In this document: positions 1 to 64,000 of the stretch, piece after piece
Layout of the letters: every line of letters starts with the position of its first letter
How positions within the stretch are numbered: position 1 is the stretch's first letter
The notes under the pieces: model-generated
The model's database searches: none
The model's input: the letters and a program-made list of their open reading frames with translations, nothing else
What the model was told of the DNA's origin: nothing
Assembly: GCF_036013935.1 (NCBI RefSeq)
Contig: NZ_CP107902.1
Span: 3,071,001-3,135,000 of the forward strand
Length of the DNA: 64,000 bases
Direction: 5' to 3'
From: Streptomyces sp. NBC_00461
GTDB taxonomy: Bacteria > Actinomycetota > Actinomycetes > Streptomycetales > Streptomycetaceae
Program-made: the position numbers and the translations under genes

Positions 1-978
1 GCCCTGCGCACGGGCTGGCGCCGGAGGAACGAGAACCCGGAGTCGGCGCCCCACTTCGACGACTCCTCCTGGACACCGGCCGACAAGACCTCCTCGCACA
101 GCACCACCCCGGTACCGGCCGGTCAGCCCGTCCTGTTCGCCGACGACTACGGCTTCCACTACGGCGACGTCTGGTACCGCGGGCACTTCGCCGACGCGAG
201 CGGCGCCGAGTCCGTGTCGCTCGCCTGCAGCACGGGCACGCAGGGACTGCTGATGGCCTGGCTGGACGGGAAGCCACTGGGGACGCACCGGATGCCGGTG
301 CCCGACAACAGCAGTGTGCGGCAGGGCAGTTGGGCGGCCACGGCGGTCTTCGCCGTCCCCGACGCCCTGCGGACGGCCGGCCCCCACGTCCTGTCCGTCC
401 TCGTCCGCCGCATGCAGCACGACCAGGACGGCAAGGCGCGGGACACGCACAAGGTGGCGCGCGGGCTGACGGCGGTCACCTTCACGGGGGCCGGCCCGAA
501 GGTGAGCTGGCGCCTGCAGGGAGAGGCGGCACCCGACCCCGTGCGCGGGCCGCAGAACAATGGCGGGCTGTACGGGGAGCGGCAGGGCTGGCATCTGCCG
601 GGGCAGGGCGACGACGGCTGGGAGGCCGTGGAGTTGCCGCGCGCGGACCGACGGCAGGGAGTGACCTGGTATCGGACGACCTTCGGGCTCGCGGTCGAGG
701 CCGGCACCGACGCCTCCATCGGCCTGGTCCTCGACGACGACCCGGACCGCGCCTACCGCGTCCAGATCTTCCTCAACGGCTGGAACATGGGCCAGTACAT
801 CAACGACGTAGGCCCGCAGCACACCTTCGCGCTCCCCAACGGGATCCTGCGCACACGTGGTTCCAACACACTCACCCTGGCCGTCCTGTCCGACGGGACC
901 ACACCGTCGGGTCCGTCGGACGTACGGCTGACGTTGCTCGGGGCGGCGGCGGGAGGGGTGCCGGTGACCCTGGTCTGA
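1..978 (+). CDS. Beta-galactosidase (GH35), C-terminal part
   Basis: The gene starts before the window; the frame is open from base 1 and stops at 978. The visible 325 residues are the C-terminal beta-sandwich (jelly-roll) domains of a GH35-type beta-galactosidase: an early segment with FADDYGFHYGDVWYRG, and later a GWNMGQYINDVGPQ stretch followed by short beta-strand-like segments. These domains flank the catalytic barrel, which lies outside the window, so the catalytic glutamates cannot be checked. The enzyme would remove terminal beta-galactose from plant or microbial polysaccharide. It converges with the GH51 gene at 1008, with a hairpin between them. Confidence 0.8.
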   Translation, partial: ALRTGWRRRNENPESAPHFDDSSWTPADKTSSHSTTPVPAGQPVLFADDYGFHYGDVWYRGHFADASGAESVSLACSTGTQGLLMAWLDGKPLGTHRMPVPDNSSVRQGSWAATAVFAVPDALRTAGPHVLSVLVRRMQHDQDGKARDTHKVARGLTAVTFTGAGPKVSWRLQGEAAPDPVRGPQNNGGLYGERQGWHLPGQGDDGWEAVELPRADRRQGVTWYRTTFGLAVEAGTDASIGLVLDDDPDRAYRVQIFLNGWNMGQYINDVGPQHTFALPNGILRTRGSNTLTLAVLSDGTTPSGPSDVRLTLLGAAAGGVPVTLV

Positions 979-989
979 CCCTCCTGCCT

Positions 990-1007
990 CCGCCCCGGCG
1001 CGGGCGG
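990..1007. terminator. Bidirectional hairpin between convergent GH35 and GH51 genes
   Basis: The arms CCGCCC (990-995) and GGGCGG (1002-1007) form a short GC stem exactly in the 29-bp gap between the two stop codons. There is no U-tract, as is usual for actinobacterial terminators. Confidence 0.45.
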
Positions 1008-2522
1008 CTACCGGGCCAGTCGGATCACGTTCCAGGACAGCGGTTCGAGTACGGCGGTGAGGGTGCCGTCCGTCAGGGCGGTGCCCTCGACCGCGTGCGG
1101 GGCGACCCGCTCGGGCTCGTCGAGGGTGTTGCGGGCGTCCGGGTCGGCGTCCGCGAGGGCGCTGTGCTCGACGACGGACGTCAGGTCGAGGCCGTTCAGG
1201 GCGACCTCGACCGGAAGCGCCTCGGTGCGGCTGCGGTTGACGGCGAAGACGGTGACGGTACCGTCCTCCGCGCGCACGGCCGTGGCGTGCAGCAGGTCGG
1301 CCTCGCCGTACTTCTTCGTCTCGTACGTGGGTGAGTCGACCCGGACGTCGAGGACCTGGCCGCGGCCGTACTGCGAGGCCTGGGCGAAGGGGAAGAAGGT
1401 TGTCTGGCGCCAGGCCGGGCCGCCGGGCTCCGTCATGATCGGGGCGATGACGTTGACCAGCTGGGCGAGACAGGCGACGGTGACGCGGTCCGCGTGCCGC
1501 AGCAGGGCTATGAGGAGCGAGCCGAAGACGACGGCGTCGGTGACGCTGTAGTTGTCCTCCAGGAGGCGGGGGGCCTCCGCCCAGTCCCGCGCGCCGGAGT
1601 TCTCGATCGCGTGCCACTCCGAGATGTACCAGACGTTCCACTCGTCGAAGGAGAGGTTGATCTTCTTCTTGGACTTCAGCCTGGCGCCCACGTGATCACA
1701 CGTGGCGACCACGTTCTCGATGAAGGACTCCATGTCGACGGCGGAGGCCAGGAAGGAATCGACGTCGCCGTCCTCGGGCTGGTAGTAGGCGTGCAGGGAG
1801 ATGTAGTCGACGAGATCGTACGTCTCCTCCAGGACCGTCGCCTCCCACGCGGCGAAGGTCGGCATGGACTGGCTGGAGGAGCCACAGGCGACGAGTTCGA
1901 CGCCCGGGTCGATCTGGCGCATCGCGCGGGCGGTCTCGGCGGCGATCCGGCCGTACTCCTGGGCGGTCTTGTGGCCGGTCTGCCAGGGGCCGTCCATCTC
2001 GTTGCCCAGGCACCAGAGGTTGATGCCGAAGGGGGCCTTGTCGCCGTGCGCGGCACGGAGGTCGGAGAGGGCCGTGCCGGCGGGGTGGTTGGCGTACTCC
2101 TGGAGTTCGAGGGCCTCGGCGACGCCCCGGGTGCCGAGGTTGAGGGCCATCATGGGCTCGGCCTGGGGGCCGACCTTCTTCAGGAAGGCGATGTACTCGG
2201 AGAGGCCGAAGCGGTTGGTCTCGGTGGAGCGCCAGGCGAGGTCGAGGCGGCGGGGGCGGTCCTCGACGGGGCCGACGGAGTCCTCCCACTTGTAGCCGGA
2301 GACGAAGTTGCCGCCGGGGTAGCGGATTGCCGTGACGCCGAGTTCACGGACGAGGTCCAGGACGTCCTGGCGCAGGCCCGCCTCGTCCGCGGTGGGGTGG
2401 CCCGGTTCGAAGATGCCGGTGTAGACGCAGCGGCCGAGGTGTTCCACGAAGGAGCCGAAGATCCGGGGATTGACCTCGCCGACGGTGAAGGCGGGGTCAA
2501 GGGTGAAGCGGGCGGTGCTCAT
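1008..2522 (-). CDS. Alpha-N-arabinofuranosidase, GH51
   Basis: 504 residues, the normal length for GH51. It releases terminal L-arabinofuranose from arabinan and arabinoxylan oligomers. Visible family marks are NPRIFGSFVEHLGRCVYTGI near the N-terminus, RYPGGNFVSGYKWEDSVGP, the acid/base region LWCLGNEMDGPWQ and the nucleophile region NLSFDEWNVWY. No signal peptide is seen, so it is probably intracellular and acts on imported oligosaccharides. The ATG at 2522 was chosen because a GAAAGG ribosome site precedes it and the family N-terminus begins there; an upstream in-frame extension looks non-coding. A LacI-type operator lies in the promoter. Confidence 0.9.
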   Translation of the reverse strand: MSTARFTLDPAFTVGEVNPRIFGSFVEHLGRCVYTGIFEPGHPTADEAGLRQDVLDLVRELGVTAIRYPGGNFVSGYKWEDSVGPVEDRPRRLDLAWRSTETNRFGLSEYIAFLKKVGPQAEPMMALNLGTRGVAEALELQEYANHPAGTALSDLRAAHGDKAPFGINLWCLGNEMDGPWQTGHKTAQEYGRIAAETARAMRQIDPGVELVACGSSSQSMPTFAAWEATVLEETYDLVDYISLHAYYQPEDGDVDSFLASAVDMESFIENVVATCDHVGARLKSKKKINLSFDEWNVWYISEWHAIENSGARDWAEAPRLLEDNYSVTDAVVFGSLLIALLRHADRVTVACLAQLVNVIAPIMTEPGGPAWRQTTFFPFAQASQYGRGQVLDVRVDSPTYETKKYGEADLLHATAVRAEDGTVTVFAVNRSRTEALPVEVALNGLDLTSVVEHSALADADPDARNTLDEPERVAPHAVEGTALTDGTLTAVLEPLSWNVIRLAR

Positions 2523-2687
2523 GTGCGCCTTTCGGGGGTGGGCATCTCTGTTTCGCGGGCGGGTGCGGGTTGTTTCGAGGCTGGTCAGGTCAGGTTGGCT
2601 CAGGTCGTCCCGTCCCCGCCCCTTCTGATTGACTGCGCCCGATCGCTGCGTTCGGTATCTCGGCATCCGCTCGTAATCTCGAACCGG

Positions 2688-2715
2688 ACCGTAAGAGGAA
2701 GCGCTTGCCAGTCAA
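2688..2715 (-). promoter_or_regulatory. Promoter with embedded LacI-type operator for the GH51 gene
   Basis: On the minus strand a TTGACT (complement of 2710-2715) is followed after 16 bp by TACGGT (complement of 2688-2693). The spacer contains GGAAGCGCTTGCC (2697-2709), whose core AAGCGCTT is the palindrome bound by LacI/GalR-family sugar repressors. A repressor there would block RNA polymerase directly. Confidence 0.6.
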
Positions 2716-2745
2716 TGTTTAGCACGGGACTTTCCAGCCACGGAG

Positions 2746-2775
2746 GTCGTTCTCGGTTGAACGACGGCGTAGTCT
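2746..2775 (+). promoter_or_regulatory. Inverted repeat and -10-like element before the orphan peptidase gene
   Basis: GTCGTT (2746-2751) and AACGAC (2760-2765) are perfect inverted arms, followed by TAGTCT (2770-2775), a plausible -10. The arrangement resembles the region before the XRE-peptidase operon at 31.7 kb (CGTTCTTGG, then AACGATCG, then a TAGGCT), suggesting one regulator may recognise both. Confidence 0.4.
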
Positions 2776-2829
2776 CGGGCAGCCTGCTGTGCGGCGGCGA
2801 GAGCGGCAGGAGCCGCAAGAGGGGGAGCG

Positions 2830-3453
2830 ATGGGTGTCGCGGGCGCGCGGAAGAAGGCGGCCCGGCTCGCCGCGGGGCTGCGGCGCTCGCGAAGGGCCTC
2901 CTCCGGGATGCGGAAGCTGACGAAAGGTCTCGGCGCGGCCGTGCGGGCCAGATCGCGCCCACCGGCCGACGCGCGCGAACTGTGCCGGGTGCTGTGCGAG
3001 GAGATGCGCGTCCGGCGTGGCGGGCGGCCCGTGGAGCTGCGGTTCGAGCGGTTCCCGGACGAGATCGAGGTCACCGGGCTGTGGGTGGAGTTCCAGGACT
3101 TCGACCTGGTGATCGTCGAGGAACGAGCCGAGGCGGTGCAGCAACTGGTCATCCTCGGCCATGAGTTGTGGCACCTGCACGCCGGGCACAGCCACCACCA
3201 CGTGGCCGGGGCGGCGCTGGCCGACCGGCACGAGTGGAACGCCTTCGACGACGCCGCGCTGTCCGTGGCCGCGCGTGACGGCTCCCGCGTCGCCGACGAG
3301 GCGGAGGCCGACGACTTCGGGCACCGGCTCGCCGCCGCGTTCCGGCCCCTGCTGTCCGGCGGGTCGGGGCGGTCCGGACAGGACACAGTCGCCCCGCTCG
3401 ACCCGTTGCGACGGTCCCTCGGCTACCGGGGGCGCGGGGGAACGGCGCGGTGA
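2830..3453 (+). CDS. ImmA/IrrE-like HExxH peptidase (orphan copy)
   Basis: 207 residues, very basic in the first 45. HELWH at residues 111-115 is an HExxH zinc-peptidase motif, and the downstream EADDFGHRLAAAF region is where a third metal ligand usually sits. In databases such proteins are commonly labelled 'toxin-antitoxin toxin component', but ImmA/IrrE relatives are regulatory proteases that cleave XRE-type repressors. Its stop overlaps the GTG of the membrane-protein gene (GTGA), so the two are translationally coupled. Unlike the paralogous operon at 31.8 kb, no XRE gene lies beside it. Substrate unknown. Confidence 0.7.
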   Translation: MGVAGARKKAARLAAGLRRSRRASSGMRKLTKGLGAAVRARSRPPADARELCRVLCEEMRVRRGGRPVELRFERFPDEIEVTGLWVEFQDFDLVIVEERAEAVQQLVILGHELWHLHAGHSHHHVAGAALADRHEWNAFDDAALSVAARDGSRVADEAEADDFGHRLAAAFRPLLSGGSGRSGQDTVAPLDPLRRSLGYRGRGGTAR

Positions 3454-4718
3454 CGACGGCCCTCGCCCGACTGGCGTGGTCCCCCGCGGGTTTCGTCAAC
3501 GAGTTCTACCCGTCGTTCTGGTGGATCCCGGCCTGCGTCCTGACCGCCGCCCTGGCGATCAAGCTGCCCAGCATCGTGCGGCTGTGGAGCGACCCGCTGC
3601 TGCGGGCCGTCGGCGGCGTACTGCTCATCGCCTGCGCCGTGTTCGTGTTCGTGGCGCCGTCGACGATCGCCCGGGTCAACCGGATCACGGGCGTGCCGAA
3701 CATCTCGGCACCCTGGGTGTACTCGCTGCTGACCGCGTTCTGCGGCTCCTGTCTGCTGCTGATCATCGCGTGGCGCAACGGGCTGTCCGACCGTTCGGCG
3801 GCGACGGTCCGCGCCGTGCGCTGGGTGATCGCGGGCACCTGCACGGTGATCGCCGCGCTGTGGGTGCTGTTCGCGCTGGCGGACGCGCCGGTGGAACGCC
3901 TGCGGGACCTCGACACGTACTACGCCGACACCCCGTACATGCGCGAGATGATCCTGCTCTATCTCCTCGCGCAGGCCGTGGCCACCGTGATCACCTCGGG
4001 CCTGATCTGGAACTGGGTCCGCACCGACGGACTCGACGCCTGGCTGCGCTGGGGCCTGAAGTTCCTGGGTGTCGGCTACGCGGCCCAACTCTCCTTCTAC
4101 GCGGTCAAACTGCCCGCGGTGGTGGCCCGCTGGACCGGCCGCCACCTGGACTGGCTGAGCACGGCGGTGGCCCCGCCCCTCGCCTGTCTGTCGGCCATCC
4201 TGATAGCGATCGGCTTCATCCTGCCGCACGCCGGCCAGTACCTCCACGAACGCTGGCGGGTCCATGCCGCCCACCACCGCCTGCGCCCCCTGTACCTCCT
4301 CATGCGCACGGTGAACGGCAGCGGTGTGTCGTTCGTCCTTCACGCCACGCCGGAGCTACGGCTCATCCGCCGGGAGACGTTCATCCGCGACGTCCTGCTC
4401 CCCCTGGCCCGCCACATCGACGAGGACCGACGCCACCGGGCCTACGAGGCCGCCCTCGCCCTCGGCCACGCCCCGCCCCACGCCAGGGCCCTCGCCTCCG
4501 CGGTAGCCCTCCAGGACGCGGTCGAGGCCCGCCACCGGCCGACGGAGACCGACCCGGACCACGCCCCCGACACCACAGACCTGCTCCGCGAGATCACCAC
4601 CGTGTCCCAAGCCCTACGCCACCCGGCCGACCTCCTGGCCGTACGCACCCACGCACCGGAACCGGGCGTGGCGGGGCGGGGCGCCGCTGGGGTTGATCGG
4701 CGGGGGGTTCGTGGCTGA
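3450..4718 (+). CDS. MAB_1171c-type polytopic membrane protein
   Basis: 422 residues with about seven hydrophobic segments in the first 270 and a soluble C-terminal half. Family blocks shared with the paralogue at 33.1 kb include NRITGVPNI.APW.YS.LTAFC and DLDTYYADTPYMRE. The family is usually named a putative transporter, but nothing in the sequence shows transport; a sensor or signalling role is equally possible. It starts with GTG at 3450 inside the stop codon of the HExxH peptidase gene, so the two products are probably made in fixed ratio. Confidence 0.65.
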   Translation: MTTALARLAWSPAGFVNEFYPSFWWIPACVLTAALAIKLPSIVRLWSDPLLRAVGGVLLIACAVFVFVAPSTIARVNRITGVPNISAPWVYSLLTAFCGSCLLLIIAWRNGLSDRSAATVRAVRWVIAGTCTVIAALWVLFALADAPVERLRDLDTYYADTPYMREMILLYLLAQAVATVITSGLIWNWVRTDGLDAWLRWGLKFLGVGYAAQLSFYAVKLPAVVARWTGRHLDWLSTAVAPPLACLSAILIAIGFILPHAGQYLHERWRVHAAHHRLRPLYLLMRTVNGSGVSFVLHATPELRLIRRETFIRDVLLPLARHIDEDRRHRAYEAALALGHAPPHARALASAVALQDAVEARHRPTETDPDHAPDTTDLLREITTVSQALRHPADLLAVRTHAPEPGVAGRGAAGVDRRGVRG

Positions 4719-4768
4719 GGCCGACGGGGGGGCGAGCCGGGGGGCCGAAGGCCCGAGGTCCAGGGGCC

Positions 4769-4797
4769 GGGCGGGAGCCTTATGAATGCTCCCGCCC
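4769..4797. terminator. Strong bidirectional terminator hairpin
   Basis: A perfect 10-bp stem, GGGCGGGAGC (4769-4778) with GCTCCCGCCC (4788-4797), and a 9-base AT-rich loop lie between the convergent ends of the membrane-protein gene and the lactonase gene. Confidence 0.75.
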
Positions 4798-4818
4798 GTG
4801 TCGCCGCCTCGACGACGC

Positions 4819-5664
4819 TCAGCCCGCGAACGCCGGCTGGGGCAAACCCTTTCCGGCACCGGGAACCACCAGCAGGGAGCCTGCCACCGGGTGGGGTGCG
4901 GTCAGGCCCACGCGGGCCGTCGTGACGTAGAGGTCGGTCAGGTCCGGGCCGCCGAAGGCGCAGGCGGTCACGAGGGGCGTGGGCAGCTCGATCACGCGGT
5001 CCAGTTCGCCGTCGGGCGTGTAGCGGCGTACCGCCGCGCCGCCCCACAGCGCCACCCACACGCAGCCGTCGGCGTCCACCGTCAGCCCGTCCGGGAAGCC
5101 GGCGTCCTCCTCGATCTGCGCGAACCGGCGCCGGTCCACCGCCCGGCCGCCTTCGTGGTGGAAGACGTCGACCTGTCGCGTCGGCGAGTCGATGTAGTAC
5201 ATCAGGCTGCCGTCGGGGCTCCAGCCGATGCCGTTGCTGACCGCGACGTCGTCGAGAACCGTCCGTACGTCCCCGTCCCCGGTGATCCGGGAGAGCGTGC
5301 CGCCGCCGGGGGCCTCGTCGTAGCGCATGGTGCCGGCCCAGAGGGAACCGTCGGGGGCGACGGCGGCATCGTTGGCGCGGCGGCCGGGGACGACCTCGTG
5401 GTGCAGCCAGCGGAAGGTGTCGTCCGGGTCGACGAGTCCGACCCCGTCCCGGAGGTTCAGGACGAGCCCACCGCCGGCCCTGGGCTTGGCCGCCCCCACG
5501 TGCTGGTCGGTCACCCGGATGCTGCGGCGACCCGACACGGGTTCGTACGTGTGGACACGGGCACCGAGGATGTCGATCCAGATCAGCCGGCCGGCGTCCG
5601 CGTCCCAGGTCGGGCCCTCCCCGAGGCTCGCCTCCACGCGCACCGCGACCTCGTACGCCGTCAT
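4819..5664 (-). CDS. SMP-30/gluconolactonase-family sugar lactonase
   Basis: 281 residues, one six-bladed propeller of the SMP-30 family. Visible marks are the metal-ligand segment SLGEGPTWDADAGRLIWID at the N-terminus, a NDAAVAPDGSLWAGTMRYD strand, SNGIGWSPDGSLMYYIDSPT and FPDGLTVDADGCVWVALWGG. These enzymes hydrolyse aldonolactones in oxidative sugar catabolism; given the arabinofuranosidases in the window, arabinono- or galactonolactone is a reasonable guess. Its ATG overlaps the stop of the IclR gene (ATGA at 5661-5664), so it is translationally coupled and probably under IclR control. Confidence 0.82.
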   Translation of the reverse strand: MTAYEVAVRVEASLGEGPTWDADAGRLIWIDILGARVHTYEPVSGRRSIRVTDQHVGAAKPRAGGGLVLNLRDGVGLVDPDDTFRWLHHEVVPGRRANDAAVAPDGSLWAGTMRYDEAPGGGTLSRITGDGDVRTVLDDVAVSNGIGWSPDGSLMYYIDSPTRQVDVFHHEGGRAVDRRRFAQIEEDAGFPDGLTVDADGCVWVALWGGAAVRRYTPDGELDRVIELPTPLVTACAFGGPDLTDLYVTTARVGLTAPHPVAGSLLVVPGAGKGLPQPAFAG

Positions 5665-6434
5665 GCGACGATCCTGTAGCCGAGGCGTTCCGAGAGTTCC
5701 ACGGCGCCCTTGGCGGCGAGCTGCTCCAGCTCTTCGCGGCGCTCGTCGCTCCAGCGGATCATGGGGACGGAGATGGAGAGGGCGGCGACGACCTGCCCGG
5801 TACGGTCCCGCACCGGCGCGGCCACGCAGCTCACGTCCGGATTGGACTCGCGGCTCTCCACCGCGATGCCGCGCTGCCGGATCTGGGCCAGGGCCTCGCG
5901 CAGGGCGGACGGCTCGGTGATGCTGTTGGGGGTCATCCCGACGAGCTCGTCGTCCTCCGGGATGCGCGAGGTGAGTTCGTGATCCGGAAGGGAGGCCAGC
6001 AGCATCTTGCCGACGGACGTGCAGTGCGCGGGCAGCCGGCGCCCGGCGGCGGACACCATGCGCACGGCATGCGTGGAGTCGACCTTGGCGATGTAGATGA
6101 CGTCGGTGCCCTCCAGGATCGCCACGTGCACGGTCTCGTCACAGGTCTCCGCGACGGACCGCGCCACCTGCTGCCCCTCGGCGGCGAGGTCCAGCTGCTC
6201 GGCGTACCGGCTGCCGAGCTGGTACGGCCGCACACCGAGCCGGTAGCGTCCCGGCTGCCCGGGCACCTGGACGATGTACGCCCGGGCGGCGAGCGTGGTG
6301 ACCAGCTCGTGCACAGTGGTGCGCGGCAGCTGCAGCCTGCGCACGATGTCGGGGGCGGAGAGCGTCCCGTCCCCGTCGAGGAAGAGCTCAAGAATATCGA
6401 GAGCCCGGGTCACGGCAGGTACGAGGCGTCCCAT
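5661..6434 (-). CDS. IclR-family transcriptional regulator
   Basis: 257 residues. A winged helix-turn-helix occupies residues 1-65 (APDIVRRLQLPRTTVHELV) and an IclR effector-binding domain follows, with the typical segment GRRLPAHCTSVGKMLLA. IclR proteins bind small carboxylates or sugar acids and control the catabolic operon they belong to, here the coupled lactonase gene. A perfect 7-bp inverted repeat 29-55 bp upstream of the ATG is the likely self-regulatory operator. Confidence 0.88.
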   Translation of the reverse strand: MGRLVPAVTRALDILELFLDGDGTLSAPDIVRRLQLPRTTVHELVTTLAARAYIVQVPGQPGRYRLGVRPYQLGSRYAEQLDLAAEGQQVARSVAETCDETVHVAILEGTDVIYIAKVDSTHAVRMVSAAGRRLPAHCTSVGKMLLASLPDHELTSRIPEDDELVGMTPNSITEPSALREALAQIRQRGIAVESRESNPDVSCVAAPVRDRTGQVVAALSISVPMIRWSDERREELEQLAAKGAVELSERLGYRIVA

Positions 6435-6462
6435 AACCGGCCCCCTCCCTTGTTATCTGAGG

Positions 6463-6489
6463 CGTCTGTGTTCGAAATTTCAACAGACG
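6463..6489 (-). promoter_or_regulatory. Probable IclR operator
   Basis: CGTCTGT (6463-6469) and ACAGACG (6483-6489) are perfect inverted arms around an AT-rich centre that includes TTCGAA. It lies just upstream of the IclR start and in the gap to the divergent epimerase gene. Confidence 0.55.
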
Positions 6490-6640
6490 ATCGGCATGAC
6501 GAACACAGGCTACGCAAGTGCGTTTGCCCGGGCAATGGTTCTGCGAGTTCCAAGTACGGGAAGGGCCCGCGGAACGGTGGCCGTGCGTCCGGTGCTCCCA
6601 CCAGAATGCCTGACAGCAGGATTCCCTTGACCGGCCGGAC

Positions 6641-7726
6641 ATGATCGGAGCGCGGGTGGGCGACGTCGGTGAGGCTTCGGGGGAGCACCCCGTCCTGGTG
6701 ACAGGCGGCAGTGGTTTCGTGGGCAGCCATCTCGTGCGGCGGCTGCTGGAGCGTGGGTATCGCGTCCGTGCCACCGTCCGCAGCACAGCGAGCGCCCCGA
6801 AGGTGGCGCCCCTTCGTGGCATGCAGGGCGACCATCCCGGGCGTCTGGAGCTGTTCGAGGCGGATCTTCTCGTGGACGGGTCCTTCGACGAGGCCATGGA
6901 GGGGTGCGGAGTCGTGTTTCATGTCGCCTCGCCGTTCTTCATGCCGGAGAAGATCAAGGACGGGCAGCGGGACATGGTCGAGCCCGCGCTCGTCGGGACG
7001 CGGAATGTCGTCGGGAGCGTGGAGCGGACGGCGACGGTGCGGAGGTTCGTCTTCACCTCCACCGTCGGCGCCGTGTTCGGTGACTACGCCGACGTGCTCG
7101 GCATGGAGGGGCAGGTGTTGAGCGAGACGTACTTCAACACCACCAGCACCGTGGAGAACAACCCGTACCACTACGCCAAGACCGTTGCGGAGCAGGCTGC
7201 TTGGGAGGCGGCGAAGGGGCAGGAGCGGTGGCGTATGGTCGCCGTCAACCCCGGGCTCGTGCTCGGGCCGTCACTCACTCCCGCCTCCGAGTCCGGGAGC
7301 CTGTTCCTGCTCGAGGAGCTCTTCAAGGGTTACTTCTTCTACGGCGCCCCCGACTTCAGCTTCACCACGGTCGACGTCAGGGATCTGGCCGACGCGCACA
7401 TCGCGGCGGCGGAGAAGCCGCAGGCGCACGGGCGGTACATCCTCGCGGCCGAGCGGATGACGTCCTTCCACGAGATGGCCAGGATCATTCGGGGGCGGTA
7501 TCCGAAGGATCTTCGGCTGCCCCGAACCCGCCTTCCGCACTGGCCTGTTCGCGTCCTCGGTCCCGCCTTCGGGCTCACCCAGGACTACACGCGCAAGCAC
7601 CTCGGCATCAGGTTCGAGGTCGACAACAGCCGTAGCGTGCGGGAGCTCGGCATCGGCTACCGGCCCGTCGAGGAGACCCTGCTGGATCACTACGAGGCGT
7701 GGCGGGCGCAGCGGTCCCGCACCTGA
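6641..7726 (+). CDS. NAD(P)-dependent epimerase/reductase, extended SDR
   Basis: 361 residues. The N-terminus has the TGGSGFVGSHLVRRLLERGY nucleotide-binding loop, and the catalytic YxxxK appears as YHYAKTVAEQ, with TSTVGAVFGD before it. The order matches the dihydroflavonol-4-reductase / cinnamyl-alcohol-dehydrogenase-like group of extended SDRs, which reduce ketones or aldehydes; the substrate cannot be read. The first ATG (6641) lacks a good ribosome site, whereas a GTG at 6656 is preceded by GGAG, so the true start may be 15 bp downstream. It is divergent from the IclR gene and convergent with the PucR gene, with only 6 bp between stops. Confidence 0.75.
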   Translation: MIGARVGDVGEASGEHPVLVTGGSGFVGSHLVRRLLERGYRVRATVRSTASAPKVAPLRGMQGDHPGRLELFEADLLVDGSFDEAMEGCGVVFHVASPFFMPEKIKDGQRDMVEPALVGTRNVVGSVERTATVRRFVFTSTVGAVFGDYADVLGMEGQVLSETYFNTTSTVENNPYHYAKTVAEQAAWEAAKGQERWRMVAVNPGLVLGPSLTPASESGSLFLLEELFKGYFFYGAPDFSFTTVDVRDLADAHIAAAEKPQAHGRYILAAERMTSFHEMARIIRGRYPKDLRLPRTRLPHWPVRVLGPAFGLTQDYTRKHLGIRFEVDNSRSVRELGIGYRPVEETLLDHYEAWRAQRSRT

Positions 7727-7732
7727 GAGCCG

Positions 7733-8980
7733 CTACGGCCCGTGACCGCTCGTCTCCCCCAGCACCCCCCTCAACCTCTGCGCCCGCAGCACCAGTTCGA
7801 GTTCGAAGCGCCGGTCCGGGTCGTCGATCTCGTCGCCCCACAGCTCGCGGATCTGGCGCAGGCGGTAGCGGACCGTCTGGGGATGGACGCCGAGCCGGGC
7901 GGCCACCTCCGGCGCTCCGCCCCGCGTCTCCAGCCACGCCAGTAACGTTTCCGCAAGCCGGCGCCCGTGGGTCGGCCCGCAGTGGGCCAGGGGCGCCAGG
8001 CAGCGCAGGGCCAGGTCGTCGATCAGTTCCTCGGGCTGGAGGAGGACCAGGGCCTCGGTGTGTTCCGTGCAGTACAGGACGTCTCCGGTGGGCAGCAGCC
8101 GCCGTTCCATCAGGCGTACGGCCGCCTCGGCCCAGTGCAGCGACTTCGCCGCGTCGGCGAGCGGTACGGGCGGTCCGATCGCCCCGGACCAGCCGGTCAG
8201 CGCCCGGTGCAGTAACTCGGGGCGGCCGGCGGCGTCCGGCTCGGGGACGACCATGCGGGGCTGCTCGTACTCCATGTCGAGCAGCACGCCCTGTCCGACG
8301 GCGGGCGCGACCGCCTCCCGGGCCGGGCGGAGCAGGACGCCGACCGCCACCTTGCGCGGCAGCGGCCAGCCGACCCGGGCGGCCCGTTCGGTCAGGGCGT
8401 CGGCCGGGTCGCCCCGATGGTGTTCGGCGAGCAACAGTTCCACCAGGCGGCGCTGGAGGCGCAGCCGCTCGCCGGCCTGCCGGGCCGCCGCCTCGGCGTA
8501 GCCGCGCACCGACTGGTCGACCAGTCCGTCCAGATACTCGTAACCGGCGTCCACGAGCTCGTACATCGCGGGCGGCGGGATCTCCACCTGCTGGCCGATC
8601 TCGGCGAAACAGCGCCAGGCCAGGCGTACGCCCATGCGGTAGATGGCCTGGAGCGAGTCCAGGGAGCGGCCGTGCAGGCCCTCGCCTCGGCCGAACTCCT
8701 GGAAGACGCCCGGCGGGACCGTCGGCCGGCCCTCCGACTGTTCCAGGTGCTGGACGAAGACCTCGATGGCGCGGCGGATGCCGACCAGGGCCATGGGCTC
8801 GCCGGACTCGTCGAGGACGAGCGGCAGGTGCGGGTACTCGCGGCGGATCTCCCGCAGGATGTCCTCGGCGAGCGTCGGCGCCTCGGCCATCGCCAGGGCG
8901 GCGAACCGGCGGACCTGGAGGCGGGGGACGTCGTGCCAGGCCGAGCGGGTGGTGACGGCCGGCGAGTGGGCGGGCGTCAC
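7733..8980 (-). CDS. PucR-family (CdaR-like) helix-turn-helix regulator
   Basis: 415 residues. The C-terminal helix-turn-helix is typical of PucR proteins: EVAARLGVHPQTVRYRLRQI around residues 355-375, followed by LWGDEIDDPDRRFELELVL. The centre resembles a GGDEF-like regulatory fold and the N-terminus a RsbR-like sensor. Such regulators control purine, amino-acid or secondary-metabolite genes; the target here is unknown. The start is GTG at 8980, with GGGGAG at the right distance inside the end of the small membrane-protein gene upstream, with which it is co-transcribed. Confidence 0.8.
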   Translation of the reverse strand: MTPAHSPAVTTRSAWHDVPRLQVRRFAALAMAEAPTLAEDILREIRREYPHLPLVLDESGEPMALVGIRRAIEVFVQHLEQSEGRPTVPPGVFQEFGRGEGLHGRSLDSLQAIYRMGVRLAWRCFAEIGQQVEIPPPAMYELVDAGYEYLDGLVDQSVRGYAEAAARQAGERLRLQRRLVELLLAEHHRGDPADALTERAARVGWPLPRKVAVGVLLRPAREAVAPAVGQGVLLDMEYEQPRMVVPEPDAAGRPELLHRALTGWSGAIGPPVPLADAAKSLHWAEAAVRLMERRLLPTGDVLYCTEHTEALVLLQPEELIDDLALRCLAPLAHCGPTHGRRLAETLLAWLETRGGAPEVAARLGVHPQTVRYRLRQIRELWGDEIDDPDRRFELELVLRAQRLRGVLGETSGHGP

Positions 8981-8983
8981 CGG

Positions 8984-9136
8984 TCAACTCCCCTGTCCGG
9001 CTTGCTCGTACGTGATCAGTGGTGTGTTCGGCTGGTCGGGGGTCGCGTCGAGCAGCGCGACGACGCCGAGGGCGGCGCCCACGGCGAGGGCCGCGGCGGC
9101 CACGACGGTGAGCGTGGCGGCGAGCAGTCTGGACAT
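8984..9136 (-). CDS. Small single-span membrane protein, DUF2613-like
   Basis: 50 residues. Residues 3-31 are a continuous hydrophobic helix and the rest is a short polar tail, the layout of the actinobacterial DUF2613 family. The ATG at 9136 is preceded by AGAGAGG. Its stop is 3 bp before the PucR start, so the two form one transcript. Function unknown. Longer upstream in-frame versions are shadows. Confidence 0.65.
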   Translation of the reverse strand: MSRLLAATLTVVAAAALAVGAALGVVALLDATPDQPNTPLITYEQAGQGS

Positions 9137-9217
9137 CGCAGGGTCAGCCTCTCTGTCCGGAGGTCGTCCCCACCCCGGTGTCCCCACCCCTGCCCGTCGG
9201 CCCAGTCTCGACAAGCA

Positions 9218-9246
9218 TTGACACCCCGTCAAGAGGCGCCTACGGT
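9218..9246 (+). promoter_or_regulatory. Near-consensus vegetative promoter for the DUF3068 gene
   Basis: TTGACA (9218-9223), a 17-bp spacer and TACGGT (9241-9246). The -35 is part of an inverted repeat TTGAC/GTCAA (9218-9232). The leader that follows contains three tandem copies of CCGGAAGAC (9309-9335). Confidence 0.65.
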
Positions 9247-9308
9247 TCCCGGCCCATAGGCCCTGCTCGGGTCGCCCAGGACGTGCCGATTCTCGCGGCC
9301 GGCCCGAT

Positions 9309-9335
9309 CCGGAAGACCCGGAAGACCCGGAAGAC
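9309..9335 (+). repeat. Triple 9-bp tandem repeat in a 5' leader
   Basis: Three exact copies of CCGGAAGAC lie 50 bp before the start of the DUF3068 gene. They could be a binding array or simple slippage. Confidence 0.8.
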
Positions 9336-9384
9336 AGGGACAGAGCGGCCCGAACTCCGTCATCCCACCCCCTGGAGTGCCCGG

Positions 9385-10371
9385 ATGCGCCGTACAGCCT
9401 CACCTGTCTCCTTGATCCTGCTGGGATTCGGCACGTTTCTGCTGGTCCTGGCCCCGATGCTGGTCTGGTACGTCGAGCCGCGGGCCGCCGTGAACCCGAT
9501 CGACATCGACACGACCGCCGTGTACTCCGGCACCGGCAGCTACTTCGACACCGACGAGATCGAGACCGTGCACGACAAGCGGATCACGGTCACCCAGCAG
9601 GTGCGCGGCAACGTCGCAGACAGCGAGAAGAGCGGGCGGGCGGTGTGGGACGTGACGACGACGGTCGACACGGACAAGTCGCTGCCGGCCGCCGATCCGC
9701 ACGACGCGCTGGAGTTCTTCCTGAACCGGTGGGTGACCGACCGGCGCACCAACCAGCCGGTGCACTGCTGCAGGGAGAACCCGTACTTCGAGGGCGACGC
9801 GTATCTGAAGTTCCCCTTCGACGTGCACAAACGGTCGTACTCCTGGTGGGACAACTCGCTCGGCGACACGGTGGTGCTGCACTACGCGGGTACGAAGAAG
9901 GTCCAGGGGTACACGGGTTACCGGTTCACCGGCACCGTCGCGGCCACGAAGATCGGCACCCGGCTGGTACCCGGCACGATCGTCGGCCGGAAGAACGCAC
10001 CGCAGGTCCTGGCCGAGGAGTGGTACTCCAACCACGGCATCGAGCTGGTCGCCGACCAGCGCACCGGCCGGGTCCTCTACGCCCAGGTCGGCCCGCGCCG
10101 CACCCTGCGCGCGCCCGGCACGAAGAAGGACGCGGTGGTGCTGCTCGACAGCCGGAAACTGGGGTTCACCACCGCGACGCAGCAGGCGCAGGTGAAACTG
10201 GCGAAGAAAGAGAGCGGCCAACTGCGCATGGTGGGACAGACGTTGCCGATCGGCGCCGCTGTGGCCGGATTCGTTCTGGCGGTGGTGGGTGGGGTTTTGG
10301 TGCTACGAGGACGGAAACGCCCCGAAACACCTGATACGGGTGGAACATCCCAGGCTCACCTCATGAAGTGA
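9385..10371 (+). CDS. DUF3068 (porin PorA-like) membrane-anchored protein
   Basis: 328 residues. A hydrophobic segment at residues 8-32 (LILLGFGTFLLVLAP) and another near 285-310 (IGAAVAGFVLAVVGGVLVLRGRK) frame an extracellular beta-rich region of about 250 residues. This is the actinobacterial DUF3068 layout, sometimes labelled PorA-family. The start at 9385 is chosen from the CTGGAG ribosome site and because the signal-anchor begins there; an upstream extension is non-coding. It heads the glycan-type gene run but is separated from the glycosyltransferase by 194 bp, so it may be a separate transcript. No catalytic motif is seen. Confidence 0.7.
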   Translation: MRRTASPVSLILLGFGTFLLVLAPMLVWYVEPRAAVNPIDIDTTAVYSGTGSYFDTDEIETVHDKRITVTQQVRGNVADSEKSGRAVWDVTTTVDTDKSLPAADPHDALEFFLNRWVTDRRTNQPVHCCRENPYFEGDAYLKFPFDVHKRSYSWWDNSLGDTVVLHYAGTKKVQGYTGYRFTGTVAATKIGTRLVPGTIVGRKNAPQVLAEEWYSNHGIELVADQRTGRVLYAQVGPRRTLRAPGTKKDAVVLLDSRKLGFTTATQQAQVKLAKKESGQLRMVGQTLPIGAAVAGFVLAVVGGVLVLRGRKRPETPDTGGTSQAHLMK

Positions 10372-10565
10372 CATGACGTCAGTTCTAATAAAGCCGGAAA
10401 TTGTCATCCCGGTGAGTAGCCGTGGCGAACGGCTGGGCGAAAACTGTCCAACCCCACCCGAGCACAGCCCGTCCACACCCCCCGCCCACGAAGAGCTCAG
10501 TCCCCCCACAGCAAGTCCAGAAAGACACCACTGAGTTCCGCACCCTGAGACGAGTTGGAGCACCC

Positions 10566-11717
10566 ATGCCCCAGCACGTGCCTTCCCAGCTGCGCGCCGC
10601 ACACTCCTGGGCGCCGCAGCACCCTCCGGCGCTCCCCCCACAACCGCGCCGAATCGTTTTCCTCGCCCACCGGGATCTGGACAATCCGGCGGCCGGCGGC
10701 TCCGAGCTGCTGGTCGACCGGCTCGCCGAGGGGCTGACCGAACTCGGCCACCAGGTCACCCTGATCTGCGGCGGACCGGCGGCCTTCCGGGACTACCGGG
10801 TCGTGTCGGCCGGCGGTGAGTTCGGCCACTACCTGCGCGCCCGCTCCGCCTTCGCCCGGCAGGTCGGCGAGACCGATCTGCTGGTCGAGGTCTGCAACGG
10901 CATGCCCTACCTCGCGCCCCTCTGGCACCACGGCCCCACCCTGTGCCTGGTCAACCATGTCCACTCCGACCTGTGGAAGATGCGGTTCGGCGGGCCCCTC
11001 GCACCGGCCGCGCGCGTCGGCCGAAGACTCGAACAGTGGGCGCTGACCGGTGCCCAGCACCGGAGTCTGCTGGTCGCCGTCTCCCCCTCGACGGCGCACG
11101 CCCTGCACGCGATCGGTGTCGAACGTGACCGGATCCGCGTCGTGCACAACGGAGTGGAGGAGCCCGGGCCGCGCGCCGAGCGATCGGCCGATCCGCTGTT
11201 CGTGGCGGTGGGCCGGCTCGTCGAGTACAAGCGGATCGATCTGCTGCTGAGACTCTGGGAGCGGGTGCGGCCGGTCACCGGCGGCCGGCTGGTGATCGTC
11301 GGCGACGGACCCGAACGGGGTCGCCTGGAGCGGATCGCCGGCCCCGGCGTCGAGTTCGCGGGCCATGTCTCCGAGGCCGAGAAGCACCGGCTGCTGTGCG
11401 CGGCCTGGCTGCTGCTGCATCCGTCCGCCGTGGAGGGATGGGGGCTGGTCGTCACCGAGGCCGCCACCCGTGCGACGCCGACGGTTGCCTTTGATGTGCC
11501 GGGGCTGCGGGACTCCGTTGTCGACGGGGAGACGGGTGTGCTCGCGCGCGGGGAGTCCTCGTTCGCGGCGGCCTGGTGCGCCTTGGCCCTGTCCGGGCGG
11601 CGGCGGGAGGCGATGGGCAAGGCTGCTCGGGATCGGGCGGCTCGGTATCGGTGGCATCGGACGGTCAGACAGTTTCGGGCGGTTGCCGCGGAGGCGGTGA
11701 GGGGCTGGGGGACGTGA
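10566..11717 (+). CDS. Glycosyltransferase family 4
   Basis: 383 residues with a GT-B layout: an N-terminal Rossmann domain with PAAGGSELLVDRLAEGL, and a C-terminal nucleotide-sugar domain with AVGRLVEYKRIDLLL and the retaining E-x7-E signature in HPSAVEGWGLVVTEAATR. It transfers a sugar from a nucleotide donor on the cytoplasmic face. The ATG at 10566 has TTGGAG upstream. The stop overlaps the GTG of the next methyltransferase, so it begins the coupled part of the run that includes the AftD-like enzyme. Confidence 0.85.
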   Translation: MPQHVPSQLRAAHSWAPQHPPALPPQPRRIVFLAHRDLDNPAAGGSELLVDRLAEGLTELGHQVTLICGGPAAFRDYRVVSAGGEFGHYLRARSAFARQVGETDLLVEVCNGMPYLAPLWHHGPTLCLVNHVHSDLWKMRFGGPLAPAARVGRRLEQWALTGAQHRSLLVAVSPSTAHALHAIGVERDRIRVVHNGVEEPGPRAERSADPLFVAVGRLVEYKRIDLLLRLWERVRPVTGGRLVIVGDGPERGRLERIAGPGVEFAGHVSEAEKHRLLCAAWLLLHPSAVEGWGLVVTEAATRATPTVAFDVPGLRDSVVDGETGVLARGESSFAAAWCALALSGRRREAMGKAARDRAARYRWHRTVRQFRAVAAEAVRGWGT

Positions 11718-12544
11718 CTCGGCTGTCGGTTCGTCGTGGCTGGTCGCGCTCACGCGGCGGCAGCCGCAAATTGAACACAGCCCCGCGCCCCTGGAGGGGC
11801 GCTCCAGCCCAGCGGAGTTTCAAGGATCCCTCCTTTCAGCGGTCCCTTGCCCTCTTCCGCGCCTTTCTGCATGAGCAGGATGATCCGGAGAGCTGCTACG
11901 AACTGCTCGCCCGTGATGCGGTCGACCAGGTCGAGCGCTACGACGGGCCCGTCGCCGGACGCACCGTCGTCGACGTCGGCGGAGGCAGCGGGTACTTCAC
12001 CGAGGAGTTTCGGCGGCGGGGTGCGCTTGCCTATCTCTTCGAGCCGGACATACAGGAGTTGGGGGAGACGCCGCCCGAGTCGGCCGTGATCGCGGACGGG
12101 TATCTGCTGCCCCTGTCGGATGGGGTCGCGGATGTGACCTTCTCGTCCAACGTCCTTGAGCACGTGGCCGACCCGCAGACGTTTCTCAGTGAACTCGCCC
12201 GCGTCACCCGGCCCGGTGGGCTCATCTACGTCTCGTTCACCAACTGGCTGTCGCCCTGGGGCGGTCACGAGTGGGCGCCCTGGCACTACTTCGGCGCCGA
12301 GCGGGCCCGCGCCCGCTACCGGCGCCGTACCGGAAAGCCCGCCAAGCACACCCTCGGCGAGAACCTCTTCGCCGTGCACATCGGCACCACGCTGCGGCAG
12401 GTGCGCGCCCGCGACGACGTCTCGGTCGTCTCGGCGCGCTCCCGCTACTGGCCGTTCCTCGCCGAGGCCGTCGTGAAGGCCCCCGGCGTAAGGGAGTTGG
12501 CCACCTGGAACCTTCTCCTCATCCTCCGGCGGTGTCCCCCATGA
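11714..12544 (+). CDS. Class I SAM-dependent methyltransferase
   Basis: 276 residues. The SAM-binding loop is VVDVGGGSGYFTEEF, followed by an acidic residue at FEPDI and the motif-III-like TRPGGLIYVSFTNW. The GTG at 11714 overlaps the glycosyltransferase stop; longer versions run inside that gene. Its own stop overlaps the ATG of the AftD-like gene. Position suggests methylation of a glycan or of its lipid-linked precursor, but the acceptor is unknown. Confidence 0.78.
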   Translation: MTRLSVRRGWSRSRGGSRKLNTAPRPWRGAPAQRSFKDPSFQRSLALFRAFLHEQDDPESCYELLARDAVDQVERYDGPVAGRTVVDVGGGSGYFTEEFRRRGALAYLFEPDIQELGETPPESAVIADGYLLPLSDGVADVTFSSNVLEHVADPQTFLSELARVTRPGGLIYVSFTNWLSPWGGHEWAPWHYFGAERARARYRRRTGKPAKHTLGENLFAVHIGTTLRQVRARDDVSVVSARSRYWPFLAEAVVKAPGVRELATWNLLLILRRCPP

Positions 12545-15500
12545 CGACCACGGTCCAGGCTCCTCCTCCGGCAGCCGTCCCCACCACCGCGGCCACCTCG
12601 GGTCCCCCGGAGGGCCCGCGGTCGCGGCGCTGGCTGGTGGGGTTCTGGGCCGTGGTGTTCGTGCTGTTCGTGGTGGTGCACCCGGGGCGGCAGACCTTCG
12701 ACACCAAGCTGGGTGTGACGGTCGACCCTGGCTCGTTCTTCTCCGGTCTGGGGCAGCTGTGGCACGACCAGGGATCCTTCGGCGGGATCCAGGACCAGTA
12801 CGCCGGCTACCTGTGGCCGATGCTGCCGTTCTACTGGCTGGCCCATGCCGTGCGGCTGCCCGTGTGGCTGGCGGAGCGGCTGTGGCTGTCGCTGATCGTG
12901 TCCGTCGCCTTCTGGGGTGCGCTGCGGCTGGCCGAGCGGCTGCGGGTGGGCAGCGGGGGTTCCCGGCTGCTCGCGGGCGTCGCGTACGCGCTGTGGCCGG
13001 TGTTCACGATCGTCGTCGGGTCGACCTCGGCCGCCGTGCTGCCCGGTGCCTTTCTGCCCTGGGTGCTGCTGCCGCTGACCAGTGAGCGCTACGGCGCGCG
13101 GGTGGCGGCTCTGCGCTCGGCGCTGCTCGTGCCGTTCATGGGAGGTGTGAACGGCGCCTCCACGCTGGCCTCGCTGCTGCCGGTCGGGCTGTACCTCCTG
13201 TCCCGGCCGCCCGGGCCACGTCAGCGCAAGCTGATCGCCTGGTGGGCACCGGGGGTCGTCGTGGCGACGGCCTGGTGGTGGATCCCGCTGCTGATGCTCG
13301 GCGTCTACGGCGAGAACTTCCTTCCGTACGTGGAGACTTCGCAGACCTCGACGGCCACCATGTCGGCGACGGAGGCGCTGCGCGGGGCCGGCAACTGGGT
13401 CGCCTATCTGCACTTCGGCCAGGCGTGGCTGCCGGCGGGCTGGACCGTCGCCGCTTCGGTGATCGCCATCGTCTGCTCGGCGCTCGCGGCCGGGCTGGGC
13501 CTCGCGGGGCTGGCGAGACGGGACATGCCGGAGCGGCGGTGGCTGGTGCTGACCGTGATCTGCACCGGCCTGGTGCTGCTCGCGGGATACGGCGGCGCGT
13601 TCGGCGCGCCCTTCCACGGGGTCGTGCAGGACTGGCTGAACGGCGCGCTGGTCCCCTTCCGCAACATCTACAAGTTCCAGACCGGACTGGCTCTGGCGCT
13701 GGTCCTCGGGCTCGCCCATGTGGTGGGCGTGGCGGCGCAGGGGCGCGGGGCCCGGCCGGTGCGCGGCCGCCGGTTCGCCCCCCTGGTCGCGGCGGCCCTG
13801 ATCCTTCCGGGCCTCATGTGGCCGTACCTCAACGGCTCGATCCTCAACCCTGGTTCCTTCCAGGAACTGCCCACGTACTGGAGGACCACGGCGAGCTGGC
13901 TTGCGAAGTACTCCCCCGACTCCCGCGCCCTCGTCGCCCCGGCCACCTCGCACGGCCTCTACACCTGGGGCTCCCCCATCGACCAGCCCCTCGACGTCCT
14001 CGCCAGGTCCCGCTGGGCGCAACGGGATTACGTCCCCTTCGGCACCCCGGGCAACCGGCGCGCGATGGACGCGGTCGAGGACGCCCTGGCCTCCGGCAGT
14101 GACGTCCCGGGCCTCGCCGACTATCTGAGCCGGGCCGGCCTCTACTACGTCGTCGTACGCAATGACCTGGACCCCGACCAGATCGGCTCGGTGCCGACCA
14201 CGACGGTGAAGCGGACCCTGGAACAGTCGGGGTATGTCCGGGTGACGGGCTTCGGGCCGGTCATGACCGGCGGCACGATCGCCCATGACGCGCCGCTCCA
14301 GGTGGAAGGGCTGTACCCGCGGCAGCGGGCGGTGGAGATCTACGAGCCCGCGGGCAAGGGCGTGCCGAGGCCGGGGCAGGCCCATCTGCTGCCGGTCGCC
14401 GACACCGCCGTGGTCTCCGGCGGCCCCGAGGCGCTGCTCCCGACGGCGTCCGAGCTGCGCGGCCGGGCGAGTGTGCTGACCGGTGACAACCACCCCGGGC
14501 TCGGCTCCCCGTCCCTCCAGGTGGTCGGCGACGGGCTGCGCCGCGCGGACACCCGGTTCGGCCTGGTCGACGCCAACACGTCGTACACATACACGAGTTC
14601 GGAGCGGAACTCGCCGGACGCCGTGCAGGACCCGGGCCGGAGGCCGCACCAGATCCTGCCCACCAAGGGCCTCGGCCACCAGACGGTGGCCCAGCTGCGC
14701 GGCGCCCGCTCGGTGACCGCCTCCTCCAGCGGCAACTGGCTCTTCCACCTCCCCCAGTACGACCCGGTGAACGCCTTCGACGGCAATCCGGAGACCGCCT
14801 GGACGGAGGGCGCGCCGGACTCGGCGGACGGGCAGTGGCTGCGGATCGGCTTCACGGACACCTACGACATGCCGTCGTCGTTCGAGGTGACGCCGCTGCC
14901 GCAGCAGAGCGTGCGGTCGGCGGCGACGAAGGTGCGGGTGGAGACCGAGAAAGGGTCGAGGACCAGTTTCCTGCGGCCGAACGGCCAGACGCAGAGCGTC
15001 AAGGCACCGGCGGGCTCGACGAGTTGGATGAAGCTGACCATCGTCGACTCGGTGTCCCGTCGCTCGGGCCTCACCGGCGCGGGCTTCTCCGAGGTCCGCC
15101 TGCCGCACGTCCAGGTGACCCGGCTCCTGCGGCTGCCGACCGACGCGGACGGCTCGGACGCCGCCGCCACGATGATCTCCCTGCACCGCACCCCCGACCC
15201 CACCGGCCTCTCCGCCACCGGCACCGAGGCGGGCCTGCACCGGCGCTTCTCCACGGCCGCGGCGGGGACGTACGAGGTGAAGGCGAGCGCGGTGCCGGTG
15301 GCCGGTGAGGCGCTCGACAGGCTGCTGTACGAGGTCGCGCCCGACCAGCGCAACCGCATCGTGGCGACCGCCGACTCGACGGCGCCCCTCGGTGCGGGAC
15401 TGTCCGCGCGCAACCTCACCGACGGCGACCTGACGACGGCGTGGATCGCGGGCGACCGGCCGACGATCCATCTGCGCTGGAACGGCAAACTGCCGGTCGG

Positions 15501-16992
15501 GGAAGTGGTGTTGGCACCGGCCGGCGGCCTGTCGAGCCGTCCGGACCAGGTGGACATCAGCTCGCCGGACGGCTCGACGACCGCCGGCGTCGACGAGAAC
15601 GGCGTGGTCCGCTTCGACCCGATCACCACGGACGGTCTGGACATCACGATCACGCGGACGGCGCCGCTGACCCTGCACAACCCGGTCGCCGACGAGGACC
15701 TGCAGCTGCCCGTGGGCCTGACCGAGGCGTACATCCCGGCACTGGACCAGTACCGCACGCCGCAGCCGAGGAGCTCCCGCACGTTCTCGCTGCCGTGCGG
15801 GCGGGGGCCGGACGTGGCCGTGGACGGCGAGCTGTACCGGACGAGCGTGCGGGGGACGGTACAGGACCTGCGGGAACGCCGGCCGGTCGCCGTCACGCTC
15901 TGCCAACGAGGGCGCGCCGACAACGCGTTGGAGCTGACGGCGGGCGCGCACCGGGTCGAGGCCGGGGACGCCGGGCCTCTCCCGCTGACGGACGTCACCC
16001 TCACCCACGGCACGGTCACCGAGCCCACGGCGGTGGAACGCCGGTTGACGATACGGGACTGGCTGGGCGACCGCCGGGAGGTGACCGTCGGCTCCGGGGC
16101 GGCCATGTACCTGACGACGTACGAGAACTACAACGACGGCTGGAAGGCCACCCTGGGCGGCAAGGAGCTGACGTCGGTCCGCCTCGACGGCTGGCAGCAG
16201 GGCTGGCGGATCCCGGCCGGGGTTGGCGGCACGGTCAAGCTGTCGTACGAGCCCGCGACGACCTACGAGGGCGGGCTGATCGGCTCGGCTGTGGGGCTCG
16301 CGGTCCTGGTGGGCCTGGTCGTGTGGCGGCGGCGCGCACCGAACCCCGACCCGCCGCAGCCGGCTGCGCCGCTGCCGGGGCTGTGGCTCGGCACGGTGGT
16401 GCTGACCGCGGTGGGCATCGCGATCGCCGGGTGGTTCGCCCTGCTGGTGCCCGCGCTGGCCCTGCTGGCGTACCGACGGCACGCACCGCTCGTACCGATC
16501 GCGTTCGTGGCCCTCGCGGGGGCCGGGATCGCGGCGGCGACGGGGGCCGGTGAGCCGGTGGGCGCGGGGCACGGCTCGTTCGGGCACGCGGCCCAACTGC
16601 TGGCGTTGATCGGGCTGTTCGCGGGTCTGGTGAGCGTGCGGGAGCCGGACGAGGGGCCGGGGGCCACGGCAGTGCTGCCTCCGGTGCCGGCCACCGGCGC
16701 ACCGTCCGGCTCCGAGGCACCCACACGGTCGTTGCCGCGCCGGCTGCGCGGCGCGAGGGGGCCGCAGCCCCGGAGCGAAGAGGTTCACGGGGCCGAGAGC
16801 AAGCCCTCCACCCCGCGCCCCGACACCGGACCGACCCTCTCGGCCCGCGGCCCCGGTGGACCGGATCCCGACCCACCCACCACCCGCATCACCTCCCGCA
16901 CACCGAAGCCCCCGCCCGCACCGCCCGAGCAGACACCGGCCGAGCAGACACCGGCTCCGAACACCGACAGCGGAAGGGGCGATTCCAAGTGA
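12541..16992 (+). CDS. AftD-like alpha-(1->3)-arabinofuranosyltransferase (GT-C)
   Basis: 1483 residues. The first third is polytopic, with the AftD block TFDTKLGVTVDPGSFF (residues 50-75) and a FRNIYKFQ segment around 375-385. The middle contains two discoidin-like carbohydrate-binding regions (about 720-880 and 950-1050, with DGNPETAWTEG and DGDLTTAWIAG). Membrane helices return at about 1240-1360, then a Pro/Thr-rich tail. Mycobacterial AftD adds alpha-1,3-arabinofuranose from decaprenyl-phosphate donors at the outer face. Streptomyces have no mycolyl-arabinogalactan, so the acceptor must be another wall or surface glycan. Coupled to neighbours by ATGA (12541) and GTGA (16989). Confidence 0.85.
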   Translation: MTTTVQAPPPAAVPTTAATSGPPEGPRSRRWLVGFWAVVFVLFVVVHPGRQTFDTKLGVTVDPGSFFSGLGQLWHDQGSFGGIQDQYAGYLWPMLPFYWLAHAVRLPVWLAERLWLSLIVSVAFWGALRLAERLRVGSGGSRLLAGVAYALWPVFTIVVGSTSAAVLPGAFLPWVLLPLTSERYGARVAALRSALLVPFMGGVNGASTLASLLPVGLYLLSRPPGPRQRKLIAWWAPGVVVATAWWWIPLLMLGVYGENFLPYVETSQTSTATMSATEALRGAGNWVAYLHFGQAWLPAGWTVAASVIAIVCSALAAGLGLAGLARRDMPERRWLVLTVICTGLVLLAGYGGAFGAPFHGVVQDWLNGALVPFRNIYKFQTGLALALVLGLAHVVGVAAQGRGARPVRGRRFAPLVAAALILPGLMWPYLNGSILNPGSFQELPTYWRTTASWLAKYSPDSRALVAPATSHGLYTWGSPIDQPLDVLARSRWAQRDYVPFGTPGNRRAMDAVEDALASGSDVPGLADYLSRAGLYYVVVRNDLDPDQIGSVPTTTVKRTLEQSGYVRVTGFGPVMTGGTIAHDAPLQVEGLYPRQRAVEIYEPAGKGVPRPGQAHLLPVADTAVVSGGPEALLPTASELRGRASVLTGDNHPGLGSPSLQVVGDGLRRADTRFGLVDANTSYTYTSSERNSPDAVQDPGRRPHQILPTKGLGHQTVAQLRGARSVTASSSGNWLFHLPQYDPVNAFDGNPETAWTEGAPDSADGQWLRIGFTDTYDMPSSFEVTPLPQQSVRSAATKVRVETEKGSRTSFLRPNGQTQSVKAPAGSTSWMKLTIVDSVSRRSGLTGAGFSEVRLPHVQVTRLLRLPTDADGSDAAATMISLHRTPDPTGLSATGTEAGLHRRFSTAAAGTYEVKASAVPVAGEALDRLLYEVAPDQRNRIVATADSTAPLGAGLSARNLTDGDLTTAWIAGDRPTIHLRWNGKLPVGEVVLAPAGGLSSRPDQVDISSPDGSTTAGVDENGVVRFDPITTDGLDITITRTAPLTLHNPVADEDLQLPVGLTEAYIPALDQYRTPQPRSSRTFSLPCGRGPDVAVDGELYRTSVRGTVQDLRERRPVAVTLCQRGRADNALELTAGAHRVEAGDAGPLPLTDVTLTHGTVTEPTAVERRLTIRDWLGDRREVTVGSGAAMYLTTYENYNDGWKATLGGKELTSVRLDGWQQGWRIPAGVGGTVKLSYEPATTYEGGLIGSAVGLAVLVGLVVWRRRAPNPDPPQPAAPLPGLWLGTVVLTAVGIAIAGWFALLVPALALLAYRRHAPLVPIAFVALAGAGIAAATGAGEPVGAGHGSFGHAAQLLALIGLFAGLVSVREPDEGPGATAVLPPVPATGAPSGSEAPTRSLPRRLRGARGPQPRSEEVHGAESKPSTPRPDTGPTLSARGPGGPDPDPPTTRITSRTPKPPPAPPEQTPAEQTPAPNTDSGRGDSK

Positions 16993-17138
16993 CCGCACCG
17001 GACCACCGTGCACGCGCCGAAAGCCCCGCGCGCCCACCGGGCCACACCCCCTTCCACGCCGCCCCGACGCTCCGATCGGCACCGCTCCAGGACACACAGA
17101 GCCCGACCACCACCATGGGGAGGGGCGACCCCGAATGA
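16989..17138 (+). CDS. Possible 49-residue linker ORF between AftD-like and condensation genes
   Basis: A GTG at 16989 overlaps the AftD-like stop (GTGA) and the ORF ends in a TGA at 17136 that overlaps the ATG of the next gene (ATGA). The 49 residues are Pro-, Ala- and Thr-rich and resemble no family I know. The sequence around its start (16973-16997) is repeated around its stop (17119-17143) with 20 of 25 bases identical, including a GGGG ribosome site. It is either a real small protein or a coupling device that keeps ribosomes moving to the next gene. Confidence 0.4.
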   Translation: MTAPDHRARAESPARPPGHTPFHAAPTLRSAPLQDTQSPTTTMGRGDPE

Positions 17139-18526
17139 CCGCCATCGAACACCCGGCACGCGCCGGCGGCGGCCCGGCTCGTCTGCCGGTTCGTATTCCG
17201 TTTCCGGTCGTCGACGAGGTCGCCCGGCACTGTGTCCAGGAGGAGGAGCCGGAGACGGTTCACATCGAGGTCCATCTGCCGGGGCGGCTGGACCGGGACC
17301 GGCTTCGTGCCGCGTTCGTGGCGGCCCTGCGTCGCCATCCGCGCATCCTGATGCGCGAAGCCCCGGGGCACTGGTATCGGCGGCGCTACGAATGGGAGTT
17401 GACCGGCGGGCCGGACGCGGAGGTGGTGTCCTTCCCGCCGGGGGGCCGGTGCGCGTTGCGGGACGCGCGGACGCGGGCACTGACGAGCGCCCCGCCGCTG
17501 TCCCTTTCTCCGCCGATACGCCTGGAGGTGGTGGAGGGGGCGGGCCCGGCGGAGGGCAGTGAGGCGACGGACGCCGTCGGCGTGCCGCCCGGGCGGCACA
17601 CAGCCCCGCAACCGGGCGATCCCCGGGGCACCGTCCTCTTCCTCACCATCAACCACACCGCCCTGGACGGCCCGGCCTGTCTGCGTGTCCTGGCCACCGC
17701 GGCCGAGCTCTACGGAGGAAGGGACAACTCCCCCGCGGCACCCCCCGTACGCACGGCCGACGCCCCCCAGGGCCCCGGCGACACCCCCTCCAACTGGTCC
17801 CCGCCCGCCCGCGTCGCCCCCGGCACCCCCGAGCCCTCTCCCGGCAACGGCATGCTCGTCACCGAACTCCCCCTCCCCCACCGCCCGAAGGGCGCCCCGT
17901 ACACGGTGAACGACCAACTCATGGTCACCACCGCCCTCACCATCGCCCACTGGAACAGGGAACACGGCGCCCACCCTCGCCCCCTGCGCATCACCATGCC
18001 CGTGGACGACCGCCTCCGGGACGCCACCATGCCCATCGGCAACGGCACCCGTCTGGTCGAAGTGCCCTTCAGCGCTGAGGAGTTGGCCGCCCACACTCGC
18101 GCCGACATGCCCGCCCTCCTGCGCGGCACGGCCATCCGCACCCGTGCCCTGAAATCCCTCCCCCGCCCCCAACTCGGCCACGGCGCCGCGCTCCTCACCG
18201 CGCCCGTCACTCCCGTGGCCTGGCGCGCCGCGCTGACCCGGGGCCTGCGCAGGGCGGCCGCGCCCTGGACGTCGACGACCCTGCTCAGCAACATCGGGCG
18301 CATCCCGTACCCGCTGGACTTCGGCGAGGAGGCGGGCCGTGCGCACGCGGTCTGGTTCTCGGCCCCCGCCCGTATGCCCCGCGGTCTGACCGTCACGACC
18401 GCGTCCACCGCGGGCCGCCTCCACCTCGCCCTGCGCTGGTCCCGCGCCCTGCTCAGCCACGGCGACGGCGCCCACCTCCGGGACCTGTTCGAGCACTACC
18501 TGCACTCCACGGAGGTCACCCCATGA
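17135..18526 (+). CDS. Condensation-domain-like acyltransferase
   Basis: 463 residues. TINHTALDGPACLRVLA around residues 170-187 matches the HHxxxDG catalytic motif of NRPS condensation and PapA-type acyltransferases, with Asn in place of the first His and the catalytic His kept. A second half with VNDQLMVTTALTIAHWN and STTLLSNIGRIPYPLDF fits the DFGWG/latch side of the fold. No carrier or adenylation domain is attached, so a free-standing acyltransferase acylating a sugar or lipid acceptor is likelier than peptide synthesis. The ATG at 17135 has GGGGAGGGG upstream. Confidence 0.72.
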   Translation: MTAIEHPARAGGGPARLPVRIPFPVVDEVARHCVQEEEPETVHIEVHLPGRLDRDRLRAAFVAALRRHPRILMREAPGHWYRRRYEWELTGGPDAEVVSFPPGGRCALRDARTRALTSAPPLSLSPPIRLEVVEGAGPAEGSEATDAVGVPPGRHTAPQPGDPRGTVLFLTINHTALDGPACLRVLATAAELYGGRDNSPAAPPVRTADAPQGPGDTPSNWSPPARVAPGTPEPSPGNGMLVTELPLPHRPKGAPYTVNDQLMVTTALTIAHWNREHGAHPRPLRITMPVDDRLRDATMPIGNGTRLVEVPFSAEELAAHTRADMPALLRGTAIRTRALKSLPRPQLGHGAALLTAPVTPVAWRAALTRGLRRAAAPWTSTTLLSNIGRIPYPLDFGEEAGRAHAVWFSAPARMPRGLTVTTASTAGRLHLALRWSRALLSHGDGAHLRDLFEHYLHSTEVTP

Positions 18527-19257
18527 CCACCACCTCCACGCTCCGCCCCGGCCTCCGCGACTTCTACGAGAACCCCGCCGTCCCCGTCGCCTCCGGCACC
18601 CCCCGCACCCTCCGCCAGGCCCGCATGCTGGCCACCGCCCTCGGCCCGGCCACGGGCACCCCGCGCACCGTCCTCGACCTCGGCTGCGGGGACGGCACCG
18701 CCGCCGCCACCGCGGCGCCCCTGCTGTCCGGCCATCGCATCGTCGGCGTCGACTGGTCCCAGGACGCCCTCACCCGCGCCCGCACGCACCTGTCGTACGC
18801 CGTTCGTGGTGAACTCGGCGGCGGTGGGCTGCCGTTCAGGACCGCCTGTGCCGACGCCGTGCTGTTCAGCGAGGTCATCGAGCACCTGGTCGACCCGGAT
18901 GCGGCGCTCGACGAGATCCGGCGCGTCCTGCGCCCCGGAGGCCACCTCCTGCTCTCCACCCCGAACCTGGCCGCCTGGTACAACCGCGCCCTCCTGCTGG
19001 CCGGTGTGCAGCCCGTGTTCTCCGAGGTCAGCCTGCGCGCGATCCACGGCCGGCCGGGGCGGGAGGTGGTGGGGCATCTGCGGCTCTACACCGCCCGCGC
19101 GCTACGGGAGTTCGTCGCCGCGTCCGGTTTCGAGATCGTGGAGATGAAGGGCGCCCCCTTCCACGGCGTACCGCGCACGCTGCGCCCGCTCGACCGGCTG
19201 GCCTGCGCCAGACCGTCAGTCGCCTCCATCCTGCTTCTGCACGCGCGAAGGACCTAG
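18523..19257 (+). CDS. Class I SAM-dependent methyltransferase
   Basis: 244 residues. The SAM loop is VLDLGCGDGTAAATAA, followed by GVDWSQDAL, the FSEVIEHLVDP motif and RVLRPGGHLLLSTPNL, the pattern of methyltransferase type 11/23. Its ATG overlaps the condensation-gene stop. Second of three methyltransferases in this run; substrate unknown. Confidence 0.8.
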   Translation: MTTTSTLRPGLRDFYENPAVPVASGTPRTLRQARMLATALGPATGTPRTVLDLGCGDGTAAATAAPLLSGHRIVGVDWSQDALTRARTHLSYAVRGELGGGGLPFRTACADAVLFSEVIEHLVDPDAALDEIRRVLRPGGHLLLSTPNLAAWYNRALLLAGVQPVFSEVSLRAIHGRPGREVVGHLRLYTARALREFVAASGFEIVEMKGAPFHGVPRTLRPLDRLACARPSVASILLLHARRT

Positions 19258-19268
19258 GGGGCGTGGCC

Positions 19269-20213
19269 ATGTGGTGGGGAGTGGCGGCAGCCCTCGTGGC
19301 GAACCTCCTCTACAGCACCGGATTCGTGCTGGAGAAGCGGGCGTTGGCCGCACTGCCGGAGGTGACGATCCGTCAACCCGCCCGACTGCTGCGGCTGGTG
19401 CTCGGCAGCCCCCTCTGGATCGGCGGCTCGCTCGCCCTGGCCGCCGGCTTCGGCGCGCAGCTCGCCGTCTACCGGACCCTGCCGATCGCCGCGGCCCAGG
19501 GCATCTTCGTCTCCGGCCTGGTCCTGCTCGTCCTGCTCTCGGCCCGACTGCTGGGCGAGGAGACCACGGGCCGCGAGCGGTACGCGCTCGGCGCGATCCT
19601 GGCCGCGCTGCTCATGGTCGTACTGTCGCTGAAGGAGGCCGGCCCGGGTGCCGACACGGTCAGCCGCAGCGCCCCGTATCCACTGATCCTGCTGGTCTGC
19701 GTGCCGTCGCTGGCGGGTGGCGTGTGGCTCTACGGTGCCGCCGAGCGCCGCGCCCGCCACCGGCACCGCGCGCCGACCACGGGCGTGGAGTACGGGGTGG
19801 CCGTGGGCCTGCTGTACGGGGTCAGCTCGCTCGCCATCAAGGGCGTGTCGAGTTACCTGACGACCAGTGGGCCGAGCCACGCGGTCGTCGGCCTGCTCGG
19901 CTCCCCGTACCCGTATCTGCTGCTGTTCACCGGCGCGTTCGGCCTGGTCATGTCGCAGGCCGCGCTGCAGCGCTGCCGGGCTTCGCTGATCGTGCCCGTG
20001 TGCACCACCGTGACCTGTCTGTTCACGGCCGTACTCGGCACGCTCTCGTTCGGCGAGGCCCTCCCGCACGACCCCCTGCGCCTGGCCCTGCGCCTGGCGG
20101 GCACCGCCCTCGCCGTCTCGGTACTCCTGGCCATGCCCCGGCACGATCCGCGGCCGGAACCACCGACTCCACCCCAACCCCCCATTGCCACCAAGGAGTT
20201 GACCCCTCCATGA
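19269..20213 (+). CDS. DMT-superfamily permease
   Basis: 314 residues, about nine hydrophobic segments in two similar halves (EamA-like), ending in a Pro-rich cytoplasmic tail. The start is placed at ATG 19269 because GGGGG sits 7 bp upstream; a GTG at 19263 is too close to it. Its stop overlaps the start of the Trm112-like gene. In this context it could flip a lipid-linked glycan intermediate or export a small metabolite. Some small DMT proteins (for example ArnE/ArnF) do flip undecaprenyl-linked sugars, but that role here is inference from position. Confidence 0.7.
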   Translation: MWWGVAAALVANLLYSTGFVLEKRALAALPEVTIRQPARLLRLVLGSPLWIGGSLALAAGFGAQLAVYRTLPIAAAQGIFVSGLVLLVLLSARLLGEETTGRERYALGAILAALLMVVLSLKEAGPGADTVSRSAPYPLILLVCVPSLAGGVWLYGAAERRARHRHRAPTTGVEYGVAVGLLYGVSSLAIKGVSSYLTTSGPSHAVVGLLGSPYPYLLLFTGAFGLVMSQAALQRCRASLIVPVCTTVTCLFTAVLGTLSFGEALPHDPLRLALRLAGTALAVSVLLAMPRHDPRPEPPTPPQPPIATKELTPP

Positions 20214-20434
20214 AGCCCGACGACCCACTGCTGCGGATCCTGGCGTGCCCGCTCGACAAGGGCCCGCTGCACCTTCTCCTGCCGGACGGGCCGACGGCCG
20301 ACGAGGCCCTCTACAACCCGCGTCTGCACCGGCGTTACCCGATCGTCGACGGCATTCCTCAGTTGCTGCCGTCCTCCGGGGAGCAGGTGTCGGACGACGA
20401 GCACGAGGCCCTCCTGGAGCGGATCTCGTCGTGA
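20210..20434 (+). CDS. Trm112-like (UPF0434) small protein
   Basis: 74 residues. The ending RYPIVDGIPQLLP is the hallmark of Trm112-like proteins, and LLRILACPLDKGPLHLL carries the N-terminal CP segment. Only one cysteine is present, so the usual zinc knuckle is incomplete. Trm112 proteins bind and stabilise SAM methyltransferases. It is overlapped on both sides (ATGA with the permease, GTGA with the FkbM methyltransferase), so a neighbouring methyltransferase is the natural partner. Confidence 0.75.
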   Translation: MKPDDPLLRILACPLDKGPLHLLLPDGPTADEALYNPRLHRRYPIVDGIPQLLPSSGEQVSDDEHEALLERISS

Positions 20435-21261
20435 CCGCACCCCGTACCCTGGCCGCCCGTCTGGCCCCGCACCTGCCCGTCCGCCTGGTGGCGGCCACCG
20501 CGCGGGCGGTCTACCCGCGCTTCGAACCCGAGCTGGCCCGGCTGTCCGACCTGTGCCCGGCCGGCTGCGGCACCGCTGTGGACGTCGGCGGCTGGTACGG
20601 CCCGTGGACCCGGCGTCTGGCGGGGCGGGCACGTCAGGTGGTGACCGTCGAACCGGTCCCCCACCTGGCCCGCCTCCTCACCTCCGCCGCCCCGGCGAAC
20701 GTCCGTGTCGTCCAGGCCGCCGCCTCGGACCGCCCGGGCACCGCCCGGCTGTGGCTGCCCGCGGACGACGCCGGCGACCGGGGCGTGTCCTCCCTGGTCC
20801 GCCGTGACATCCACGCCCACGCCCTGCACGTCCCCTGCGTCACCCTCGACGAACTCGGCCTACGGGACGTCGACTTCATCAAGATCGACGTGGACGGCAG
20901 CGAACTGGCGGTGCTGCGCGGGGCGACGGGCCTGCTGGCCCGCGACCGCCCCGCCCTCTTCGTCGAGCTGGAGTCCCGCATCCAGCCGATCACCCCCGTC
21001 GTCACCTACCTCTCCCTGCTGCGCTACGACGGCTGGGTCCTGCCCGGCTCGACCTGGATGCCGCTCGCGCGGTTCCCCCTGGAAGCCCATCAGGCGGGCG
21101 CCTCGCACGTCGTCTCCCAGGGGCTGCTGGGCCGCGTCCTGCCGTTCCGCGCGCACCCCCGTTACGTCAACTCCGTCCTCTTCCTCCCGGACGGGCGCCG
21201 CCCGGGTGTCAGTGCCGTGGGCGACCATGGTTCCCATGCCGTCCGCCACGCACCCCGCTAG
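20431..21261 (+). CDS. FkbM-family methyltransferase
   Basis: 276 residues. The SAM site is AVDVGGWYGPWTRRLAG followed by VVTVEPVPHLARLL, and the FkbM-specific segment DVDFIKIDVDGSELAVLRGA is present, as is the C-terminal PALFVELE. FkbM enzymes O-methylate sugars and polyketide-derived rings, which fits glycan decoration. The start GTG overlaps the Trm112-like stop, and the 3' end overlaps the next gene by about 35 bp. Confidence 0.8.
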   Translation: MTAPRTLAARLAPHLPVRLVAATARAVYPRFEPELARLSDLCPAGCGTAVDVGGWYGPWTRRLAGRARQVVTVEPVPHLARLLTSAAPANVRVVQAAASDRPGTARLWLPADDAGDRGVSSLVRRDIHAHALHVPCVTLDELGLRDVDFIKIDVDGSELAVLRGATGLLARDRPALFVELESRIQPITPVVTYLSLLRYDGWVLPGSTWMPLARFPLEAHQAGASHVVSQGLLGRVLPFRAHPRYVNSVLFLPDGRRPGVSAVGDHGSHAVRHAPR

Positions 21262-21826
21262 CCCCTTCACCCCCCGCGACTTCCAGCTGGTCCTGCTGCG
21301 CCGCATGGCCGACCACAATCCGGGCCTGGTGGAGGACGCCCGCCACGCACTGGGCGCCTCCATCGCCGACATGAGAGAGGCCAACAAGCGCTGGCAGGCG
21401 ATGCTGCGCTCCCCCCGCTCCCGGGCCGCCGCCTCCCGATACCGCTCGATCCTCGGCGCCCCGGAGTCGACGCTCACCCGCAGGATCGGCGACATGGTCT
21501 GCGAGGCATGGCTCTTCCCCGTCCCCCTCTGGCCTGACCTGCGCTTCGAGGTGCTGCTCGGTCCGAACGGCGCGGTGTGGAACGAATGGCTGATCCGCGC
21601 CCCGGAAGCCGAGGGACCTGACCTGAAGACGCTCGCCGACCTCACCCCCTGGTCCTGCACGGTCGACGAGGCAGCCCGCGCCTTCGCCCCCGCCCGGCCG
21701 CTGGAGGGCACGGCCCCGACCCGATGGGGGCTGGCCTTCACGGCCCCGGACGGGGAGGGGGTGCGGCGGGAGGTGGCGGCCGAGTTCACGTGGGGGTTGC
21801 TGCAGCGGGTCGCGGTCGGCGAATGA
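21227..21826 (+). CDS. Hypothetical protein at the end of the glycan-type run
   Basis: 199 residues from this ATG; a GTG at 21212 and an ATG at 21236 are also in frame and none has a clear ribosome site. The protein is soluble, with a helical N-terminal third and a C-terminal part containing WLFPVPLWPDLRFEVL and WNEWLIRAPE. I do not recognise the family. It overlaps the FkbM gene and closes the co-directional run before the convergent DUF402 gene. Confidence 0.55.
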   Translation: MVPMPSATHPASPFTPRDFQLVLLRRMADHNPGLVEDARHALGASIADMREANKRWQAMLRSPRSRAAASRYRSILGAPESTLTRRIGDMVCEAWLFPVPLWPDLRFEVLLGPNGAVWNEWLIRAPEAEGPDLKTLADLTPWSCTVDEAARAFAPARPLEGTAPTRWGLAFTAPDGEGVRREVAAEFTWGLLQRVAVGE

Positions 21827-21865
21827 GGCGGACTCCGGCCTTGCCGTCCTTGACAGCCACGACGT

Positions 21866-22381
21866 TCACCAGCCGACCGTGTCCAGCCATGTGCGGTACC
21901 GACTGCGGAAGGGCTCCGTGCCGTCCTGCAGAGCGCCTGTGAGCCACTCGGCTGCCGCAGTCGCCTGCGCGACCACCTCCGGCGGGTAGCCGTACCGGAC
22001 CCGATGACGGGCGAACTCGTCCTCGTCATCGACGAAGACGGCACCCGTCGCTCGTGTCCGGCACACATCGAGATCCAGGTCGACCATGGTGACCTCTGCG
22101 GGGTTCGGCCACTCGGACGGCGTGGTGACATCGCAGTAGACATCCAGGCGAGCAGGGGCCGCCTGGAAGAGCGCGGTCCACCAGGCATCGCGGGGAAAGA
22201 GCATGACCCGCGGCTCCTCAGTCGTGTAGACCGGTCCCACTTCGCCTTTGCTGTAGACCGTGCCGACCTGCTCGCCCAGCCACACTCCGTGCTCGTCCTC
22301 ACCGAGACGGACCATCGGATGGTGCCAGTGCCGGCGGCCGTGGAACTTGCGCACGGAGACGAGAACCTCGGCAACGGTCAT
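21866..22381 (-). CDS. DUF402 (FomD-like) protein
   Basis: 171 residues. The segments DVYCDVTTPSEWPNPAEVTMVDLDLDV and VFVDDEDEFARHRVRYGYPPEV carry the conserved acidic cluster of the DUF402 fold, a small barrel that in FomD hydrolyses cytidylyl-phosphonates and in other members nucleoside diphosphates. The acidic residues for divalent metals are present. It lies 10 bp downstream of the ATP-grasp gene in one transcript. No strong ribosome site precedes the ATG, so it may depend on read-through translation. Confidence 0.75.
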   Translation of the reverse strand: MTVAEVLVSVRKFHGRRHWHHPMVRLGEDEHGVWLGEQVGTVYSKGEVGPVYTTEEPRVMLFPRDAWWTALFQAAPARLDVYCDVTTPSEWPNPAEVTMVDLDLDVCRTRATGAVFVDDEDEFARHRVRYGYPPEVVAQATAAAEWLTGALQDGTEPFRSRYRTWLDTVGW

Positions 22382-22391
22382 GCTCAGGAGG

Positions 22392-23306
22392 CTACTTGGC
22401 AGTCCTCCCCGCTGAATCTCCCCGGTCGGAGCACTGGCGTCCGGCCTCCGTCAGGATCGCTGCCACCACGGCGGACACCGACCCGGGATGCAGACCGAGG
22501 AAGAGGTTCGGCTCGACCAGTTCCAGCTCCATCACCCGCGGCTGCCCGTCCGCCCCGTCGACGAGGTCGACGCGCGCGTACAGCAGCCCGGGTGCGTCCG
22601 GTACGGCGGCCAACGCGTGCTCGGCGACGGCGAGTTCCGCCTCCGTCGGGGTCCACGGCACCAGGTCCGGGTGGGCCACCTTGTCGGCGTCGTAGGCCGT
22701 TCCCGGCGCCAGCACGGCGCCCTTCCGGCTGGCGTGCAGGAACCGTCCGCCGAAGAACTGCAGCGCACGCTCACCACTGACGTCGATGCCGGACAGATAC
22801 GGCTGCACCATCGCGGTCAGCCCTTCCTCGTGCATGCGCGCGAGGTGTCGTACGGCCCTGTCGTGGTCGTCCGGCGTGTAGCGGGCGGCGTACCGGGCTC
22901 CCGCGCCCGAGGTCGGCTTGACGACGTACTCGTGGTCGTCGGGAAGGCCGGGGGCGTCGCCGGGCGCGAGATACCGGGTGGGGACGACGGGCGCGTCGGC
23001 CGCCGCGAGATCCCCGAGGTACCGCTTGTCGGTGTTCCAGCGCACGATCTGGGCCGGATTGGCGAGCCGGGTGACAGCGGCGCACTTCTGCGCCCACGCC
23101 ACGAACTCGCCCGCCCGCCAGCTGTAGTCCCAGGTCGAGCGGATGACGACGAGATCGAACCCGCTCCAGTCGGTGCCTGGGTCGTCCCAGGGCACGGCGA
23201 CGGCCTCGGCCCCGGCCTCCCGCAGCGCACGCACCAGGACGGGAAGGTCGCCGTCCCTGCTGGGGTGCGGTCCGGGGTCGTAGGTGGCGAGGGCGACACG
23301 GGTCAC
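22392..23306 (-). CDS. ATP-grasp (RimK-like) ligase
   Basis: 304 residues. The central ATP-binding lysine is in EYVVKPTSGAGARYAARY and the C-terminal metal-binding end is VMELELVEPNLFLGLHPGS. The N-terminal VIRSTWDYSWR is common to a group of stand-alone ATP-grasp enzymes sometimes called glutathione-synthase-like. It should join a carboxylate to an amine or thiol through an acyl-phosphate; substrates cannot be read. Start GTG at 23306, with GAGG upstream. Operon with the DUF402 gene. Confidence 0.75.
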   Translation of the reverse strand: MTRVALATYDPGPHPSRDGDLPVLVRALREAGAEAVAVPWDDPGTDWSGFDLVVIRSTWDYSWRAGEFVAWAQKCAAVTRLANPAQIVRWNTDKRYLGDLAAADAPVVPTRYLAPGDAPGLPDDHEYVVKPTSGAGARYAARYTPDDHDRAVRHLARMHEEGLTAMVQPYLSGIDVSGERALQFFGGRFLHASRKGAVLAPGTAYDADKVAHPDLVPWTPTEAELAVAEHALAAVPDAPGLLYARVDLVDGADGQPRVMELELVEPNLFLGLHPGSVSAVVAAILTEAGRQCSDRGDSAGRTAK

Positions 23307-23497
23307 GGCGGCCTCCGGTCTCGTGGGTGCGTGGGTGCGTGGGGCAGGGGATCACTCGGCAGGGTATGAGCAGGTTAACCGGGGCGTGAGGGGGGTCGCC
23401 GTGACGCCCCTGTGGCCGGCCCTGGGCATCGAGGCCCGATGATGGTCATGCCCGGCTTGGAGCAAGCAGTGATCGTCGACAGTCAGGAGTACGACGC

Positions 23498-24943
23498 GTG
23501 ACCTCTCTCTTCCCGGCCCTGGAGAATCCGAACGCTCGCCTCGCCCTGCGGTTCGGGGACCGGTCCCTGACGTATGCCGAGCTGGCCGCGGCGACCGGCG
23601 CCCTGGCGGGCCGGATCCCGGCCGGCGGCCGGGTCGCCGTCTGGGCCACGCCCGGGCTGGAGACCGCGGTGGCCGTGGTGGCGGCGCTGCGGGTGGGGGT
23701 GGCCGCCGTGCCGCTCAATCCGAAGTCGGGCGGGAAGGAGCTCGGGCACATCCTGTCCGACAGCGCACCGTCGGCGGTGCTGGCGGCACCGGGGGACGAA
23801 CTCCCCGCCGCCATGGGCGAGTTGGAGCGCATCGAGGTGGACGTCCACGGCACGGGAGGCATCGCCCCGGCCCCCGCCGTCACCGCCGAAGACCCCGCCC
23901 TGATCGTCTACACGTCCGGCACCACCGGCCCGCCCAAGGGTGCCGTCATCCCGCGCCGGGCGATCGCCACCACCCTGGACGCGCTCGCCGACGCCTGGCA
24001 GTGGACCGGCGACGACGTGCTCGTGCACGGGCTGCCGCTGTTCCATGTGCACGGTCTGGTGCTGGGCGTCCTGGGCCCGCTCCGGCGCGGCGGCTGTGTC
24101 CGGCACCTGGGCGGATTCAGTACGGAGGGTGTGGCACGCGAGCTCAACGACGGCGCGACCATGCTGTTCGGGGTGCCGACGATGTACCACCGGATCGCCC
24201 AGGCCCTCTCCACGGAACCGGAGTTGGTGAAGGCACTCGGATCGGCGCGGCTGCTCGTCTCCGGCTCCGCCGCGCTGCCCGTGCACGACCACGAGCGCAT
24301 CGCCGCCGCGACCGGACGTCGGGTCGTCGAGCGCTACGGCATGACGGAGACGCTCATGAACACCAGTGTGCAGGCCGACGGCGAGCCGCGCGCGGGGACC
24401 GTCGGCCTGCCGCTGCCCGGCGTCGAGCTGCGGCTCGTCGAGGAGGACGGGTCGGCCATCACCTCGTACGACTCACAGACCGTGGGCGAGATCCAGGTCC
24501 GCGGGCCGAACCTCTTCACCGGATACCTGAACCGGCCCGACGCGACCGAGGCCGCTTTCACGGCCGACGGCTGGTTCCGCACCGGTGACATGGCGGTGTG
24601 CGATCCCGACGGGTACGTCCGCATCGTCGGCCGCAAGGCCACCGACCTGATCAAGAGCGGGGGTTACAAGATCGGGGCCGGTGAGATCGAGAACGCGCTG
24701 CTGGAGCATCCGGGGGTGCGGGAGGCCGCGGTCACCGGGGAGCCGGACGCGGACCTGGGCGAGCGGATCGTGGCATGGGTGGTGCCGGAGGATCCCCAAT
24801 CGCCGCCCGGAGCACAGGAGTTGGCGGACCATGTGGCCGGCCGTCTCGCCCCGCACAAGCGGCCGCGCGTCGTGCACTACCTCGCCGCCCTCCCCCGCAA
24901 CGACATGGGGAAGATCATGAAGCGGGCGCTGAACCGTGACTGA
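23498..24943 (+). CDS. matB: Malonyl-CoA synthetase (MatB)
   Basis: 481 residues, an acyl-AMP-forming ligase. The P-loop is YTSGTTGPPKGAVIPRRA, then VERYGMTETLMN, GWFRTGDMAVCDPDGY and the hinge GRKATDLIKSGGYKIGAGEIE, with the catalytic lysine in NDMGKIMKRAL. The protein reads almost identically to the S. coelicolor MatB I recall, which makes malonyl- and methylmalonyl-CoA from the free acids for fatty-acid and polyketide synthesis. Start GTG with AGGAG. The end overlaps the carboxyltransferase gene by 8 bp, the same pairing as in S. coelicolor. Confidence 0.92.
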   Translation: MTSLFPALENPNARLALRFGDRSLTYAELAAATGALAGRIPAGGRVAVWATPGLETAVAVVAALRVGVAAVPLNPKSGGKELGHILSDSAPSAVLAAPGDELPAAMGELERIEVDVHGTGGIAPAPAVTAEDPALIVYTSGTTGPPKGAVIPRRAIATTLDALADAWQWTGDDVLVHGLPLFHVHGLVLGVLGPLRRGGCVRHLGGFSTEGVARELNDGATMLFGVPTMYHRIAQALSTEPELVKALGSARLLVSGSAALPVHDHERIAAATGRRVVERYGMTETLMNTSVQADGEPRAGTVGLPLPGVELRLVEEDGSAITSYDSQTVGEIQVRGPNLFTGYLNRPDATEAAFTADGWFRTGDMAVCDPDGYVRIVGRKATDLIKSGGYKIGAGEIENALLEHPGVREAAVTGEPDADLGERIVAWVVPEDPQSPPGAQELADHVAGRLAPHKRPRVVHYLAALPRNDMGKIMKRALNRD

Positions 24944-26366
24944 ACGCCTCTCCGCACGCGCGTTCCTGGCCCTGGTCGCGGACGAGTCGACCTTCACCGA
25001 ACTCCCGCACCCCACAAGGGACTCCGGGGCCAAGGAGGCCAAGCCCGACGGCCCCCTCGCCTGGCGCGGCTACGACGCCTCGCGCGCCCGTGCCGCCGAG
25101 CACACCGGCGAGCAGGAGTCCGTCGTGTGCGGCACCGCGACCGTCACGGGGACGCGGGCCGTGCTGCTCGCCTTCGAGTTCGGCTTCCTCGGCGGCTCGC
25201 TCGGCGAACGCACCGGCGACCGGCTGGAGTCGGCGTACGCCTACGCCCGCGCGCACCGTCTCCCCGTCGTCCCGCTGGTCGCCACCGGTGGCAGCCGTAT
25301 GCAGGAGGGCATGCTCGCGCTGACCCAACTCCAGCGCGTGGCCCGTCAGTCGGCGCTGACCCGGGAGGCGGGCCTCCCGCAGATCGCCGTCCTGCGGGAT
25401 CCCACGACAGGCGGCGGCTGGGCGACGCTGGGCGCGGGAGCCGACGTCGTCCTCGCCCTGCCGGGCGCGCAGGTCGGCTTCGCCGGCTCCCGGGTCCGCC
25501 CGCCGGACGCGGACCCGGCGGCGTACCGGGCGGAGGCGCAGGTGGCGGCGGGCGCGGCCGACGCGGTGGTACCTCTGGCGGACCTGCGGGTGGCGCTGGG
25601 CCGCTGGCTGCGGCTGCTGACGGGCGGGGCGGGATCCCTTCGGGCCCCCTCCGAGCCCGCGACCGCCCCCACCGCTCCCGGCCCCACCGCTCCCGTTGCG
25701 GCGGCTCCCGTTCCGGCCGCGCTCGGCGCCGGTGACCTCCCCGGCACCGGCTGGGCGGCGGTCCGGCGCGCCCGCTCGACCGAACGACCCCGCGCACAGG
25801 CCTACCTGGATGCCTACTTCACCCATCGTGTCCCCCTCAGCGGCGACCGCTGCGGCGGCACCGACCGCGGCATGCTCTGCGGTTTCGGCGAGCGGGACGG
25901 ACGTACCGTCGCCTACGCCGCCCAGGCCGGGACCGCGACCCGCCCCGCGGGCTACCGCACCGCCGCCCGGCTGATCCGCCTCGCGGACCGGCTCCGCATC
26001 CCGGTGCTGACCCTGGTGGACACCCCGGGCGCGGCCAACGACGCGGAGGCGGAGCGGCAGGGCGCGGGCGCGGCGATCGCGGAGCTGTTCGGCGCGGTGG
26101 CGGCGGCCCGTACGCCGGTCACCACGCTCGTCATCGGCGAAGGCGGGTCCGGGGGTGCGCTGGCGCTGGCCGCGCCGGACAACACCTGGGCCACCCCGGA
26201 CAGTTACTTCTCCGTCATCGCCCCGGAGCTCGCGGCCGCGATCCTCAAGCGGCCGGCCGACCAGGTGGAGGCGACGGCCGACCAACTCCGCATCCGGCCC
26301 CAGGACCTGGTGGAACTGGGGGTGATCCGCGGCGTTGTCGAACCCGCGGCCCGACCCCGGCCCTGA
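24936..26366 (+). CDS. Fused AccD-AccA-type carboxyltransferase
   Basis: 476 residues. The N-terminal half is AccD-like (GGSLGERTGDRLESA, VATGGSRMQEGMLALTQLQ) and the C-terminal half AccA-like (DTPGAANDAEAERQG, VIGEGGSGGALAL), joined by a Pro/Ala/Thr-rich linker at about residues 230-270. The zinc ribbon of bacterial AccD is missing. No biotin carboxylase or biotin carrier gene is next to it, so it either borrows those subunits or uses its oxyanion-hole folds for a different malonyl-CoA reaction. Coupled to matB, so a role in malonyl-CoA supply is likely. Confidence 0.8.
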   Translation: MTERLSARAFLALVADESTFTELPHPTRDSGAKEAKPDGPLAWRGYDASRARAAEHTGEQESVVCGTATVTGTRAVLLAFEFGFLGGSLGERTGDRLESAYAYARAHRLPVVPLVATGGSRMQEGMLALTQLQRVARQSALTREAGLPQIAVLRDPTTGGGWATLGAGADVVLALPGAQVGFAGSRVRPPDADPAAYRAEAQVAAGAADAVVPLADLRVALGRWLRLLTGGAGSLRAPSEPATAPTAPGPTAPVAAAPVPAALGAGDLPGTGWAAVRRARSTERPRAQAYLDAYFTHRVPLSGDRCGGTDRGMLCGFGERDGRTVAYAAQAGTATRPAGYRTAARLIRLADRLRIPVLTLVDTPGAANDAEAERQGAGAAIAELFGAVAAARTPVTTLVIGEGGSGGALALAAPDNTWATPDSYFSVIAPELAAAILKRPADQVEATADQLRIRPQDLVELGVIRGVVEPAARPRP

Positions 26367-26468
26367 CCTCGACCTTCCGTCAGTGGGGTCGCTCGCCCCC
26401 TTCTCCCCCAAGCCGCCCGATCCCTGCGAGCACCCTCGCACCTCGCCCCGGCCGCTCTTACCCGAGGC

Positions 26469-26484
26469 TTATATCATGACATAA
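26469..26484. promoter_or_regulatory. AT-rich palindrome upstream of mbl
   Basis: TTATATCATGACATAA is an inverted repeat with one mismatched pair, centred on TCATGA, in an otherwise GC-rich 254-bp gap. Its position 137 bp before the mbl start suits a regulator-binding site. Confidence 0.4.
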
Positions 26485-26620
26485 GTCACAAAACCCCCAT
26501 TCAGCCGCACCCCCACCCGGCCCCCCATAAAACGCGCTCCCCGCCCCACCTCCCGCACGATGCCTATAAGGCCCGCCACCCGGCGGCCACCACGGTCTGC
26601 GCTCTCGGGAGGACCCCCGC

Positions 26621-27658
26621 ATGACTGCCAGTCTGGAGCAGTTGCGCCGCTGCCATTTCGCCGTCGATCTGGGGGCGGCCCGGACCCGCGTCTACGTCAA
26701 GGGCGCCGGCCTCGTCGTCGACCAGCCGTCCGCCGCCGCCGTGAACACCCAAACCGGCGCTCTCATCGCCGTGGGCGAGTTCGCCGAGAAGATGAAGGGC
26801 CGCACCCCGGACTACATCCGCGTCATCCGCCCGGTGTCCGGCGGCACCGTCGTCGACATCGAGATGGCGCAGCGCATGCTCCGGCAGCTGCTCGGCGACA
26901 AGATGCGCCGCGCCCTGCGCCGCAAGCCCTTCCTGCGCGCCGCGGCCTGCGTCCCGCACGACGCCGACCCGCTGGCCCGGCGCGCGGCCGTCGAGACGCT
27001 CGTCGGGCTCGGCGCACGGCGCGTGGAGCTCGTGGACACGCTCATCGCGGCCGCCGTGGGGTGCGGACTGCCCGTGGAACAGCCCGAGGCCACCATGATC
27101 ATGGTCTGCGGGGCGGCCGCGACCCAGATCGCCGTGCTCTCCCTCGGATCCATCGTCACCGCCGAGCGCGTTCCCGTCGGCGGCGAGGCCGTGGACCACG
27201 CGATCGTCCAACACCTGCGCCACGAACACGAGTTGATGCTCCCCAGCCAGTCCGTACGACCCCTCCAGATCGCCCTGTCCGGCAACGGGATCACCTCCCA
27301 GGGCCCGGCGTCCACGGAGATCCACGGGCGGGACGTCGCCACCGGTCTCGCCCGCTGCGTGCGGGTCGACACCGCCGCGGTGCGCGACGCGATCGAGACG
27401 CCGCTGACCGCCGTGCTCGACGGCATCGGAAGGGTGCTGCGCGGCTGCCCGCCCGACCTGGTGGCCGACCTCGTCGACCGCGGGATCACGATGGTGGGCG
27501 GCAGCGCGCTGCTGCCGGGCCTCGACCAGATGCTGCGGCAGGCCACCAAGATGCCCGTGCACATCGCCGAACGGCCCGACGTGTGTGCCGTACAGGGCCT
27601 GGGCTACATGCTGGAGGGCAAGATCGAGCCACTGGTGCTCGACCCGATCTCCGGCTGA
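26621..27658 (+). CDS. mbl: MreB-like protein Mbl
   Basis: 345 residues, actin/MreB fold. Phosphate-binding segments are AVDLGAARTRVYVKG near the N-terminus and MVCGAAATQIAVLSLG in the centre, and MVGGSALLPGLDQMLRQATKMPVHIAERPD is the adenosine loop. Compared with MreB the phosphate loops are less canonical (ARTR for NT), as in Streptomyces Mbl, which helps assemble the spore wall rather than the growing hypha. Gene order downstream of matB and the carboxyltransferase supports Mbl. Confidence 0.85.
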   Translation: MTASLEQLRRCHFAVDLGAARTRVYVKGAGLVVDQPSAAAVNTQTGALIAVGEFAEKMKGRTPDYIRVIRPVSGGTVVDIEMAQRMLRQLLGDKMRRALRRKPFLRAAACVPHDADPLARRAAVETLVGLGARRVELVDTLIAAAVGCGLPVEQPEATMIMVCGAAATQIAVLSLGSIVTAERVPVGGEAVDHAIVQHLRHEHELMLPSQSVRPLQIALSGNGITSQGPASTEIHGRDVATGLARCVRVDTAAVRDAIETPLTAVLDGIGRVLRGCPPDLVADLVDRGITMVGGSALLPGLDQMLRQATKMPVHIAERPDVCAVQGLGYMLEGKIEPLVLDPISG

Positions 27659-27805
27659 GCCCTCCCTGGCTCCCGGAGCACCGCGGGCACCCCGGGCAGG
27701 CCGGGCTCACGGACGGGACGCCGAGCGGGCCCAGCCGGGTCCGTCACGAGCGGTTCGGCAGCCTCCGCCTCCCCGTCCACGAGGACCGCGACGCGCTCGC
27801 CGTGG

Positions 27806-28753
27806 TCAATGGGCGAACCAGCAGCGGACGGTCGTGCCGCCGGGGCCCGTGTGCATCCGGACCAGGTCCGCGACCAGGTTGACCAGGAGGAGCCCGCGGC
27901 CACCGCGCTGTTCGCGGGCGGCGGGCCGGCGTCCGGCCAGCGGGTCGGCGAGGTGGCCCTTGTCCCGCACCTCGCACACCACGTACCCGTCCTCGGACCA
28001 CACCCCGAGCGTGCCCGAACCGCCGCCGTGCAGCACGCTGTTGGTGGCCAGTTCGGCGACGCTCAGCGCCAGGTCCTCGACCCGGGCCGATGACAGGCCG
28101 AGCCGTACGGCCTCGTCGACCGCGAGGTGCCGGGCCTCGCTGAGGGAGTCCGCGTCGAAGCGGTGGGGCACCACGTCCGGTACGGGCGGCAGCGGCTGGT
28201 TGTAGCGGGCCATGACGTCCGCGGGCGCGTACGCCCGGCTGTCCTCCTCCCGCCCCGAGCCGCCCCGGACGAAGGTGGGGTGGGTGGCGTACGCGTCGGC
28301 GATGACCTGCGGGTCCAGGCGCCGGGTGTCGTACGGGCACAGGATGGTCGCCGTACGGCCCCGGAAGGCCGCGTTGATCAGCGCCTCGTGCTGGACGCAG
28401 GCCGGGTACTCGGTGGGCGAGCGGCCGGCCCAGATCGGTTCGCCGATGATGCTGACCCGGCTGCCGAGCGGCTGGGCGTCGGCGAAGGCTCGCAGCACTC
28501 CGGGGATGATCCGGCCGGGGTTGCGTCCGGCCTTCCGCATGTCCAGGAACCGAACGGCGTCGGCCGCGGCTCCCAGCTCGTCCCGGATCAGCCGGAGGTT
28601 CGCCGTCGGCACGGCCACGGCGACGGGTTCGCCGGCCACGAGCGCGTCCCGCACGAAGGGGACGGTGCCCGCCAGGTACTCGTGCTCGTCGCCGTAGAGG
28701 AGGGCGGGGTGGATGAAGGGGTCGAGGGTGGCGAAGAGATCGGTCGCGCTCAT
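27806..28753 (-). CDS. MEDS-domain sensor with HATPase (anti-sigma-like) domain
   Basis: 315 residues. The N-terminal half is a MEDS (DcmR-type sensory) domain beginning HPALLYGDEHEYLAGTVPFV. The C-terminal half is a GHKL ATPase with DLALSVAELATNSVLHGG (N box) and RGGRGLLLVNLVADLV (G box), the RsbW/serine-kinase anti-sigma type. No phospho-acceptor His is present. Such proteins control alternative sigma factors through STAS partners. The neighbouring divergent gene is a broken STAS-ANTAR gene, its probable former partner. A GTG at 28762 is an alternative start. Confidence 0.78.
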   Translation of the reverse strand: MSATDLFATLDPFIHPALLYGDEHEYLAGTVPFVRDALVAGEPVAVAVPTANLRLIRDELGAAADAVRFLDMRKAGRNPGRIIPGVLRAFADAQPLGSRVSIIGEPIWAGRSPTEYPACVQHEALINAAFRGRTATILCPYDTRRLDPQVIADAYATHPTFVRGGSGREEDSRAYAPADVMARYNQPLPPVPDVVPHRFDADSLSEARHLAVDEAVRLGLSSARVEDLALSVAELATNSVLHGGGSGTLGVWSEDGYVVCEVRDKGHLADPLAGRRPAAREQRGGRGLLLVNLVADLVRMHTGPGGTTVRCWFAH

Positions 28754-28901
28754 GACCACCACCGTCTCGCCTGTCCCACTCGGATTCCTCGACAGCAGAC
28801 CGCGTACCCGCTTCGGGCGGCCGTCATTCGCCAGTCCGGTGCATTCCGGGGCACTCGGGGCAGGCGCAGGTCAGCGCCACCGGGGCCGTCGAGGCGCGGT
28901 C

Positions 28902-29377
28902 GTGATCACTGCGCCGCACACACCTCCCAAGGGGCTGAACACCCTGGTGATCGATGCCCGCGTGACGGCGGGCCGGGCCGTCCTCGCCCCGCGCGGCGAG
29001 TTCGTCCACGGGTCTGCGGATCTCCTGACCACCACGCCGGCGGACCCGCCGGGTGAGCGATGGCCTCACGGCCGGTCATCGACCAGGCGCGCGGCGTCCT
29101 GATGGCCACGCACGCCCGCACCTCGGACGAGGCGTGGACCATCCTGCGTCAGGCCTCGCAGCTCTCCGACACCGAGCTGCGCACGGTGGCCGCGGCGGTC
29201 ACGGCGGGCGCGAAGATCGACGGCCCCGCCCCGCCGGAGGAGCTGCGCCGGGCCCTGCGTACGGCGATCACGCACTGCCTGCGCCGATCTCCGCATGCCA
29301 TCAGTACGGCAGGATCCGGCCCGAGGGCGTCCTGCGGTCGATCGTGGTGTCGCGGGGCGTGGAGGGCCGGCGGTTGA
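28902..29377 (+). pseudogene. STAS-ANTAR regulator with internal deletion
   Basis: From the GTG at 28902 the frame encodes a STAS-like start (TLVIDARVTAGRAVLAPRGEFVHGSADLL), which runs out near 29050. An ANTAR RNA-binding domain (SRPVIDQARGVLMATHARTSDEAWTILR, with SQLSDTELRTVAAAVT) continues in another frame from 29060. The usual protein joins both through about 100 more residues, so the middle is deleted and the frame shifted. An ATG at 29060 with GGGTGAG upstream might still make a free ANTAR protein. Confidence 0.7.
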
Positions 29378-29552
29378 CGCGGACGCGGATCTGGCGGTTC
29401 ATGACGCCCTCCTCGGGCCGGGGCCTACTGGTTGACCTCCCCCAGCCTGGTCCGCGCGCCGCCCCGGCACATCGTGCCCATGGATGCACCCGCGCTGCCT
29501 CCGCAGCAGGAGCGGACCCGGTCTGCGCTACTCCCGGGGGAGGAGGGCACCC

Positions 29553-30698
29553 CTAGGCCCCCGGCCCGTCGGCCCCCGATCCCTGGCCCCAGGCGGGCTT
29601 GAACCAGTCCGGGTCGGCCCAGCGTCCGCGAACGGCCAGGTCCGGGCGGTAGCCGGGGTTCCGTTCCCTGCGCAGCCGTACGCTCGCGTGGAGCACCGCC
29701 GACGGAGGTACCGGGCGCGAGCGCCGGCCCGCGAGGATCCACAGGGGGCCGTTGTGGTGGATGGTGGCGTCGGCGAAGGACTCGGAGACCGCGGTCTCCT
29801 CGGCGTAGGCGCCCGGGCGGAAGTCCAGGTCGTCGCGGACGCCGTCGGTGATCCACTTGAGGCTGATCGTGGAGAGCAGCGGCGCGCCCGGGACGTGGTC
29901 GAAGGTCCCGCCGACGTCGCAGTGCACACCGGCGAACCACACCTCCTCCGCGGTGCTCCGGTCCGTGTCGGGCTCGGGGGCGCGCGGCCTGACCAGGAAC
30001 TCGCGGTACGGCCGCCGTTTCTCGTCGAGGGACACGGCGTGCCGGATGCGGGCGGCGTTGGGCAGCGAGTGGGTGTAGGGCCAGCGCAGGTCGCCCAGCC
30101 GGAGCAGGCCGGCCGCCTTCACGGTGTCCCAGACGCCCAGGTAGGCGACCGGGAGGGCGTGGTGCGAGACCTGCCGGGGGTCGTTGCGCTTCACCTGCGC
30201 CCACAGCGGCTCGTGCTCGGTGCGCCGGCAGAAGGCGTGCGAGAAGCGCGCGACCTCCTGCTCGCTCTCGTCGATGTCCTGGTTGAAGGCGTATTTGGCC
30301 ACGGCGTACGGCACGAGGTTCTCCGCACCCAGGCGCATCAGCCCCGGCTTGTTGAGCATCCCGACCAGCGCGCGGGCCGTGTAGGCGCCGCGGCTGAACC
30401 CGAAGACGTACACCGCGTCCCCTGGCTGCCAGTGCTGCATGAGGAAGGTGTACGCCTCGGCGAGGTTGGCTTTGAGGCCCGTACCGAAGGCGAGGCCGCC
30501 CAGCCGGGAGAGCCGCCGCCCCAGGGGGCCGCGCGCGGTGGCCGCCGACATGGTGCCGACCCCGGGGTCGTAGTAGAGCAGCTGGCTCGACGGATCGTCC
30601 GGCTCCAGCATCTCGTACAGCCGGACCACGTTCGTCGGGTTGCGGGCGCCCACCTGGTTGCCGGTTCCGTCCAGGCAGACGACGATCCTGCGCGGCAT
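29553..30698 (-). CDS. DUF2235 alpha/beta hydrolase
   Basis: 381 residues. The start IVVCLDGTGNQ, the nucleophile elbow VFGFSRGAYTARALVGML (GxSxG as GFSRG) and the late GVHCDVGGTF are the DUF2235 signature; members include Tle1-type phospholipase effectors and stand-alone hydrolases. No signal peptide is seen. It lies 13 bp downstream of the gene at 30712-31584 and is surely co-transcribed. Streptomyces lack type VI secretion, so the role is open: lipid or ester hydrolysis, possibly paired with the unknown partner. Confidence 0.8.
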   Translation of the reverse strand: MPRRIVVCLDGTGNQVGARNPTNVVRLYEMLEPDDPSSQLLYYDPGVGTMSAATARGPLGRRLSRLGGLAFGTGLKANLAEAYTFLMQHWQPGDAVYVFGFSRGAYTARALVGMLNKPGLMRLGAENLVPYAVAKYAFNQDIDESEQEVARFSHAFCRRTEHEPLWAQVKRNDPRQVSHHALPVAYLGVWDTVKAAGLLRLGDLRWPYTHSLPNAARIRHAVSLDEKRRPYREFLVRPRAPEPDTDRSTAEEVWFAGVHCDVGGTFDHVPGAPLLSTISLKWITDGVRDDLDFRPGAYAEETAVSESFADATIHHNGPLWILAGRRSRPVPPSAVLHASVRLRRERNPGYRPDLAVRGRWADPDWFKPAWGQGSGADGPGA

Positions 30699-30711
30699 GA
30701 CCGCTGCCCGC

Positions 30712-31584
30712 CTAACCGGTCCGGCGGGTGGCGCCGTGCCCGCCGCGGGCCCGCGGCCGGCCGGACGCGGAGCGCGCCCCGGGCGCTATCTGCTGGTGGA
30801 ACGCCTCCAGCGCCATGGGGCTGTCCGGCGGCAGTACGGCCATCTGACGGCGCCGTTGCGCCTTGGCCAGAGCGTCTCCCGCCGGTGTGCCGTGCCGGGC
30901 GTGGATGATGCGCAGATGTCCGTCGCCGGAACCGCGGGCGGCCACCGGCGCGACACCGGCGTGGGTGCCGTCGGGCAGGGTCACCCACAGGTTGAAGTCG
31001 TCGTACCGGATGTAGTCCGCGCCTTTGACGGGCCACGGGTAGTGGTGCTCGCCGGCGGCCTTGGGCAGGATCCCCTGGTGGTTGCCGGTGGTGAGCGGCA
31101 CGCACGCGTTGAACAGCGAGTCGGTCCAGGCCGCGACGCCCTTGGCGTCGGTGATGGGGGTCTCCAGCAGCTTCCGGGCCCGCTTGTAGCCGAGGGCGTC
31201 CAGGGCGGGAAGGGTGTCCGGGAAGGCGGCGACGAGGTCGGCGGCCTCCTGCCGCAGCCGGTCGACCTTCGCGGGGTCGGCGCAGAACTGCATGCTCCAC
31301 TCGATGCCCACCCGGGCCCGGTACATCCGCCAGCCACCGCTCGTCTTCACCCAGAGGCTGCCGCCGTGGTGCATCTCGTACGGACCCGGTCCGTACGGCA
31401 GCTCGGTCCTGCCCATCTCCCGGAGGATCTTGTGCGTGACGTCCTTCGCGGCGCGGAACTGCGCGGACTCGGCGCGGTCCGGATGCCTGACGAGCTGTAT
31501 CTCCCAGGGGTGGTCCTCCCGTTCGGTCTTGCCGAAGGTGAGGGCCGGAGGTTTCGTCGCCGTAGCGGCTCGGTCGTTGGCCAT
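30712..31584 (-). CDS. Uncharacterised partner of the DUF2235 hydrolase
   Basis: 290 residues, soluble, with an Arg/Gly-rich C-terminal tail. Notable segments are YEMHHGGSLWVKTSGGWRMYRARVGIEWSMQF and HQGILPKAAGEHHYPWPVKG, with conserved-looking His pairs. I do not firmly recognise the family (it may be one of the recently numbered Streptomyces DUFs). The ATG at 31584 has an excellent GAGGAGG site; a longer ORF to 31686 lacks support. First gene of a two-gene operon with the DUF2235 hydrolase, divergent from the XRE operon, so the palindromes at 31698-31728 could control both. Confidence 0.6.
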   Translation of the reverse strand: MANDRAATATKPPALTFGKTEREDHPWEIQLVRHPDRAESAQFRAAKDVTHKILREMGRTELPYGPGPYEMHHGGSLWVKTSGGWRMYRARVGIEWSMQFCADPAKVDRLRQEAADLVAAFPDTLPALDALGYKRARKLLETPITDAKGVAAWTDSLFNACVPLTTGNHQGILPKAAGEHHYPWPVKGADYIRYDDFNLWVTLPDGTHAGVAPVAARGSGDGHLRIIHARHGTPAGDALAKAQRRRQMAVLPPDSPMALEAFHQQIAPGARSASGRPRARGGHGATRRTG

Positions 31585-31697
31585 GGCCGGCCTCCTCTGT
31601 CGACCGCGGCCCCGGACGCCCGGCGCGTCACGGGCCCCGCTGTTCTCATCGTCCTCCCACGGCCCGGTTCTCGCTCTGCGTAACACCTGCCCCTTTC

Positions 31698-31728
31698 AAC
31701 GATCGTTCTTGGCCGATAAACGATCGTT
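31698..31728. promoter_or_regulatory. Twin palindromic operator before the XRE-peptidase operon
   Basis: Two exact copies of the palindrome AACGATCGTT (31698-31707 and 31719-31728) are spaced 21 bp centre to centre, two helical turns, and lie inside a wider inverted repeat (CTGCCCCT on the left, AGGGGCGG on the right). This is the expected form of a cooperative XRE-repressor site. Confidence 0.65.
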
Positions 31729-31822
31729 GACAGGGGCGGGCGATGGGCGAGCGGCGGGAGTTCCCCTAGGCTGCGAGCCGCACCACGCCACAGCTGTCGA
31801 CCACCCGCTCAGGGAGCACACG

Positions 31823-32449
31823 GTGGAGCCACCCACGCACCTCCCCGAGACTCTTCGGCGTCTCGACGTCCTCGCCGAACAGCAGGGCCTGACCCGGTCG
31901 GATCTGCTCGACCCACGGGAACTGGCGGCCGGTACGGCCCTGCCGGAGAGCACTGTGCGCACCCTGCTGAGGGGCGGCGCCGCCCCCGCCGACAAGGTCA
32001 ACGACCGGGTCCGCGCCCGCCTGAAGACCCTCGCGGACGCCCATCTGGCGCGTACCGGCGGCCGTATGTCGGATCTGGCCGCCGATATCCGTGCCCGGCT
32101 GGGCGTCTCCGACTACTGGGCGCGCCAGGTGTGCGCCGGCCAGAAGGTGCCCAGCATCGAATTCCTGCACGGGCTGGTGGAGTTCTTCGGCGTCGAGGGA
32201 GGCGAGGCGTTCTTCACCGCACCGGCCGCCGACGCCCTCGACCGCGTACTGCGGCCCGTCGCAGGGAAGTTGGAGGGGCCGGCCGAACAGCCTGATCCCG
32301 TACGCGCTCTGATGGATCGTTACGGTGTGCGGGCCACGGACCTGCGGCGGCACGGCGCGATGACGCCGGAGCAGCTGGACCGGCTCCTGGAGGGTGTCAT
32401 CAGGTCGGCGGTCCCCCAGGCGGCCGGGGAAGGGGACGGTCCGCGATGA
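31823..32449 (+). CDS. XRE-family transcriptional regulator
   Basis: 208 residues. A first helical region has LAAGTALPESTVRTLLRG, and a second helix-turn-helix lies in RARLGVSDYWARQVCAGQKVPSIEFLHGLVEFFGV (about residues 88-125). The C-terminus is helical. Start GTG at 31823 with GGGAG. The stop overlaps the ATG of the HExxH peptidase gene (ATGA), the layout of ImmR/ImmA-type pairs in which the peptidase cleaves the repressor. The twin palindromes upstream are its likely operator, implying self-repression. Confidence 0.75.
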   Translation: MEPPTHLPETLRRLDVLAEQQGLTRSDLLDPRELAAGTALPESTVRTLLRGGAAPADKVNDRVRARLKTLADAHLARTGGRMSDLAADIRARLGVSDYWARQVCAGQKVPSIEFLHGLVEFFGVEGGEAFFTAPAADALDRVLRPVAGKLEGPAEQPDPVRALMDRYGVRATDLRRHGAMTPEQLDRLLEGVIRSAVPQAAGEGDGPR

Positions 32450-33051
32450 CCACCAAGGCGATGAAGTCGCTGCTCGCCGCCCTGGGCCGGGAGGCGTCGC
32501 GCTCGCTGCGGCGGCCGGCCGAACCCCGGGCCGTGATGGAGGAGTTCTGCCGGGCGATGAGCGTCCGCGTCGAGCGGCCGATCCAGTTGCTGTTCCGGGC
32601 GTTCCCGCCGGAGATCCCGGTGTCGGGCATGCGCCTGGACTGCGGCGACCGGTCCATCATCGTGGTGGAGGAGGGCACCGTCCCTGAGGCCCAACTGGTC
32701 ATCCTGGGCCATGAGTTGTGGCACGAGGAGCAGGGCTCCTGCGGCCACCACGCGGTGGGCGCCACGGTGGCCCGTGCCCTCACGGGCGACCGGACGCCCG
32801 AGGCGCTGCTGCGGGCCGCGCGGCAGGTCCTCGCCTCCGAGGAGGTCCCCCGCGAGGTGTGCCACACGGTGGCGGCCCGGTCCGCCTGCGACGACGACCA
32901 CGAGGTGGACGCGGAGACGTTCGGCCTGCTGTTCGCCCGCGAGGTGCGCACCTGGATGAAGGGCCGTTACGCCCGGGGTCCGGTCTCGCCGGCCACGGTC
33001 GAGGGCCGTATCAACCTGTCGCTCGGCAACCGCGGCGGACGCCTCCTGTGA
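32446..33051 (+). CDS. ImmA/IrrE-like HExxH peptidase
   Basis: 201 residues. HELWH at residues 89-93, followed by a second histidine cluster (GSCGHHAVGA) and HEVDAETFGLLFAREV, where a third metal ligand is likely. It is paralogous to the gene at 2830: both share the order QLVILGHELWH, a 'PxEIxVxGxxxxxxD' strand before it and a basic N-terminus. By analogy with ImmA and IrrE it may cut the XRE protein encoded just upstream. Overlaps both neighbours (ATGA at 32446, TGATG at 33049). Confidence 0.72.
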   Translation: MTTKAMKSLLAALGREASRSLRRPAEPRAVMEEFCRAMSVRVERPIQLLFRAFPPEIPVSGMRLDCGDRSIIVVEEGTVPEAQLVILGHELWHEEQGSCGHHAVGATVARALTGDRTPEALLRAARQVLASEEVPREVCHTVAARSACDDDHEVDAETFGLLFAREVRTWMKGRYARGPVSPATVEGRINLSLGNRGGRLL

Positions 33052-34241
33052 TGGACCCGCACTTCCACATCCCCTACGCGGTGCCCACCGCACTGCTGGC
33101 GGCGGCGCTCCTCGTCAAGCTGCCGACGTTCGTCCGTGCCTGGCGCGACCCCGACGTACGGGCCACCACGGTGCTGCTGACCTGCGCCACGGCCGTCCTC
33201 GTCGTCATCACACCCGTCAACATCGAGCGGCTCAACAAGCTGACGGGTGTGCCCAACATCGCCTCGCCCTGGGCCTATTCGTTCCTCACGGCGTTCTGCG
33301 CCACCGGCCTGACGATGATCATCCGCTGGCGTGAGGAGCCCTCCGAGCGCCGCCGCCGCAGGATGCGCCGTATCTACTGGATCTACGCCGGCGTGGTCGT
33401 CGCCCTCTGGGGGACGTTCCTGCTCGCGGACGCGCCCGAGCCGCGCATCTACGACCTGGACACCTACTACGCCGGCACCCCGTGGATGCGGGAGCACATC
33501 CTGCTCTACCTCACCGCGCACATGGTGTCGTCCCTGGTCGCCGCCTCCATGCTCTGGAAGTGGTTCCCTGAGGTCGAAGACCGCTGGCTGAAGTCGGGGG
33601 TCGTGCTGCTGCAGCTCGGCTTCGCGTCGGGCCTGCTCTTCGACGCGGCGAAGCTGACGGCGATCGGCGCCCGCTGGTCGGGCGCCGACTGGGACGCCCT
33701 CAGTACCCGCGCCGCCCCGCCGTTCGCGCTCATGGAGGCGGCCCTGGTGGCACTCGGGTTCCTGGTGCCGCAGGTGGGGCCGTTCCTGCAGAAGTGGGTC
33801 CGCGACCGGCGCGAGCACCGGCGGTTGCGGCCACTGTGGCGGGCGGTGCACGTCCTGGGGGCATCGGCCGCGCCGGCCCGCCTCGGCTTCTGGGCGCCGC
33901 TGGATCTGCGCCTGATGCAGCGCCGCCAGCGCATCCACGACGCCCTGCGCCTGCTCAACCCGCACTTCGACCACGGCCTCTACCAACAGGCCTACCAGGA
34001 CGCGCTGTTCGCCCACGACGAGGAGCGGGCACGAGGGATGGCCGGCGCCGTCGCGGTCCTCGCCGCGCTCGACGCCCGGCAGGCGGGAGCCCCGCCCGCG
34101 GCGGGCGCCGGGTCCGGGCCCACCGGCGCCCATGTCACCGGTGACATCGAGTCCGTCTCACGGGCGCTGCGTCGCCCGCACCCCGTCGACGCCCTTCGCC
34201 GACGGCTGACCAGCACAGAAAGCACGATCACACATGCCTGA
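33051..34241 (+). CDS. MAB_1171c-type polytopic membrane protein
   Basis: 396 residues, about seven hydrophobic segments followed by a soluble C-terminal domain of some 150 residues. It shares NKLTGVPNIASPWAYSFLTAFC and DLDTYYAGTPWMRE with the paralogue at 3450. The strictly kept GVPNI..PW.YS and DLDTYY blocks, at membrane edges, could be ligand-binding or coupling sites. Start overlaps the peptidase stop; the end overlaps the FAD gene by 8 bp. A membrane sensor that activates the peptidase would fit the context, but no experiment known to me shows it. Confidence 0.65.
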   Translation: MDPHFHIPYAVPTALLAAALLVKLPTFVRAWRDPDVRATTVLLTCATAVLVVITPVNIERLNKLTGVPNIASPWAYSFLTAFCATGLTMIIRWREEPSERRRRRMRRIYWIYAGVVVALWGTFLLADAPEPRIYDLDTYYAGTPWMREHILLYLTAHMVSSLVAASMLWKWFPEVEDRWLKSGVVLLQLGFASGLLFDAAKLTAIGARWSGADWDALSTRAAPPFALMEAALVALGFLVPQVGPFLQKWVRDRREHRRLRPLWRAVHVLGASAAPARLGFWAPLDLRLMQRRQRIHDALRLLNPHFDHGLYQQAYQDALFAHDEERARGMAGAVAVLAALDARQAGAPPAAGAGSGPTGAHVTGDIESVSRALRRPHPVDALRRRLTSTESTITHA

Positions 34242-35637
34242 AAGACTCGCCTCCCGCCGGCCGCGTGCCGTCGTCGTCGGCGGCAGCGTCGCCGGCCTGT
34301 TCGCCGCGGCCGCGCTCGCCGAGTTCGCCGACGTCACGATCGTCGAGCGGGACACGCTCCCCGAGGGGCCCGAGCCGCGGCGCGGCGTTCCCCAGGCCCG
34401 GCACGCGCACCTCGTGTGGAGCGGCGGAGTCAAGGCGTTCGACGAGCTGCTGCCCGGCGTCGTCGAGGAGCTCGTCGAGAAGGGCGCCCGACTGGTCCAC
34501 ATCATGGGCGACATGGTCTCCCGGGCCCCCAACGAGATCTGGTTCCGCCGTTTCACGGCCACCCACCACCGCAACCTGGTGTGCTCGCGCGATCTGCTCG
34601 ACGCGGTGATACGCGCCCGCGTCCTCGCCGACGACCGCGTGACGCTCCGTCAGAACACCACCGCGCTGGCCCTGGAGGGCGACGCCGCGCGCGTCACCGG
34701 TGTCCGGGTCCGCTCCGGCGACGGGGACCTCACCCTCTCCGCCGAGCTCGTCGTGGACGCCTCCGGCCGCGGCTCCCACGCCCCGGGCTGGCTCACGGAC
34801 CTCGGCCTGCCGCAGGTCACCGAGCGCGAGGTGAACGCCGGCGTCGTCTACGCCACCCGCCTCTACCGCGCCCCGGGCAGCACCGCCGACGCCGCCTTCC
34901 CGATCGTCAACGTGCAGGCCAACCCGGCGAACGCGCCCGGCCGCGGCGGCATCATCCTCCCCGTCGAGGAGGGCCGCTGGATCGTCACCCTCTCCGGCAC
35001 CCACGGCGGCGAACCCACCGCCGACGCCGACGCGTTCGCGGACTTCGCCCTGTCCCTCGGCGACCCCGTCATCGGCGGACTGATCAAGGACGCCGAGCCG
35101 CTCGGCGGGGTGACCACCACCCGCTCCACCGCCAACCGCCGCCGCTACTACGAGAAACTCCCGCACTGGCCGGAGGGCTTCACGGTCCTCGGCGACGCGG
35201 TCGCCGGCTACAACCCGGTCTACGGCCACGGCCTCACCGTCGCCGCCCAGTGCGCCCTCACCCTCCGCACCGTCCTGCGCTCCGCCTCCCTCACCGCGCC
35301 CGGCACCGCCCGCCGCCTCCAACGCGCCGCCGCCCGCCCGGTCGCCGCCGCCTGGGACCTGGCCGTGGGCCAGGACGCGTTCTACCCCGGCGCCACGGAC
35401 ACGCCTCCCACCGCCGTGGAACGCTTCCTCGCCCGCTTCGTCGACCGCGCGGTCGCCACCGGGGCCCGCCACCCGCGCGCACTCGGCGCCCTCCTCGACG
35501 TCATGAGCCTGGAGAAGCCCGCGATCCGCCTCTTCTCGCCCGACATGCTGATCCCGATGCTCTTCGGCCCGCGGAAGCCGCACCTCCAGGACCCGCCCCT
35601 GACGGACGCGGAACGCGCCACGGCCGCCTCCTCCTGA
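34234..35637 (+). CDS. FAD-dependent oxidoreductase / monooxygenase
   Basis: 467 residues. The N-terminal dinucleotide loop is AVVVGGSVAGLFAAAALAE with VERDTLP after it, the middle has LVVDASGRGSHAPGWL (DG-like motif), and the GD motif is FTVLGDAVAGYNPVYGHGLTVAA. This is the group A flavoprotein monooxygenase pattern, close to geranylgeranyl-reductase-like and epoxidase-like members. It is the fourth gene of the XRE operon, overlapping the membrane protein, so it is probably the regulated output: oxidation of an unknown lipid or aromatic compound. Confidence 0.78.
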   Translation: MPERLASRRPRAVVVGGSVAGLFAAAALAEFADVTIVERDTLPEGPEPRRGVPQARHAHLVWSGGVKAFDELLPGVVEELVEKGARLVHIMGDMVSRAPNEIWFRRFTATHHRNLVCSRDLLDAVIRARVLADDRVTLRQNTTALALEGDAARVTGVRVRSGDGDLTLSAELVVDASGRGSHAPGWLTDLGLPQVTEREVNAGVVYATRLYRAPGSTADAAFPIVNVQANPANAPGRGGIILPVEEGRWIVTLSGTHGGEPTADADAFADFALSLGDPVIGGLIKDAEPLGGVTTTRSTANRRRYYEKLPHWPEGFTVLGDAVAGYNPVYGHGLTVAAQCALTLRTVLRSASLTAPGTARRLQRAAARPVAAAWDLAVGQDAFYPGATDTPPTAVERFLARFVDRAVATGARHPRALGALLDVMSLEKPAIRLFSPDMLIPMLFGPRKPHLQDPPLTDAERATAASS

Positions 35638-36174
35638 CGTTCACGCACGGGCGGGCGCCCCTGAGGACAAGGAGCCCGCTCGGGTCACAAGGTTGGGGTG
35701 ACGAGGCGCCCCGATGTCGAACCGGTTGGCGTGAAGGGAACGTAGGAGTTGGCCGTGGGGTGTCAATACCTCTCGCACCCCTTCCGAAACATCGCGGAAA
35801 CCTGGACGCGCGCAATCGTGGCACCCGGCCAACGGATGCCGGAGGTATTGACGCGTCCCGCTTCCCCCCTCTAGCGTCTGCCCGACTTTACGAACGCCGT
35901 TCGATTTTTCGGACAACTCGCCCCGCTGGACAGGGAATCGGCTGCGCAGGCTTCCCCCGGCCAAGGACCTCGACGACACACCGCACCGATCACCTCCGCA
36001 CCATGACCGCCCCACCCGGACGACGACCGTGACGTGCCCTTCCACGTCTCGCCGCAGCCGCGTTCGTCCCGCCACAACAAGACCGAGCCGCCCTCTTCCC
36101 CACCCTCACCCCCCCAACTCCACCGCGCCCCTCGTCCCCCGATGGTGGCTTGCGAAGGACGACAGGAGACGTAC
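35638..36174. promoter_or_regulatory. 537-bp gap with two divergent promoters in inverted repeat
   Basis: No gene is seen here. Plus strand: TTGACG (35848-35853), 18-bp spacer, TAGCGT (35872-35877), driving the GH43 gene. Minus strand: TTGACA (complement of 35761-35766), 16-bp spacer, TACGTT (complement of 35739-35744). Both -35 regions lie in a perfect inverted repeat, GTCAATACCT (35762-35771) and AGGTATTGAC (35843-35852). The minus promoter would run antisense to the FAD oxidoreductase gene. Confidence 0.55.
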
Positions 36175-37608
36175 ATGTCCGCGCTGCGCGCACGGCTGTC
36201 GGCGATATTCCTCGCCGCGTGCCTCCTCTTCACCGGTCAGGCCCTGACCACACCGCAACAGGCGGCCGCCGCCGATCCCGGCTACCTGATGGTGCACTTC
36301 ACCGGGGACGGGGCGACCGGCCAGCAGACCTACTTCTCGCACAGCACCGACGGCCTGAACTGGCGTGACCTCAACGGCGGCGGCATGGCCCTGCGCTCCA
36401 CGGTCGGCACGAAGGGCGTGCGGGACCAGGCACTGGTGCGCTCCCCCGACGGGAGCAAGTACTGGATCATCGCGACCGACCTGTGCATCGGCTGCGGGCA
36501 GAACTGGGACCAGGCCGTGAACAACGCCAGCCGCAACATCGTGGTGTGGGAGTCGACCGACCTGGTCAACTGGTCGCAGCCGTGGCTGCTCAACGTCGCC
36601 GGCGCGATCCCCGACGGACGCAACGCCTGGGCGCCCGAAGCGATCTGGGACCCCGAGACCAACGACTACGTCCTGTACTGGGCGACGAACGCCACCCTCA
36701 ACGGCGTACTCAAGCACCGCATCTACTACGCCCGCACCACCGACTTCCACACCATCACGACCCCGCAGGTGTACATCGACCGCCCCGGCACCCAGAACAT
36801 CATCGACACCCAGATCGTCGGGGTACCGGCCGGAGTCGGCAACTACCGCTACGTACGCGCCTCCGGCGACGGCCAGATCACCCTCGAAGGCAGCAACTCG
36901 ATCCTCGGCACCTGGACCAAGCTCGGCGACCTCTCCGGCATCGGCCTGACCGGCTCGCAGGTCGAAGGCCCGATGTGGATGAAGGCCAACGGCCGCAACG
37001 AGTGGGGCCTCTATCTGGACCAGTACGCCTCAGGAGGCGGCTACATGCCGGTCCTGACGACCGACCCGTCCAACCCCGCGGCCTACCGGAAGCAGGCGTC
37101 GGGAAGCTACGACATGGGCGGCACGAAGAAGCGCCACGGCTGGATCCTGAACCTGACGGCCGCCGAGGAGAGCCGTGTGCTCGCCCGCTGGCCCAACACC
37201 CCGGCCCAGCGGCTCCAGTCGTACAACTTCCAGGACCGGTACGTCCGGCACACCAACTTCGACGTGCGCATCGACCCGAACGTCAGCCCCGCCGACGACG
37301 CCCAGTTCCGGATGCGGCCCGGCCTGGCGGGCACCGGCACCGTCTCCTTCGAATCGACCAACTTCCCCGGCTACTTCCTGCGCCACTTCGACTACGACTT
37401 CCAGCTCGTCCACAACGACGGCACCAGCCAGTTCGCCCAGGACGCCACGTTCCGCAAGGTCGCCGGACTCGCCGACGCCAACTGGTCGTCGTTCCAGTCC
37501 TACAACCACCCCGACCGCTACATCCGCCACTACGCCTACGAGCTACGGCTCGACCCGATCACCACCGCGACCGAACGCAGTGACGCCACCTTCCGCGTGA
37601 CGAGCTGA
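36175..37608 (+). CDS. Secreted GH43 arabinofuranosidase with C-terminal AbfB (CBM42) domain
   Basis: 477 residues. A Sec signal peptide with an AAAAD cleavage region around residue 35 is followed by a five-bladed GH43 domain to about residue 325, with WAPEAIWDPETNDYVLYWAT and a EGPMWMKANGRNEWGLYLD strand carrying catalytic acids. The C-terminal 130 residues are an AbfB beta-trefoil (SYNFQDRYVRHTNFDVRID, SYNHPDRYIRHYAYELRLD) that binds arabinofuranose side chains. It should debranch arabinoxylan outside the cell and feed the intracellular GH51 enzyme. The ATG at 36175 has GGAG and starts the signal peptide. Confidence 0.9.
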   Translation: MSALRARLSAIFLAACLLFTGQALTTPQQAAAADPGYLMVHFTGDGATGQQTYFSHSTDGLNWRDLNGGGMALRSTVGTKGVRDQALVRSPDGSKYWIIATDLCIGCGQNWDQAVNNASRNIVVWESTDLVNWSQPWLLNVAGAIPDGRNAWAPEAIWDPETNDYVLYWATNATLNGVLKHRIYYARTTDFHTITTPQVYIDRPGTQNIIDTQIVGVPAGVGNYRYVRASGDGQITLEGSNSILGTWTKLGDLSGIGLTGSQVEGPMWMKANGRNEWGLYLDQYASGGGYMPVLTTDPSNPAAYRKQASGSYDMGGTKKRHGWILNLTAAEESRVLARWPNTPAQRLQSYNFQDRYVRHTNFDVRIDPNVSPADDAQFRMRPGLAGTGTVSFESTNFPGYFLRHFDYDFQLVHNDGTSQFAQDATFRKVAGLADANWSSFQSYNHPDRYIRHYAYELRLDPITTATERSDATFRVTS

Positions 37609-37621
37609 CCCGTCCCCGCTT

Positions 37622-37642
37622 CACAGCGGTCTGCCTGCTGTG
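37622..37642. terminator. Weak hairpin between convergent genes
   Basis: CACAGC (37622-37627) and GCTGTG (37637-37642) are inverted arms in the 82-bp gap between the GH43 stop and the next gene on the minus strand. Confidence 0.35.
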
Positions 37643-37690
37643 GTGCGAAGGAGTCCGTCCGTCACCGGCTCCAACCGGCCCCCACGACTG

Positions 37691-40018
37691 CTACTTCATG
37701 GTTCCGGGACGGACGGTGAAGTAGGTCCACCCACTCTGCGCCCCGCCGGTCTGCGCGCCCTTGGCCGGCGGGGCGTAGAGACCGCGGACGCGGTAGCGGT
37801 CGTTGCTCGTGAAGAGCTTCAGAGCGCGGCCGTAGCCGTACCAGCCGTCGGAGTACAAGGGCACGCACTTCTGCGAGGTGGCCTGGTGCCAGGCTCCCGA
37901 GGAGTACTGCTCGACGTACACCGACGTGCAGCCTCCGGCCTGTCGGGGACTGACCTGGAGGTTGAAGGCCATGTTGACTTCGGACTTGTAGAAGACCTGG
38001 TAGGTGGTGGATCCGATGCGGGTGGTCTCCAGCGGATCCTGCAGCTGCGTCCGGACCGTCGGCGTGAGGGTCGCGCCGGTGGTCACGGTGCGCGGTGCGT
38101 AGCGGTAGTCACCCGCGAAGGCCGCGCTGAAGACGGTGTTGCGGGTGATTTTGTACGACGCGACGAGGTTCCCGTGCGCGTCGACCTTGCCACTCTTGAG
38201 CACCGTCCGCGACGCACCCGCGGGCTGCGCGTACAGCGTCACGAGCCGGGAGTTGTACGTGGCCCCCAGGTGCGCGGTGACCTTGGCGGTCGCGCCGGAG
38301 TGGTACGACTTCGCGTCGGTCGTCACACTCAGGCCCGGGGTGACCCGGGACACCTGCACCGTCGCCGACCGGGTGACCGGGAGGTAGGACGTGCCGCCGT
38401 CGTAGGTGAAGGAATAGGTGTTCGCGCCGCCGGTCTGCGGGGTGTCGTGGAGGGCGAAGGTGCCGTCGGCAGCGACGGGCACGGTGCCCACCGAGTAGCC
38501 CGAGGGGTGCGCCAGATCGGTCTTGACGACGTGCACCGCACCGGTCTTCACCTGCGCGTGCGGCCAGCCGAGCCGCCCGGTGACCGTCAGCGGCGCGGCC
38601 CGGCCCCCGGTGTCCGGAGCGGTCAGCGTCATGGTGGGCGCGTACTTCGCGACGGGGACGTCGAAGGTCTGGACGGCCGGACCGTAGTGGCCGCCGCCCG
38701 AGTAGTCGACACGGAAGCTCAGGCGGCCGGTGAGGGGAGCGGTGCCGGCGACGTTGTAGGAGCCGAAGAAGTCGACCGGCGCGCGTGCCGGGGTGGCCGT
38801 CGGGTCCGGGACGAGCACGCCGTCCGGATCGGCGTCGTCGTAACGCGTGATCCGTACCGTGCCCGGGATCATGGGTTCCCCGGCTCCGAGGCTGAGGGGC
38901 GAGTCGAAGCCCGCCCGGAACGCATACGTCTCGCCGGGCGCGAGCGGGGTTGTGGTCGAGCTTCCCAGGAGCCTGACCCACGCGGTTTCGGGGTTACGGG
39001 CCGTCTGGAGTGTCGGTGTTCCGCCGGCGGCGTCGACGGTCACGGCGTAGAGCCGGCTGCCGTCCGGCGCCCAGGCGAGGCCGCGTGCGGCCAGGCGCAT
39101 CGGAGACTCGATCTCGTACAGCTTGTAGTAGCCCTCGCCCGTTTCCGGGAATGCTTCGAACCCGTAGTTGCAGCCGCAGCCGGCGAGGGTGCCGTCCGGG
39201 GCCACGGCGACAGCCCTGGCGGCCAGCGGCCCGGCGAACCGCCCGTCCACCGCCAGGTCCGCGACGCGGTACCGGTTGCTGCTCGCGCGCAGCCAGGACG
39301 AGACCGCCAGGTGCTGTCCGTCCGCCGTGACCGCGAAGTCGGTCAGGTCGGGGACGGGCAGCGACTTCGCCGCCCGCCGGGTCAGCGCACCGTCCTCGGC
39401 CGAGTACGTCACGAAGGCGGAGGTGTCACCCGTCTGCACGGCGGCCGCGAGGACACCGGAGGGCGTCGGGGTCGTCGCCAGCGTCGGTGGGGCCGCCCAA
39501 CTGCCCGGATCCCGGCCGAGGTTGACCGTACCGGCGGCGTCGACGGAACCGATGCCGCCGGCGCCCGCCGTGCCGTACCCGAACCAGAGGGTGCCTCCGG
39601 CGACGGCCGGCGAGTCCGGGTGGGTGCCCGCGCCCGTGCCGTAACGCGCCGACTCGGTCAGGTTCGCCGTACTGATCGCCGCGATCGCGTCCTGGTCGGG
39701 GAGCGCCGCATACAGCACGGATCCGTCGGCGGAGAGGGCCAGACCGGTGGCACCCGGCTCCCCACTGATCGTCGTCGGGTTCCCGCCGTCGAGGTCGGTG
39801 ACGAGAATCCCGTCCGTTCCCGCTCCACCGCTGATGTACAGATGTCCGTGCGGGGCGTCCACGACCAGGTCCGCGAAGTGAGCGATCGGCAGCGCCGTAC
39901 CCGACGCCGCGTACGAGTCGGCCACGCCGGGACCGACGACGGCCGCGGCCGTCATCCCCAGCAGCAGCGCCCCGGCGACCGACGCGGCGACCAACGGCGA
40001 GAATCGCGCCGACTTCAT
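37691..40018 (-). CDS. Secreted propeller / Ig-like repeat protein
   Basis: 775 residues. A signal peptide (MKSARFSPLVAASVAGALLLGM...) is followed by a YncE-like beta-propeller to about residue 350 (GLALSADGSVLYAALPDQD, DFAVTADGQHLAVSS, GLAWAPDGSRLYAVT) and then at least two Ig-like beta domains. No LPXTG sorting signal or catalytic motif is seen, so it is probably a secreted structural, adhesive or scaffold protein. Two cysteines adjoin in the propeller (GCGCNYGF). Large antisense ORFs over this gene are codon-bias shadows. Confidence 0.75.
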   Translation of the reverse strand: MKSARFSPLVAASVAGALLLGMTAAAVVGPGVADSYAASGTALPIAHFADLVVDAPHGHLYISGGAGTDGILVTDLDGGNPTTISGEPGATGLALSADGSVLYAALPDQDAIAAISTANLTESARYGTGAGTHPDSPAVAGGTLWFGYGTAGAGGIGSVDAAGTVNLGRDPGSWAAPPTLATTPTPSGVLAAAVQTGDTSAFVTYSAEDGALTRRAAKSLPVPDLTDFAVTADGQHLAVSSWLRASSNRYRVADLAVDGRFAGPLAARAVAVAPDGTLAGCGCNYGFEAFPETGEGYYKLYEIESPMRLAARGLAWAPDGSRLYAVTVDAAGGTPTLQTARNPETAWVRLLGSSTTTPLAPGETYAFRAGFDSPLSLGAGEPMIPGTVRITRYDDADPDGVLVPDPTATPARAPVDFFGSYNVAGTAPLTGRLSFRVDYSGGGHYGPAVQTFDVPVAKYAPTMTLTAPDTGGRAAPLTVTGRLGWPHAQVKTGAVHVVKTDLAHPSGYSVGTVPVAADGTFALHDTPQTGGANTYSFTYDGGTSYLPVTRSATVQVSRVTPGLSVTTDAKSYHSGATAKVTAHLGATYNSRLVTLYAQPAGASRTVLKSGKVDAHGNLVASYKITRNTVFSAAFAGDYRYAPRTVTTGATLTPTVRTQLQDPLETTRIGSTTYQVFYKSEVNMAFNLQVSPRQAGGCTSVYVEQYSSGAWHQATSQKCVPLYSDGWYGYGRALKLFTSNDRYRVRGLYAPPAKGAQTGGAQSGWTYFTVRPGTMK

Positions 40019-40210
40019 GAAAGGCCCCCCACACTAAACCTTCACGATCAATGGGGCGCAAGCTAACACGGGGCCGCCGCGCGCCGACGGGGAGGGCGGT
40101 CGGACCGGTCGGAGGTCGGACCGAGGGAGCCCACGGAGGTGCCTGCGGCTCGGCTCGGGACGGAGCCTTCACGGCCGTTCTCACAGCCGCAGGCGCGGGG
40201 CAGCGGCCGC

Positions 40211-40558
40211 CTAGATGTGGAGCAGTCGCTGAGTGATCTCCCGGTACTGCCTCATCGCGAGCCGGAGTTCGTCGGACTGCGCGTCGGGATCCCGGTCCTG
40301 CCAGCCTGCCCGCAGGTCACGCCGTCGTTCCGCGAGGGCGTTCACGAGCTGGGCGGTGGCTTCGTCATAGGCGCTCTCGGCCTCTTCCAGCGCGTCGAGC
40401 GGGGTGTCGGCGAAGGTGTTGAGGGCGTGCCGGAGGCGCTGGACGATCTTGTCCCGTTCGTCCGACGGGAGCAGCGGCTCCGGGCTCGGGCTGCGGCGCG
40501 CGGCCGGGCCCGGGGTCTGGCCCGCGGACTGCCGGGCACGTGTCTGGTCATACATCAT
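40211..40558 (-). CDS. Small helical protein coupled to CsbD
   Basis: 115 residues. The first 30 are Pro/Arg-rich and the rest strongly helical (RDKIVQRLRHALNTFADTPLDALEEAESAYDEATAQLVNALAERRRDL). No family recognised. Its ATG overlaps the stop of the CsbD-like gene (ATGA at 40555-40558), so it shares that transcript and probably its general-stress control. Confidence 0.6.
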   Translation of the reverse strand: MMYDQTRARQSAGQTPGPAARRSPSPEPLLPSDERDKIVQRLRHALNTFADTPLDALEEAESAYDEATAQLVNALAERRRDLRAGWQDRDPDAQSDELRLAMRQYREITQRLLHI

Positions 40559-40746
40559 CGGGGTCCGCTTCCGTTGCGCCTGAAAACGCCTCTGGCCTTC
40601 TCGACGGCCTGTTTCATGGTTCCGGAGACCCGGTCGATCCTGCCGTGGCGTTGCAGTCGCCTGTTACGGGTGACCCGGCCGACCTCTTCCGTGATCCTGC
40701 CCTTCATTGTCTGCGCCTGGTTCCTGATGCTCCGTGCAACGGTCAT
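40555..40746 (-). CDS. CsbD-family stress protein
   Basis: 63 residues. TMKGRITEEVGRVTRNRRLQRHGRIDRVSGTMKQAVEKAR is the CsbD domain pattern (KGKxxExxGxxTxNxxLxxxGxxDxxxG), here more basic than usual. CsbD proteins are small, abundant, sigma-B-type stress proteins of unknown mechanism. It sits 63 bp downstream of a DUF5994 gene on the same strand and is coupled to the helical protein downstream. Confidence 0.75.
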   Translation of the reverse strand: MTVARSIRNQAQTMKGRITEEVGRVTRNRRLQRHGRIDRVSGTMKQAVEKARGVFRRNGSGPR

Positions 40747-40809
40747 GGTCGGCCTAGCTGTTGTCCGGTGGGTGGTTTCCAGCGGGGCTGGGCGAGGCGG
40801 GCCGCCTCG

Positions 40810-41412
40810 TCATGGCCGGGGCGGTGATTCGGATGGCCACATCTCCGCCGCCAGCCGGCCGGGCCGTCCCGCGTCGGTGCCGATGCCGGTATCGATGCCG
40901 GTGCCGGTGTCGGTGTCGGTGTCGGTGCCGTACAGGGTGGAGGGGTCGTCGGTCTGTTCCGCCGCCATGAGAGCGGTCGCGGTCGACTGCGGGGCGGTGC
41001 TCGCGCCTGCGGCGGCCATCAGCCGGGCGGCCGAGGGGGCGGTGGTCTCCGGGGGAATCACCAGGAGGTCCCAGCGGCCCGACGTTCCGGACAGCAGAAG
41101 GATCTTGTGCGGGTCCAGCTCCGAGGTGAACCAACCGACCTTCACCACATGGCCGTTGACGAAGATCCTTTGCGGGAGGTTAGGCCAGTAGCGGGCGTTG
41201 ACGGCGATACGGGTGATCCGCCCCCACAGCGGGTCCAGTACGTCGGCCAGCGCGGGGAGTTCGTCGCTCAGGTCACGTGAGCGGGGCCACCAGGCGCCGT
41301 CCAGCTCCACCTGTCCCGGGGAGAGGCTCACGGGTTTGAGGGCGAGGCGCGCGGTCGGCACCCTGAAGGGCGCGGCCCGCAGCGCCGGATGGTCGGTGAT
41401 CGCGGACATCAT
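40810..41412 (-). CDS. DUF5994 protein, copy 1
   Basis: 200 residues. The signature ELDGAWWPRSRDLSDELPALADVLDPLWGRITRIAVN and SGRWDLLVIPPETTAPSAARLMAAA define DUF5994. The C-terminus has an acidic low-complexity run of Asp-Thr/Gly-Thr-Asp repeats (about 40877-40935 in DNA) absent from the other copies. Function unknown; the fold looks like a small soluble alpha/beta domain. It lies upstream of the CsbD gene on the same strand. The GGGGAGTAGCGTGAA motif at 41518-41532 precedes it by about 110 bp. Confidence 0.75.
   Translation of the reverse strand: MMSAITDHPALRAAPFRVPTARLALKPVSLSPGQVELDGAWWPRSRDLSDELPALADVLDPLWGRITRIAVNARYWPNLPQRIFVNGHVVKVGWFTSELDPHKILLLSGTSGRWDLLVIPPETTAPSAARLMAAAGASTAPQSTATALMAAEQTDDPSTLYGTDTDTDTGTGIDTGIGTDAGRPGRLAAEMWPSESPPRP
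40877..40935 (-). repeat. Short tandem repeat coding for Asp/Gly-Thr repeats
   Basis: Repeated GGTGTC, GGTGCC and GATGCC hexamers on the plus strand code for alternating DT, GT, GI and DA pairs near the C-terminus of DUF5994 copy 1. It is prone to length change without frameshift. Confidence 0.75.
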
Positions 41413-41746
41413 GCGAACCCGTCCCCAGACCTCTGCGCGTGGGCAGTTGTCCGGTGTCGTCGCTCACCAGGAACGACACCGGGATCGGGGCCCGGTGCAC
41501 GAAGTGCTCCCGATGACTTCACGCTACTCCCCGCAGAGGCCGAACGGGCCGCTCCCGAAGATCTCCAGCCAGGATCGCGAAGGTTCTGCCGCGCTGGTGG
41601 TGTCCATGGTGAGCCGGACACGGGTCCCTCCTGTTCCACCGGTGAGCTTCCCGACTGTTGTGGGCCGTGGCCGCGGACTGGCGTGAAACCGGGAGTACCG
41701 TGAAACGAGGAAGCCACTCCGTTTCTCCCGCAGACAGGCGAGTGCC
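41413..41746. promoter_or_regulatory. Gap between divergent DUF5994 genes with two copies of a shared motif
   Basis: No gene is seen. On the minus strand GGGGAGTAGCGTGAA (complement of 41518-41532) faces copy 1. On the plus strand GGGAGTACCGTGAAA (41691-41705) lies 42 bp before copy 2. The motif resembles the GGGTAC-type -10 of stress sigma factors but carries an extra AG. Confidence 0.55.
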
Positions 41747-42232
41747 ATGCCCGACTCCGGTTCCCCGCGTGTGAGCAGGCTCCTGCCGGACGCCGTCCAC
41801 CAGGTGGCGAAACCCGGGACGGCTGTCGTACGGCTGGAGACGACTCACGACCGCCGGGGCGTTCTCGACGGGGCGTGGTGGCCGTGCTCCCGTGACATCG
41901 CAGCCGAACTTCCCGCCCTGATCGCCGCACTGACGGAGCACCTCGGGCCGGTCACGCGCGTCGGCCTGGACGCAGGGGCCTGGGACGCGCTGCCGACGCG
42001 ACTGCTCATCGGCGACCACGTCGTCCACATCGACTCCTTCCCGGTCGGCGACGACACCATCCTCGTCACCCGGGGTGATCAGGACCATTTCTCCCTCCTC
42101 GTGGTCCCGCCGCACGCGACGCCCGAGGCGGCCCGCGCCGCGATGGCCAAAGCCGTCCGCGCCGACAACATCACGCAGGCGGAACAGATCCTCATCGACA
42201 CCGGCACCGACCGGGCAGCGCCGAAGACCTGA
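41747..42232 (+). CDS. DUF5994 protein, copy 2
   Basis: 161 residues. It has VLDGAWWPCSRDIAAELPALIAALTEHLGPVTRVGLD and FSLLVVPPHATPEAARAAMAKAV, matching DUF5994, with Cys replacing the Arg of the WWPRS motif and less conservation in the second half. Start ATG has a GAGTGCC context. Function unknown. The shared upstream motif is at 41691-41705. Confidence 0.72.
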   Translation: MPDSGSPRVSRLLPDAVHQVAKPGTAVVRLETTHDRRGVLDGAWWPCSRDIAAELPALIAALTEHLGPVTRVGLDAGAWDALPTRLLIGDHVVHIDSFPVGDDTILVTRGDQDHFSLLVVPPHATPEAARAAMAKAVRADNITQAEQILIDTGTDRAAPKT

Positions 42233-42357
42233 CAACGGTCCGCCACGGCTGCCGTCGGACCAGGCCGGTGCCGGTGCCGGGATGACCGTGCTCTCGAAGG
42301 CGTTTCGTCGACGGGGGTGCGATGCCGCCGGCGAATGGGCGCGGCTGTTACACAGGC

Positions 42358-42369
42358 GGGAGTACCGTG
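42358..42369 (+). promoter_or_regulatory. Shared GGGAGTACCGTG motif before DUF5994 copy 3
   Basis: GGGAGTACCGTG at 42358-42369, preceded by a GTTACA 11 bp away, matches the element before copies 1, 2 and 4. The surrounding gap 42233-42527 holds no convincing gene. Confidence 0.5.
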
Positions 42370-42527
42370 GCGAGGAGGAGCAATTTCCGTATGCCGGAAC
42401 TCGGACCGGCCCCGATGGTCGTCCGTTCGGCGACAGCCGGCACAACCTCCACCACGCGGACCCCACCAGCGCCCGCCGCGCCTGACATCAACCACTCGTC
42501 CATGCACGGCAGTTGGCAGGAGTCCTC

Positions 42528-42926
42528 ATGACCACCGCACAGCAACCCCGGCTTCCCTCCCATCCCCTCCTCCGCCTGCGCCTGGCACCTCATGGCCGTA
42601 TGCCCCGGCCCATCGACGGAGCGTGGTGGCCCCGTTCGTACGACCTGCTTGCCGAACTCCCCCGGCTGCTCGCGGGGCTGCCGCGCGCGTGGGGGCACAT
42701 CACCAGCGTCACGGTCAACGGGACGACCTGGTCCTCGATGCCCGGCCGGATGCTCGTCTCCAACCAGGTCGTACAGCTGCACAGCTCCCTCACGGCATCC
42801 GCCGCGCACACCATCGTCCTGCTCGCGCCCGGCCGGGGGCGCTGGGACCTGCTGGTCGTGCCGCCGGACACCACCGAGGAGTCCGCGGAACCGCTCATGG
42901 CGGCCGCGGCGGACGGTCAGGCGTGA
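42528..42926 (+). CDS. DUF5994 protein, copy 3
   Basis: 132 residues, the shortest copy, essentially the bare domain: PIDGAWWPRSYDLLAELPRLLAGLPRAWGHITSVTVNGTTW and GRWDLLVVPPDTTEESAEPLMAAA. The ATG at 42528 has AGGAGT upstream; an earlier in-frame ATG at 42513 lacks one. Function unknown. Same strand as copies 2 and 4 but separated from each by about 300 bp with its own upstream motif, so it is probably transcribed alone. Confidence 0.72.
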   Translation: MTTAQQPRLPSHPLLRLRLAPHGRMPRPIDGAWWPRSYDLLAELPRLLAGLPRAWGHITSVTVNGTTWSSMPGRMLVSNQVVQLHSSLTASAAHTIVLLAPGRGRWDLLVVPPDTTEESAEPLMAAAADGQA

Positions 42927-42980
42927 CACGGCGACGACCAGGATCAGCAGGGCGCTGCCGGCCAGGGCGCTGACCACGGC

Positions 42981-43031
42981 GGTCGCATTCCCACGGAAGT
43001 CGCACTTCCACGGCAGTCGCATTTCCACGGC
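42981..43031 (+). repeat. Three tandem 17-bp repeats
   Basis: Units at 42981-42997, 42998-43014 and 43015-43031 share the form GTCGCAyTTCCACGG with one or two differences. They lie in the 300-bp gap between DUF5994 copies 3 and 4, which holds no gene. Spacers are absent, so it is not CRISPR; a protein-binding array or minisatellite is possible. Confidence 0.85.
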
Positions 43032-43112
43032 GCGCTGCTGAATCCGACGGTTCCAGGAAAGGACGCGTGGGGCTGTTGCCCCGTTGACCGTCCGGTCCGT
43101 TCGGCTTGCCCG

Positions 43113-43127
43113 GGGAGTACGCTGAAA
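43113..43127 (+). promoter_or_regulatory. Shared GGGAGTACGCTGAAA motif before DUF5994 copy 4
   Basis: The element at 43113-43127 matches copies upstream of the other three DUF5994 genes. The preceding CGTTCGGC is also shared, at the same distance, with the copy-1 promoter on the other strand. Confidence 0.5.
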
Positions 43128-43226
43128 TCACCGAGGATATTCCGCACACCGGCTTTCGTGCCGTGTCGTTTTCGGCGATCGAATACGCCGGGCCGACCAC
43201 GGTCGGCTCGGGGCAGGGTCCGCGTC

Positions 43227-43823
43227 ATGACCGCGATCATTTCCCTCCCGCCGACAGCCGAAGCCGAAGACCGTTCCTCCTCGCCCCCGCTCCGTCTGTC
43301 GCTGGCTCCCCTCGGTCCCCCGCCGGCTCTGCTGGACGGCGCCTGGTGGCCCCGCTCCCGCGATCTGGCGGCGGAACTCCCCTCTCTGACCGCCGTACTG
43401 GACCCGCTGTGGGGGCGGATCACCCGGGTCACGGTGAATCCCACCCACTGGCCGGTCGTCCCGCACAAGGTTCCCGTCGCCGGGCATGTGGTGAAGGTGG
43501 GCTGGTTCCTGGCCGAGCAGGACCCGCACGAACTGATGTTGCTCTCCTACCGCATGGGCCGCTGGAACCTCCTGGTGGTCCCGCCGACGACGCCTCCCGT
43601 CACAGCCGCCTGGCTGATGGCCGCCGCCAGCGACCCGCTCGGCACGTCGACCGCGAGTTGGTTGATGGAGGAGGCGGCGCGTCTGCGGACGGTGTCCGAG
43701 ACCGACCGGGCCGTGGAAGCGGCCTGGGACTCCGAAGGCGGACACGCGGCCGGCGATCCGGCCGCACGTCCGCGGATCCCGGCCGTGACCGCCCCGCTGC
43801 CGTATCAGCCGATGGGGAGGTGA
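43227..43823 (+). CDS. DUF5994 protein, copy 4
   Basis: 198 residues, closest to copy 1: LLDGAWWPRSRDLAAELPSLTAVLDPLWGRITRVTVNPTHW and GHVVKVGWFLAEQDPHELMLLS correspond almost word for word. A helical C-terminal extension follows the domain. ATG at 43227 chosen because AGGG lies upstream and the homologous N-terminus begins here. Followed by a small membrane-protein gene in the same transcript. Confidence 0.75.
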   Translation: MTAIISLPPTAEAEDRSSSPPLRLSLAPLGPPPALLDGAWWPRSRDLAAELPSLTAVLDPLWGRITRVTVNPTHWPVVPHKVPVAGHVVKVGWFLAEQDPHELMLLSYRMGRWNLLVVPPTTPPVTAAWLMAAASDPLGTSTASWLMEEAARLRTVSETDRAVEAAWDSEGGHAAGDPAARPRIPAVTAPLPYQPMGR

Positions 43824-43828
43824 GGGCC

Positions 43829-44059
43829 GTGGAGACATTCGTGGTGGTGCTCGTGATCCTCGCGATGATCGCTGTCGGGGCGTTCCTCATCCACCTGCTC
43901 AACGCACAGCACGGCGACCGCATCGCCGCCTTCCACTACGGCCGTTTCGGGATGGCTGCCCCGGGACCGGATTCGTCGGTTCCCCGCAGGAAGCGCGGCC
44001 GGGCGCGGAAGGCGCCCCGCCGCGCGGCGACTCGGCACGGCGGGCCGCAGGACGGCTGA
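43829..44059 (+). CDS. Small membrane protein downstream of DUF5994 copy 4
   Basis: 76 residues from the GTG at 43829, which has GGAGG 8 bp upstream; a GTG at 43820 overlapping the previous stop is an alternative. Residues 3-22 (TFVVVLVILAMIAVGAFLIHLL) are one membrane helix, followed by a strongly basic Arg/Lys tail. No family recognised. Coupled to DUF5994 copy 4. Confidence 0.55.
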   Translation: METFVVVLVILAMIAVGAFLIHLLNAQHGDRIAAFHYGRFGMAAPGPDSSVPRRKRGRARKAPRRAATRHGGPQDG

Positions 44060-44091
44060 ACGCCGGATGCCCCGCCGCCACGGCCGCGCCG

Positions 44092-45291
44092 CTACAGCCG
44101 TGGCGCCGCCCGGGTCTCCTCCTGGGTGTCCCGGGTCTCCTCCTGGGCGTGCGGGTACTGCGCGGTGCGGTGCTGGAAGGCGAGCACCTTCGGGTTCTGG
44201 ACGACGCCCCGACGGATCTCGATGGCGTGCCGGATCGTGTCGTCGGCGTCCCAGCCGTCGGCGCCCCGGAGCACGACGTCCAGATACGGCAGGAGCGCCT
44301 CGCTGTTCTCCCAGGTCGCGGAGTTCCACAGGTAGGAGGGGCTGTGGTCCACCCCGTAGTACCTGACCTGGTCGCCGACGGTGAACATCGGGTCGGTGAA
44401 GGTGGTGGGCCGGGCCCAGTCGAAACCCATGCCCTCGTCGCAGGAGACGTCGATGACCAGGGTGCCCGGGGCCAGCTTGGGCAGGTCCTCGTCTATCAGG
44501 AACATCAGTGGCGCGTCGGTGTCCTGGAGCACGCAGTTGACGATGATGTCGTGCCCGGCGAGGAAGTCGGCCAGCGGCATCGGCCCGTCCTCGGTGAGGG
44601 CGACACTGCGTCGCGGGTCGAGGGTGTCGTCGGCCTTGTCGTGGTCGAAGTGGACGATCCGCGCGGAGTGGATGGGCGAGCTGACGGCGGTGACGCCACG
44701 CGCGGTGAGCACGTCGACGTCGTGCACGCCCAGGGCGCTGAGCGCGGTCACCGCGCCGCGGGCGGTCGCACCGAAGCCGATGACGACCGCGCGCTGCCGC
44801 CGCCCGTAGTCGCCTGTCACGCCGGTCAGCTGCATGGCGTGCAGGACCGAGGAGTACCCGGCCAGTTCGTTGTTCTTGTGGAAGACGTGCAGGTTGAAGG
44901 CGCCGCTGCGGGTCCAGTGGTTCATCGCTTCGAAGGCGATCAGGGTCAGCCGCCGGTCGATGGCGATCTGGGTGACCTTCTCGTCCTGGACGCAGTGCGG
45001 CCAGCCCCAAAGAACCTGACCCTCGCGCAGTTCCGCAAGGTCTTGGTGGAGCGGTTTGGCCAGCAGGATGACATCGCATTCGGCGACGAGTTCCTCGCGC
45101 GAGCGGAAACCCGCGACGAGCGGGGCGAGCCGGCTGTCCGGGACGCCGAAATACTCTCCGTAGTTTTCCTGGAGGTAGACGCGCTTGCGGAGAGCGGGGT
45201 CGATGCGGTCGAAATGGGCGGGGTGAACGGGCAGACGATGCTCGTTTTCCTTGCGGGTCTGCGACATGATTCCGAGCGTGAGCTGCTGCAA
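44092..45291 (-). CDS. N(5)-(carboxyethyl)ornithine synthase-like dehydrogenase
   Basis: 399 residues, in the alanine dehydrogenase / saccharopine dehydrogenase fold. Matches to CEO synthase include REGQVLWGWPHCVQ, VVIGFGATARGAV (NAD(P) loop), GTLVIDVSCDEGMGFD and YYGVDHSPSYLWNSATWENSEALLPYL. CEO synthase reductively joins pyruvate to ornithine or lysine; the amine used here is unknown. The start is TTG at 45291: AAAGGGG lies 4-5 bp upstream, and QLTLGIM aligns with the CEO synthase N-terminus, while the ATG at 45267 would cut the first strand. The C-terminus ends in a duplicated QEETR. Confidence 0.72.
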   Translation of the reverse strand: MQQLTLGIMSQTRKENEHRLPVHPAHFDRIDPALRKRVYLQENYGEYFGVPDSRLAPLVAGFRSREELVAECDVILLAKPLHQDLAELREGQVLWGWPHCVQDEKVTQIAIDRRLTLIAFEAMNHWTRSGAFNLHVFHKNNELAGYSSVLHAMQLTGVTGDYGRRQRAVVIGFGATARGAVTALSALGVHDVDVLTARGVTAVSSPIHSARIVHFDHDKADDTLDPRRSVALTEDGPMPLADFLAGHDIIVNCVLQDTDAPLMFLIDEDLPKLAPGTLVIDVSCDEGMGFDWARPTTFTDPMFTVGDQVRYYGVDHSPSYLWNSATWENSEALLPYLDVVLRGADGWDADDTIRHAIEIRRGVVQNPKVLAFQHRTAQYPHAQEETRDTQEETRAAPRL

Positions 45292-45552
45292 AATGCCCCT
45301 TTGGTTACTTCCTGTTTAGCACACCGGGGCAGTTCTGCAGCTGGTCCGTCACCTCATTCAGCGCCACCGACCGTCCCGCCACGGCCACGGCTTCCCCTCC
45401 GGAGCAGCGGGAGGCTGTCAGGACGCGCGATCACCCCTTGTGCGCGGGGCCGGGATCGGTTCTACGGTTGAGGGGACCCCCGTCTCCCGCGGAATTCCGT
45501 ATTTCCGCCTGACCCCCCTGTCAGCGCAGATGCACTCAGGAAGGCATGCGCC

Positions 45553-45879
45553 ATGTCCACAGCATCCGACACCCCTGTCCTGGACACCCTCGCCGCCATG
45601 ACGGTCGACTCGATCGAGCGATGCGGGCTGGCCCCGGACGTGCTTCTGCTGACCCGCATCGCGGCACTCGCTGCCTCGGACGCCCCGCCGATCTCCTACG
45701 CGGCCCATATCGACCCCGCCCTCAAGACCGGCATGACCGCAGAGCAGCTTCAGGACGTCCTGGTCGCCATCGCGCCCATCGTGGGCACCGCCCGCGTCAT
45801 GACGGCAGCGGGCAACATCGCCACGGCACTCGGCGTCGCCATCGCCGTCGCCGATACGGAGATCAACGCCCAGGGCTGA
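45553..45879 (+). CDS. Carboxymuconolactone decarboxylase / AhpD-like protein
   Basis: 108 residues, all helical. LLLTRIAALAASDAPPISYAAHIDPALKTGMTAEQLQDVLVAIAPIVGTARVMTAAGNI follows the CMD/AhpD fold, but the CxxC of AhpD is absent, so it is not a peroxidase reductant of that kind. Many short CMD proteins of unknown role exist in Streptomyces. ATG has AGGAAGG upstream. It is divergent from the dehydrogenase gene. Confidence 0.78.
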   Translation: MSTASDTPVLDTLAAMTVDSIERCGLAPDVLLLTRIAALAASDAPPISYAAHIDPALKTGMTAEQLQDVLVAIAPIVGTARVMTAAGNIATALGVAIAVADTEINAQG

Positions 45880-46080
45880 GAGCAGACGCCCACCCGGCAT
45901 CGCTGATCCACACGGCCGACCCCGCGCAGAAGGCCGGAGAGCTGCCCTTCTGTCCGGGTTTCCCGTGCCGGGCGTGCGTCCCAAGACGGCCGCAGGACCA
46001 GGACGGGAGGCGGGTCCTCGGCCGGACCCGCCGACGATCCTGGAGGCGCGGGTCGCGGCACGCATCCCTGGCCGACAGCC

Positions 46081-46224
46081 GGCCCGGTCTCGGGGATCAC
46101 GGCCCAACTGTGCGGGGACGCACACCTGCTGAACATCTCTCTGCTCACCTCGCCGGAGCGACAGTTGATGTGCGACATCAACGACTTCGACGAGACCCTG
46201 CCGAGCCCGTGGGAGTGGGAGCGG
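46081..46224 (+). pseudogene. DUF2252 gene fragment
   Basis: In one frame this reads AQLCGDAHLLNISLLTSPERQ followed by INDFDETLPSPWEWE, the unmistakable central block of DUF2252 (kinase-like fold) proteins, which are normally about 430-460 residues. Nothing recognisable precedes or follows it, so only a 48-residue piece remains. Confidence 0.75.
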
Positions 46225-46503
46225 CGAGGCAGGCCGCACACGAGAGGGCCCCGGCACGGAGCCGGAGGCCGGCCACCGCGCCCAGTGGGGCGGGGCCGAT
46301 GCGTTCGGTGGCGATGGGCGTCGTAGAAAGTCCTTGTCAGGCAGCTGATGGGTTGGAGGCGGCGCGGAGGCGTGGGACCCAGCCGGGGCACTCGTGTGTC
46401 CTTGGGCTGGTCGCAGGACGGTGAGCAGGACGCCGTGGGCGGCGGTGGGGACGCCCGGCGCTCAGGGTTGCGCAGCGGGCGCCGGCCAGGTGGACGCCGA
46501 TGG

Positions 46504-46596
46504 TCAGGCTGGTTGCGGCGGGGCTTTGGTGGTGTGCTTGGCGAGCAGGCCTGCAAGCAGCATGACGAGCAGAGCGATTCCCATCGCACCAGCCAT
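46504..46596 (-). CDS. Possible 30-residue single-span membrane protein
   Basis: ATG at 46596, stop at 46504. The product is a short hydrophobic helix (ALLVMLLAGLLA) with a KHTTK turn and a Pro-rich tail, and GAGGACAG precedes the start at a usable distance. It is too short for ordinary gene finders. The clean hydrophobic design in otherwise decayed DNA argues for a real gene, but no family is recognised. Confidence 0.45.
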   Translation of the reverse strand: MAGAMGIALLVMLLAGLLAKHTTKAPPQPA

Positions 46597-47514
46597 GGCC
46601 TGTCCTCGCTCGCCCTGGTCGCCAGGTACACCGCTCCCATCCCGCATTCTCGGATTCCACCGAGATCACCGTGAAGCGACCCGCAGGTCCCGGTCAAAGA
46701 GGCCGCGTCCGCCAGTCATACGGCGGAGCGGAACCATCACTCTGCGAGCATCTTCCGCGCCAGGCCCAGGGGCCAGGACCAAAGAGCCGTCTACCTGGGC
46801 CCGGCTGCCCGCTCATCTCAAGGCCTGTGGTCGGCACGCAGGGCGCCCACCCTCCTGGGCGACATCAAGGACCGGCCGGGGCGGAAACCACAGCCCGTCC
46901 TCCACGCCACAGGCAGCAGCCGACGTAGTCCAACCCATCGCCGACGCACCAGACGCGCCGGCTCTGCGCCGCCTCCGCTACCTGCCCGGTACCCGACCCG
47001 CCGTGCATTGATGACAGACCCATGCCGCTACAGCGCGCGAACGGGAAACCGATCAACCCCCAGGGCCCGTCGGCGCAGGCACCTCAACGCCGCCCCGGTC
47101 CCTGCTTGGTCCCTCAACCTTTCTTCCCAGCGTCAGGCAGCGCGCCCCGGAAGCCGGTGACAACCGTGACCGACCAATCCACCGCAGGTCAGAAGGGGTC
47201 GGGGCCTTCCGAGCGACGCGGCGTGCGAGCGGTACCCGCTTGAGCAGGGCGGGCAGGTGTCCCGGATCGAGACGCGTGAGCTGATCTACACCAATCCCAA
47301 GGGCACGGCCATGCGGCGCGTGATCCGCCCGGGGAACGATCGGTGCTCGCAGTTGGTCGCGCAGTTGGGCACGCCTGGATCGCCCGCCACCGGGCTACGG
47401 CCTTGACGAGCAGCCAGACCTGTACGCGCGTGATCAGGCTGCCTGCCGAGTTCACCGACGACTGTCTGGCGGCCCGGGGGCTGGACGCGGCCCAAGCACG
47501 GCTGGAGGAAGCGG

Positions 47515-48144
47515 TCATCGACCTGAGGGAAGTTCGGTGATGCTGAGGGCGAAGTCCAAGTTCCCCACCCCGTGGTTGGCGAGGCCCACCGTGACCACGC
47601 CCGCTCCTTCCAGCCAGTGCGCCATTTTCAGGCCGCCGACGTCCAGCGGGCGCAGCCCGAGGCTCTCGATGAACGCCTCCACACTTGCCTTGGCCTGCGC
47701 GTTGTCGCCGGCGATGAAGACGTCGGGCCGCCCCTTCTCCAGGACTTGACGAAAGATGGTGTTGAACGCCTTCACCACGCTGGCGCCGGCCGGGGCCGCC
47801 TTGGCGACTTCCTGCGCGATCGAGGTCTCCTCGCGGTGGGCCAGACCGTCGAACGTGGAGTTGAAGGGATTGCTGATGTCGACGATGACCTTGCCCGCGA
47901 GTGCGTCTCCGTACTGGGCGACGACCGGCACGACACCGTCGTACAAGAGGGCCACGATGACGATGTCCCCGGCCGGGGCGGTGCCCCATTCTCCGGTCGT
48001 GGCACCGTCGCCGAGAGCCTTGGCCAGGTCAGCGGCCTTGGACTGATCGCGGCCCATGACCTCGACGGTGTTACCGCCCGCTATTGCCCGCGCGCCGATG
48101 GTGCGGGCCATGTTTCCGGTGCCGATGATGCTGATGTTGCTCAT
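47515..48144 (-). CDS. F420-dependent NADP reductase-like dinucleotide-binding protein
   Basis: 209 residues. The N-terminal Rossmann loop ISIIGTGNMARTIGARAIAGG is followed by VEVMGRDQSKAADL, and KVIVDISNPFNS and SVVKAFNTIFRQV mark the NADPH-dependent F420 reductase (FNO) family. Many actinobacterial paralogues have unknown substrates. It lies 33 bp downstream of an SDR gene on the same strand and shares its TetR-controlled promoter. A near paralogue is encoded at 51426. Confidence 0.8.
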   Translation of the reverse strand: MSNISIIGTGNMARTIGARAIAGGNTVEVMGRDQSKAADLAKALGDGATTGEWGTAPAGDIVIVALLYDGVVPVVAQYGDALAGKVIVDISNPFNSTFDGLAHREETSIAQEVAKAAPAGASVVKAFNTIFRQVLEKGRPDVFIAGDNAQAKASVEAFIESLGLRPLDVGGLKMAHWLEGAGVVTVGLANHGVGNLDFALSITELPSGR

Positions 48145-48177
48145 GAGATGTCCTGTCCTGGTGGTGGGTTGTTCGGT

Positions 48178-48912
48178 TCAGATGGCGGTGGTGCCGCCGT
48201 CGGCGACGAGTTCCATGCCGTTGACGTAGCTGGAGTCGTCGGAGGCGAGGAAGAGGGCGGCGGTGGCGATTTCGTCGGGGCGGCCCATCTGGCCGCGGGG
48301 GATGAGGGACTCGAACTGGCGCTTGGTGGCCTCGTCGAAGAGTTCTTCCTGCATGGCGGTGGCGACCTGGCCGGGGGTCAGGACGTTGACGCGGATGCGG
48401 CGGTCCTTGAGCTCGTTGAGCCAGATGCGGGCCCAGGCCTGCTGGACGGCCTTGCTGCCGGCGTAGACGCTCCAGCCGGGGAAGGCGCCGAGGGAGGCGT
48501 TGGAGCCGGTCATGAGGATGGAGCCGCCGTCGTTGAAGAGCGGGAGGGCCTTCTGGACGGTGAACAGGGTGCCGCGGGCGTTGAGCCCGAACCAGGTGTC
48601 GAACTGGGCCTCGGTGATCTCGCCGAGCGGGGCGGGCTCGCCGCCGCCGGCGCTGGCCCACAGCACGTCGAGGCTGCCCTTCTCCCTCTTGACGGTGTCG
48701 TACAGGCGGTCCAGGTCGTCCAGGTCGGCGGCGTCGCCCTGGACGCCGGTGACGTTGCGGCCGATCTGCTTCACGGCCTCGTCCAGGGCGTCCTGGCGGC
48801 GGCCGGTGATGAAGACGTGCGCTCCCTCGTCGACGAACAGCTTCGCGCCGGCCAGCGCCATGCCGGTGGTGCCGCCGGTGATGACCGCAACCTTGCCGTC
48901 AAGCTTTCCCAT
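48178..48912 (-). CDS. SDR-family oxidoreductase
   Basis: 244 residues, classical SDR. The cofactor loop is AVITGGTTGMALAGAKLF (TGxxxGxA type), the structural NAG is replaced by ASAGGG, Ser is in GSNAS, and the active-site YxxxK is in SVYAGSKAV. The end RPDEIATAALFLASDDSSYVNGMELVADGG is standard. It probably reduces a carbonyl compound with NADPH. It is divergent from the TetR gene and likely its main target. Confidence 0.85.
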   Translation of the reverse strand: MGKLDGKVAVITGGTTGMALAGAKLFVDEGAHVFITGRRQDALDEAVKQIGRNVTGVQGDAADLDDLDRLYDTVKREKGSLDVLWASAGGGEPAPLGEITEAQFDTWFGLNARGTLFTVQKALPLFNDGGSILMTGSNASLGAFPGWSVYAGSKAVQQAWARIWLNELKDRRIRVNVLTPGQVATAMQEELFDEATKRQFESLIPRGQMGRPDEIATAALFLASDDSSYVNGMELVADGGTTAI

Positions 48913-48961
48913 GGTCGCTCCCTTGGGTCGGTGGTGCCGTGCGCACCTGGGACGACGGTGT

Positions 48962-49026
48962 TATGTACACCGCCCTGTGTACGTACCGTACGGGGTGGGC
49001 GGCCGGGGCGCAAACTATGTACACCG
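48962..49026. promoter_or_regulatory. TetR operator region
   Basis: TGTACAC (48964-48970) and GTGTACG (48977-48983) form an inverted repeat, and the longer TATGTACACCG recurs as a direct repeat at 48962-48972 and 49016-49026. The region separates the divergent SDR and TetR genes. Confidence 0.6.
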
Positions 49027-49056
49027 GTCGTTACCCGGCCGGGGTACCATGGAGCC

Positions 49057-49668
49057 ATGACGGAGTTGGAGAAGGGCCCCACGGGCCGCCGCCGCGGCCG
49101 GGGCGCCCGCGAGCGCATCCTCGGCGCGTCCCAGCAGCTGTTCCGCGAGCAGGGCATCAACCGCACCGGCATGGACCAGCTCTGCGCGGCGGCCGAGGTG
49201 TCCAAGCGCACGGCCTACCAGCACTTCGCCGGCAAGGACGAACTAGTCGCCGAGTACCTGCGCCGGTTCGACCCCTCCGTTCTGTCCGATGTGTTCGACC
49301 GCACCGACCTCACGCCCCGCGAACGGCTCCTCGCCGCCTTCGACATCCCCCCCACCACTCCCCTGTGCCCCTACATCGGCGCCGCCGTCGAACTCCACGA
49401 CCCCCAGCACCCCGCATCCCAGTACGCACGCGACTACAAGAGGGCCGTCGCCGCGCGGCTCGCCGACGCCGCCCGCGAAGCCGGCGCCGCCGACCCCGAA
49501 CAACTCGGCGAGCAACTCGCGCTGCTCCTCGATGGCGCCGCGGCCCGCACCCGGGTCCTCAACGCCGACGCCTTCCCCACCGCCGCCGCCATCGCCGCCG
49601 TCCTCATCGACAACGCCATCCCCGCCACAGCCGGCGATGACCGGCGACGGGAGGAAGCGCCAAGCTGA
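49057..49668 (+). CDS. TetR-family transcriptional regulator
   Basis: 203 residues. The helix-turn-helix spans residues 17-62 (RERILGASQQLFREQGINRTGMDQLCAAAEVSKRTAYQHFAGKDELVAEYL). The ligand domain is typical in length and ends GAAARTRVLNADAF. It should repress the divergent SDR and FNO-like genes and be relieved by a small, perhaps reactive, molecule. ATG at 49057 follows GGAG. Confidence 0.87.
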   Translation: MTELEKGPTGRRRGRGARERILGASQQLFREQGINRTGMDQLCAAAEVSKRTAYQHFAGKDELVAEYLRRFDPSVLSDVFDRTDLTPRERLLAAFDIPPTTPLCPYIGAAVELHDPQHPASQYARDYKRAVAARLADAAREAGAADPEQLGEQLALLLDGAAARTRVLNADAFPTAAAIAAVLIDNAIPATAGDDRRREEAPS

Positions 49669-50328
49669 CTTGGCACTACACGGCCGGGCTGGACGCGCTG
49701 CAGGTCGCGCGGCTGCACCCGCTGGTACGCGACACCAGCCGCATGGCACCTGGCCCGGACCTGCCGACTTTTACGGAACTGGCCGCCCGCCTACTGAAGG
49801 CCGCAGCAGAAGCCGCCAGGGAGAGCGGCGACCCCCGAAGGCTTCAGGAGTTCGTGGGCCGTCATCCCGGTCCAGGGCGCTGACGCACCGCCGGTTCGAA
49901 CAGACGGCTGATCACATAAGTCCGTACGCGGTGGCGCATGAACTCGTACGCAGCTGGGACGTTCTGAAGATGCGGGTGGCCCGCCGGCGTCGCCGGCGGG
50001 CCACCCGCTTCTTCAGAACCTCTACGAGCCGGAGACTTGCCCTTCCCCTCACCCACTCCACCGCGGCGCTCTCCTCGCGGGGCAGCACGGCGTTGACTTC
50101 TGGACAGAGCCACCTGAACCATTCACGCTGATCATCAGTGAGCGGCCCATCTCGGCCACGCCAGCCCGAAACGAAGGCCAACAGGCGGGCAGCCAACACG
50201 GTGCCTCGGGGCTCCCTCAGACAACTGCCGGCCGAAGAACGGAACCGGCTCAGAGGTCAGCCGCAACAGCACAACTCCGTCAGGCGATTTCACTCTCCGG
50301 CGCACGATGAGGGGGGCAGCCGAACTGC
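49669..50328. other. 660-bp gap with an ORF remnant and a long palindrome
   Basis: An open frame 49665-49883 reads WHYTAGLDALQVARLHPLVR, then a helix ending EFVGRHPGPGR; it has no start and looks like the tail of a lost gene. A 59-nt near-perfect palindrome follows at 49961-50019. The rest shows no gene on either strand. Confidence 0.5.
49961..50019. terminator. 59-nt near-perfect palindrome
   Basis: 29-nt arms pair around base 49990 with a single T/T mismatch (49971 with 50009). It begins GTTCTGAAGA and ends TCTTCAGAAC. It is far stronger than a normal terminator and may serve transcription from both sides, or be an end of a vanished mobile element. Confidence 0.5.
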
Positions 50329-51246
50329 TCAAGCGTGCCTTGCGACGACATCGCCTCCAAGCTGCCACATCTCGTGGTTCCCACATTCTGCCGTGATCTC
50401 GGCCGTCGACTGAGCCGCAGTGACGAAGTCATCGACCACCGGCGAGGTGTGCGATGCCGCCACCGCGAGGCACACCTGGTCGGGCACCAGATCCGGGATG
50501 GGGACATAGACGACGTCCGGATGCGAGTAGAACACGGACGCCGAACGGGCCAGGAAGGAGATGCCCCGGCCGGCCGCGACGTGCTCGAGCGTCTCGTCCA
50601 CCCCGCGCACCGGGTACCCGGCATTGGGGAGCGGGCGCTTGGTGGGCTGCGTGCTCGGGTCACCGTGCCAGACCAGCGTTTCGCCGGCCAGGTCGGCCTC
50701 GGTGACCTCCTCCTTGCCGGCCAACCGGTGTCCGGCGGGCAGCACCGCCACCCGCGGCTCGGTGTACAGCGGTGTGACGCGTAGGCCCGCCTCGTCGATG
50801 GGCAGCCGCACATAGCCGACGTCGATGCGGCCGTCGAGCAGCATCGCAGCCTGGTCGTCCCCTTCGATCCGCTGTACGTCCACGACCACGTCCGGGTGCC
50901 GGTCCTCGAACGCACGGGCCGCCGGGATGACTGCAACGCCGGCCCGGAAACCGACCATCAGCCGCCGCTTGCCGCTGGCGGCCGCGGACACCCGACGGCG
51001 GACCGCGTGGGTTGAGGCAAGCAGCGGACCGGCGTCGGCCAGCAGTTGGCGGCCCGCATCTGTCAGCTCCACGCCGTGGCGATCCCTGGTGAACAACGAG
51101 GCGCCGAGATCCTGCTCGAGCGCGCGGATCTGCCGGCTGAGCACCGGCTGTGCGATGTGGAGCTCATCGGCGGCGCGACCGAAATGCAGTCGGTCGGCCA
51201 CGGCGACGAAGTAACGCAGTTTGCGCAGATCCAGATCCAGATCCAT
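50329..51246 (-). CDS. LysR-family transcriptional regulator
   Basis: 305 residues. The N-terminal winged helix is LRKLRYFVAVADRLHFGRAADELHIAQPVLSRQIRALEQDLG, followed by the periplasmic-binding-like effector domain. ATG at 51246 chosen for GGGGG upstream and the family N-terminus. It is divergent from three oxidoreductase genes and the palindrome between them is its probable site. The effector is unknown. Confidence 0.88.
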   Translation of the reverse strand: MDLDLDLRKLRYFVAVADRLHFGRAADELHIAQPVLSRQIRALEQDLGASLFTRDRHGVELTDAGRQLLADAGPLLASTHAVRRRVSAAASGKRRLMVGFRAGVAVIPAARAFEDRHPDVVVDVQRIEGDDQAAMLLDGRIDVGYVRLPIDEAGLRVTPLYTEPRVAVLPAGHRLAGKEEVTEADLAGETLVWHGDPSTQPTKRPLPNAGYPVRGVDETLEHVAAGRGISFLARSASVFYSHPDVVYVPIPDLVPDQVCLAVAASHTSPVVDDFVTAAQSTAEITAECGNHEMWQLGGDVVARHA

Positions 51247-51260
51247 GGAACCCCCAACCC

Positions 51261-51283
51261 GGTGATACCTGCAGGGTATCACC
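51261..51283. promoter_or_regulatory. LysR-type operator
   Basis: A perfect 9-bp inverted repeat, GGTGATACC and GGTATCACC around TGCAG, 14 bp upstream of the LysR start and facing the divergent operon. It contains the T-N11-A core expected for LysR proteins. Confidence 0.7.
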
Positions 51284-51425
51284 GCGGCTTCAATAGGTCT
51301 TGGACGCCACTCAGACCCGATGGCAGCATGAAAAACAGGCGCCTAAGGGCGTCGAAGTGAATTCGGCACAAGAATTCGACACTGGAATTCGACAGCAGGC
51401 CAAAACCCGGAAAGCAGGAACACCG

Positions 51426-52058
51426 ATGAGCAGCATCAGCATTATCGGACTGGGAAACATGGCCCGTGCTTTGGCCGGCCGGGCGCTCGCCGGCGGTAAT
51501 GCCGTCGAGATCATCGGCCGCGACCAGGCCAAGGCCAAGGAATTGGCCGCCACGCTCGGCGGCGCCACGGTCGGGACGGCCGGGGCCGCCCCGGCCGGGG
51601 ACATCGCGATCCTCGCCACGCCTTACGCCGGCGCGGCGGCGGTGGTGAGGGAGTACGGGGACGCACTGCGCGGCAAGATCATCGTCGACATCACCAACCC
51701 CGTAGCCCCCGACCTGGAGGGTTTCGTCGTCCCCGACGACAGTTCCGGCGCACAGGAGATCGCCAAGGCGGCTCCCGCCGACGCGCATGTCGTCAAGGCG
51801 TTCAACACTGTGTTCTCCCACGTTCTGGCGGCCGGCCCGGCCGAGGACCGCCGTCTGGACGTGTTCATCGCCGGCGACGACGCGCAGGCGAAGGCACGCG
51901 TGTCGGCGTTCGTCGAGAGCCTGGGGCTGCGCCCCTGGGACACCGGGGATCTGTTCATGGCGCGGGCGCTGGAGAACGTCGGCCTGCTGGAGCTGGGCCT
52001 CATGAACCACTCCGTCAAGCACGCCAATTTCTCCCTCGGCATCACCCTTCTCGGCTGA
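51426..52058 (+). CDS. F420-dependent NADP reductase-like dinucleotide-binding protein
   Basis: 210 residues. ISIIGLGNMARALAGRALAGG and VEIIGRDQAKAKELA begin the Rossmann domain; KIIVDITNPVAPDLEG and HVVKAFNTVFSHVLAAG complete the FNO pattern. It is clearly paralogous to the protein at 47515. ATG at 51426 has CAGGAA upstream; the longer ORF from 51300 is leader. First gene of the LysR-controlled group. Confidence 0.8.
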   Translation: MSSISIIGLGNMARALAGRALAGGNAVEIIGRDQAKAKELAATLGGATVGTAGAAPAGDIAILATPYAGAAAVVREYGDALRGKIIVDITNPVAPDLEGFVVPDDSSGAQEIAKAAPADAHVVKAFNTVFSHVLAAGPAEDRRLDVFIAGDDAQAKARVSAFVESLGLRPWDTGDLFMARALENVGLLELGLMNHSVKHANFSLGITLLG

Positions 52059-52149
52059 GTGCACCCCTACCACTACCTCTCGTGCCGCATTACGCCAGTT
52101 CACTTACGGCACGAAAAGACCCTGCACCTACCCTCACAAGGACAGTTAG

Positions 52150-53088
52150 ATGCGCGTATTCGTCGCTGGGGGGACCGGCCATTCCGGTTCATACATCATC
52201 CCCGAACTCATAGCCGCCGGGCACGAGGTCACCGGCCTGGCCCGGTCGGACGCTTCCGCGGCGGCCCTGTCCGCGCTCGGCGCGAAGGTGCGTCGCGGCG
52301 ACCTCCAGGATCTCGACGGGCTCAAGGAGGCAGCCTCGGGCTCCGACGGCGTCATCCACGTCGCGCACAGGCAGGATCTGCTGCCCTCCGGCGGGCTCGA
52401 CGCCGTGGCCGCTGCGGAGCTCCCGATCATGCTCGCGTACGGCGAGGCACTCGCGGGAACGGGAAAGCCGCTGGTCACGGCGGGGAGCATTGGCTCACCC
52501 GGGCAGCACCTGGGCCGGCCGGCCACCGAGGAGGACCCGGCCCTCCCCGCCGGCGAGGAGCACAAGGGCACCCTGCGGGTCCGCAACGTCGTGGAAAGGG
52601 CCGTTGTCGACCTCGCCGAGCAGGGGGTGCGGTCTTCGGTCGTGCGGATCGCCAACATCGCGCACGGCACGACCGATCGTGCCGGCTTCCTCCCCACGCT
52701 GATCGCGCTCGCGAAGGAAAAGGGGTTCGTCGGCTACCACGGCGACGGCACGAACCTGTGGAACGCCGTGCACATCCGCGATGTCGCCACCTTGTTCCGC
52801 CTGGCGCTGGAGAAGGGGCCGGCCGGCTGTTACTGGCACGCGGTCGCGGACGGCGGCATCCCGTTCCGCGACATCGCCGAGGCGATCGCCAGCCGCCTGG
52901 GCCTGCCCGCCGTGAGCGTTCCCAACGATGCCCTGATAACGCCGGGTTACTTCGGGTTCCTCACGAATATCGTCACGCAGAGCTACCCGGCGTCCAACCT
53001 CATCACCCGCCGGGCCCTCAGCTGGGAACCCGCCCGGCCCGGCCTGCTCGCCGATCTGGACAACGGCCATTACTTCCCCGCCGGCTGA
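52150..53088 (+). CDS. NAD(P)-binding extended SDR
   Basis: 312 residues. The loop VFVAGGTGHSGSYIIPELIAAGH starts the protein; DGVIHVAHRQ, GSIGSP and NAVHIRDVATLFRLALEKGPAG are typical of atypical/extended SDR epimerase-like proteins. The catalytic YxxxK is not evident (the region reads EEHKGTLRVRNVVERAV), so it may bind NADP(H) without classical SDR chemistry. AAGGACAG precedes the ATG. Middle gene of the LysR-controlled group. Confidence 0.75.
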   Translation: MRVFVAGGTGHSGSYIIPELIAAGHEVTGLARSDASAAALSALGAKVRRGDLQDLDGLKEAASGSDGVIHVAHRQDLLPSGGLDAVAAAELPIMLAYGEALAGTGKPLVTAGSIGSPGQHLGRPATEEDPALPAGEEHKGTLRVRNVVERAVVDLAEQGVRSSVVRIANIAHGTTDRAGFLPTLIALAKEKGFVGYHGDGTNLWNAVHIRDVATLFRLALEKGPAGCYWHAVADGGIPFRDIAEAIASRLGLPAVSVPNDALITPGYFGFLTNIVTQSYPASNLITRRALSWEPARPGLLADLDNGHYFPAG

Positions 53089-53157
53089 CGGCGGGAACCC
53101 GGATCGTAACGAGCCCGGCAACCGGCAAGTTCGGCTCTTCTGAAGGACGTTGAGATC

Positions 53158-53826
53158 ATGACGACTGTGGGATTCATCGGAAGCGGAAGCATCGGCAGGA
53201 CCCTCGCGCGACTCGCTGTCGGGGCCGGGCACCAGGTGGTGCTCAGCAACTCGCGCGGCCCCGAAACGCTCGCGGACACGGCCGAGGAACTGGGGCCGCG
53301 GGCGTCCGCGGCGACGAGCGAAGAGGCCGCAGGGGCCGGTGACATTGTCGTGGTCACGGTGCCGGTCAGCGCCTTCCCCCACGTGCCCGCCGCGCCACTG
53401 GCCGGGAAGACGGTCATCGACACCTGCAACTACGGCCCCGAGCGTGACGGGCACATCCCCGAGCTCGACAACAAGTCCCTCACCTCAAGCGAGTTGCTTC
53501 TGCGGTACGTCCCGGACGCCCTGCTCGTAAAGGCGTTCAACAACATCTTCTTCAAGCACCTGCTGTCACTCGCCCGCCCGGCAGGGGCGGCCGACCGCTC
53601 CTGCCTGCCGATCGCCGGGGACTCCGCACCGGCGAAGGCGGCGGTGACCGAATTCATCGCCTCCATCGGCTACAGCGTGGTAGACGCGGGAACGCTGGCC
53701 GACAGCTGGCGGCAGGCGACGGGCACGCCGGTGTGGGGAACACCGTACGGGTCGTACTCGAACGAGAAGGGCCAGCCGGTCGGCGAGGACGCCATCCGCG
53801 CGGCACTGGCCACCGCAACGCGGTGA
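53158..53826 (+). CDS. NADPH-dependent F420 reductase-like protein
   Basis: 222 residues. VGFIGSGSIGRTLARLAVGAGHQVVLSNSRGPETL is the NADP-binding start, with KTVIDTCNYGPERDGHIPEL and LLVKAFNNIFFKHL, the standard FNO-like order. It is a different subgroup from the proteins at 47515 and 51426 (N-x-R-G-P after strand 2 suggests NADP preference). AAGGACG precedes the ATG. Last gene of the LysR-controlled group. Confidence 0.8.
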   Translation: MTTVGFIGSGSIGRTLARLAVGAGHQVVLSNSRGPETLADTAEELGPRASAATSEEAAGAGDIVVVTVPVSAFPHVPAAPLAGKTVIDTCNYGPERDGHIPELDNKSLTSSELLLRYVPDALLVKAFNNIFFKHLLSLARPAGAADRSCLPIAGDSAPAKAAVTEFIASIGYSVVDAGTLADSWRQATGTPVWGTPYGSYSNEKGQPVGEDAIRAALATATR

Positions 53827-53891
53827 CCGCCATTTATCGCGGACCGTGATGTGGTCCGGCCGTGCCACGCCCCCGCCCGGGGGGGGGATTC

Positions 53892-54062
53892 CAGCGGCCG
53901 TTGCAACACATGGTCAGTGTGAGGCGGTCGTGAGGAGTGTATGCAGGCGCTCGGCTGGGGTTTCCCAGCCGAGTGTTTTGCGTGGTCGGCTGTTGCGTTC
54001 GGCGGCGACGGCGTCGAGGGGCTGCGCTCCAGCTCGGCCGCGATCTTCCTCACCGGCGCCTT
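53892..54062 (-). mobile_element. IS30-family transposase remnant
   Basis: On the minus strand VRKIAAELERSPST (helix-turn-helix end of IS30 transposases) is joined out of frame to LDAVAAERNSRPRKTLGWETPAERLHTLLT, the transposase C-terminus. About 250 residues between are gone; the junction CCCTCGACGCCGTCGCC could have paired both ends. Non-functional. Confidence 0.7.
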
Positions 54063-54080
54063 CTCCCCCCGGTGGACGGC

Positions 54081-54460
54081 AGCCCATACCGCGGAACCAG
54101 CAAACGGGACAACGAAATCGGCCCGGAAACACCGTCGGCCTGACCCCGGCCGCGCCCCCGGCCCCTGTACGGCACCTGGGCCTTGGCATCGGCCCTCGGG
54201 GAGTCGCCCGACCGGCGAGTGACGACCTCGATCACCTACTCCGCCGCAGGCCAGAGGGGTTGGATCTCCCCGGAACGCTGCCGGACCCCAAACCCACGAG
54301 CAGCGGATTCAGTCCGTTCAGGCAAAGTTGACGCACCGACACCCAAAAATGAACGTTTCCGCAGGTCACGGCCCTGCACAAGTGGGGCGGGTGGGACTCG
54401 AACCCACGGCCGACGGATTATGAGTCCGCTAGGGATCTTGGCGGCCGTTGCCGATCAACG
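54081..54460. repeat. Left ~390-bp direct repeat (copy A)
   Basis: This stretch recurs at 63612-63998. Best-conserved is the block from CCGGACCCCAAACCCACGAG (about 54282) through CACCCAAAAATGAACGTTTC to the tRNA half and the following GATCTTGGCGGCC. Outside that core the copies share islands separated by point changes. Confidence 0.85.
54383..54430 (-). pseudogene. 3' half of a CAU-anticodon tRNA (copy A)
   Basis: On the minus strand the sequence runs from the anticodon stem-loop (GGACTCATAATCC, loop CTCATAA, anticodon CAU) through a perfect T-arm (GTGGG-TTCGAGT-CCCAC) to the 3' acceptor strand CCGCCCC plus A. The matching 5' half beginning GGGGCGG is absent; unrelated GATCTTGGCGGCC sequence takes its place. 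This is the form of an attachment site left by integration at a tRNA 3' end. Confidence 0.75.
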
Positions 54461-54775
54461 CTCATTTTTGACGTTTTCCCAGGTCAGACACGGTGATCCG
54501 TGCCAGTCCTGTGTGGTGCTTGTCGATGTGTTCCTGTCCTTGTGACCCCTCAATGGCCCCTGGAAGTCGATGAGTTAGACGCGTACCACAGCAGCAGCCA
54601 CGTCCGCCCAGTTCAGCCACGAGGATGGAACCTACGCACAGCGGAGTCCCTTACCGACGACGAGATGATGCTCCACCCCTTGATCCCGGGGCGGAGCATC
54701 GTTTCCGATGTCAAGAGGCGAGCGTGCCCCCGGGACTGCGCGTGAACCTGGGTCACAGCTTGCCGATCGGTCGGG
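54461..54775. other. Gap between the left repeat and the toxin-antitoxin genes
   Basis: No gene is seen. The only structure is the hairpin at 54667-54700 that ends the toxin-antitoxin transcript. Base composition is lower in GC than the surroundings. Confidence 0.6.
54667..54700 (-). terminator. Terminator of the HigBA-like operon
   Basis: GATGCTCCACCCC (54667-54679) pairs with GGGGCGGAGCATC (54688-54700) with one mismatch and an 8-base loop, about 75 bp beyond the antitoxin stop. Confidence 0.7.
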
Positions 54776-55114
54776 TCAGCCGAGGACGTAGGCCTCATCG
54801 CCGAAGTCAGCGACGATCTTCAGCTTGCCGCCGAGCGCCTTGACGTAGGCAGCGAGGGTGTCGACCTCGCTGCGCTCCAGTTGCCCCTTCTCGATGCGTG
54901 AGACGCGAGCCTGGGTGACACCCATGGCTTCGGCAACCTGGACCTGCGTGGTGTGCTGCCGCTTCCGCAACTCGGCGAGGCGGTGCACACGGGAGGCCAG
55001 AACCATCGCCTGAGCCCCCTTCTGAACCTGGTCCTTTTCGGCATCGGTGAAGGCGAAGTCCTCGGCCAGGTCTCCCCAGGAGACGGCCTGCGGGTCCTTG
55101 AGGTGATCAGTCAT
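54776..55114 (-). CDS. XRE-type antitoxin (HigA-like)
   Basis: 112 residues. The N-terminal 45 residues are acidic and helical; the helix-turn-helix is TTQVQVAEAMGVTQARVSRIEKGQLERSEVDTLAAYVKALGGKL (about 56-100). The start overlaps the toxin stop (ATGA at 55111-55114), the toxin-first order of HigBA modules. It should neutralise the toxin and repress the operon through the palindrome at 55531-55548. A decayed copy of both genes lies 2.5 kb away. Confidence 0.85.
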   Translation of the reverse strand: MTDHLKDPQAVSWGDLAEDFAFTDAEKDQVQKGAQAMVLASRVHRLAELRKRQHTTQVQVAEAMGVTQARVSRIEKGQLERSEVDTLAAYVKALGGKLKIVADFGDEAYVLG

Positions 55115-55494
55115 CGTGCCCCGTCCTCTCCATCGATTCGCTTCAGATGCTCCGCGTATGCCTGCTCCGCCTGGGGCACCGCGACGCGGTACCAGCCGGA
55201 CCAGTTGCCCGCCTTGTCACCGCCGACCAGGATCACGGCCTGGCGGTCCGGGTCGAACACGAACAGCAACCGCACTTCCGTGGCTCCTGCCGAGCCGGGG
55301 CGGAGCTCCTTGAGATTGGACAGCGCCGAGCCCTTGATCGTGTCCACCAGAGGACGGCCCAGCGCGGGACCTTCCTCCTGAAGGGCGGTGACAGCCTGGC
55401 TAACCTGAATCAGGGTGTCGCGGTCAGTACGGCGCAGTCCGTGAAGCCACGAAAGAGCTGGCTCGACCACAACGATCTCCCAAGCCGTGCACAT
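55111..55494 (-). CDS. RelE/HigB-superfamily toxin (Gp49-like)
   Basis: 127 residues. Central TIKGSALSNLKELRPGSAGATEVRLLFVFDPDRQAVILVGGDKAGNW is the phage-derived Gp49/HigB-like fold (R-x-L-F-x-F-x-x-x-x-x-x-x-L-x-x-G-x-K). These toxins cut mRNA on the ribosome. ATG at 55494 begins the transcript, downstream of an unusually AT-rich promoter region. Coupled to the antitoxin gene. Confidence 0.83.
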   Translation of the reverse strand: MCTAWEIVVVEPALSWLHGLRRTDRDTLIQVSQAVTALQEEGPALGRPLVDTIKGSALSNLKELRPGSAGATEVRLLFVFDPDRQAVILVGGDKAGNWSGWYRVAVPQAEQAYAEHLKRIDGEDGAR

Positions 55495-55530
55495 GCCCCC
55501 ATCTGCAATTTATTACACTGACAGCATACA

Positions 55531-55548
55531 CCACTGACGTCATAGTGG
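55531..55548 (-). promoter_or_regulatory. Palindrome in the toxin-antitoxin promoter
   Basis: CCACTGACGTCATAGTGG is an imperfect palindrome centred on GACGTC, 37 bp upstream of the toxin start in AT-rich DNA. It is the probable operator for the antitoxin. Confidence 0.5.
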
Positions 55549-55632
55549 CAGACGTGGGACCAGGCCGGCCCGGTCAGCCAAAAGGGAGCACCTTGCCGGG
55601 CGTCACGTCTCGGCGAAGACCAACCTTTGTGC

Positions 55633-56472
55633 TCAGGCGGGCTGACGGAGTGCGCTGACCAGTGCGCGCGGGTCGTCGGCGTGGAAGCGGATGGTGTGGG
55701 CCTCTTCCGATGCGCCGAGCGGGCGGGTGAAGGGGAGTGGCCGGTTCAGCTTCAGGGTCACCGAGGTCTGGCTGCCCACGATGAGGTCGAGGACCCCGTC
55801 CTCGGAGAGGGTGATCAGGCGGCCCTCGGGGTAGCGCCGGTCGACCCGGACCGAGGCGACCGCATCCGGCGGTACGGCGAGGTCGAACAGGGCTCCGTAG
55901 CGGATCCGCAGAGAGCCGTCGGGGCGCACGACGTGCGGCCGAGTGACGCAGGCGGCGTGCAGGGCCAGCACAAGGACGACGCCGTACAGGTCGAGTACCA
56001 GGATCACCCGGTGGACCGCCGGCCAAGGGATGAGGAAGGCCAGGCCCACCGTCTCGACGACCACAACAAAGAGCAGCCCGTACATCATCGCGGTTTGGGG
56101 CCCGGTGTACGCGGCAGCGAGGTCTCCGGGGCGCACCCCGTGCGTGCGGCGCCGGACCCACCGCCCCAGGGAGGCGAGGGCGCGCAGCTCGTGGAGGATC
56201 AGGCGGCGGACCGTCACCGGCACCGCCTCCTGTACGGCAGCTCGCCGCGCCGCCCGGCAATCTGCGCCGCGGGCGCGCGCGGCGACATACAGCGAGCGCA
56301 GCACCCGGGCTTCCAGCAGTAGCACTGCGAGCACCAGCGCCTCGGCGGCCGCCAGCACCCACCCGGGCGGCCGGACCCCGGCCACCAGGCAGGCCGCCAG
56401 GGCCAGTTCCCCCGGCAGTACGGCGGCTACCGCGACCCGCGCCGCCCGTACGCCCCTTGGTCGGCCACTCAT
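55633..56472 (-). CDS. Membrane protein with a C-terminal PH-like domain
   Basis: 279 residues. Two hydrophobic segments near residues 12-50 and two near 128-170 (MMYGLLFVVVVETVGLAFLIPW, VILVLDLYGVVLVLALHAA) are separated by a basic cytoplasmic stretch. The last 100 residues are beta-rich (RIRYGALFDLAVPPDAVASVRVDRRYPEGRLITLSEDGVLDLIVG), like a bacterial PH domain. No enzymatic motif. Its ATG overlaps the stop of the MerR gene, so it is that regulator's co-transcribed partner. Confidence 0.65.
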   Translation of the reverse strand: MSGRPRGVRAARVAVAAVLPGELALAACLVAGVRPPGWVLAAAEALVLAVLLLEARVLRSLYVAARARGADCRAARRAAVQEAVPVTVRRLILHELRALASLGRWVRRRTHGVRPGDLAAAYTGPQTAMMYGLLFVVVVETVGLAFLIPWPAVHRVILVLDLYGVVLVLALHAACVTRPHVVRPDGSLRIRYGALFDLAVPPDAVASVRVDRRYPEGRLITLSEDGVLDLIVGSQTSVTLKLNRPLPFTRPLGASEEAHTIRFHADDPRALVSALRQPA

Positions 56473-57203
56473 CCCCGGCCCCTCTCCATGAACGCGTCCA
56501 TAAGTCGGCCCACGACTTCCGCTTGTGCAGGGGCGTACTCGGCGAGCAGCGCCTCCTTGAACCCGGTCACGACCGCCCCGTCCTCGGGGATTGCGGCGAA
56601 CAGCTCCTCGGGGACGGCTGCCATCAGGTCGGCGGCCAGGGGTGCGATCCGCGGATCGTCGGCGGGGGCTTCGGCGAGCGCGTCGAGGCGCTCATACAAT
56701 TCGACGACCGCGGGATCGGCGACCAGTGTTCCGAGCAGCGCGAAAATCTCTTGGCTACCGGAGCTGGTGGCGTCCATCAGCGTGAGGTACTCGCGGTCCT
56801 TGGCCGCGCTCGGCGAGTCTGTCCTGGGGGCCTGTGCCAGCAGTGCGGCGAGGGCGGGTGAGACGGGCCCGGTCGCGCCGGGCGGCTCGGCGAGCAGGGC
56901 GCTGAGCCGGCGGCGGCGCTCCCGGATGCCGGCTTCCTGGCGGGCCAGGTCGGAGTCGAGTTCCTCCAACACCTCGGCCAGTTCGCGCCCGGCATCACCG
57001 GCGAGGGCGTCGCGCACTTCATCGAGGCTGAGGCCGAGTTCGGTGAGCCTGCGCACCCGGGCGAGCAGGACGGCATCACGGACGCTGTAGGCCCGGTAGC
57101 CGTTGGGGCGCCGCTCCGGTTCCGGAAGCAACCCGACATGGTGGTAGTGCCGGATCGCCCGGGTGGTGAGCCCCACGAGCGCGGCGATCTCTCCGATTCG
57201 CAT
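56469..57203 (-). CDS. MerR-family transcriptional regulator
   Basis: 244 residues. The N-terminus is a clear MerR DNA-binding domain: MRIGEIAALVGLTTRAIRHYHHVGLLPEPERRPNGYRAYS, with RVRRLTELGLSLDEVRDAL as the second helix pair. The long C-terminal part (about 130 residues, helical, without metal-binding cysteines) resembles drug-sensing MerR proteins. It is co-transcribed with the membrane protein it overlaps, which may be its regulated output. Confidence 0.86.
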   Translation of the reverse strand: MRIGEIAALVGLTTRAIRHYHHVGLLPEPERRPNGYRAYSVRDAVLLARVRRLTELGLSLDEVRDALAGDAGRELAEVLEELDSDLARQEAGIRERRRRLSALLAEPPGATGPVSPALAALLAQAPRTDSPSAAKDREYLTLMDATSSGSQEIFALLGTLVADPAVVELYERLDALAEAPADDPRIAPLAADLMAAVPEELFAAIPEDGAVVTGFKEALLAEYAPAQAEVVGRLMDAFMERGRG

Positions 57204-57271
57204 GCCGCCAGTAGAAGCCCTGCCGTTGCGTCAAGGTCAAGCGCTGAAAGCATCGTCGGGCGCAAAACGAT

Positions 57272-57566
57272 TCAACGTGCCGCCGAGCGCCTTGACGTAC
57301 GCGGCGAGGGTGTCGACCTCGCTGCGCTCCAACTGACCCTTCTCGATGCGCGAGACACGGGCCTGGGTGACACCCATGGCTTCGGCAACCTGCACCTGTG
57401 TCGTGTGCTACCGCTTCCGCAACTCGGCGAGGCGGTGCACACGGGAGGCCAGGACCATCTCCTGCGCCACCTTCTGGATCTGGTCCTTTTCGGCATCGGT
57501 GAAGGCGAAATCCTCGGCCAGGTCTCCCCAGGAGACGGCCTGCGGGTCCTTGAGGTGATCAGTCAT
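57272..57566 (-). pseudogene. Decayed copy of the HigA-like antitoxin
   Basis: The start TDHLKDPQAVSWGDLAEDFAFTDAEKDQ is nearly identical to the intact antitoxin, but a CAG codon has become TAG (57408-57410) just before the helix-turn-helix. Downstream the same frame still reads VQVAEAMGVTQARVSRIEKG. The C-terminus also diverges near 57272. Confidence 0.85.
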
Positions 57567-57593
57567 CGTGCCCCGTCCTCTCCATCGATTCAC

Positions 57594-57792
57594 TTCCGGG
57601 GCGGAGCTACTTGAGGTTGGACAGCGCCGAGCCCTTGATTGTGTCCACCAGAGGGCGACCCAGCGCGGGACCTTCCTCCTGAAGAGCGGTGACAGCCTGG
57701 CTAACCTGAATCAGGGTGTCGCGGTCAGTACGGCGCAGGCCGTGAAGCCACGAAAGGGCTGGCTCGACCACAACGATCTTCCAGGCCTCATA
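57594..57792 (-). pseudogene. Decayed copy of the HigB-like toxin
   Basis: The frame reads VVVEPALSWLHGLRRTDRDT and SALSNLK as in the intact toxin, then a GAG has become TAG (57607-57609). The rest of the toxin (about 157 bp of the original) is deleted, joining toxin remnant directly to the antitoxin leader. The original start is also lost. Confidence 0.83.
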
Positions 57793-58024
57793 TTGAGGGA
57801 GTGGTTTTCGCGGCAGGAACCGTCCCAGACAGCGATGAAATCCGCGCAGGGCTGGGTGACAGTTAGCAGCGTCGCCCACCCGTAGAGCAGGGCCGGCCGA
57901 CTCCTCTACTCAGGCGGTCACCGCGAGCGCGATGTGCAACCGCGACCGCGGCTCTCATCCTCAGAGCCCGAGAAGACGTTGCTATCGTGGGGTGGGGTAG
58001 CCCAGCTTCGAGAGGGATCCGCTG

Positions 58025-59008
58025 ATGAAGCCATCCCACACCCGGGTCCTGGCCGAGGCTGCCTATGCAGCCGGAGCCCGTGACCGGCACGAGGCCGCGA
58101 TGACGGTATTGAGGCTGCTCGAGCCGGTGACCCATCACGACGCCGGCGCCCTCATGATCTGGGACCCGATGGCCCGTGCGCACCGCGCGCTCGCTGCGGT
58201 CACCTACGGTGATGAAACAGTTGCCGCATTGGGTGACCGCTATGCGGCGAGTGCTGAGAACCGGCTGGTCCGGGAGCGGCGCCTGCCGATGCGGATCGAC
58301 GACGTGCCGGGCGACTACCGAGTGTCCCCGATGTACCGAGAGGTGCTCGGACCTGCCGGCTTCGCAGACGGCATGACCGCATGCCTCTTCTCGGACAGCG
58401 GGGTGTACACGGGCATGCTGCACTTCTCCGCGGCGGCGCGCGGCGCGTTCCGTGATGACGCGGCCGAACTCCTCAAGGCATTGGCGCCCGCGCTGGCGCG
58501 GATGTGCGACGTGGGTCGACGGGAGACCACCGGATGCGCCATACCCTCGGGAGCGAACGCCACCCTGATCGACCACACCGGCCGTGCCTGGGCCGTCGAG
58601 TCGTGCGCCCCGGCGCTCGCGCCCACGCAGCCCGACTTCACCGGCTTCCTGCGCCGCTTCATGGCCTCGCCGCAGGTTGCCGCCACCGGGCTGCAGGCGT
58701 CGAGTGAAGGGTGGCTTACGCTGCAGGTCCTGAAGGTGGCCGATCCGCTGGGACGGCCGGAACCAGCCGTACTGGTGCAGGAGCTTCCGACGGCCAGGCT
58801 GCCCCATTCTCTCTCGCCGCGCGAGTACGACATCCTGAACGGGATGGCGGCGGGGTTCTCGAACCAGCAGCTGGCATCGCAGCGAGACGTCTCCCTGCGC
58901 ACGGTGACCACGCACGTGGAGCGGATCCTGCACAAGATGGGGCAGCCGTCGCGCGCCGGCGCGGTGGCGTCGGCGCTGCGCGACGGGATTCTGCGCCTGG
59001 ACCGCTGA
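58025..59008 (+). CDS. LuxR-type transcriptional regulator with GAF-like sensor
   Basis: 327 residues. The C-terminal helix-turn-helix is LSPREYDILNGMAAGFSNQQLASQRDVSLRTVTTHVERILHKMG (about residues 262-305). The N-terminal 180 residues resemble a GAF/PAS-like ligand domain (DAGALMIWDPMARAHRALAAVTYGDE). No receiver domain or Walker box is seen. It precedes the permease and dimethylformamidase genes on the same strand and is the likely activator of that pathway. GAGAGGGAT precedes the ATG. Confidence 0.83.
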   Translation: MKPSHTRVLAEAAYAAGARDRHEAAMTVLRLLEPVTHHDAGALMIWDPMARAHRALAAVTYGDETVAALGDRYAASAENRLVRERRLPMRIDDVPGDYRVSPMYREVLGPAGFADGMTACLFSDSGVYTGMLHFSAAARGAFRDDAAELLKALAPALARMCDVGRRETTGCAIPSGANATLIDHTGRAWAVESCAPALAPTQPDFTGFLRRFMASPQVAATGLQASSEGWLTLQVLKVADPLGRPEPAVLVQELPTARLPHSLSPREYDILNGMAAGFSNQQLASQRDVSLRTVTTHVERILHKMGQPSRAGAVASALRDGILRLDR

Positions 59009-59202
59009 CCACCGTTGTCGGTAGGAATGCGTATTGAGGCGCAAGGTGGCCGAAAGCCATATTCGAGGTGAAGAGAAGCCCGCGCTGAAGGCGGCCCCCA
59101 CCCGCCGAGCCGGCTGCTGCCGACCCCCGCGTCCTCCCCGCTGTTGCCGCCCACGGCACCGACAGCCGACCGGGGCTCGTTCATCCCTCAGGAGGCCCGG
59201 CC

Positions 59203-60609
59203 GTGAACGTTCCAGAAGCTCCGCAAGCAGTGCCCGAAAGACCTGACGGCGCGTATGACGACGGCGACCGGCTGCACGAGCTCGGTTACGAGCAGGAGCT
59301 CGCCCGCACGCTCAGCCTGGCTGACGTCGTCATCTATGGCCTGATCTACATGGTGCCGCTCGCCCCCGTCGCGGTGTTCGGCATCGTCTACAACATGGCC
59401 GCCGGCGCGGTCGCCGCGGTGTACGTGGTGGCCGCGATCGCGATGCTGTTCAGTGCCATCAGCTACAAGGAGATGGCGGTCCGGTTCCCGGTCGCCGGCT
59501 CGGTCTACAGCTATGTGCGGATGGGCAGCAACCGCTTCCTCGGGTTCGTCTCCGGGTGGGCCATCCTGCTCGACTACCTGCTGCTGCCCGCGCTGCTGTG
59601 CGTCTTCGCGGCCAGCGCGATGACCGGAGTGGTCTCCTGGGTGCCCGCCTGGATCTGGGTGGTGATCTTCGTCGCCGCGACCGCCCTGATCAACATCATG
59701 GGCATCAGCGTCACCGCGACGATGAACAAGATCTTCCTCTACATCCAGCTGGTCGTGCTGGCCGTGTTCCTGGTCTGGGCGGCCGTGCTCGTCCTCCAGG
59801 GCCGGGCTCATCTGTCGCTCAACCCGTTCGTCCCCGCCGACGGCGGCTCCTGGTCTCTGATCCTCGGTGCAGTTCCGGTCGCCGCCCTGAGCTACATCGG
59901 GTTCGACGCGATCTCGACACTGAACGAGGAGGCCGAGGGCGGCGGCAAAACCGTCTCCAAGGCCACCATGATCGTCCTCTACCAGGTGACCGCGCTGTTC
60001 GTCGTGCAGGTCTTCGTGGCGGGCATCCTGGTCCCGAGCGGGACGGAATTCGCCGACGGCGACCCGGTCAACAACGCCTTCTACAACGTGGTGGGCACGG
60101 CCATGGCGGGCTGGTTCAAGACGATCGTCCTGCTGACCGCTGCTCTGATCGCGATCTTTGCCAACACCATTGCCTCCAACGCCACCTCCGCCCGTCTGGT
60201 CTTCAGCATGGCCCGCGACGGGCAGCTGCCGAAGTTCCTGTCGCGGGTCAGCGACAGGCATCAGGTCCCCCTCAACGCGATGATCTTCATCGCACTCCTG
60301 TCGGTGGGAGTCGGCATTCTCGGCGTGGAGCAGTCGGGACTGCTGACCACCCTGGTGACCTTCGGCGCGATCACCGCGTACGTCCTCCTCCACGTCAGCG
60401 TCTTCACCCACTTCGTCGTCCGAGGCGGCAGCCGCCGCATTTTCGTCCACTGGGTCTCCCCGGTCCTCGGCGCCGCGCTCCTCCTGGTCGCGCTGTGGAA
60501 CGCGGACTCCAACGCCAAGATCGTCGGCTCGTGCTGGCTCGTCATCGGCCTCGGTGTGGCGGCGTACTTCAAGCTCACCGGGCGTGCGCTCGGTGGCTCC
60601 GACGCCTGA
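59203..60609 (+). CDS. APC-superfamily permease
   Basis: 468 residues and about twelve hydrophobic segments. TLSLADVVIYGLIYMVPLAPVAVFGIVYN near the N-terminus and SYIGFDAISTLNEEAEGGGKTVSKATM in the centre are the APC amino-acid permease marks. Start GTG at 59203 with AGGAGG. Position before the dimethylformamidase genes suggests it imports a formamide, another small amide, or exports/imports the amine product. Confidence 0.83.
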   Translation: MNVPEAPQAVPERPDGAYDDGDRLHELGYEQELARTLSLADVVIYGLIYMVPLAPVAVFGIVYNMAAGAVAAVYVVAAIAMLFSAISYKEMAVRFPVAGSVYSYVRMGSNRFLGFVSGWAILLDYLLLPALLCVFAASAMTGVVSWVPAWIWVVIFVAATALINIMGISVTATMNKIFLYIQLVVLAVFLVWAAVLVLQGRAHLSLNPFVPADGGSWSLILGAVPVAALSYIGFDAISTLNEEAEGGGKTVSKATMIVLYQVTALFVVQVFVAGILVPSGTEFADGDPVNNAFYNVVGTAMAGWFKTIVLLTAALIAIFANTIASNATSARLVFSMARDGQLPKFLSRVSDRHQVPLNAMIFIALLSVGVGILGVEQSGLLTTLVTFGAITAYVLLHVSVFTHFVVRGGSRRIFVHWVSPVLGAALLLVALWNADSNAKIVGSCWLVIGLGVAAYFKLTGRALGGSDA

Positions 60610-60794
60610 CCGCACTCGCGCATACCGCCGGGCAGCACAGGCATCGGCCTGAGGCACCGTCACATCGAGGCGAAAGCCTCAGTCGCTGCCCGGCGCTCGC
60701 GAGCTCCTTCAGCACAAGAAAGGCACCCTCCCGTGAGCCCATCGTCCTTGTCCCGTCGCACCGCAACGGTGTTCCAGCAGCAGGAGGTGAACTG

Positions 60795-61139
60795 ATGCGC
60801 ACCAGTGCGGACCGCTCGGCCGAGCTGCTCGAGGTGTTCCGTCTGCGCAGCGAGAAACGCCTGCGCAAGCAGTGCACCGACGAGGTCGTCGCCGCCCATG
60901 ACGCGGCTCCGCTGGGACCACACGACGACCGCACTCAACGCGTGCTGCGGGCGCTGCGCGGCCTGCCCGTCTCGGGCAAGCACATCGTCTTCTCCGAAGG
61001 ACCCGACGGCCCCTGGCGCGTGGCGCAGATCGTCCTGGGTATGCCGGGCAACCTGCTCCTGACCGAGCAGTCCTTCGAGGACTACGAAGACGCCATGCGG
61101 TACATCTTCACCGCGCGTGTCGCGGAACTGCAGAACTAG
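60795..61139 (+). CDS. dmfA1: N,N-dimethylformamidase small (alpha) subunit
   Basis: 114 residues, against about 130 in the Paracoccus enzyme. It is helical at the start (LLEVFRLRSEKRLRKQCTDEVVAAHD) and ends FEDYEDAMRYIFTARVAELQN. Identification rests partly on its position 18 bp before the large-subunit gene and on size and style. AGGAGGTGA at ideal spacing precedes the ATG at 60795, predicting very strong translation. It should form a heteromer with the large subunit that splits dimethylformamide into dimethylamine and formate. Confidence 0.72.
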   Translation: MRTSADRSAELLEVFRLRSEKRLRKQCTDEVVAAHDAAPLGPHDDRTQRVLRALRGLPVSGKHIVFSEGPDGPWRVAQIVLGMPGNLLLTEQSFEDYEDAMRYIFTARVAELQN

Positions 61140-61157
61140 AAAGGAACGTGGAGGGTC

Positions 61158-63473
61158 ATGCCACTCCCCAGCGACCGCACGACGACCCAGAACGTCTTCG
61201 GCTACACCGATCGCTTCTCCGCCCGTCCCGGCGAGCAACTGTCGTTCCACATCAGCTGTGAAGGCCCCTCGGCCTACGACGCCGCCCTGGTACGCCTGCG
61301 ACACGGCTACGACGGGCAGGCGGGGCCGGGTTTCCTGGAGGCCGAGGTCCCCTCCCCCGTCGATGGGACGTACCCGGGGCAGTACTACACCTGCCGGCCC
61401 GGCTCCTACGTCGAAGTCCCTGACCCGAAGGGCCTGCTGGCGAACCCCGACGCGCTGGTCATCCGCGCCGCCGTCTTCCCGACGCTTCCGCGCGACAACC
61501 GTTCAGGGAGCCTGGGCGCCTATCGGGTCAGCCAGAGCTCCGTCGGCTTCACCGGCGAGCGCCAGGCGGTCATGGGCACCTGGGACGAGGCGACCATGAC
61601 CGGCTGGGCCCTGCTGCTCGATGACGGCAAGCCGTCCGTCGTATGGAGCGAGGGCGGTCAGCGGCGGATCCTCACCCTGGAACAGGAGCTGACGGCCCAC
61701 CAGTGGTACCGGCTCGAGGTCGAACTGCCACGGTCGGCGGGGCAGATCACCCTGCGGCAGACCCCGCTGGACCACTGCGCGGACCGGGTGGCACCGGCCG
61801 CCGCAGCCGCCGTACCCGAGCAGGCGAGTGCAGCCGCCTCGGCAGTCCGGACGGCCTCTTCAATGCCGTTCCGTATCGGCGCGCTGGCTCGCAGGGACGG
61901 TGACCGGCTGCTCGCGGCGGCCGCGTTCAACGGGAAGATCGGTGGCGTCCGTATCGAACGCGCCGCCGATGATGCCTCCGAGGTGCGCGAACCGGTGGCT
62001 GCCTGGCACTTCGGCCGCAGTCGGCGTCCCGACGGGCTGCTGCTGTGGGACGTGGTCGACGAGGGGCCTCACATGCTGCACGGCCGCTGCGTCAACGCGC
62101 CCGTCCGGGGCGTCACCGGGCCCGAGTTCCACGGTGTCGTGGAGGACTTCCGGCTTGCGCCCGACGAGTTCGACGCCATCCACTTCCACGACGACGACAT
62201 CGCTGACGCCCAGTGGCCTGCGGCGTTCACCTTCGAGGTGCCCGAGGACCTGCCCAGCGGCGTCTACGCGGTGCGGCTGCGGGCCGAGGGCATCGAGCAG
62301 CACGTGCCCTTCCTCGTCGGGCCGGGGCGCCGCCGCAAGGACGTCGCCGTCCTGTTCCCCACGGCGACCTACCTGGCTTACGCCAACGACCGGATCGCCT
62401 TCGAGGCGGACGGCATGGAGATGCTCCTCGGGCACACGCCCATCGTCCACAAGGAAGACCTGGTACTGCAGGACCACCCCGAGTTCGGTCGCTCCCTCTA
62501 CGAGATCCACAATGACGGGTCCGGCGTGGTGTTCGGCAGCGTCCGCCGTCCGCTGATCAGCCTGCAGCCGCGGTACCGCGCCTCGTTCATGAGCGAAGGC
62601 CCCTGGGGTCTGCCCGCCGACCTGTCCCTCGTGCACTGGTTGGAGACCGCTGAGTGCGAGTTCGACGCCCTCACGGACGAGGACCTCGATCGGGAAGGCC
62701 ACGACCTGCTGCGCGACTACCGCGTCGTGATCACCGGAAGCCACCCCGAATACGTCACGCGGCGCGAGCTCGACGCCCTTGAGGAGTTCACCGCGAACGG
62801 CGGCCGGCTGATGTACCTGGGCGGCAACGGCTTCTTCGCGACCGTCTCCTACGACCCCGACGCCCCGCACCTGATGGAGCTGCGCCGGGCCGACGGCGGC
62901 ACGCGCCCCCACCAGTCACCCTTCGCCGAACGCCGCCACACCACCTCGGGCGAGGCCAGCGGCCTGTGGCGCAACAAGGGCAAGGCACCGCAGCGTCTGG
63001 TAGGAGTCGGCATGGCGGCCCAGGGCTTCGACCGCTGCACCTACTACGAGCGCCTTGCGGACAGCCAGGATCCGCGGGCGGCCTTCGTCTTCGAAGGCGT
63101 CGGCGAGAACGAGCTCCTGGGAGACTTCGGTGTCCTCGGGGGCGGCGCGGCCGGCGCCGAGATCGACTGCTGGAACCCGGCGCTCGGCTCGCCGCCCGAA
63201 GCCCTGGTCCTGGCCACCTCCGGGCCTTTCTCCGACAACTACCTGCTGGTGACCGAGGAGATCTTCGAGATGCTCCCGGGGATGGGCGGAACCGAGCAGC
63301 CGGCGGTCCGCTCGGACATGGTCTACTGCGCGCTGGAGGGCGGCGGCGGATTCTTCTCGGTCGGCTCCATCGCCTGGACCGGGTCGCTGTCCCACAACGG
63401 GTACGACAACAACATCGCGAAGATCACAGGCAACGTACTGCGGCGCTTCCGCGACGAGAAGCCGCTGGAGTAG
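61158..63473 (+). CDS. dmfA2: N,N-dimethylformamidase large (beta) subunit
   Basis: 771 residues, against about 760 in known enzymes. An N-terminal beta domain, a LamG-like sandwich (about 130-275) and a C-terminal catalytic domain follow in order. Tyr405/Tyr408 in TATYLAYAND, Tyr448 in SLYEIHNDGS and Glu531 in GSHPEYVTRRELD fit, by position, the two tyrosines and one glutamate I recall as holding the mononuclear iron (about 399, 440 and 521). It hydrolyses N-substituted formamides. Start ATG after GAAAGGAACGTGGAGG. A strong hairpin follows. Confidence 0.85.
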   Translation: MPLPSDRTTTQNVFGYTDRFSARPGEQLSFHISCEGPSAYDAALVRLRHGYDGQAGPGFLEAEVPSPVDGTYPGQYYTCRPGSYVEVPDPKGLLANPDALVIRAAVFPTLPRDNRSGSLGAYRVSQSSVGFTGERQAVMGTWDEATMTGWALLLDDGKPSVVWSEGGQRRILTLEQELTAHQWYRLEVELPRSAGQITLRQTPLDHCADRVAPAAAAAVPEQASAAASAVRTASSMPFRIGALARRDGDRLLAAAAFNGKIGGVRIERAADDASEVREPVAAWHFGRSRRPDGLLLWDVVDEGPHMLHGRCVNAPVRGVTGPEFHGVVEDFRLAPDEFDAIHFHDDDIADAQWPAAFTFEVPEDLPSGVYAVRLRAEGIEQHVPFLVGPGRRRKDVAVLFPTATYLAYANDRIAFEADGMEMLLGHTPIVHKEDLVLQDHPEFGRSLYEIHNDGSGVVFGSVRRPLISLQPRYRASFMSEGPWGLPADLSLVHWLETAECEFDALTDEDLDREGHDLLRDYRVVITGSHPEYVTRRELDALEEFTANGGRLMYLGGNGFFATVSYDPDAPHLMELRRADGGTRPHQSPFAERRHTTSGEASGLWRNKGKAPQRLVGVGMAAQGFDRCTYYERLADSQDPRAAFVFEGVGENELLGDFGVLGGGAAGAEIDCWNPALGSPPEALVLATSGPFSDNYLLVTEEIFEMLPGMGGTEQPAVRSDMVYCALEGGGGFFSVGSIAWTGSLSHNGYDNNIAKITGNVLRRFRDEKPLE

Positions 63474-63494
63474 GCCACCCCTGCTGTCGAAGGC

Positions 63495-63520
63495 GTCCCG
63501 CTCCGCCGGCGGAGCGGGAC
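63495..63520 (+). terminator. Perfect 26-bp palindromic terminator after the dimethylformamidase operon
   Basis: GTCCCGCTCCGCC (63495-63507) is followed at once by its exact reverse complement (63508-63520), 22 bp after the large-subunit stop. Confidence 0.75.
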
Positions 63521-63611
63521 GGGAACGGCCCCGGTGGTGGACGTCCGTGGTGTCTGCCGCCGGCGGACCGGGGCTGCCCGTGGCCGCGTATTGGCCGACG
63601 AACCTCGCTGT

Positions 63612-63998
63612 GGATCGCAGCCCATGCCGCGCACCGGCTATCGGGACAACAAACGGGTTGTAGACACCGTCGGCCTGGACACGTCTGCGCCGTCCCGGCC
63701 CCTGTACGGCCCCTGAGTCTTGGCATCGACCCTCACGGCAGTCGCCCGGTCCGCGAGCGACACCCTCGATCATCAACTCAGCGGCAGGTCAGAAGGGTTG
63801 GAACTCCCCCGACCACCGCCGGACCCCAAACCCACGAGCAGCGGATTCAGTCCGTCCAGGCAAAGTTGACGCGCCGACACCCAAAAATGAACGTTTCCGC
63901 AGGTCAAAGGCCTACACAAGTGGGGCGGGTGGGACTCGAACCCACGGCCGACGGATTATGAGTCCCTTGGGGATCTTGGCGGCCCTTGCCGATCATTA
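63612..63998. repeat. Right ~390-bp direct repeat (copy B)
   Basis: Same orientation and order as copy A at 54081-54460. The two frame 9.5 kb that include the toxin-antitoxin, MerR and dimethylformamidase genes. No gene is seen between 63474 and the window end. Confidence 0.85.
63921..63968 (-). pseudogene. 3' half of a CAU-anticodon tRNA (copy B)
   Basis: Identical to copy A from the acceptor strand through the T-arm and anticodon loop, with a changed anticodon stem (AGGGA in place of GCGGA), so it is less able to fold. As in copy A the 5' half is missing and GATCTTGGCGGCC follows. Confidence 0.72.
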
Positions 63999-64000
63999 CC

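Follow-up and report, generated by a model that had tools for sequence, protein, structure and literature searches.

The window, a 64,000-nucleotide stretch of Streptomyces sp. NBC_00461, contains four open reading frames on the forward strand, predicted to encode an XRE-type repressor, an HExxH peptidase (PEP), a MAB_1171c family membrane protein and an FAD-dependent monooxygenase (Table 1). Overlaps occur at every junction: the XRE stop codon (32447-32449) and the PEP ATG (32446) have 4 nt in common, the PEP stop codon (33049-33051) overlaps the MAB_1171c start by 4 or 1 nt (GTG 33048 or ATG 33051), and the overlap between the MAB_1171c stop codon (34239-34241) and the FAD ATG (34234) spans 8 nt. 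The four stop-start-coupled genes described in the first-pass annotation were thus recovered, while the operon start that it gave, 31686, falls in the promoter/operator region; the XRE gene most likely begins at the GTG at 31823.

Table 1. Positions of the four-gene unit, its putative control elements and a second peptidase-membrane protein pair in the window.
Feature	Positions	Strand	Evidence or remarks
Twin operator-like site, two AACGATCGTT palindromes	31698..31728	.	31698-31707 and 31719-31728, 21 bp apart
XRE-type repressor, 208 aa	31823..32449	+	Homologue of the L216 XRE, which carries HTH_3
PEP, soluble HExxH zinc peptidase, ImmA/IrrE-like, 201 aa	32446..33051	+	Conserved H89, E90, H93 and E153
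MAB_1171c family membrane protein	33048..34241	+	NF042915, DUF6545; hydropathy: seven predicted segments and a cytosolic DUF6545 tail
FAD-dependent monooxygenase, MonCI/Lsd18 epoxidase-like, 467 aa	34234..35637	+	PDB 8up4 match; FAD_binding_3
Weak terminator-like stem 3' of the operon	35891..35903	+	1 seen, 0.6 expected in shuffles; unconvincing
Second HExxH peptidase, PEP family, no adjoining XRE	2908..3453	+	ORF open from 2830
Second MAB_1171c gene, no enzyme after it	3450..4718	+	FAD gene follows MAB_1171c at L162 and L168

The predicted repressor scores below the Pfam cut-offs on its own sequence (HTH_26, 16.7 against 22). It aligns over most of its length with the XRE of another locus (L216; 29% identity, hhalign probability 98.7), in which HTH_3 is found at 40.3 bits. 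PEP carries HELWH at residues 89-93, and the full HExxH motif is present in 140 of 141 PEP sequences, with H89 and E90 invariant (141/141 each) and H93 (140/141), E153 (140/141) and R145 (138/140) nearly so. E153 is a probable third zinc ligand, a role that we take from the M78 pattern. No PF06114 (Peptidase_M78) match was listed for the window PEP at E values up to 10, in a search whose filters drop most matches above 0.1. Weak M78 matches were obtained for 27 of 44 relatives (best E 1.7e-5), comparison with an M78 protein by hhalign gave a probability of 73 (E 3e-5), and in the PDB an HTH protein (E 0.12) and IrrE entries (E 0.093 and 0.85) ranked behind RNA polymerase omega (E 0.02), which was judged unrelated. 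With HExxH and the downstream Glu conserved and a distant M78 similarity, the earlier assignment to an ImmA/IrrE-like peptidase stands, and by its sequence PEP is a divergent ImmA/IrrE relative that lies under the Pfam cut-off. It is predicted to be soluble, as 140 of 141 sequences, the window protein included, lack a hydrophobic segment.

The membrane protein exceeds the cut-offs of both NF042915 (125.3 bits against 100) and DUF6545 (PF20182; 49.9 against 24.4). By a simple hydropathy scan the window protein has seven segments, and its charges agree with an N-out/C-in topology. Segment numbers among relatives of 350-460 aa (n=159) range from 4 to 10, most often seven (61 proteins), then six (48) and eight (32); since the number differs among relatives, the seven-helix architecture proposed in the first-pass annotation is likely rather than certain. 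Literature searches returned no mechanism for MAB_1171c in print and one paper with knock-out phenotypes: in Mycobacterium abscessus, the knock-out formed about 50% less biofilm mass, which the authors, in the accessible part of their report, read as a transport defect (PMC8707978). MAB_1171c could accordingly transport the substrate or product of the enzyme while PEP and XRE answer an internal signal, e.g., DNA damage. The NCBI name of NF042915, "putative transporter", agrees with such a role, as do known protease-repressor pairs that respond to DNA damage or ssDNA in the available text of PMC10904395. Against it, a receptor would account at least equally well for seven segments and a sizeable basic tail on the cytosolic side, and no transporter of known structure came up in the sequence search; the two weak PDB matches were attributed to helix composition (calcium-channel gamma subunit, E 8.5e-4) and membrane-helix resemblance (formate dehydrogenase cytochrome subunit, E 0.98). 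We consider transport unlikely, though a serious contender.

The last gene product matches PDB 8up4 over residues 10-462 (346 bits, E 2.7e-102) and FAD_binding_3 (34.4 against a cut-off of 22). The RKG-PQ-RH-H-LWS-GA motif of MonCI and Lsd18 (LasC) is largely kept (RRGVPQARHAHLVWSGGV), and their second motif is kept in part only (NPVYGHGL). On these similarities the window enzyme is homologous to the MonCI/Lsd18 flavin-dependent epoxidases, which epoxidise polyenes in polyether pathways; no polyketide synthase was found among the immediate neighbouring genes that were scanned.

The proximal palindrome of the twin site overlaps a TTGACA -35-like box at 31727-31732. With up to 3 mismatches allowed, the twin site has no other match in the 10.4 Mb genome, and a regulon beyond the operon itself was set aside on this result. 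Of 15 related XRE loci, 14 carry the site at their promoter (the window and one duplicate contig counted, and up to 3 mismatches permitted in the distal half); at the remaining locus, L190, XRE is present and the twin site was not found. The XRE-less orthologues L065 and L066 retain a single half-site. A -35 TTG falls inside the site in 12/14, and TANNNT follows 17-19 bp further on in 12/14. In the window, 34 bp rather than 17 separate the -10-like TAGGCT from the -35-like box, and a promoter scan found none. In a second XRE group, GCCAC-N4-GTGGC is common to 11 of 17 upstream regions, against at most 3 in mononucleotide shuffles that do not model common descent, from which shared upstream dyads can also stem; three of five XRE groups have no clear shared dyad in their upstream regions. 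The twin palindrome is operator-like, a candidate operator of XRE in the -35 region of its own promoter, and the predicted repression by XRE of its own operon is well supported.

We compared 153 loci: the window, L007, 11 named loci and 140 regions from the best-scoring places listed. This left out unlisted matches, eleven weak places, and five listed ones situated on a short contig or at the end of a contig. Genes were called with our own codon-usage caller, which may misplace starts and misjudge short genes. Ten of the 153 loci have no MAB_1171c gene call and are absent from the MAB_1171c counts, and each count may include one duplicate, as L069 and L158 have the same sequence (the only pair with an identical MAB_1171c protein). 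MAB_1171c occurs in 48 of 61 sampled genomes of the genus (the window's own included), with 11 genes in one of them; one of our MAB_1171c surveys scored at most six candidates per genome and its counts are lower bounds. An HExxH gene lies directly upstream of MAB_1171c in 128 of 164 cases, and the PEP-MAB_1171c junction overlaps in 87 of 130. In a reverse survey of 38 of the 61 genomes, hand-picked as 26 of the 48 with MAB_1171c and 12 of the 13 without, MAB_1171c was found within 4 kb of PEP at 64 of 72 places; 25 of the 26 MAB_1171c-bearing genomes have PEP, and 11 of the 12 others have no PEP match. No PEP-MAB_1171c fusion was seen among 1753 called proteins. As proof of contact we discarded the only PEP-DUF6545 fusion, P0169, a metagenome sequence that could reflect an in-frame deletion.

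Such a neighbourhood could be held together by inheritance alone, without joint function. Many of the loci are orthologous, and under a strict rule just 16 of the 99 enzyme-labelled MAB_1171c genes lie in wholly unlinked contexts. The 164 MAB_1171c genes nevertheless fall into 66 context components, with the FAD linkage seen in 22 contexts; a changed order, XRE-PEP-FAD-MAB_1171c, occurs; one copy (L226) is carried on a plasmid; and PEP is missing from nearly all sampled genomes that lack MAB_1171c. Because the gene order recurs across many genomes and genomic contexts, the four-gene arrangement is not due to chance, and we regard inheritance alone as a very improbable explanation. The surroundings of the second pair in the window are matched at L162 and L168, where an FAD gene is yet present after MAB_1171c.

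The first-pass annotation had proposed a neighbourhood count of XRE-peptidase-MAB_1171c triplets. The count revealed that peptidase, membrane protein and enzyme are strongly linked across the family, with XRE the least constant member. The peptidase is not mostly found without XRE, the case that the first-pass annotation had named as a refutation: for 84 of 141 PEP genes an XRE lies on the same strand, directly at the gene or up to 1.5 kb upstream (one truncated XRE, L065, and one weak match, L178, included), and 78 of 141 have an XRE family call directly upstream. A further 17 were classed as having an XRE elsewhere, among them the second copy in the window, which is 29 kb from the closest XRE, and 40 have none in the fetched stretch of about 5 kb per side. 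On the MAB_1171c tree, XRE presence or absence changes about 24 times (n=144; shuffled mean 47.9). HExxH is retained in 39 of the 40 PEP genes without XRE, so PEP must have some substrate besides a cis-encoded XRE, barring action in trans. PEP, MAB_1171c and the enzyme may form a working unit at the membrane, PEP cutting one of its two partners or some further protein and XRE adding no more than local expression control. Orthologues with a truncated XRE (L065) or none (L066) fit this arrangement, as they keep PEP-MAB_1171c-FAD with HELWH, and enzyme class tracks both the MAB_1171c and PEP lineages. Conversely, 6 genomes retain XRE-PEP without MAB_1171c and enzyme, where the corresponding locus of other genomes reads XRE-PEP-MAB_1171c or XRE-PEP-MAB_1171c-FAD, and PEP can thus work without MAB_1171c; known PEP relatives also cut XRE-type repressors, going by the available portions of two reports (PMC10904395, PMC10233336). 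A membrane unit of this kind seems to us rather improbable, if well short of negligible.

PEP relatives bear database names such as "toxin" and "toxin-antitoxin system, toxin component", and a candidate list of toxin-antitoxin systems includes COG2856-Xre pairs, as far as its accessible text goes (Makarova 2009; PMC2701414). We think it highly unlikely that XRE and PEP form such a pair: L066 has lost XRE and kept PEP, a linked enzyme and membrane protein do not belong in a toxin-antitoxin pair, and for TnSmu1 ImmA the available excerpt describes a minor effect on Escherichia coli growth and data that, to its authors, speak against a toxin-antitoxin module (PMC10233336). A defence system was also considered and set aside; PADLOC returned no CBASS or other model match for the four window proteins, and MAB_1171c had no match in a phage collection at E 1e-5. 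In two relatives run through PADLOC, one XRE (L103) gave a weak capH match (E 9.5e-5).

The first-pass annotation had taken the FAD enzyme to be the output of the pathway. An enzyme is indeed linked to the unit family-wide, and FAD is one of several classes that fill the slot, which across loci holds a MonCI/Lsd18-like FAD epoxidase, P450, amidase, SDR or amidohydrolase. Six enzyme classes require 5 changes on the MAB_1171c tree, the minimum (shuffled mean 36.5; n=99 of 164, omitting 40 MAB_1171c genes that no gene follows, 20 followed by other families and 5 whose length is odd), and 6 changes on the PEP tree; on the XRE tree, four classes require 6 changes (minimum 3; shuffled 16.9). FAD against the rest is a single change on all three trees. 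Keeping "other" as a class gave 11 changes on the MAB_1171c tree (shuffled 43.8). Enzyme labels allowed a 150 bp gap in this last count and 300 bp in the six-class trees, and all trees were built with FastTree without a support filter. Sampling one gene per context leaves a thin signal: 5 changes against 7.7 for MAB_1171c (n=16), and 5 against 6.8 for PEP, where shuffles reach 5 (n=15). These sequence trees show that enzyme class is co-inherited with the lineage of the putative MAB_1171c receptor.

Linkage across contexts, intact catalytic residues, the conserved operator-like site and the co-inheritance of enzyme and putative receptor are the observations on which we base our preferred reading, whose chances of being right or wrong we judge to be about equal: XRE represses, PEP cuts XRE, MAB_1171c gates PEP and the enzyme modifies the sensed compound. 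We infer that XRE would bind both palindromes of the -35 region, silencing its own four-gene operon, and that activated PEP, a soluble ImmA/IrrE-like zinc protease, would cut XRE and so derepress the operon. MAB_1171c, with seven helices, an outside N-terminus and a cytosolic DUF6545 tail, would hold or activate PEP by contact, gated by a signal from outside, presumably a small and probably lipophilic molecule. The main induced output would be the last gene, whose enzyme may modify the signal molecule or one made with it, with a particular enzyme class kept by each lineage of MAB_1171c. The four-gene unit, which recurs in variants among relatives and is part of a large Streptomyces family for which we found no description, looks like an undescribed way to switch on a small-molecule-modifying enzyme. 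More tentatively, and with doubt prevailing, MAB_1171c proteins could be seven-helix receptors for small lipophilic signals, common in Streptomyces, each lineage paired with an enzyme that makes or destroys the ligand, and releasing a soluble ImmA/IrrE-like protease onto a repressor. If the preferred reading holds, it would explain a large gene set now named "toxin" and "putative transporter", extend the ImmA/IrrE protease-repressor switches by a branch gated at the membrane, and point to epoxidases, P450s, amidases and SDRs whose substrates may be novel signals or antibiotics.

Derepression by a protease that acts on a repressor is known from ImmA/ImmR, IrrE/DdrO and CapP/CapH, and because of these pairs and BlaR1/BlaI/BlaZ the logic has precedent; the earlier claim that no pathway of this form had been described thus holds for the parts list, which is where the novelty lies, and not for the logic. 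As in ImmA-ImmR (ICEBs1, TnSmu1) and COG2856-Xre, an XRE repressor gene adjoins an HExxH protease gene, and in ICEBs1 cleavage of the repressor is the described route to derepression, according to the available text (PMC10233336). The window unit, distantly similar in sequence, has a membrane protein and a metabolic enzyme besides, and what it seems to govern is its own operon, not an ICE. It also shares an M78-type protease and an XRE-type repressor with IrrE/PprI-DdrO of Deinococcus and CapP-CapH of CBASS, which ssDNA or DNA damage activates, as described in the accessible sections of PMC10904395; the protease chain of IrrE itself includes a GAF-like domain, whereas the presumed sensor here is a separate membrane protein. 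In BlaR1-BlaI-BlaZ and MecR1-MecI, partial texts describe an outside compound, a membrane sensor, a zinc protease, a repressor and an enzyme whose target is that compound (PMC7593790, PMC6925264). The window unit, known from its genes, resembles BlaR1/BlaI/BlaZ in this logic, but sensor and protease are split: BlaR1 is a single polypeptide with an M56 family protease and a beta-lactamase-like sensor, whereas PEP is soluble, of another family and encoded by a separate gene, and the enzyme of window-type units differs by lineage.

The four genes lie on one strand with overlapping ends, as the first-pass annotation had described. The span of 31686..35637 that it gave holds at the 3' end; the XRE gene most likely starts at 31823, and the stretch from 31686 to 31823 contains an operator-like site. 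The third product is a MAB_1171c protein, as proposed there (NF042915, 125.3 bits against a cut-off of 100; DUF6545 also passed). Neither the XRE protein nor the HExxH peptidase (PEP) gave a Pfam match above cut-off on its own, so these two names needed support from relatives. The divergent neighbours encode a T6SS Tle1-like protein with a phospholipase-type catalytic domain and a DUF6424 protein; judged by eye, similar genes also flank the unit at locus L065.

Units, partial units and neighbours in the Streptomyces sp. NBC_00461 genome
Feature	Location	Strand	Remarks
XRE	window 31823-32449	+	first gene; 3' end overlaps PEP
PEP	window 32446-33051	+	overlaps XRE and MAB_1171c
MAB_1171c	window 33048-34241	+	overlaps PEP and FAD monooxygenase
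FAD monooxygenase	window 34234-35637	+	last gene; overlaps MAB_1171c
Divergent neighbours	window 29553-31584		Tle1-like and DUF6424 proteins
Second PEP and MAB_1171c pair	window 2908-4718		without XRE, without enzyme
Third unit	L007 5384-9035		XRE, PEP, MAB_1171c, amidase; last three overlap end to end
XRE-PEP pair	L219 5815-7031		without MAB_1171c

The relatives place PEP near the M78 peptidases. H89 and E90 are invariant in 141 PEP sequences, H93 and E153 are each kept in 140 of them and R145 in 138 of 140, which we take to be the ImmA/IrrE pattern. M78 was the commonest weak Pfam match among PEP representatives (27/44), and in the HExxH region the PEP profile aligned with a clear M78 protein (probability 73, E 3e-5). 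Database names of homologues include "toxin", "IrrE N-terminal-like" and "ImmA/IrrE family metallo-endopeptidase". By the Pfam cut-off PEP falls outside M78, and "divergent M78-like protease" is the name that suits it best. A hydrophobic segment is absent from 140 of the 141 proteins. In one metagenome protein of 320 aa (P0169), the peptidase domain is fused straight to DUF6545, with the membrane part missing.

PEP and MAB_1171c were linked in surveys from either side. Of 61 genomes from the window's genus, own genome counted, 48 carry MAB_1171c; phylum-wide, with at most six candidates scored per genome, at least 9 of 296 genomes passed the cut-off, eight of these nine belonging to the same genus. 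Genes were called in 153 loci (140 fetched regions, 11 named loci, the window and L007), which gave 164 MAB_1171c genes in 143 loci. Directly 5' on the same strand stood an HExxH protein in 128 cases and another MAB_1171c in 14; another gene preceded 11, and the last 11 had no same-strand gene within 150 bp. The reverse survey found 72 places among 38 genomes, 64 with MAB_1171c within 4 kb of PEP (62 listed, plus L222 and L223 upon inspection); the other eight comprised six XRE-PEP pairs, one place without a called PEP gene (L224) and one ordinary M78 protein (L225). PEP matches occurred in 25 of 26 sampled genomes with MAB_1171c, while 11 of 12 without it had none, the twelfth holding the L225 protein. 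Matches to MAB_1171c were also found in 19 Streptomyces plasmid records: NZ_CP108729.1 (L226) carries a four-gene unit annotated as hypothetical protein, toxin, MAB_1171c transporter and FAD monooxygenase, and NZ_CP108443.1 (L227), which equals survey locus L155 in length, seems to be that plasmid again.

The layout of the window MAB_1171c (N-out, seven segments, C-in, basic cytosolic tail) fits a sensing role. A simple segment scan counted seven segments in just 61 of 159 relatives, and MAB_1171c is possibly a transporter. Since 14 genes directly follow another MAB_1171c (e.g., in L144, L148, L169, L170 and L204), the membrane partner of some units may consist of two MAB_1171c chains.

XRE is less constant. 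It was called directly 5' of 78 of the 141 PEP genes, and HMM search placed it within 1.5 kb of a further six, including L065 (truncated) and L178 (weak); 17 had an XRE elsewhere in the fetched stretch and 40 had none, 39 of which keep HExxH. Mapped on the MAB_1171c tree (n = 144), XRE presence takes about 24 changes, against 47.9 when shuffled. The window XRE is preceded by two AACGATCGTT palindromes with a spacing of 21 bp. This twin site recurs in 14 of the 15 loci with the closest XREs (window counted, up to three mismatches in the distal half; L069 and L158 are one sequence) and is absent from L190. A -35-like TTG lies inside the proximal half-site in 12 of the 14, and TANNNT follows 17-19 bp further on in 12, the window being an exception with TAGGCT only at 34 bp spacing. 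No second place in the 10.4 Mb genome matched with up to three mismatches. Where XRE is truncated (L065) or gone (L066), one intact half-site is left, the distal one judging by its flank. Another XRE group has GCCAC-N4-GTGGC in 11 of 17 distinct upstreams; common descent can contribute to such sharing. Together, these sequence data are good evidence for a putative XRE autorepression confined to its own operon.

Partial units occur at a locus defined by shared flanking clusters 32, 44 and 45, which presumably include phosphopantetheinyl-transferase-like and phosphoesterase-like proteins. One member has XRE-PEP-MAB-FAD (L152), four have XRE-PEP-MAB (L146, L163, L205, L207) and six genomes, the window's own among them, have XRE-PEP only (L216-L221), with HELWH intact in all six; all eleven share the upstream block. 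The second window pair, which stands beside what we take to be arabinofuranosidase-, SMP-30- and IclR-like genes, lacks FAD; L162 and L168 have FAD after MAB_1171c beside matching neighbours. XRE-PEP thus persists without MAB_1171c, and PEP-MAB without XRE exists too. The third unit (L007) has what are presumably WhiB-like and transposase-like genes nearby, which suggests that it sits on a mobile element.

For 104 MAB_1171c genes with a following gene within 150 bp, named by Pfam from one representative per family, that gene was an FAD monooxygenase in 43, a second MAB_1171c in 14, an amidase in eight, a P450 in seven, an SDR in seven and an amidohydrolase in six, smaller families making up the remainder. 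On the MAB_1171c tree, six enzyme classes required five changes, which is the minimum, whereas shuffled labels required 36.5 (99 of 164 genes; 40 with no following gene, 20 of other families and five of odd length dropped); with other families as a seventh class the figures were 11 and 43.8. The PEP tree required six changes for six classes and the XRE tree six for four (minimum 3, shuffled 16.9); FAD versus the rest was a single change on all three. When sampling was cut to a single locus for each wholly unlinked context, the MAB_1171c tree gave 5 against 7.7, a thin margin in a small sample (n = 16), and on the PEP tree the observed 5 was also reached by shuffles. The FAD linkage was seen in 22 contexts, sometimes in the altered order XRE-PEP-FAD-MAB. 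The slot after MAB_1171c holds no enzyme in L091 and L088, where an NsdA-family TPR-like regulatory protein stands instead (NF053720, scanned in L091; L088 assigned by the same cluster). In five units, L145, L094 and L124 among them, it holds a protein of 196-198 aa (cluster c26); the one member scanned, from L145, had no Pfam or NCBIfam match. The window FAD enzyme resembles MonCI and Lsd18 (346 bits), flavin epoxidases of polyether pathways, the likeness being one of sequence; the motif compared was taken from passages of PMC10560226.

The strongest objection to the proposal is that XRE is missing in more than a quarter of units with the peptidase still intact; either XRE would then act in trans, or PEP would have another substrate. 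The first-pass annotation knew of no described pathway of this form, and no description of an XRE-PEP-MAB-enzyme unit turned up in the non-subscription literature on XRE, ImmA, HExxH, Streptomyces and membrane-receptor combinations, judged among the papers listed by titles, abstract openings and passages of cited papers; the same literature yielded a single paper on MAB_1171c and no paper on DUF6545 or on ParH-like proteins with Streptomyces. In the parts of the sources consulted, an established relative of PEP cuts an XRE-type repressor in IrrE/PprI-DdrO and CapP-CapH (PMC10904395), as ImmA does in ImmA-ImmR (PMC10233336). We infer that MAB_1171c would supply the sensing, a task that falls to a GAF-like domain in IrrE and to the outer domain in BlaR1. 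BlaR1-BlaI-BlaZ, as set out in passages of PMC7593790 and PMC6925264, follows the same logic, but with sensor and protease on one chain.
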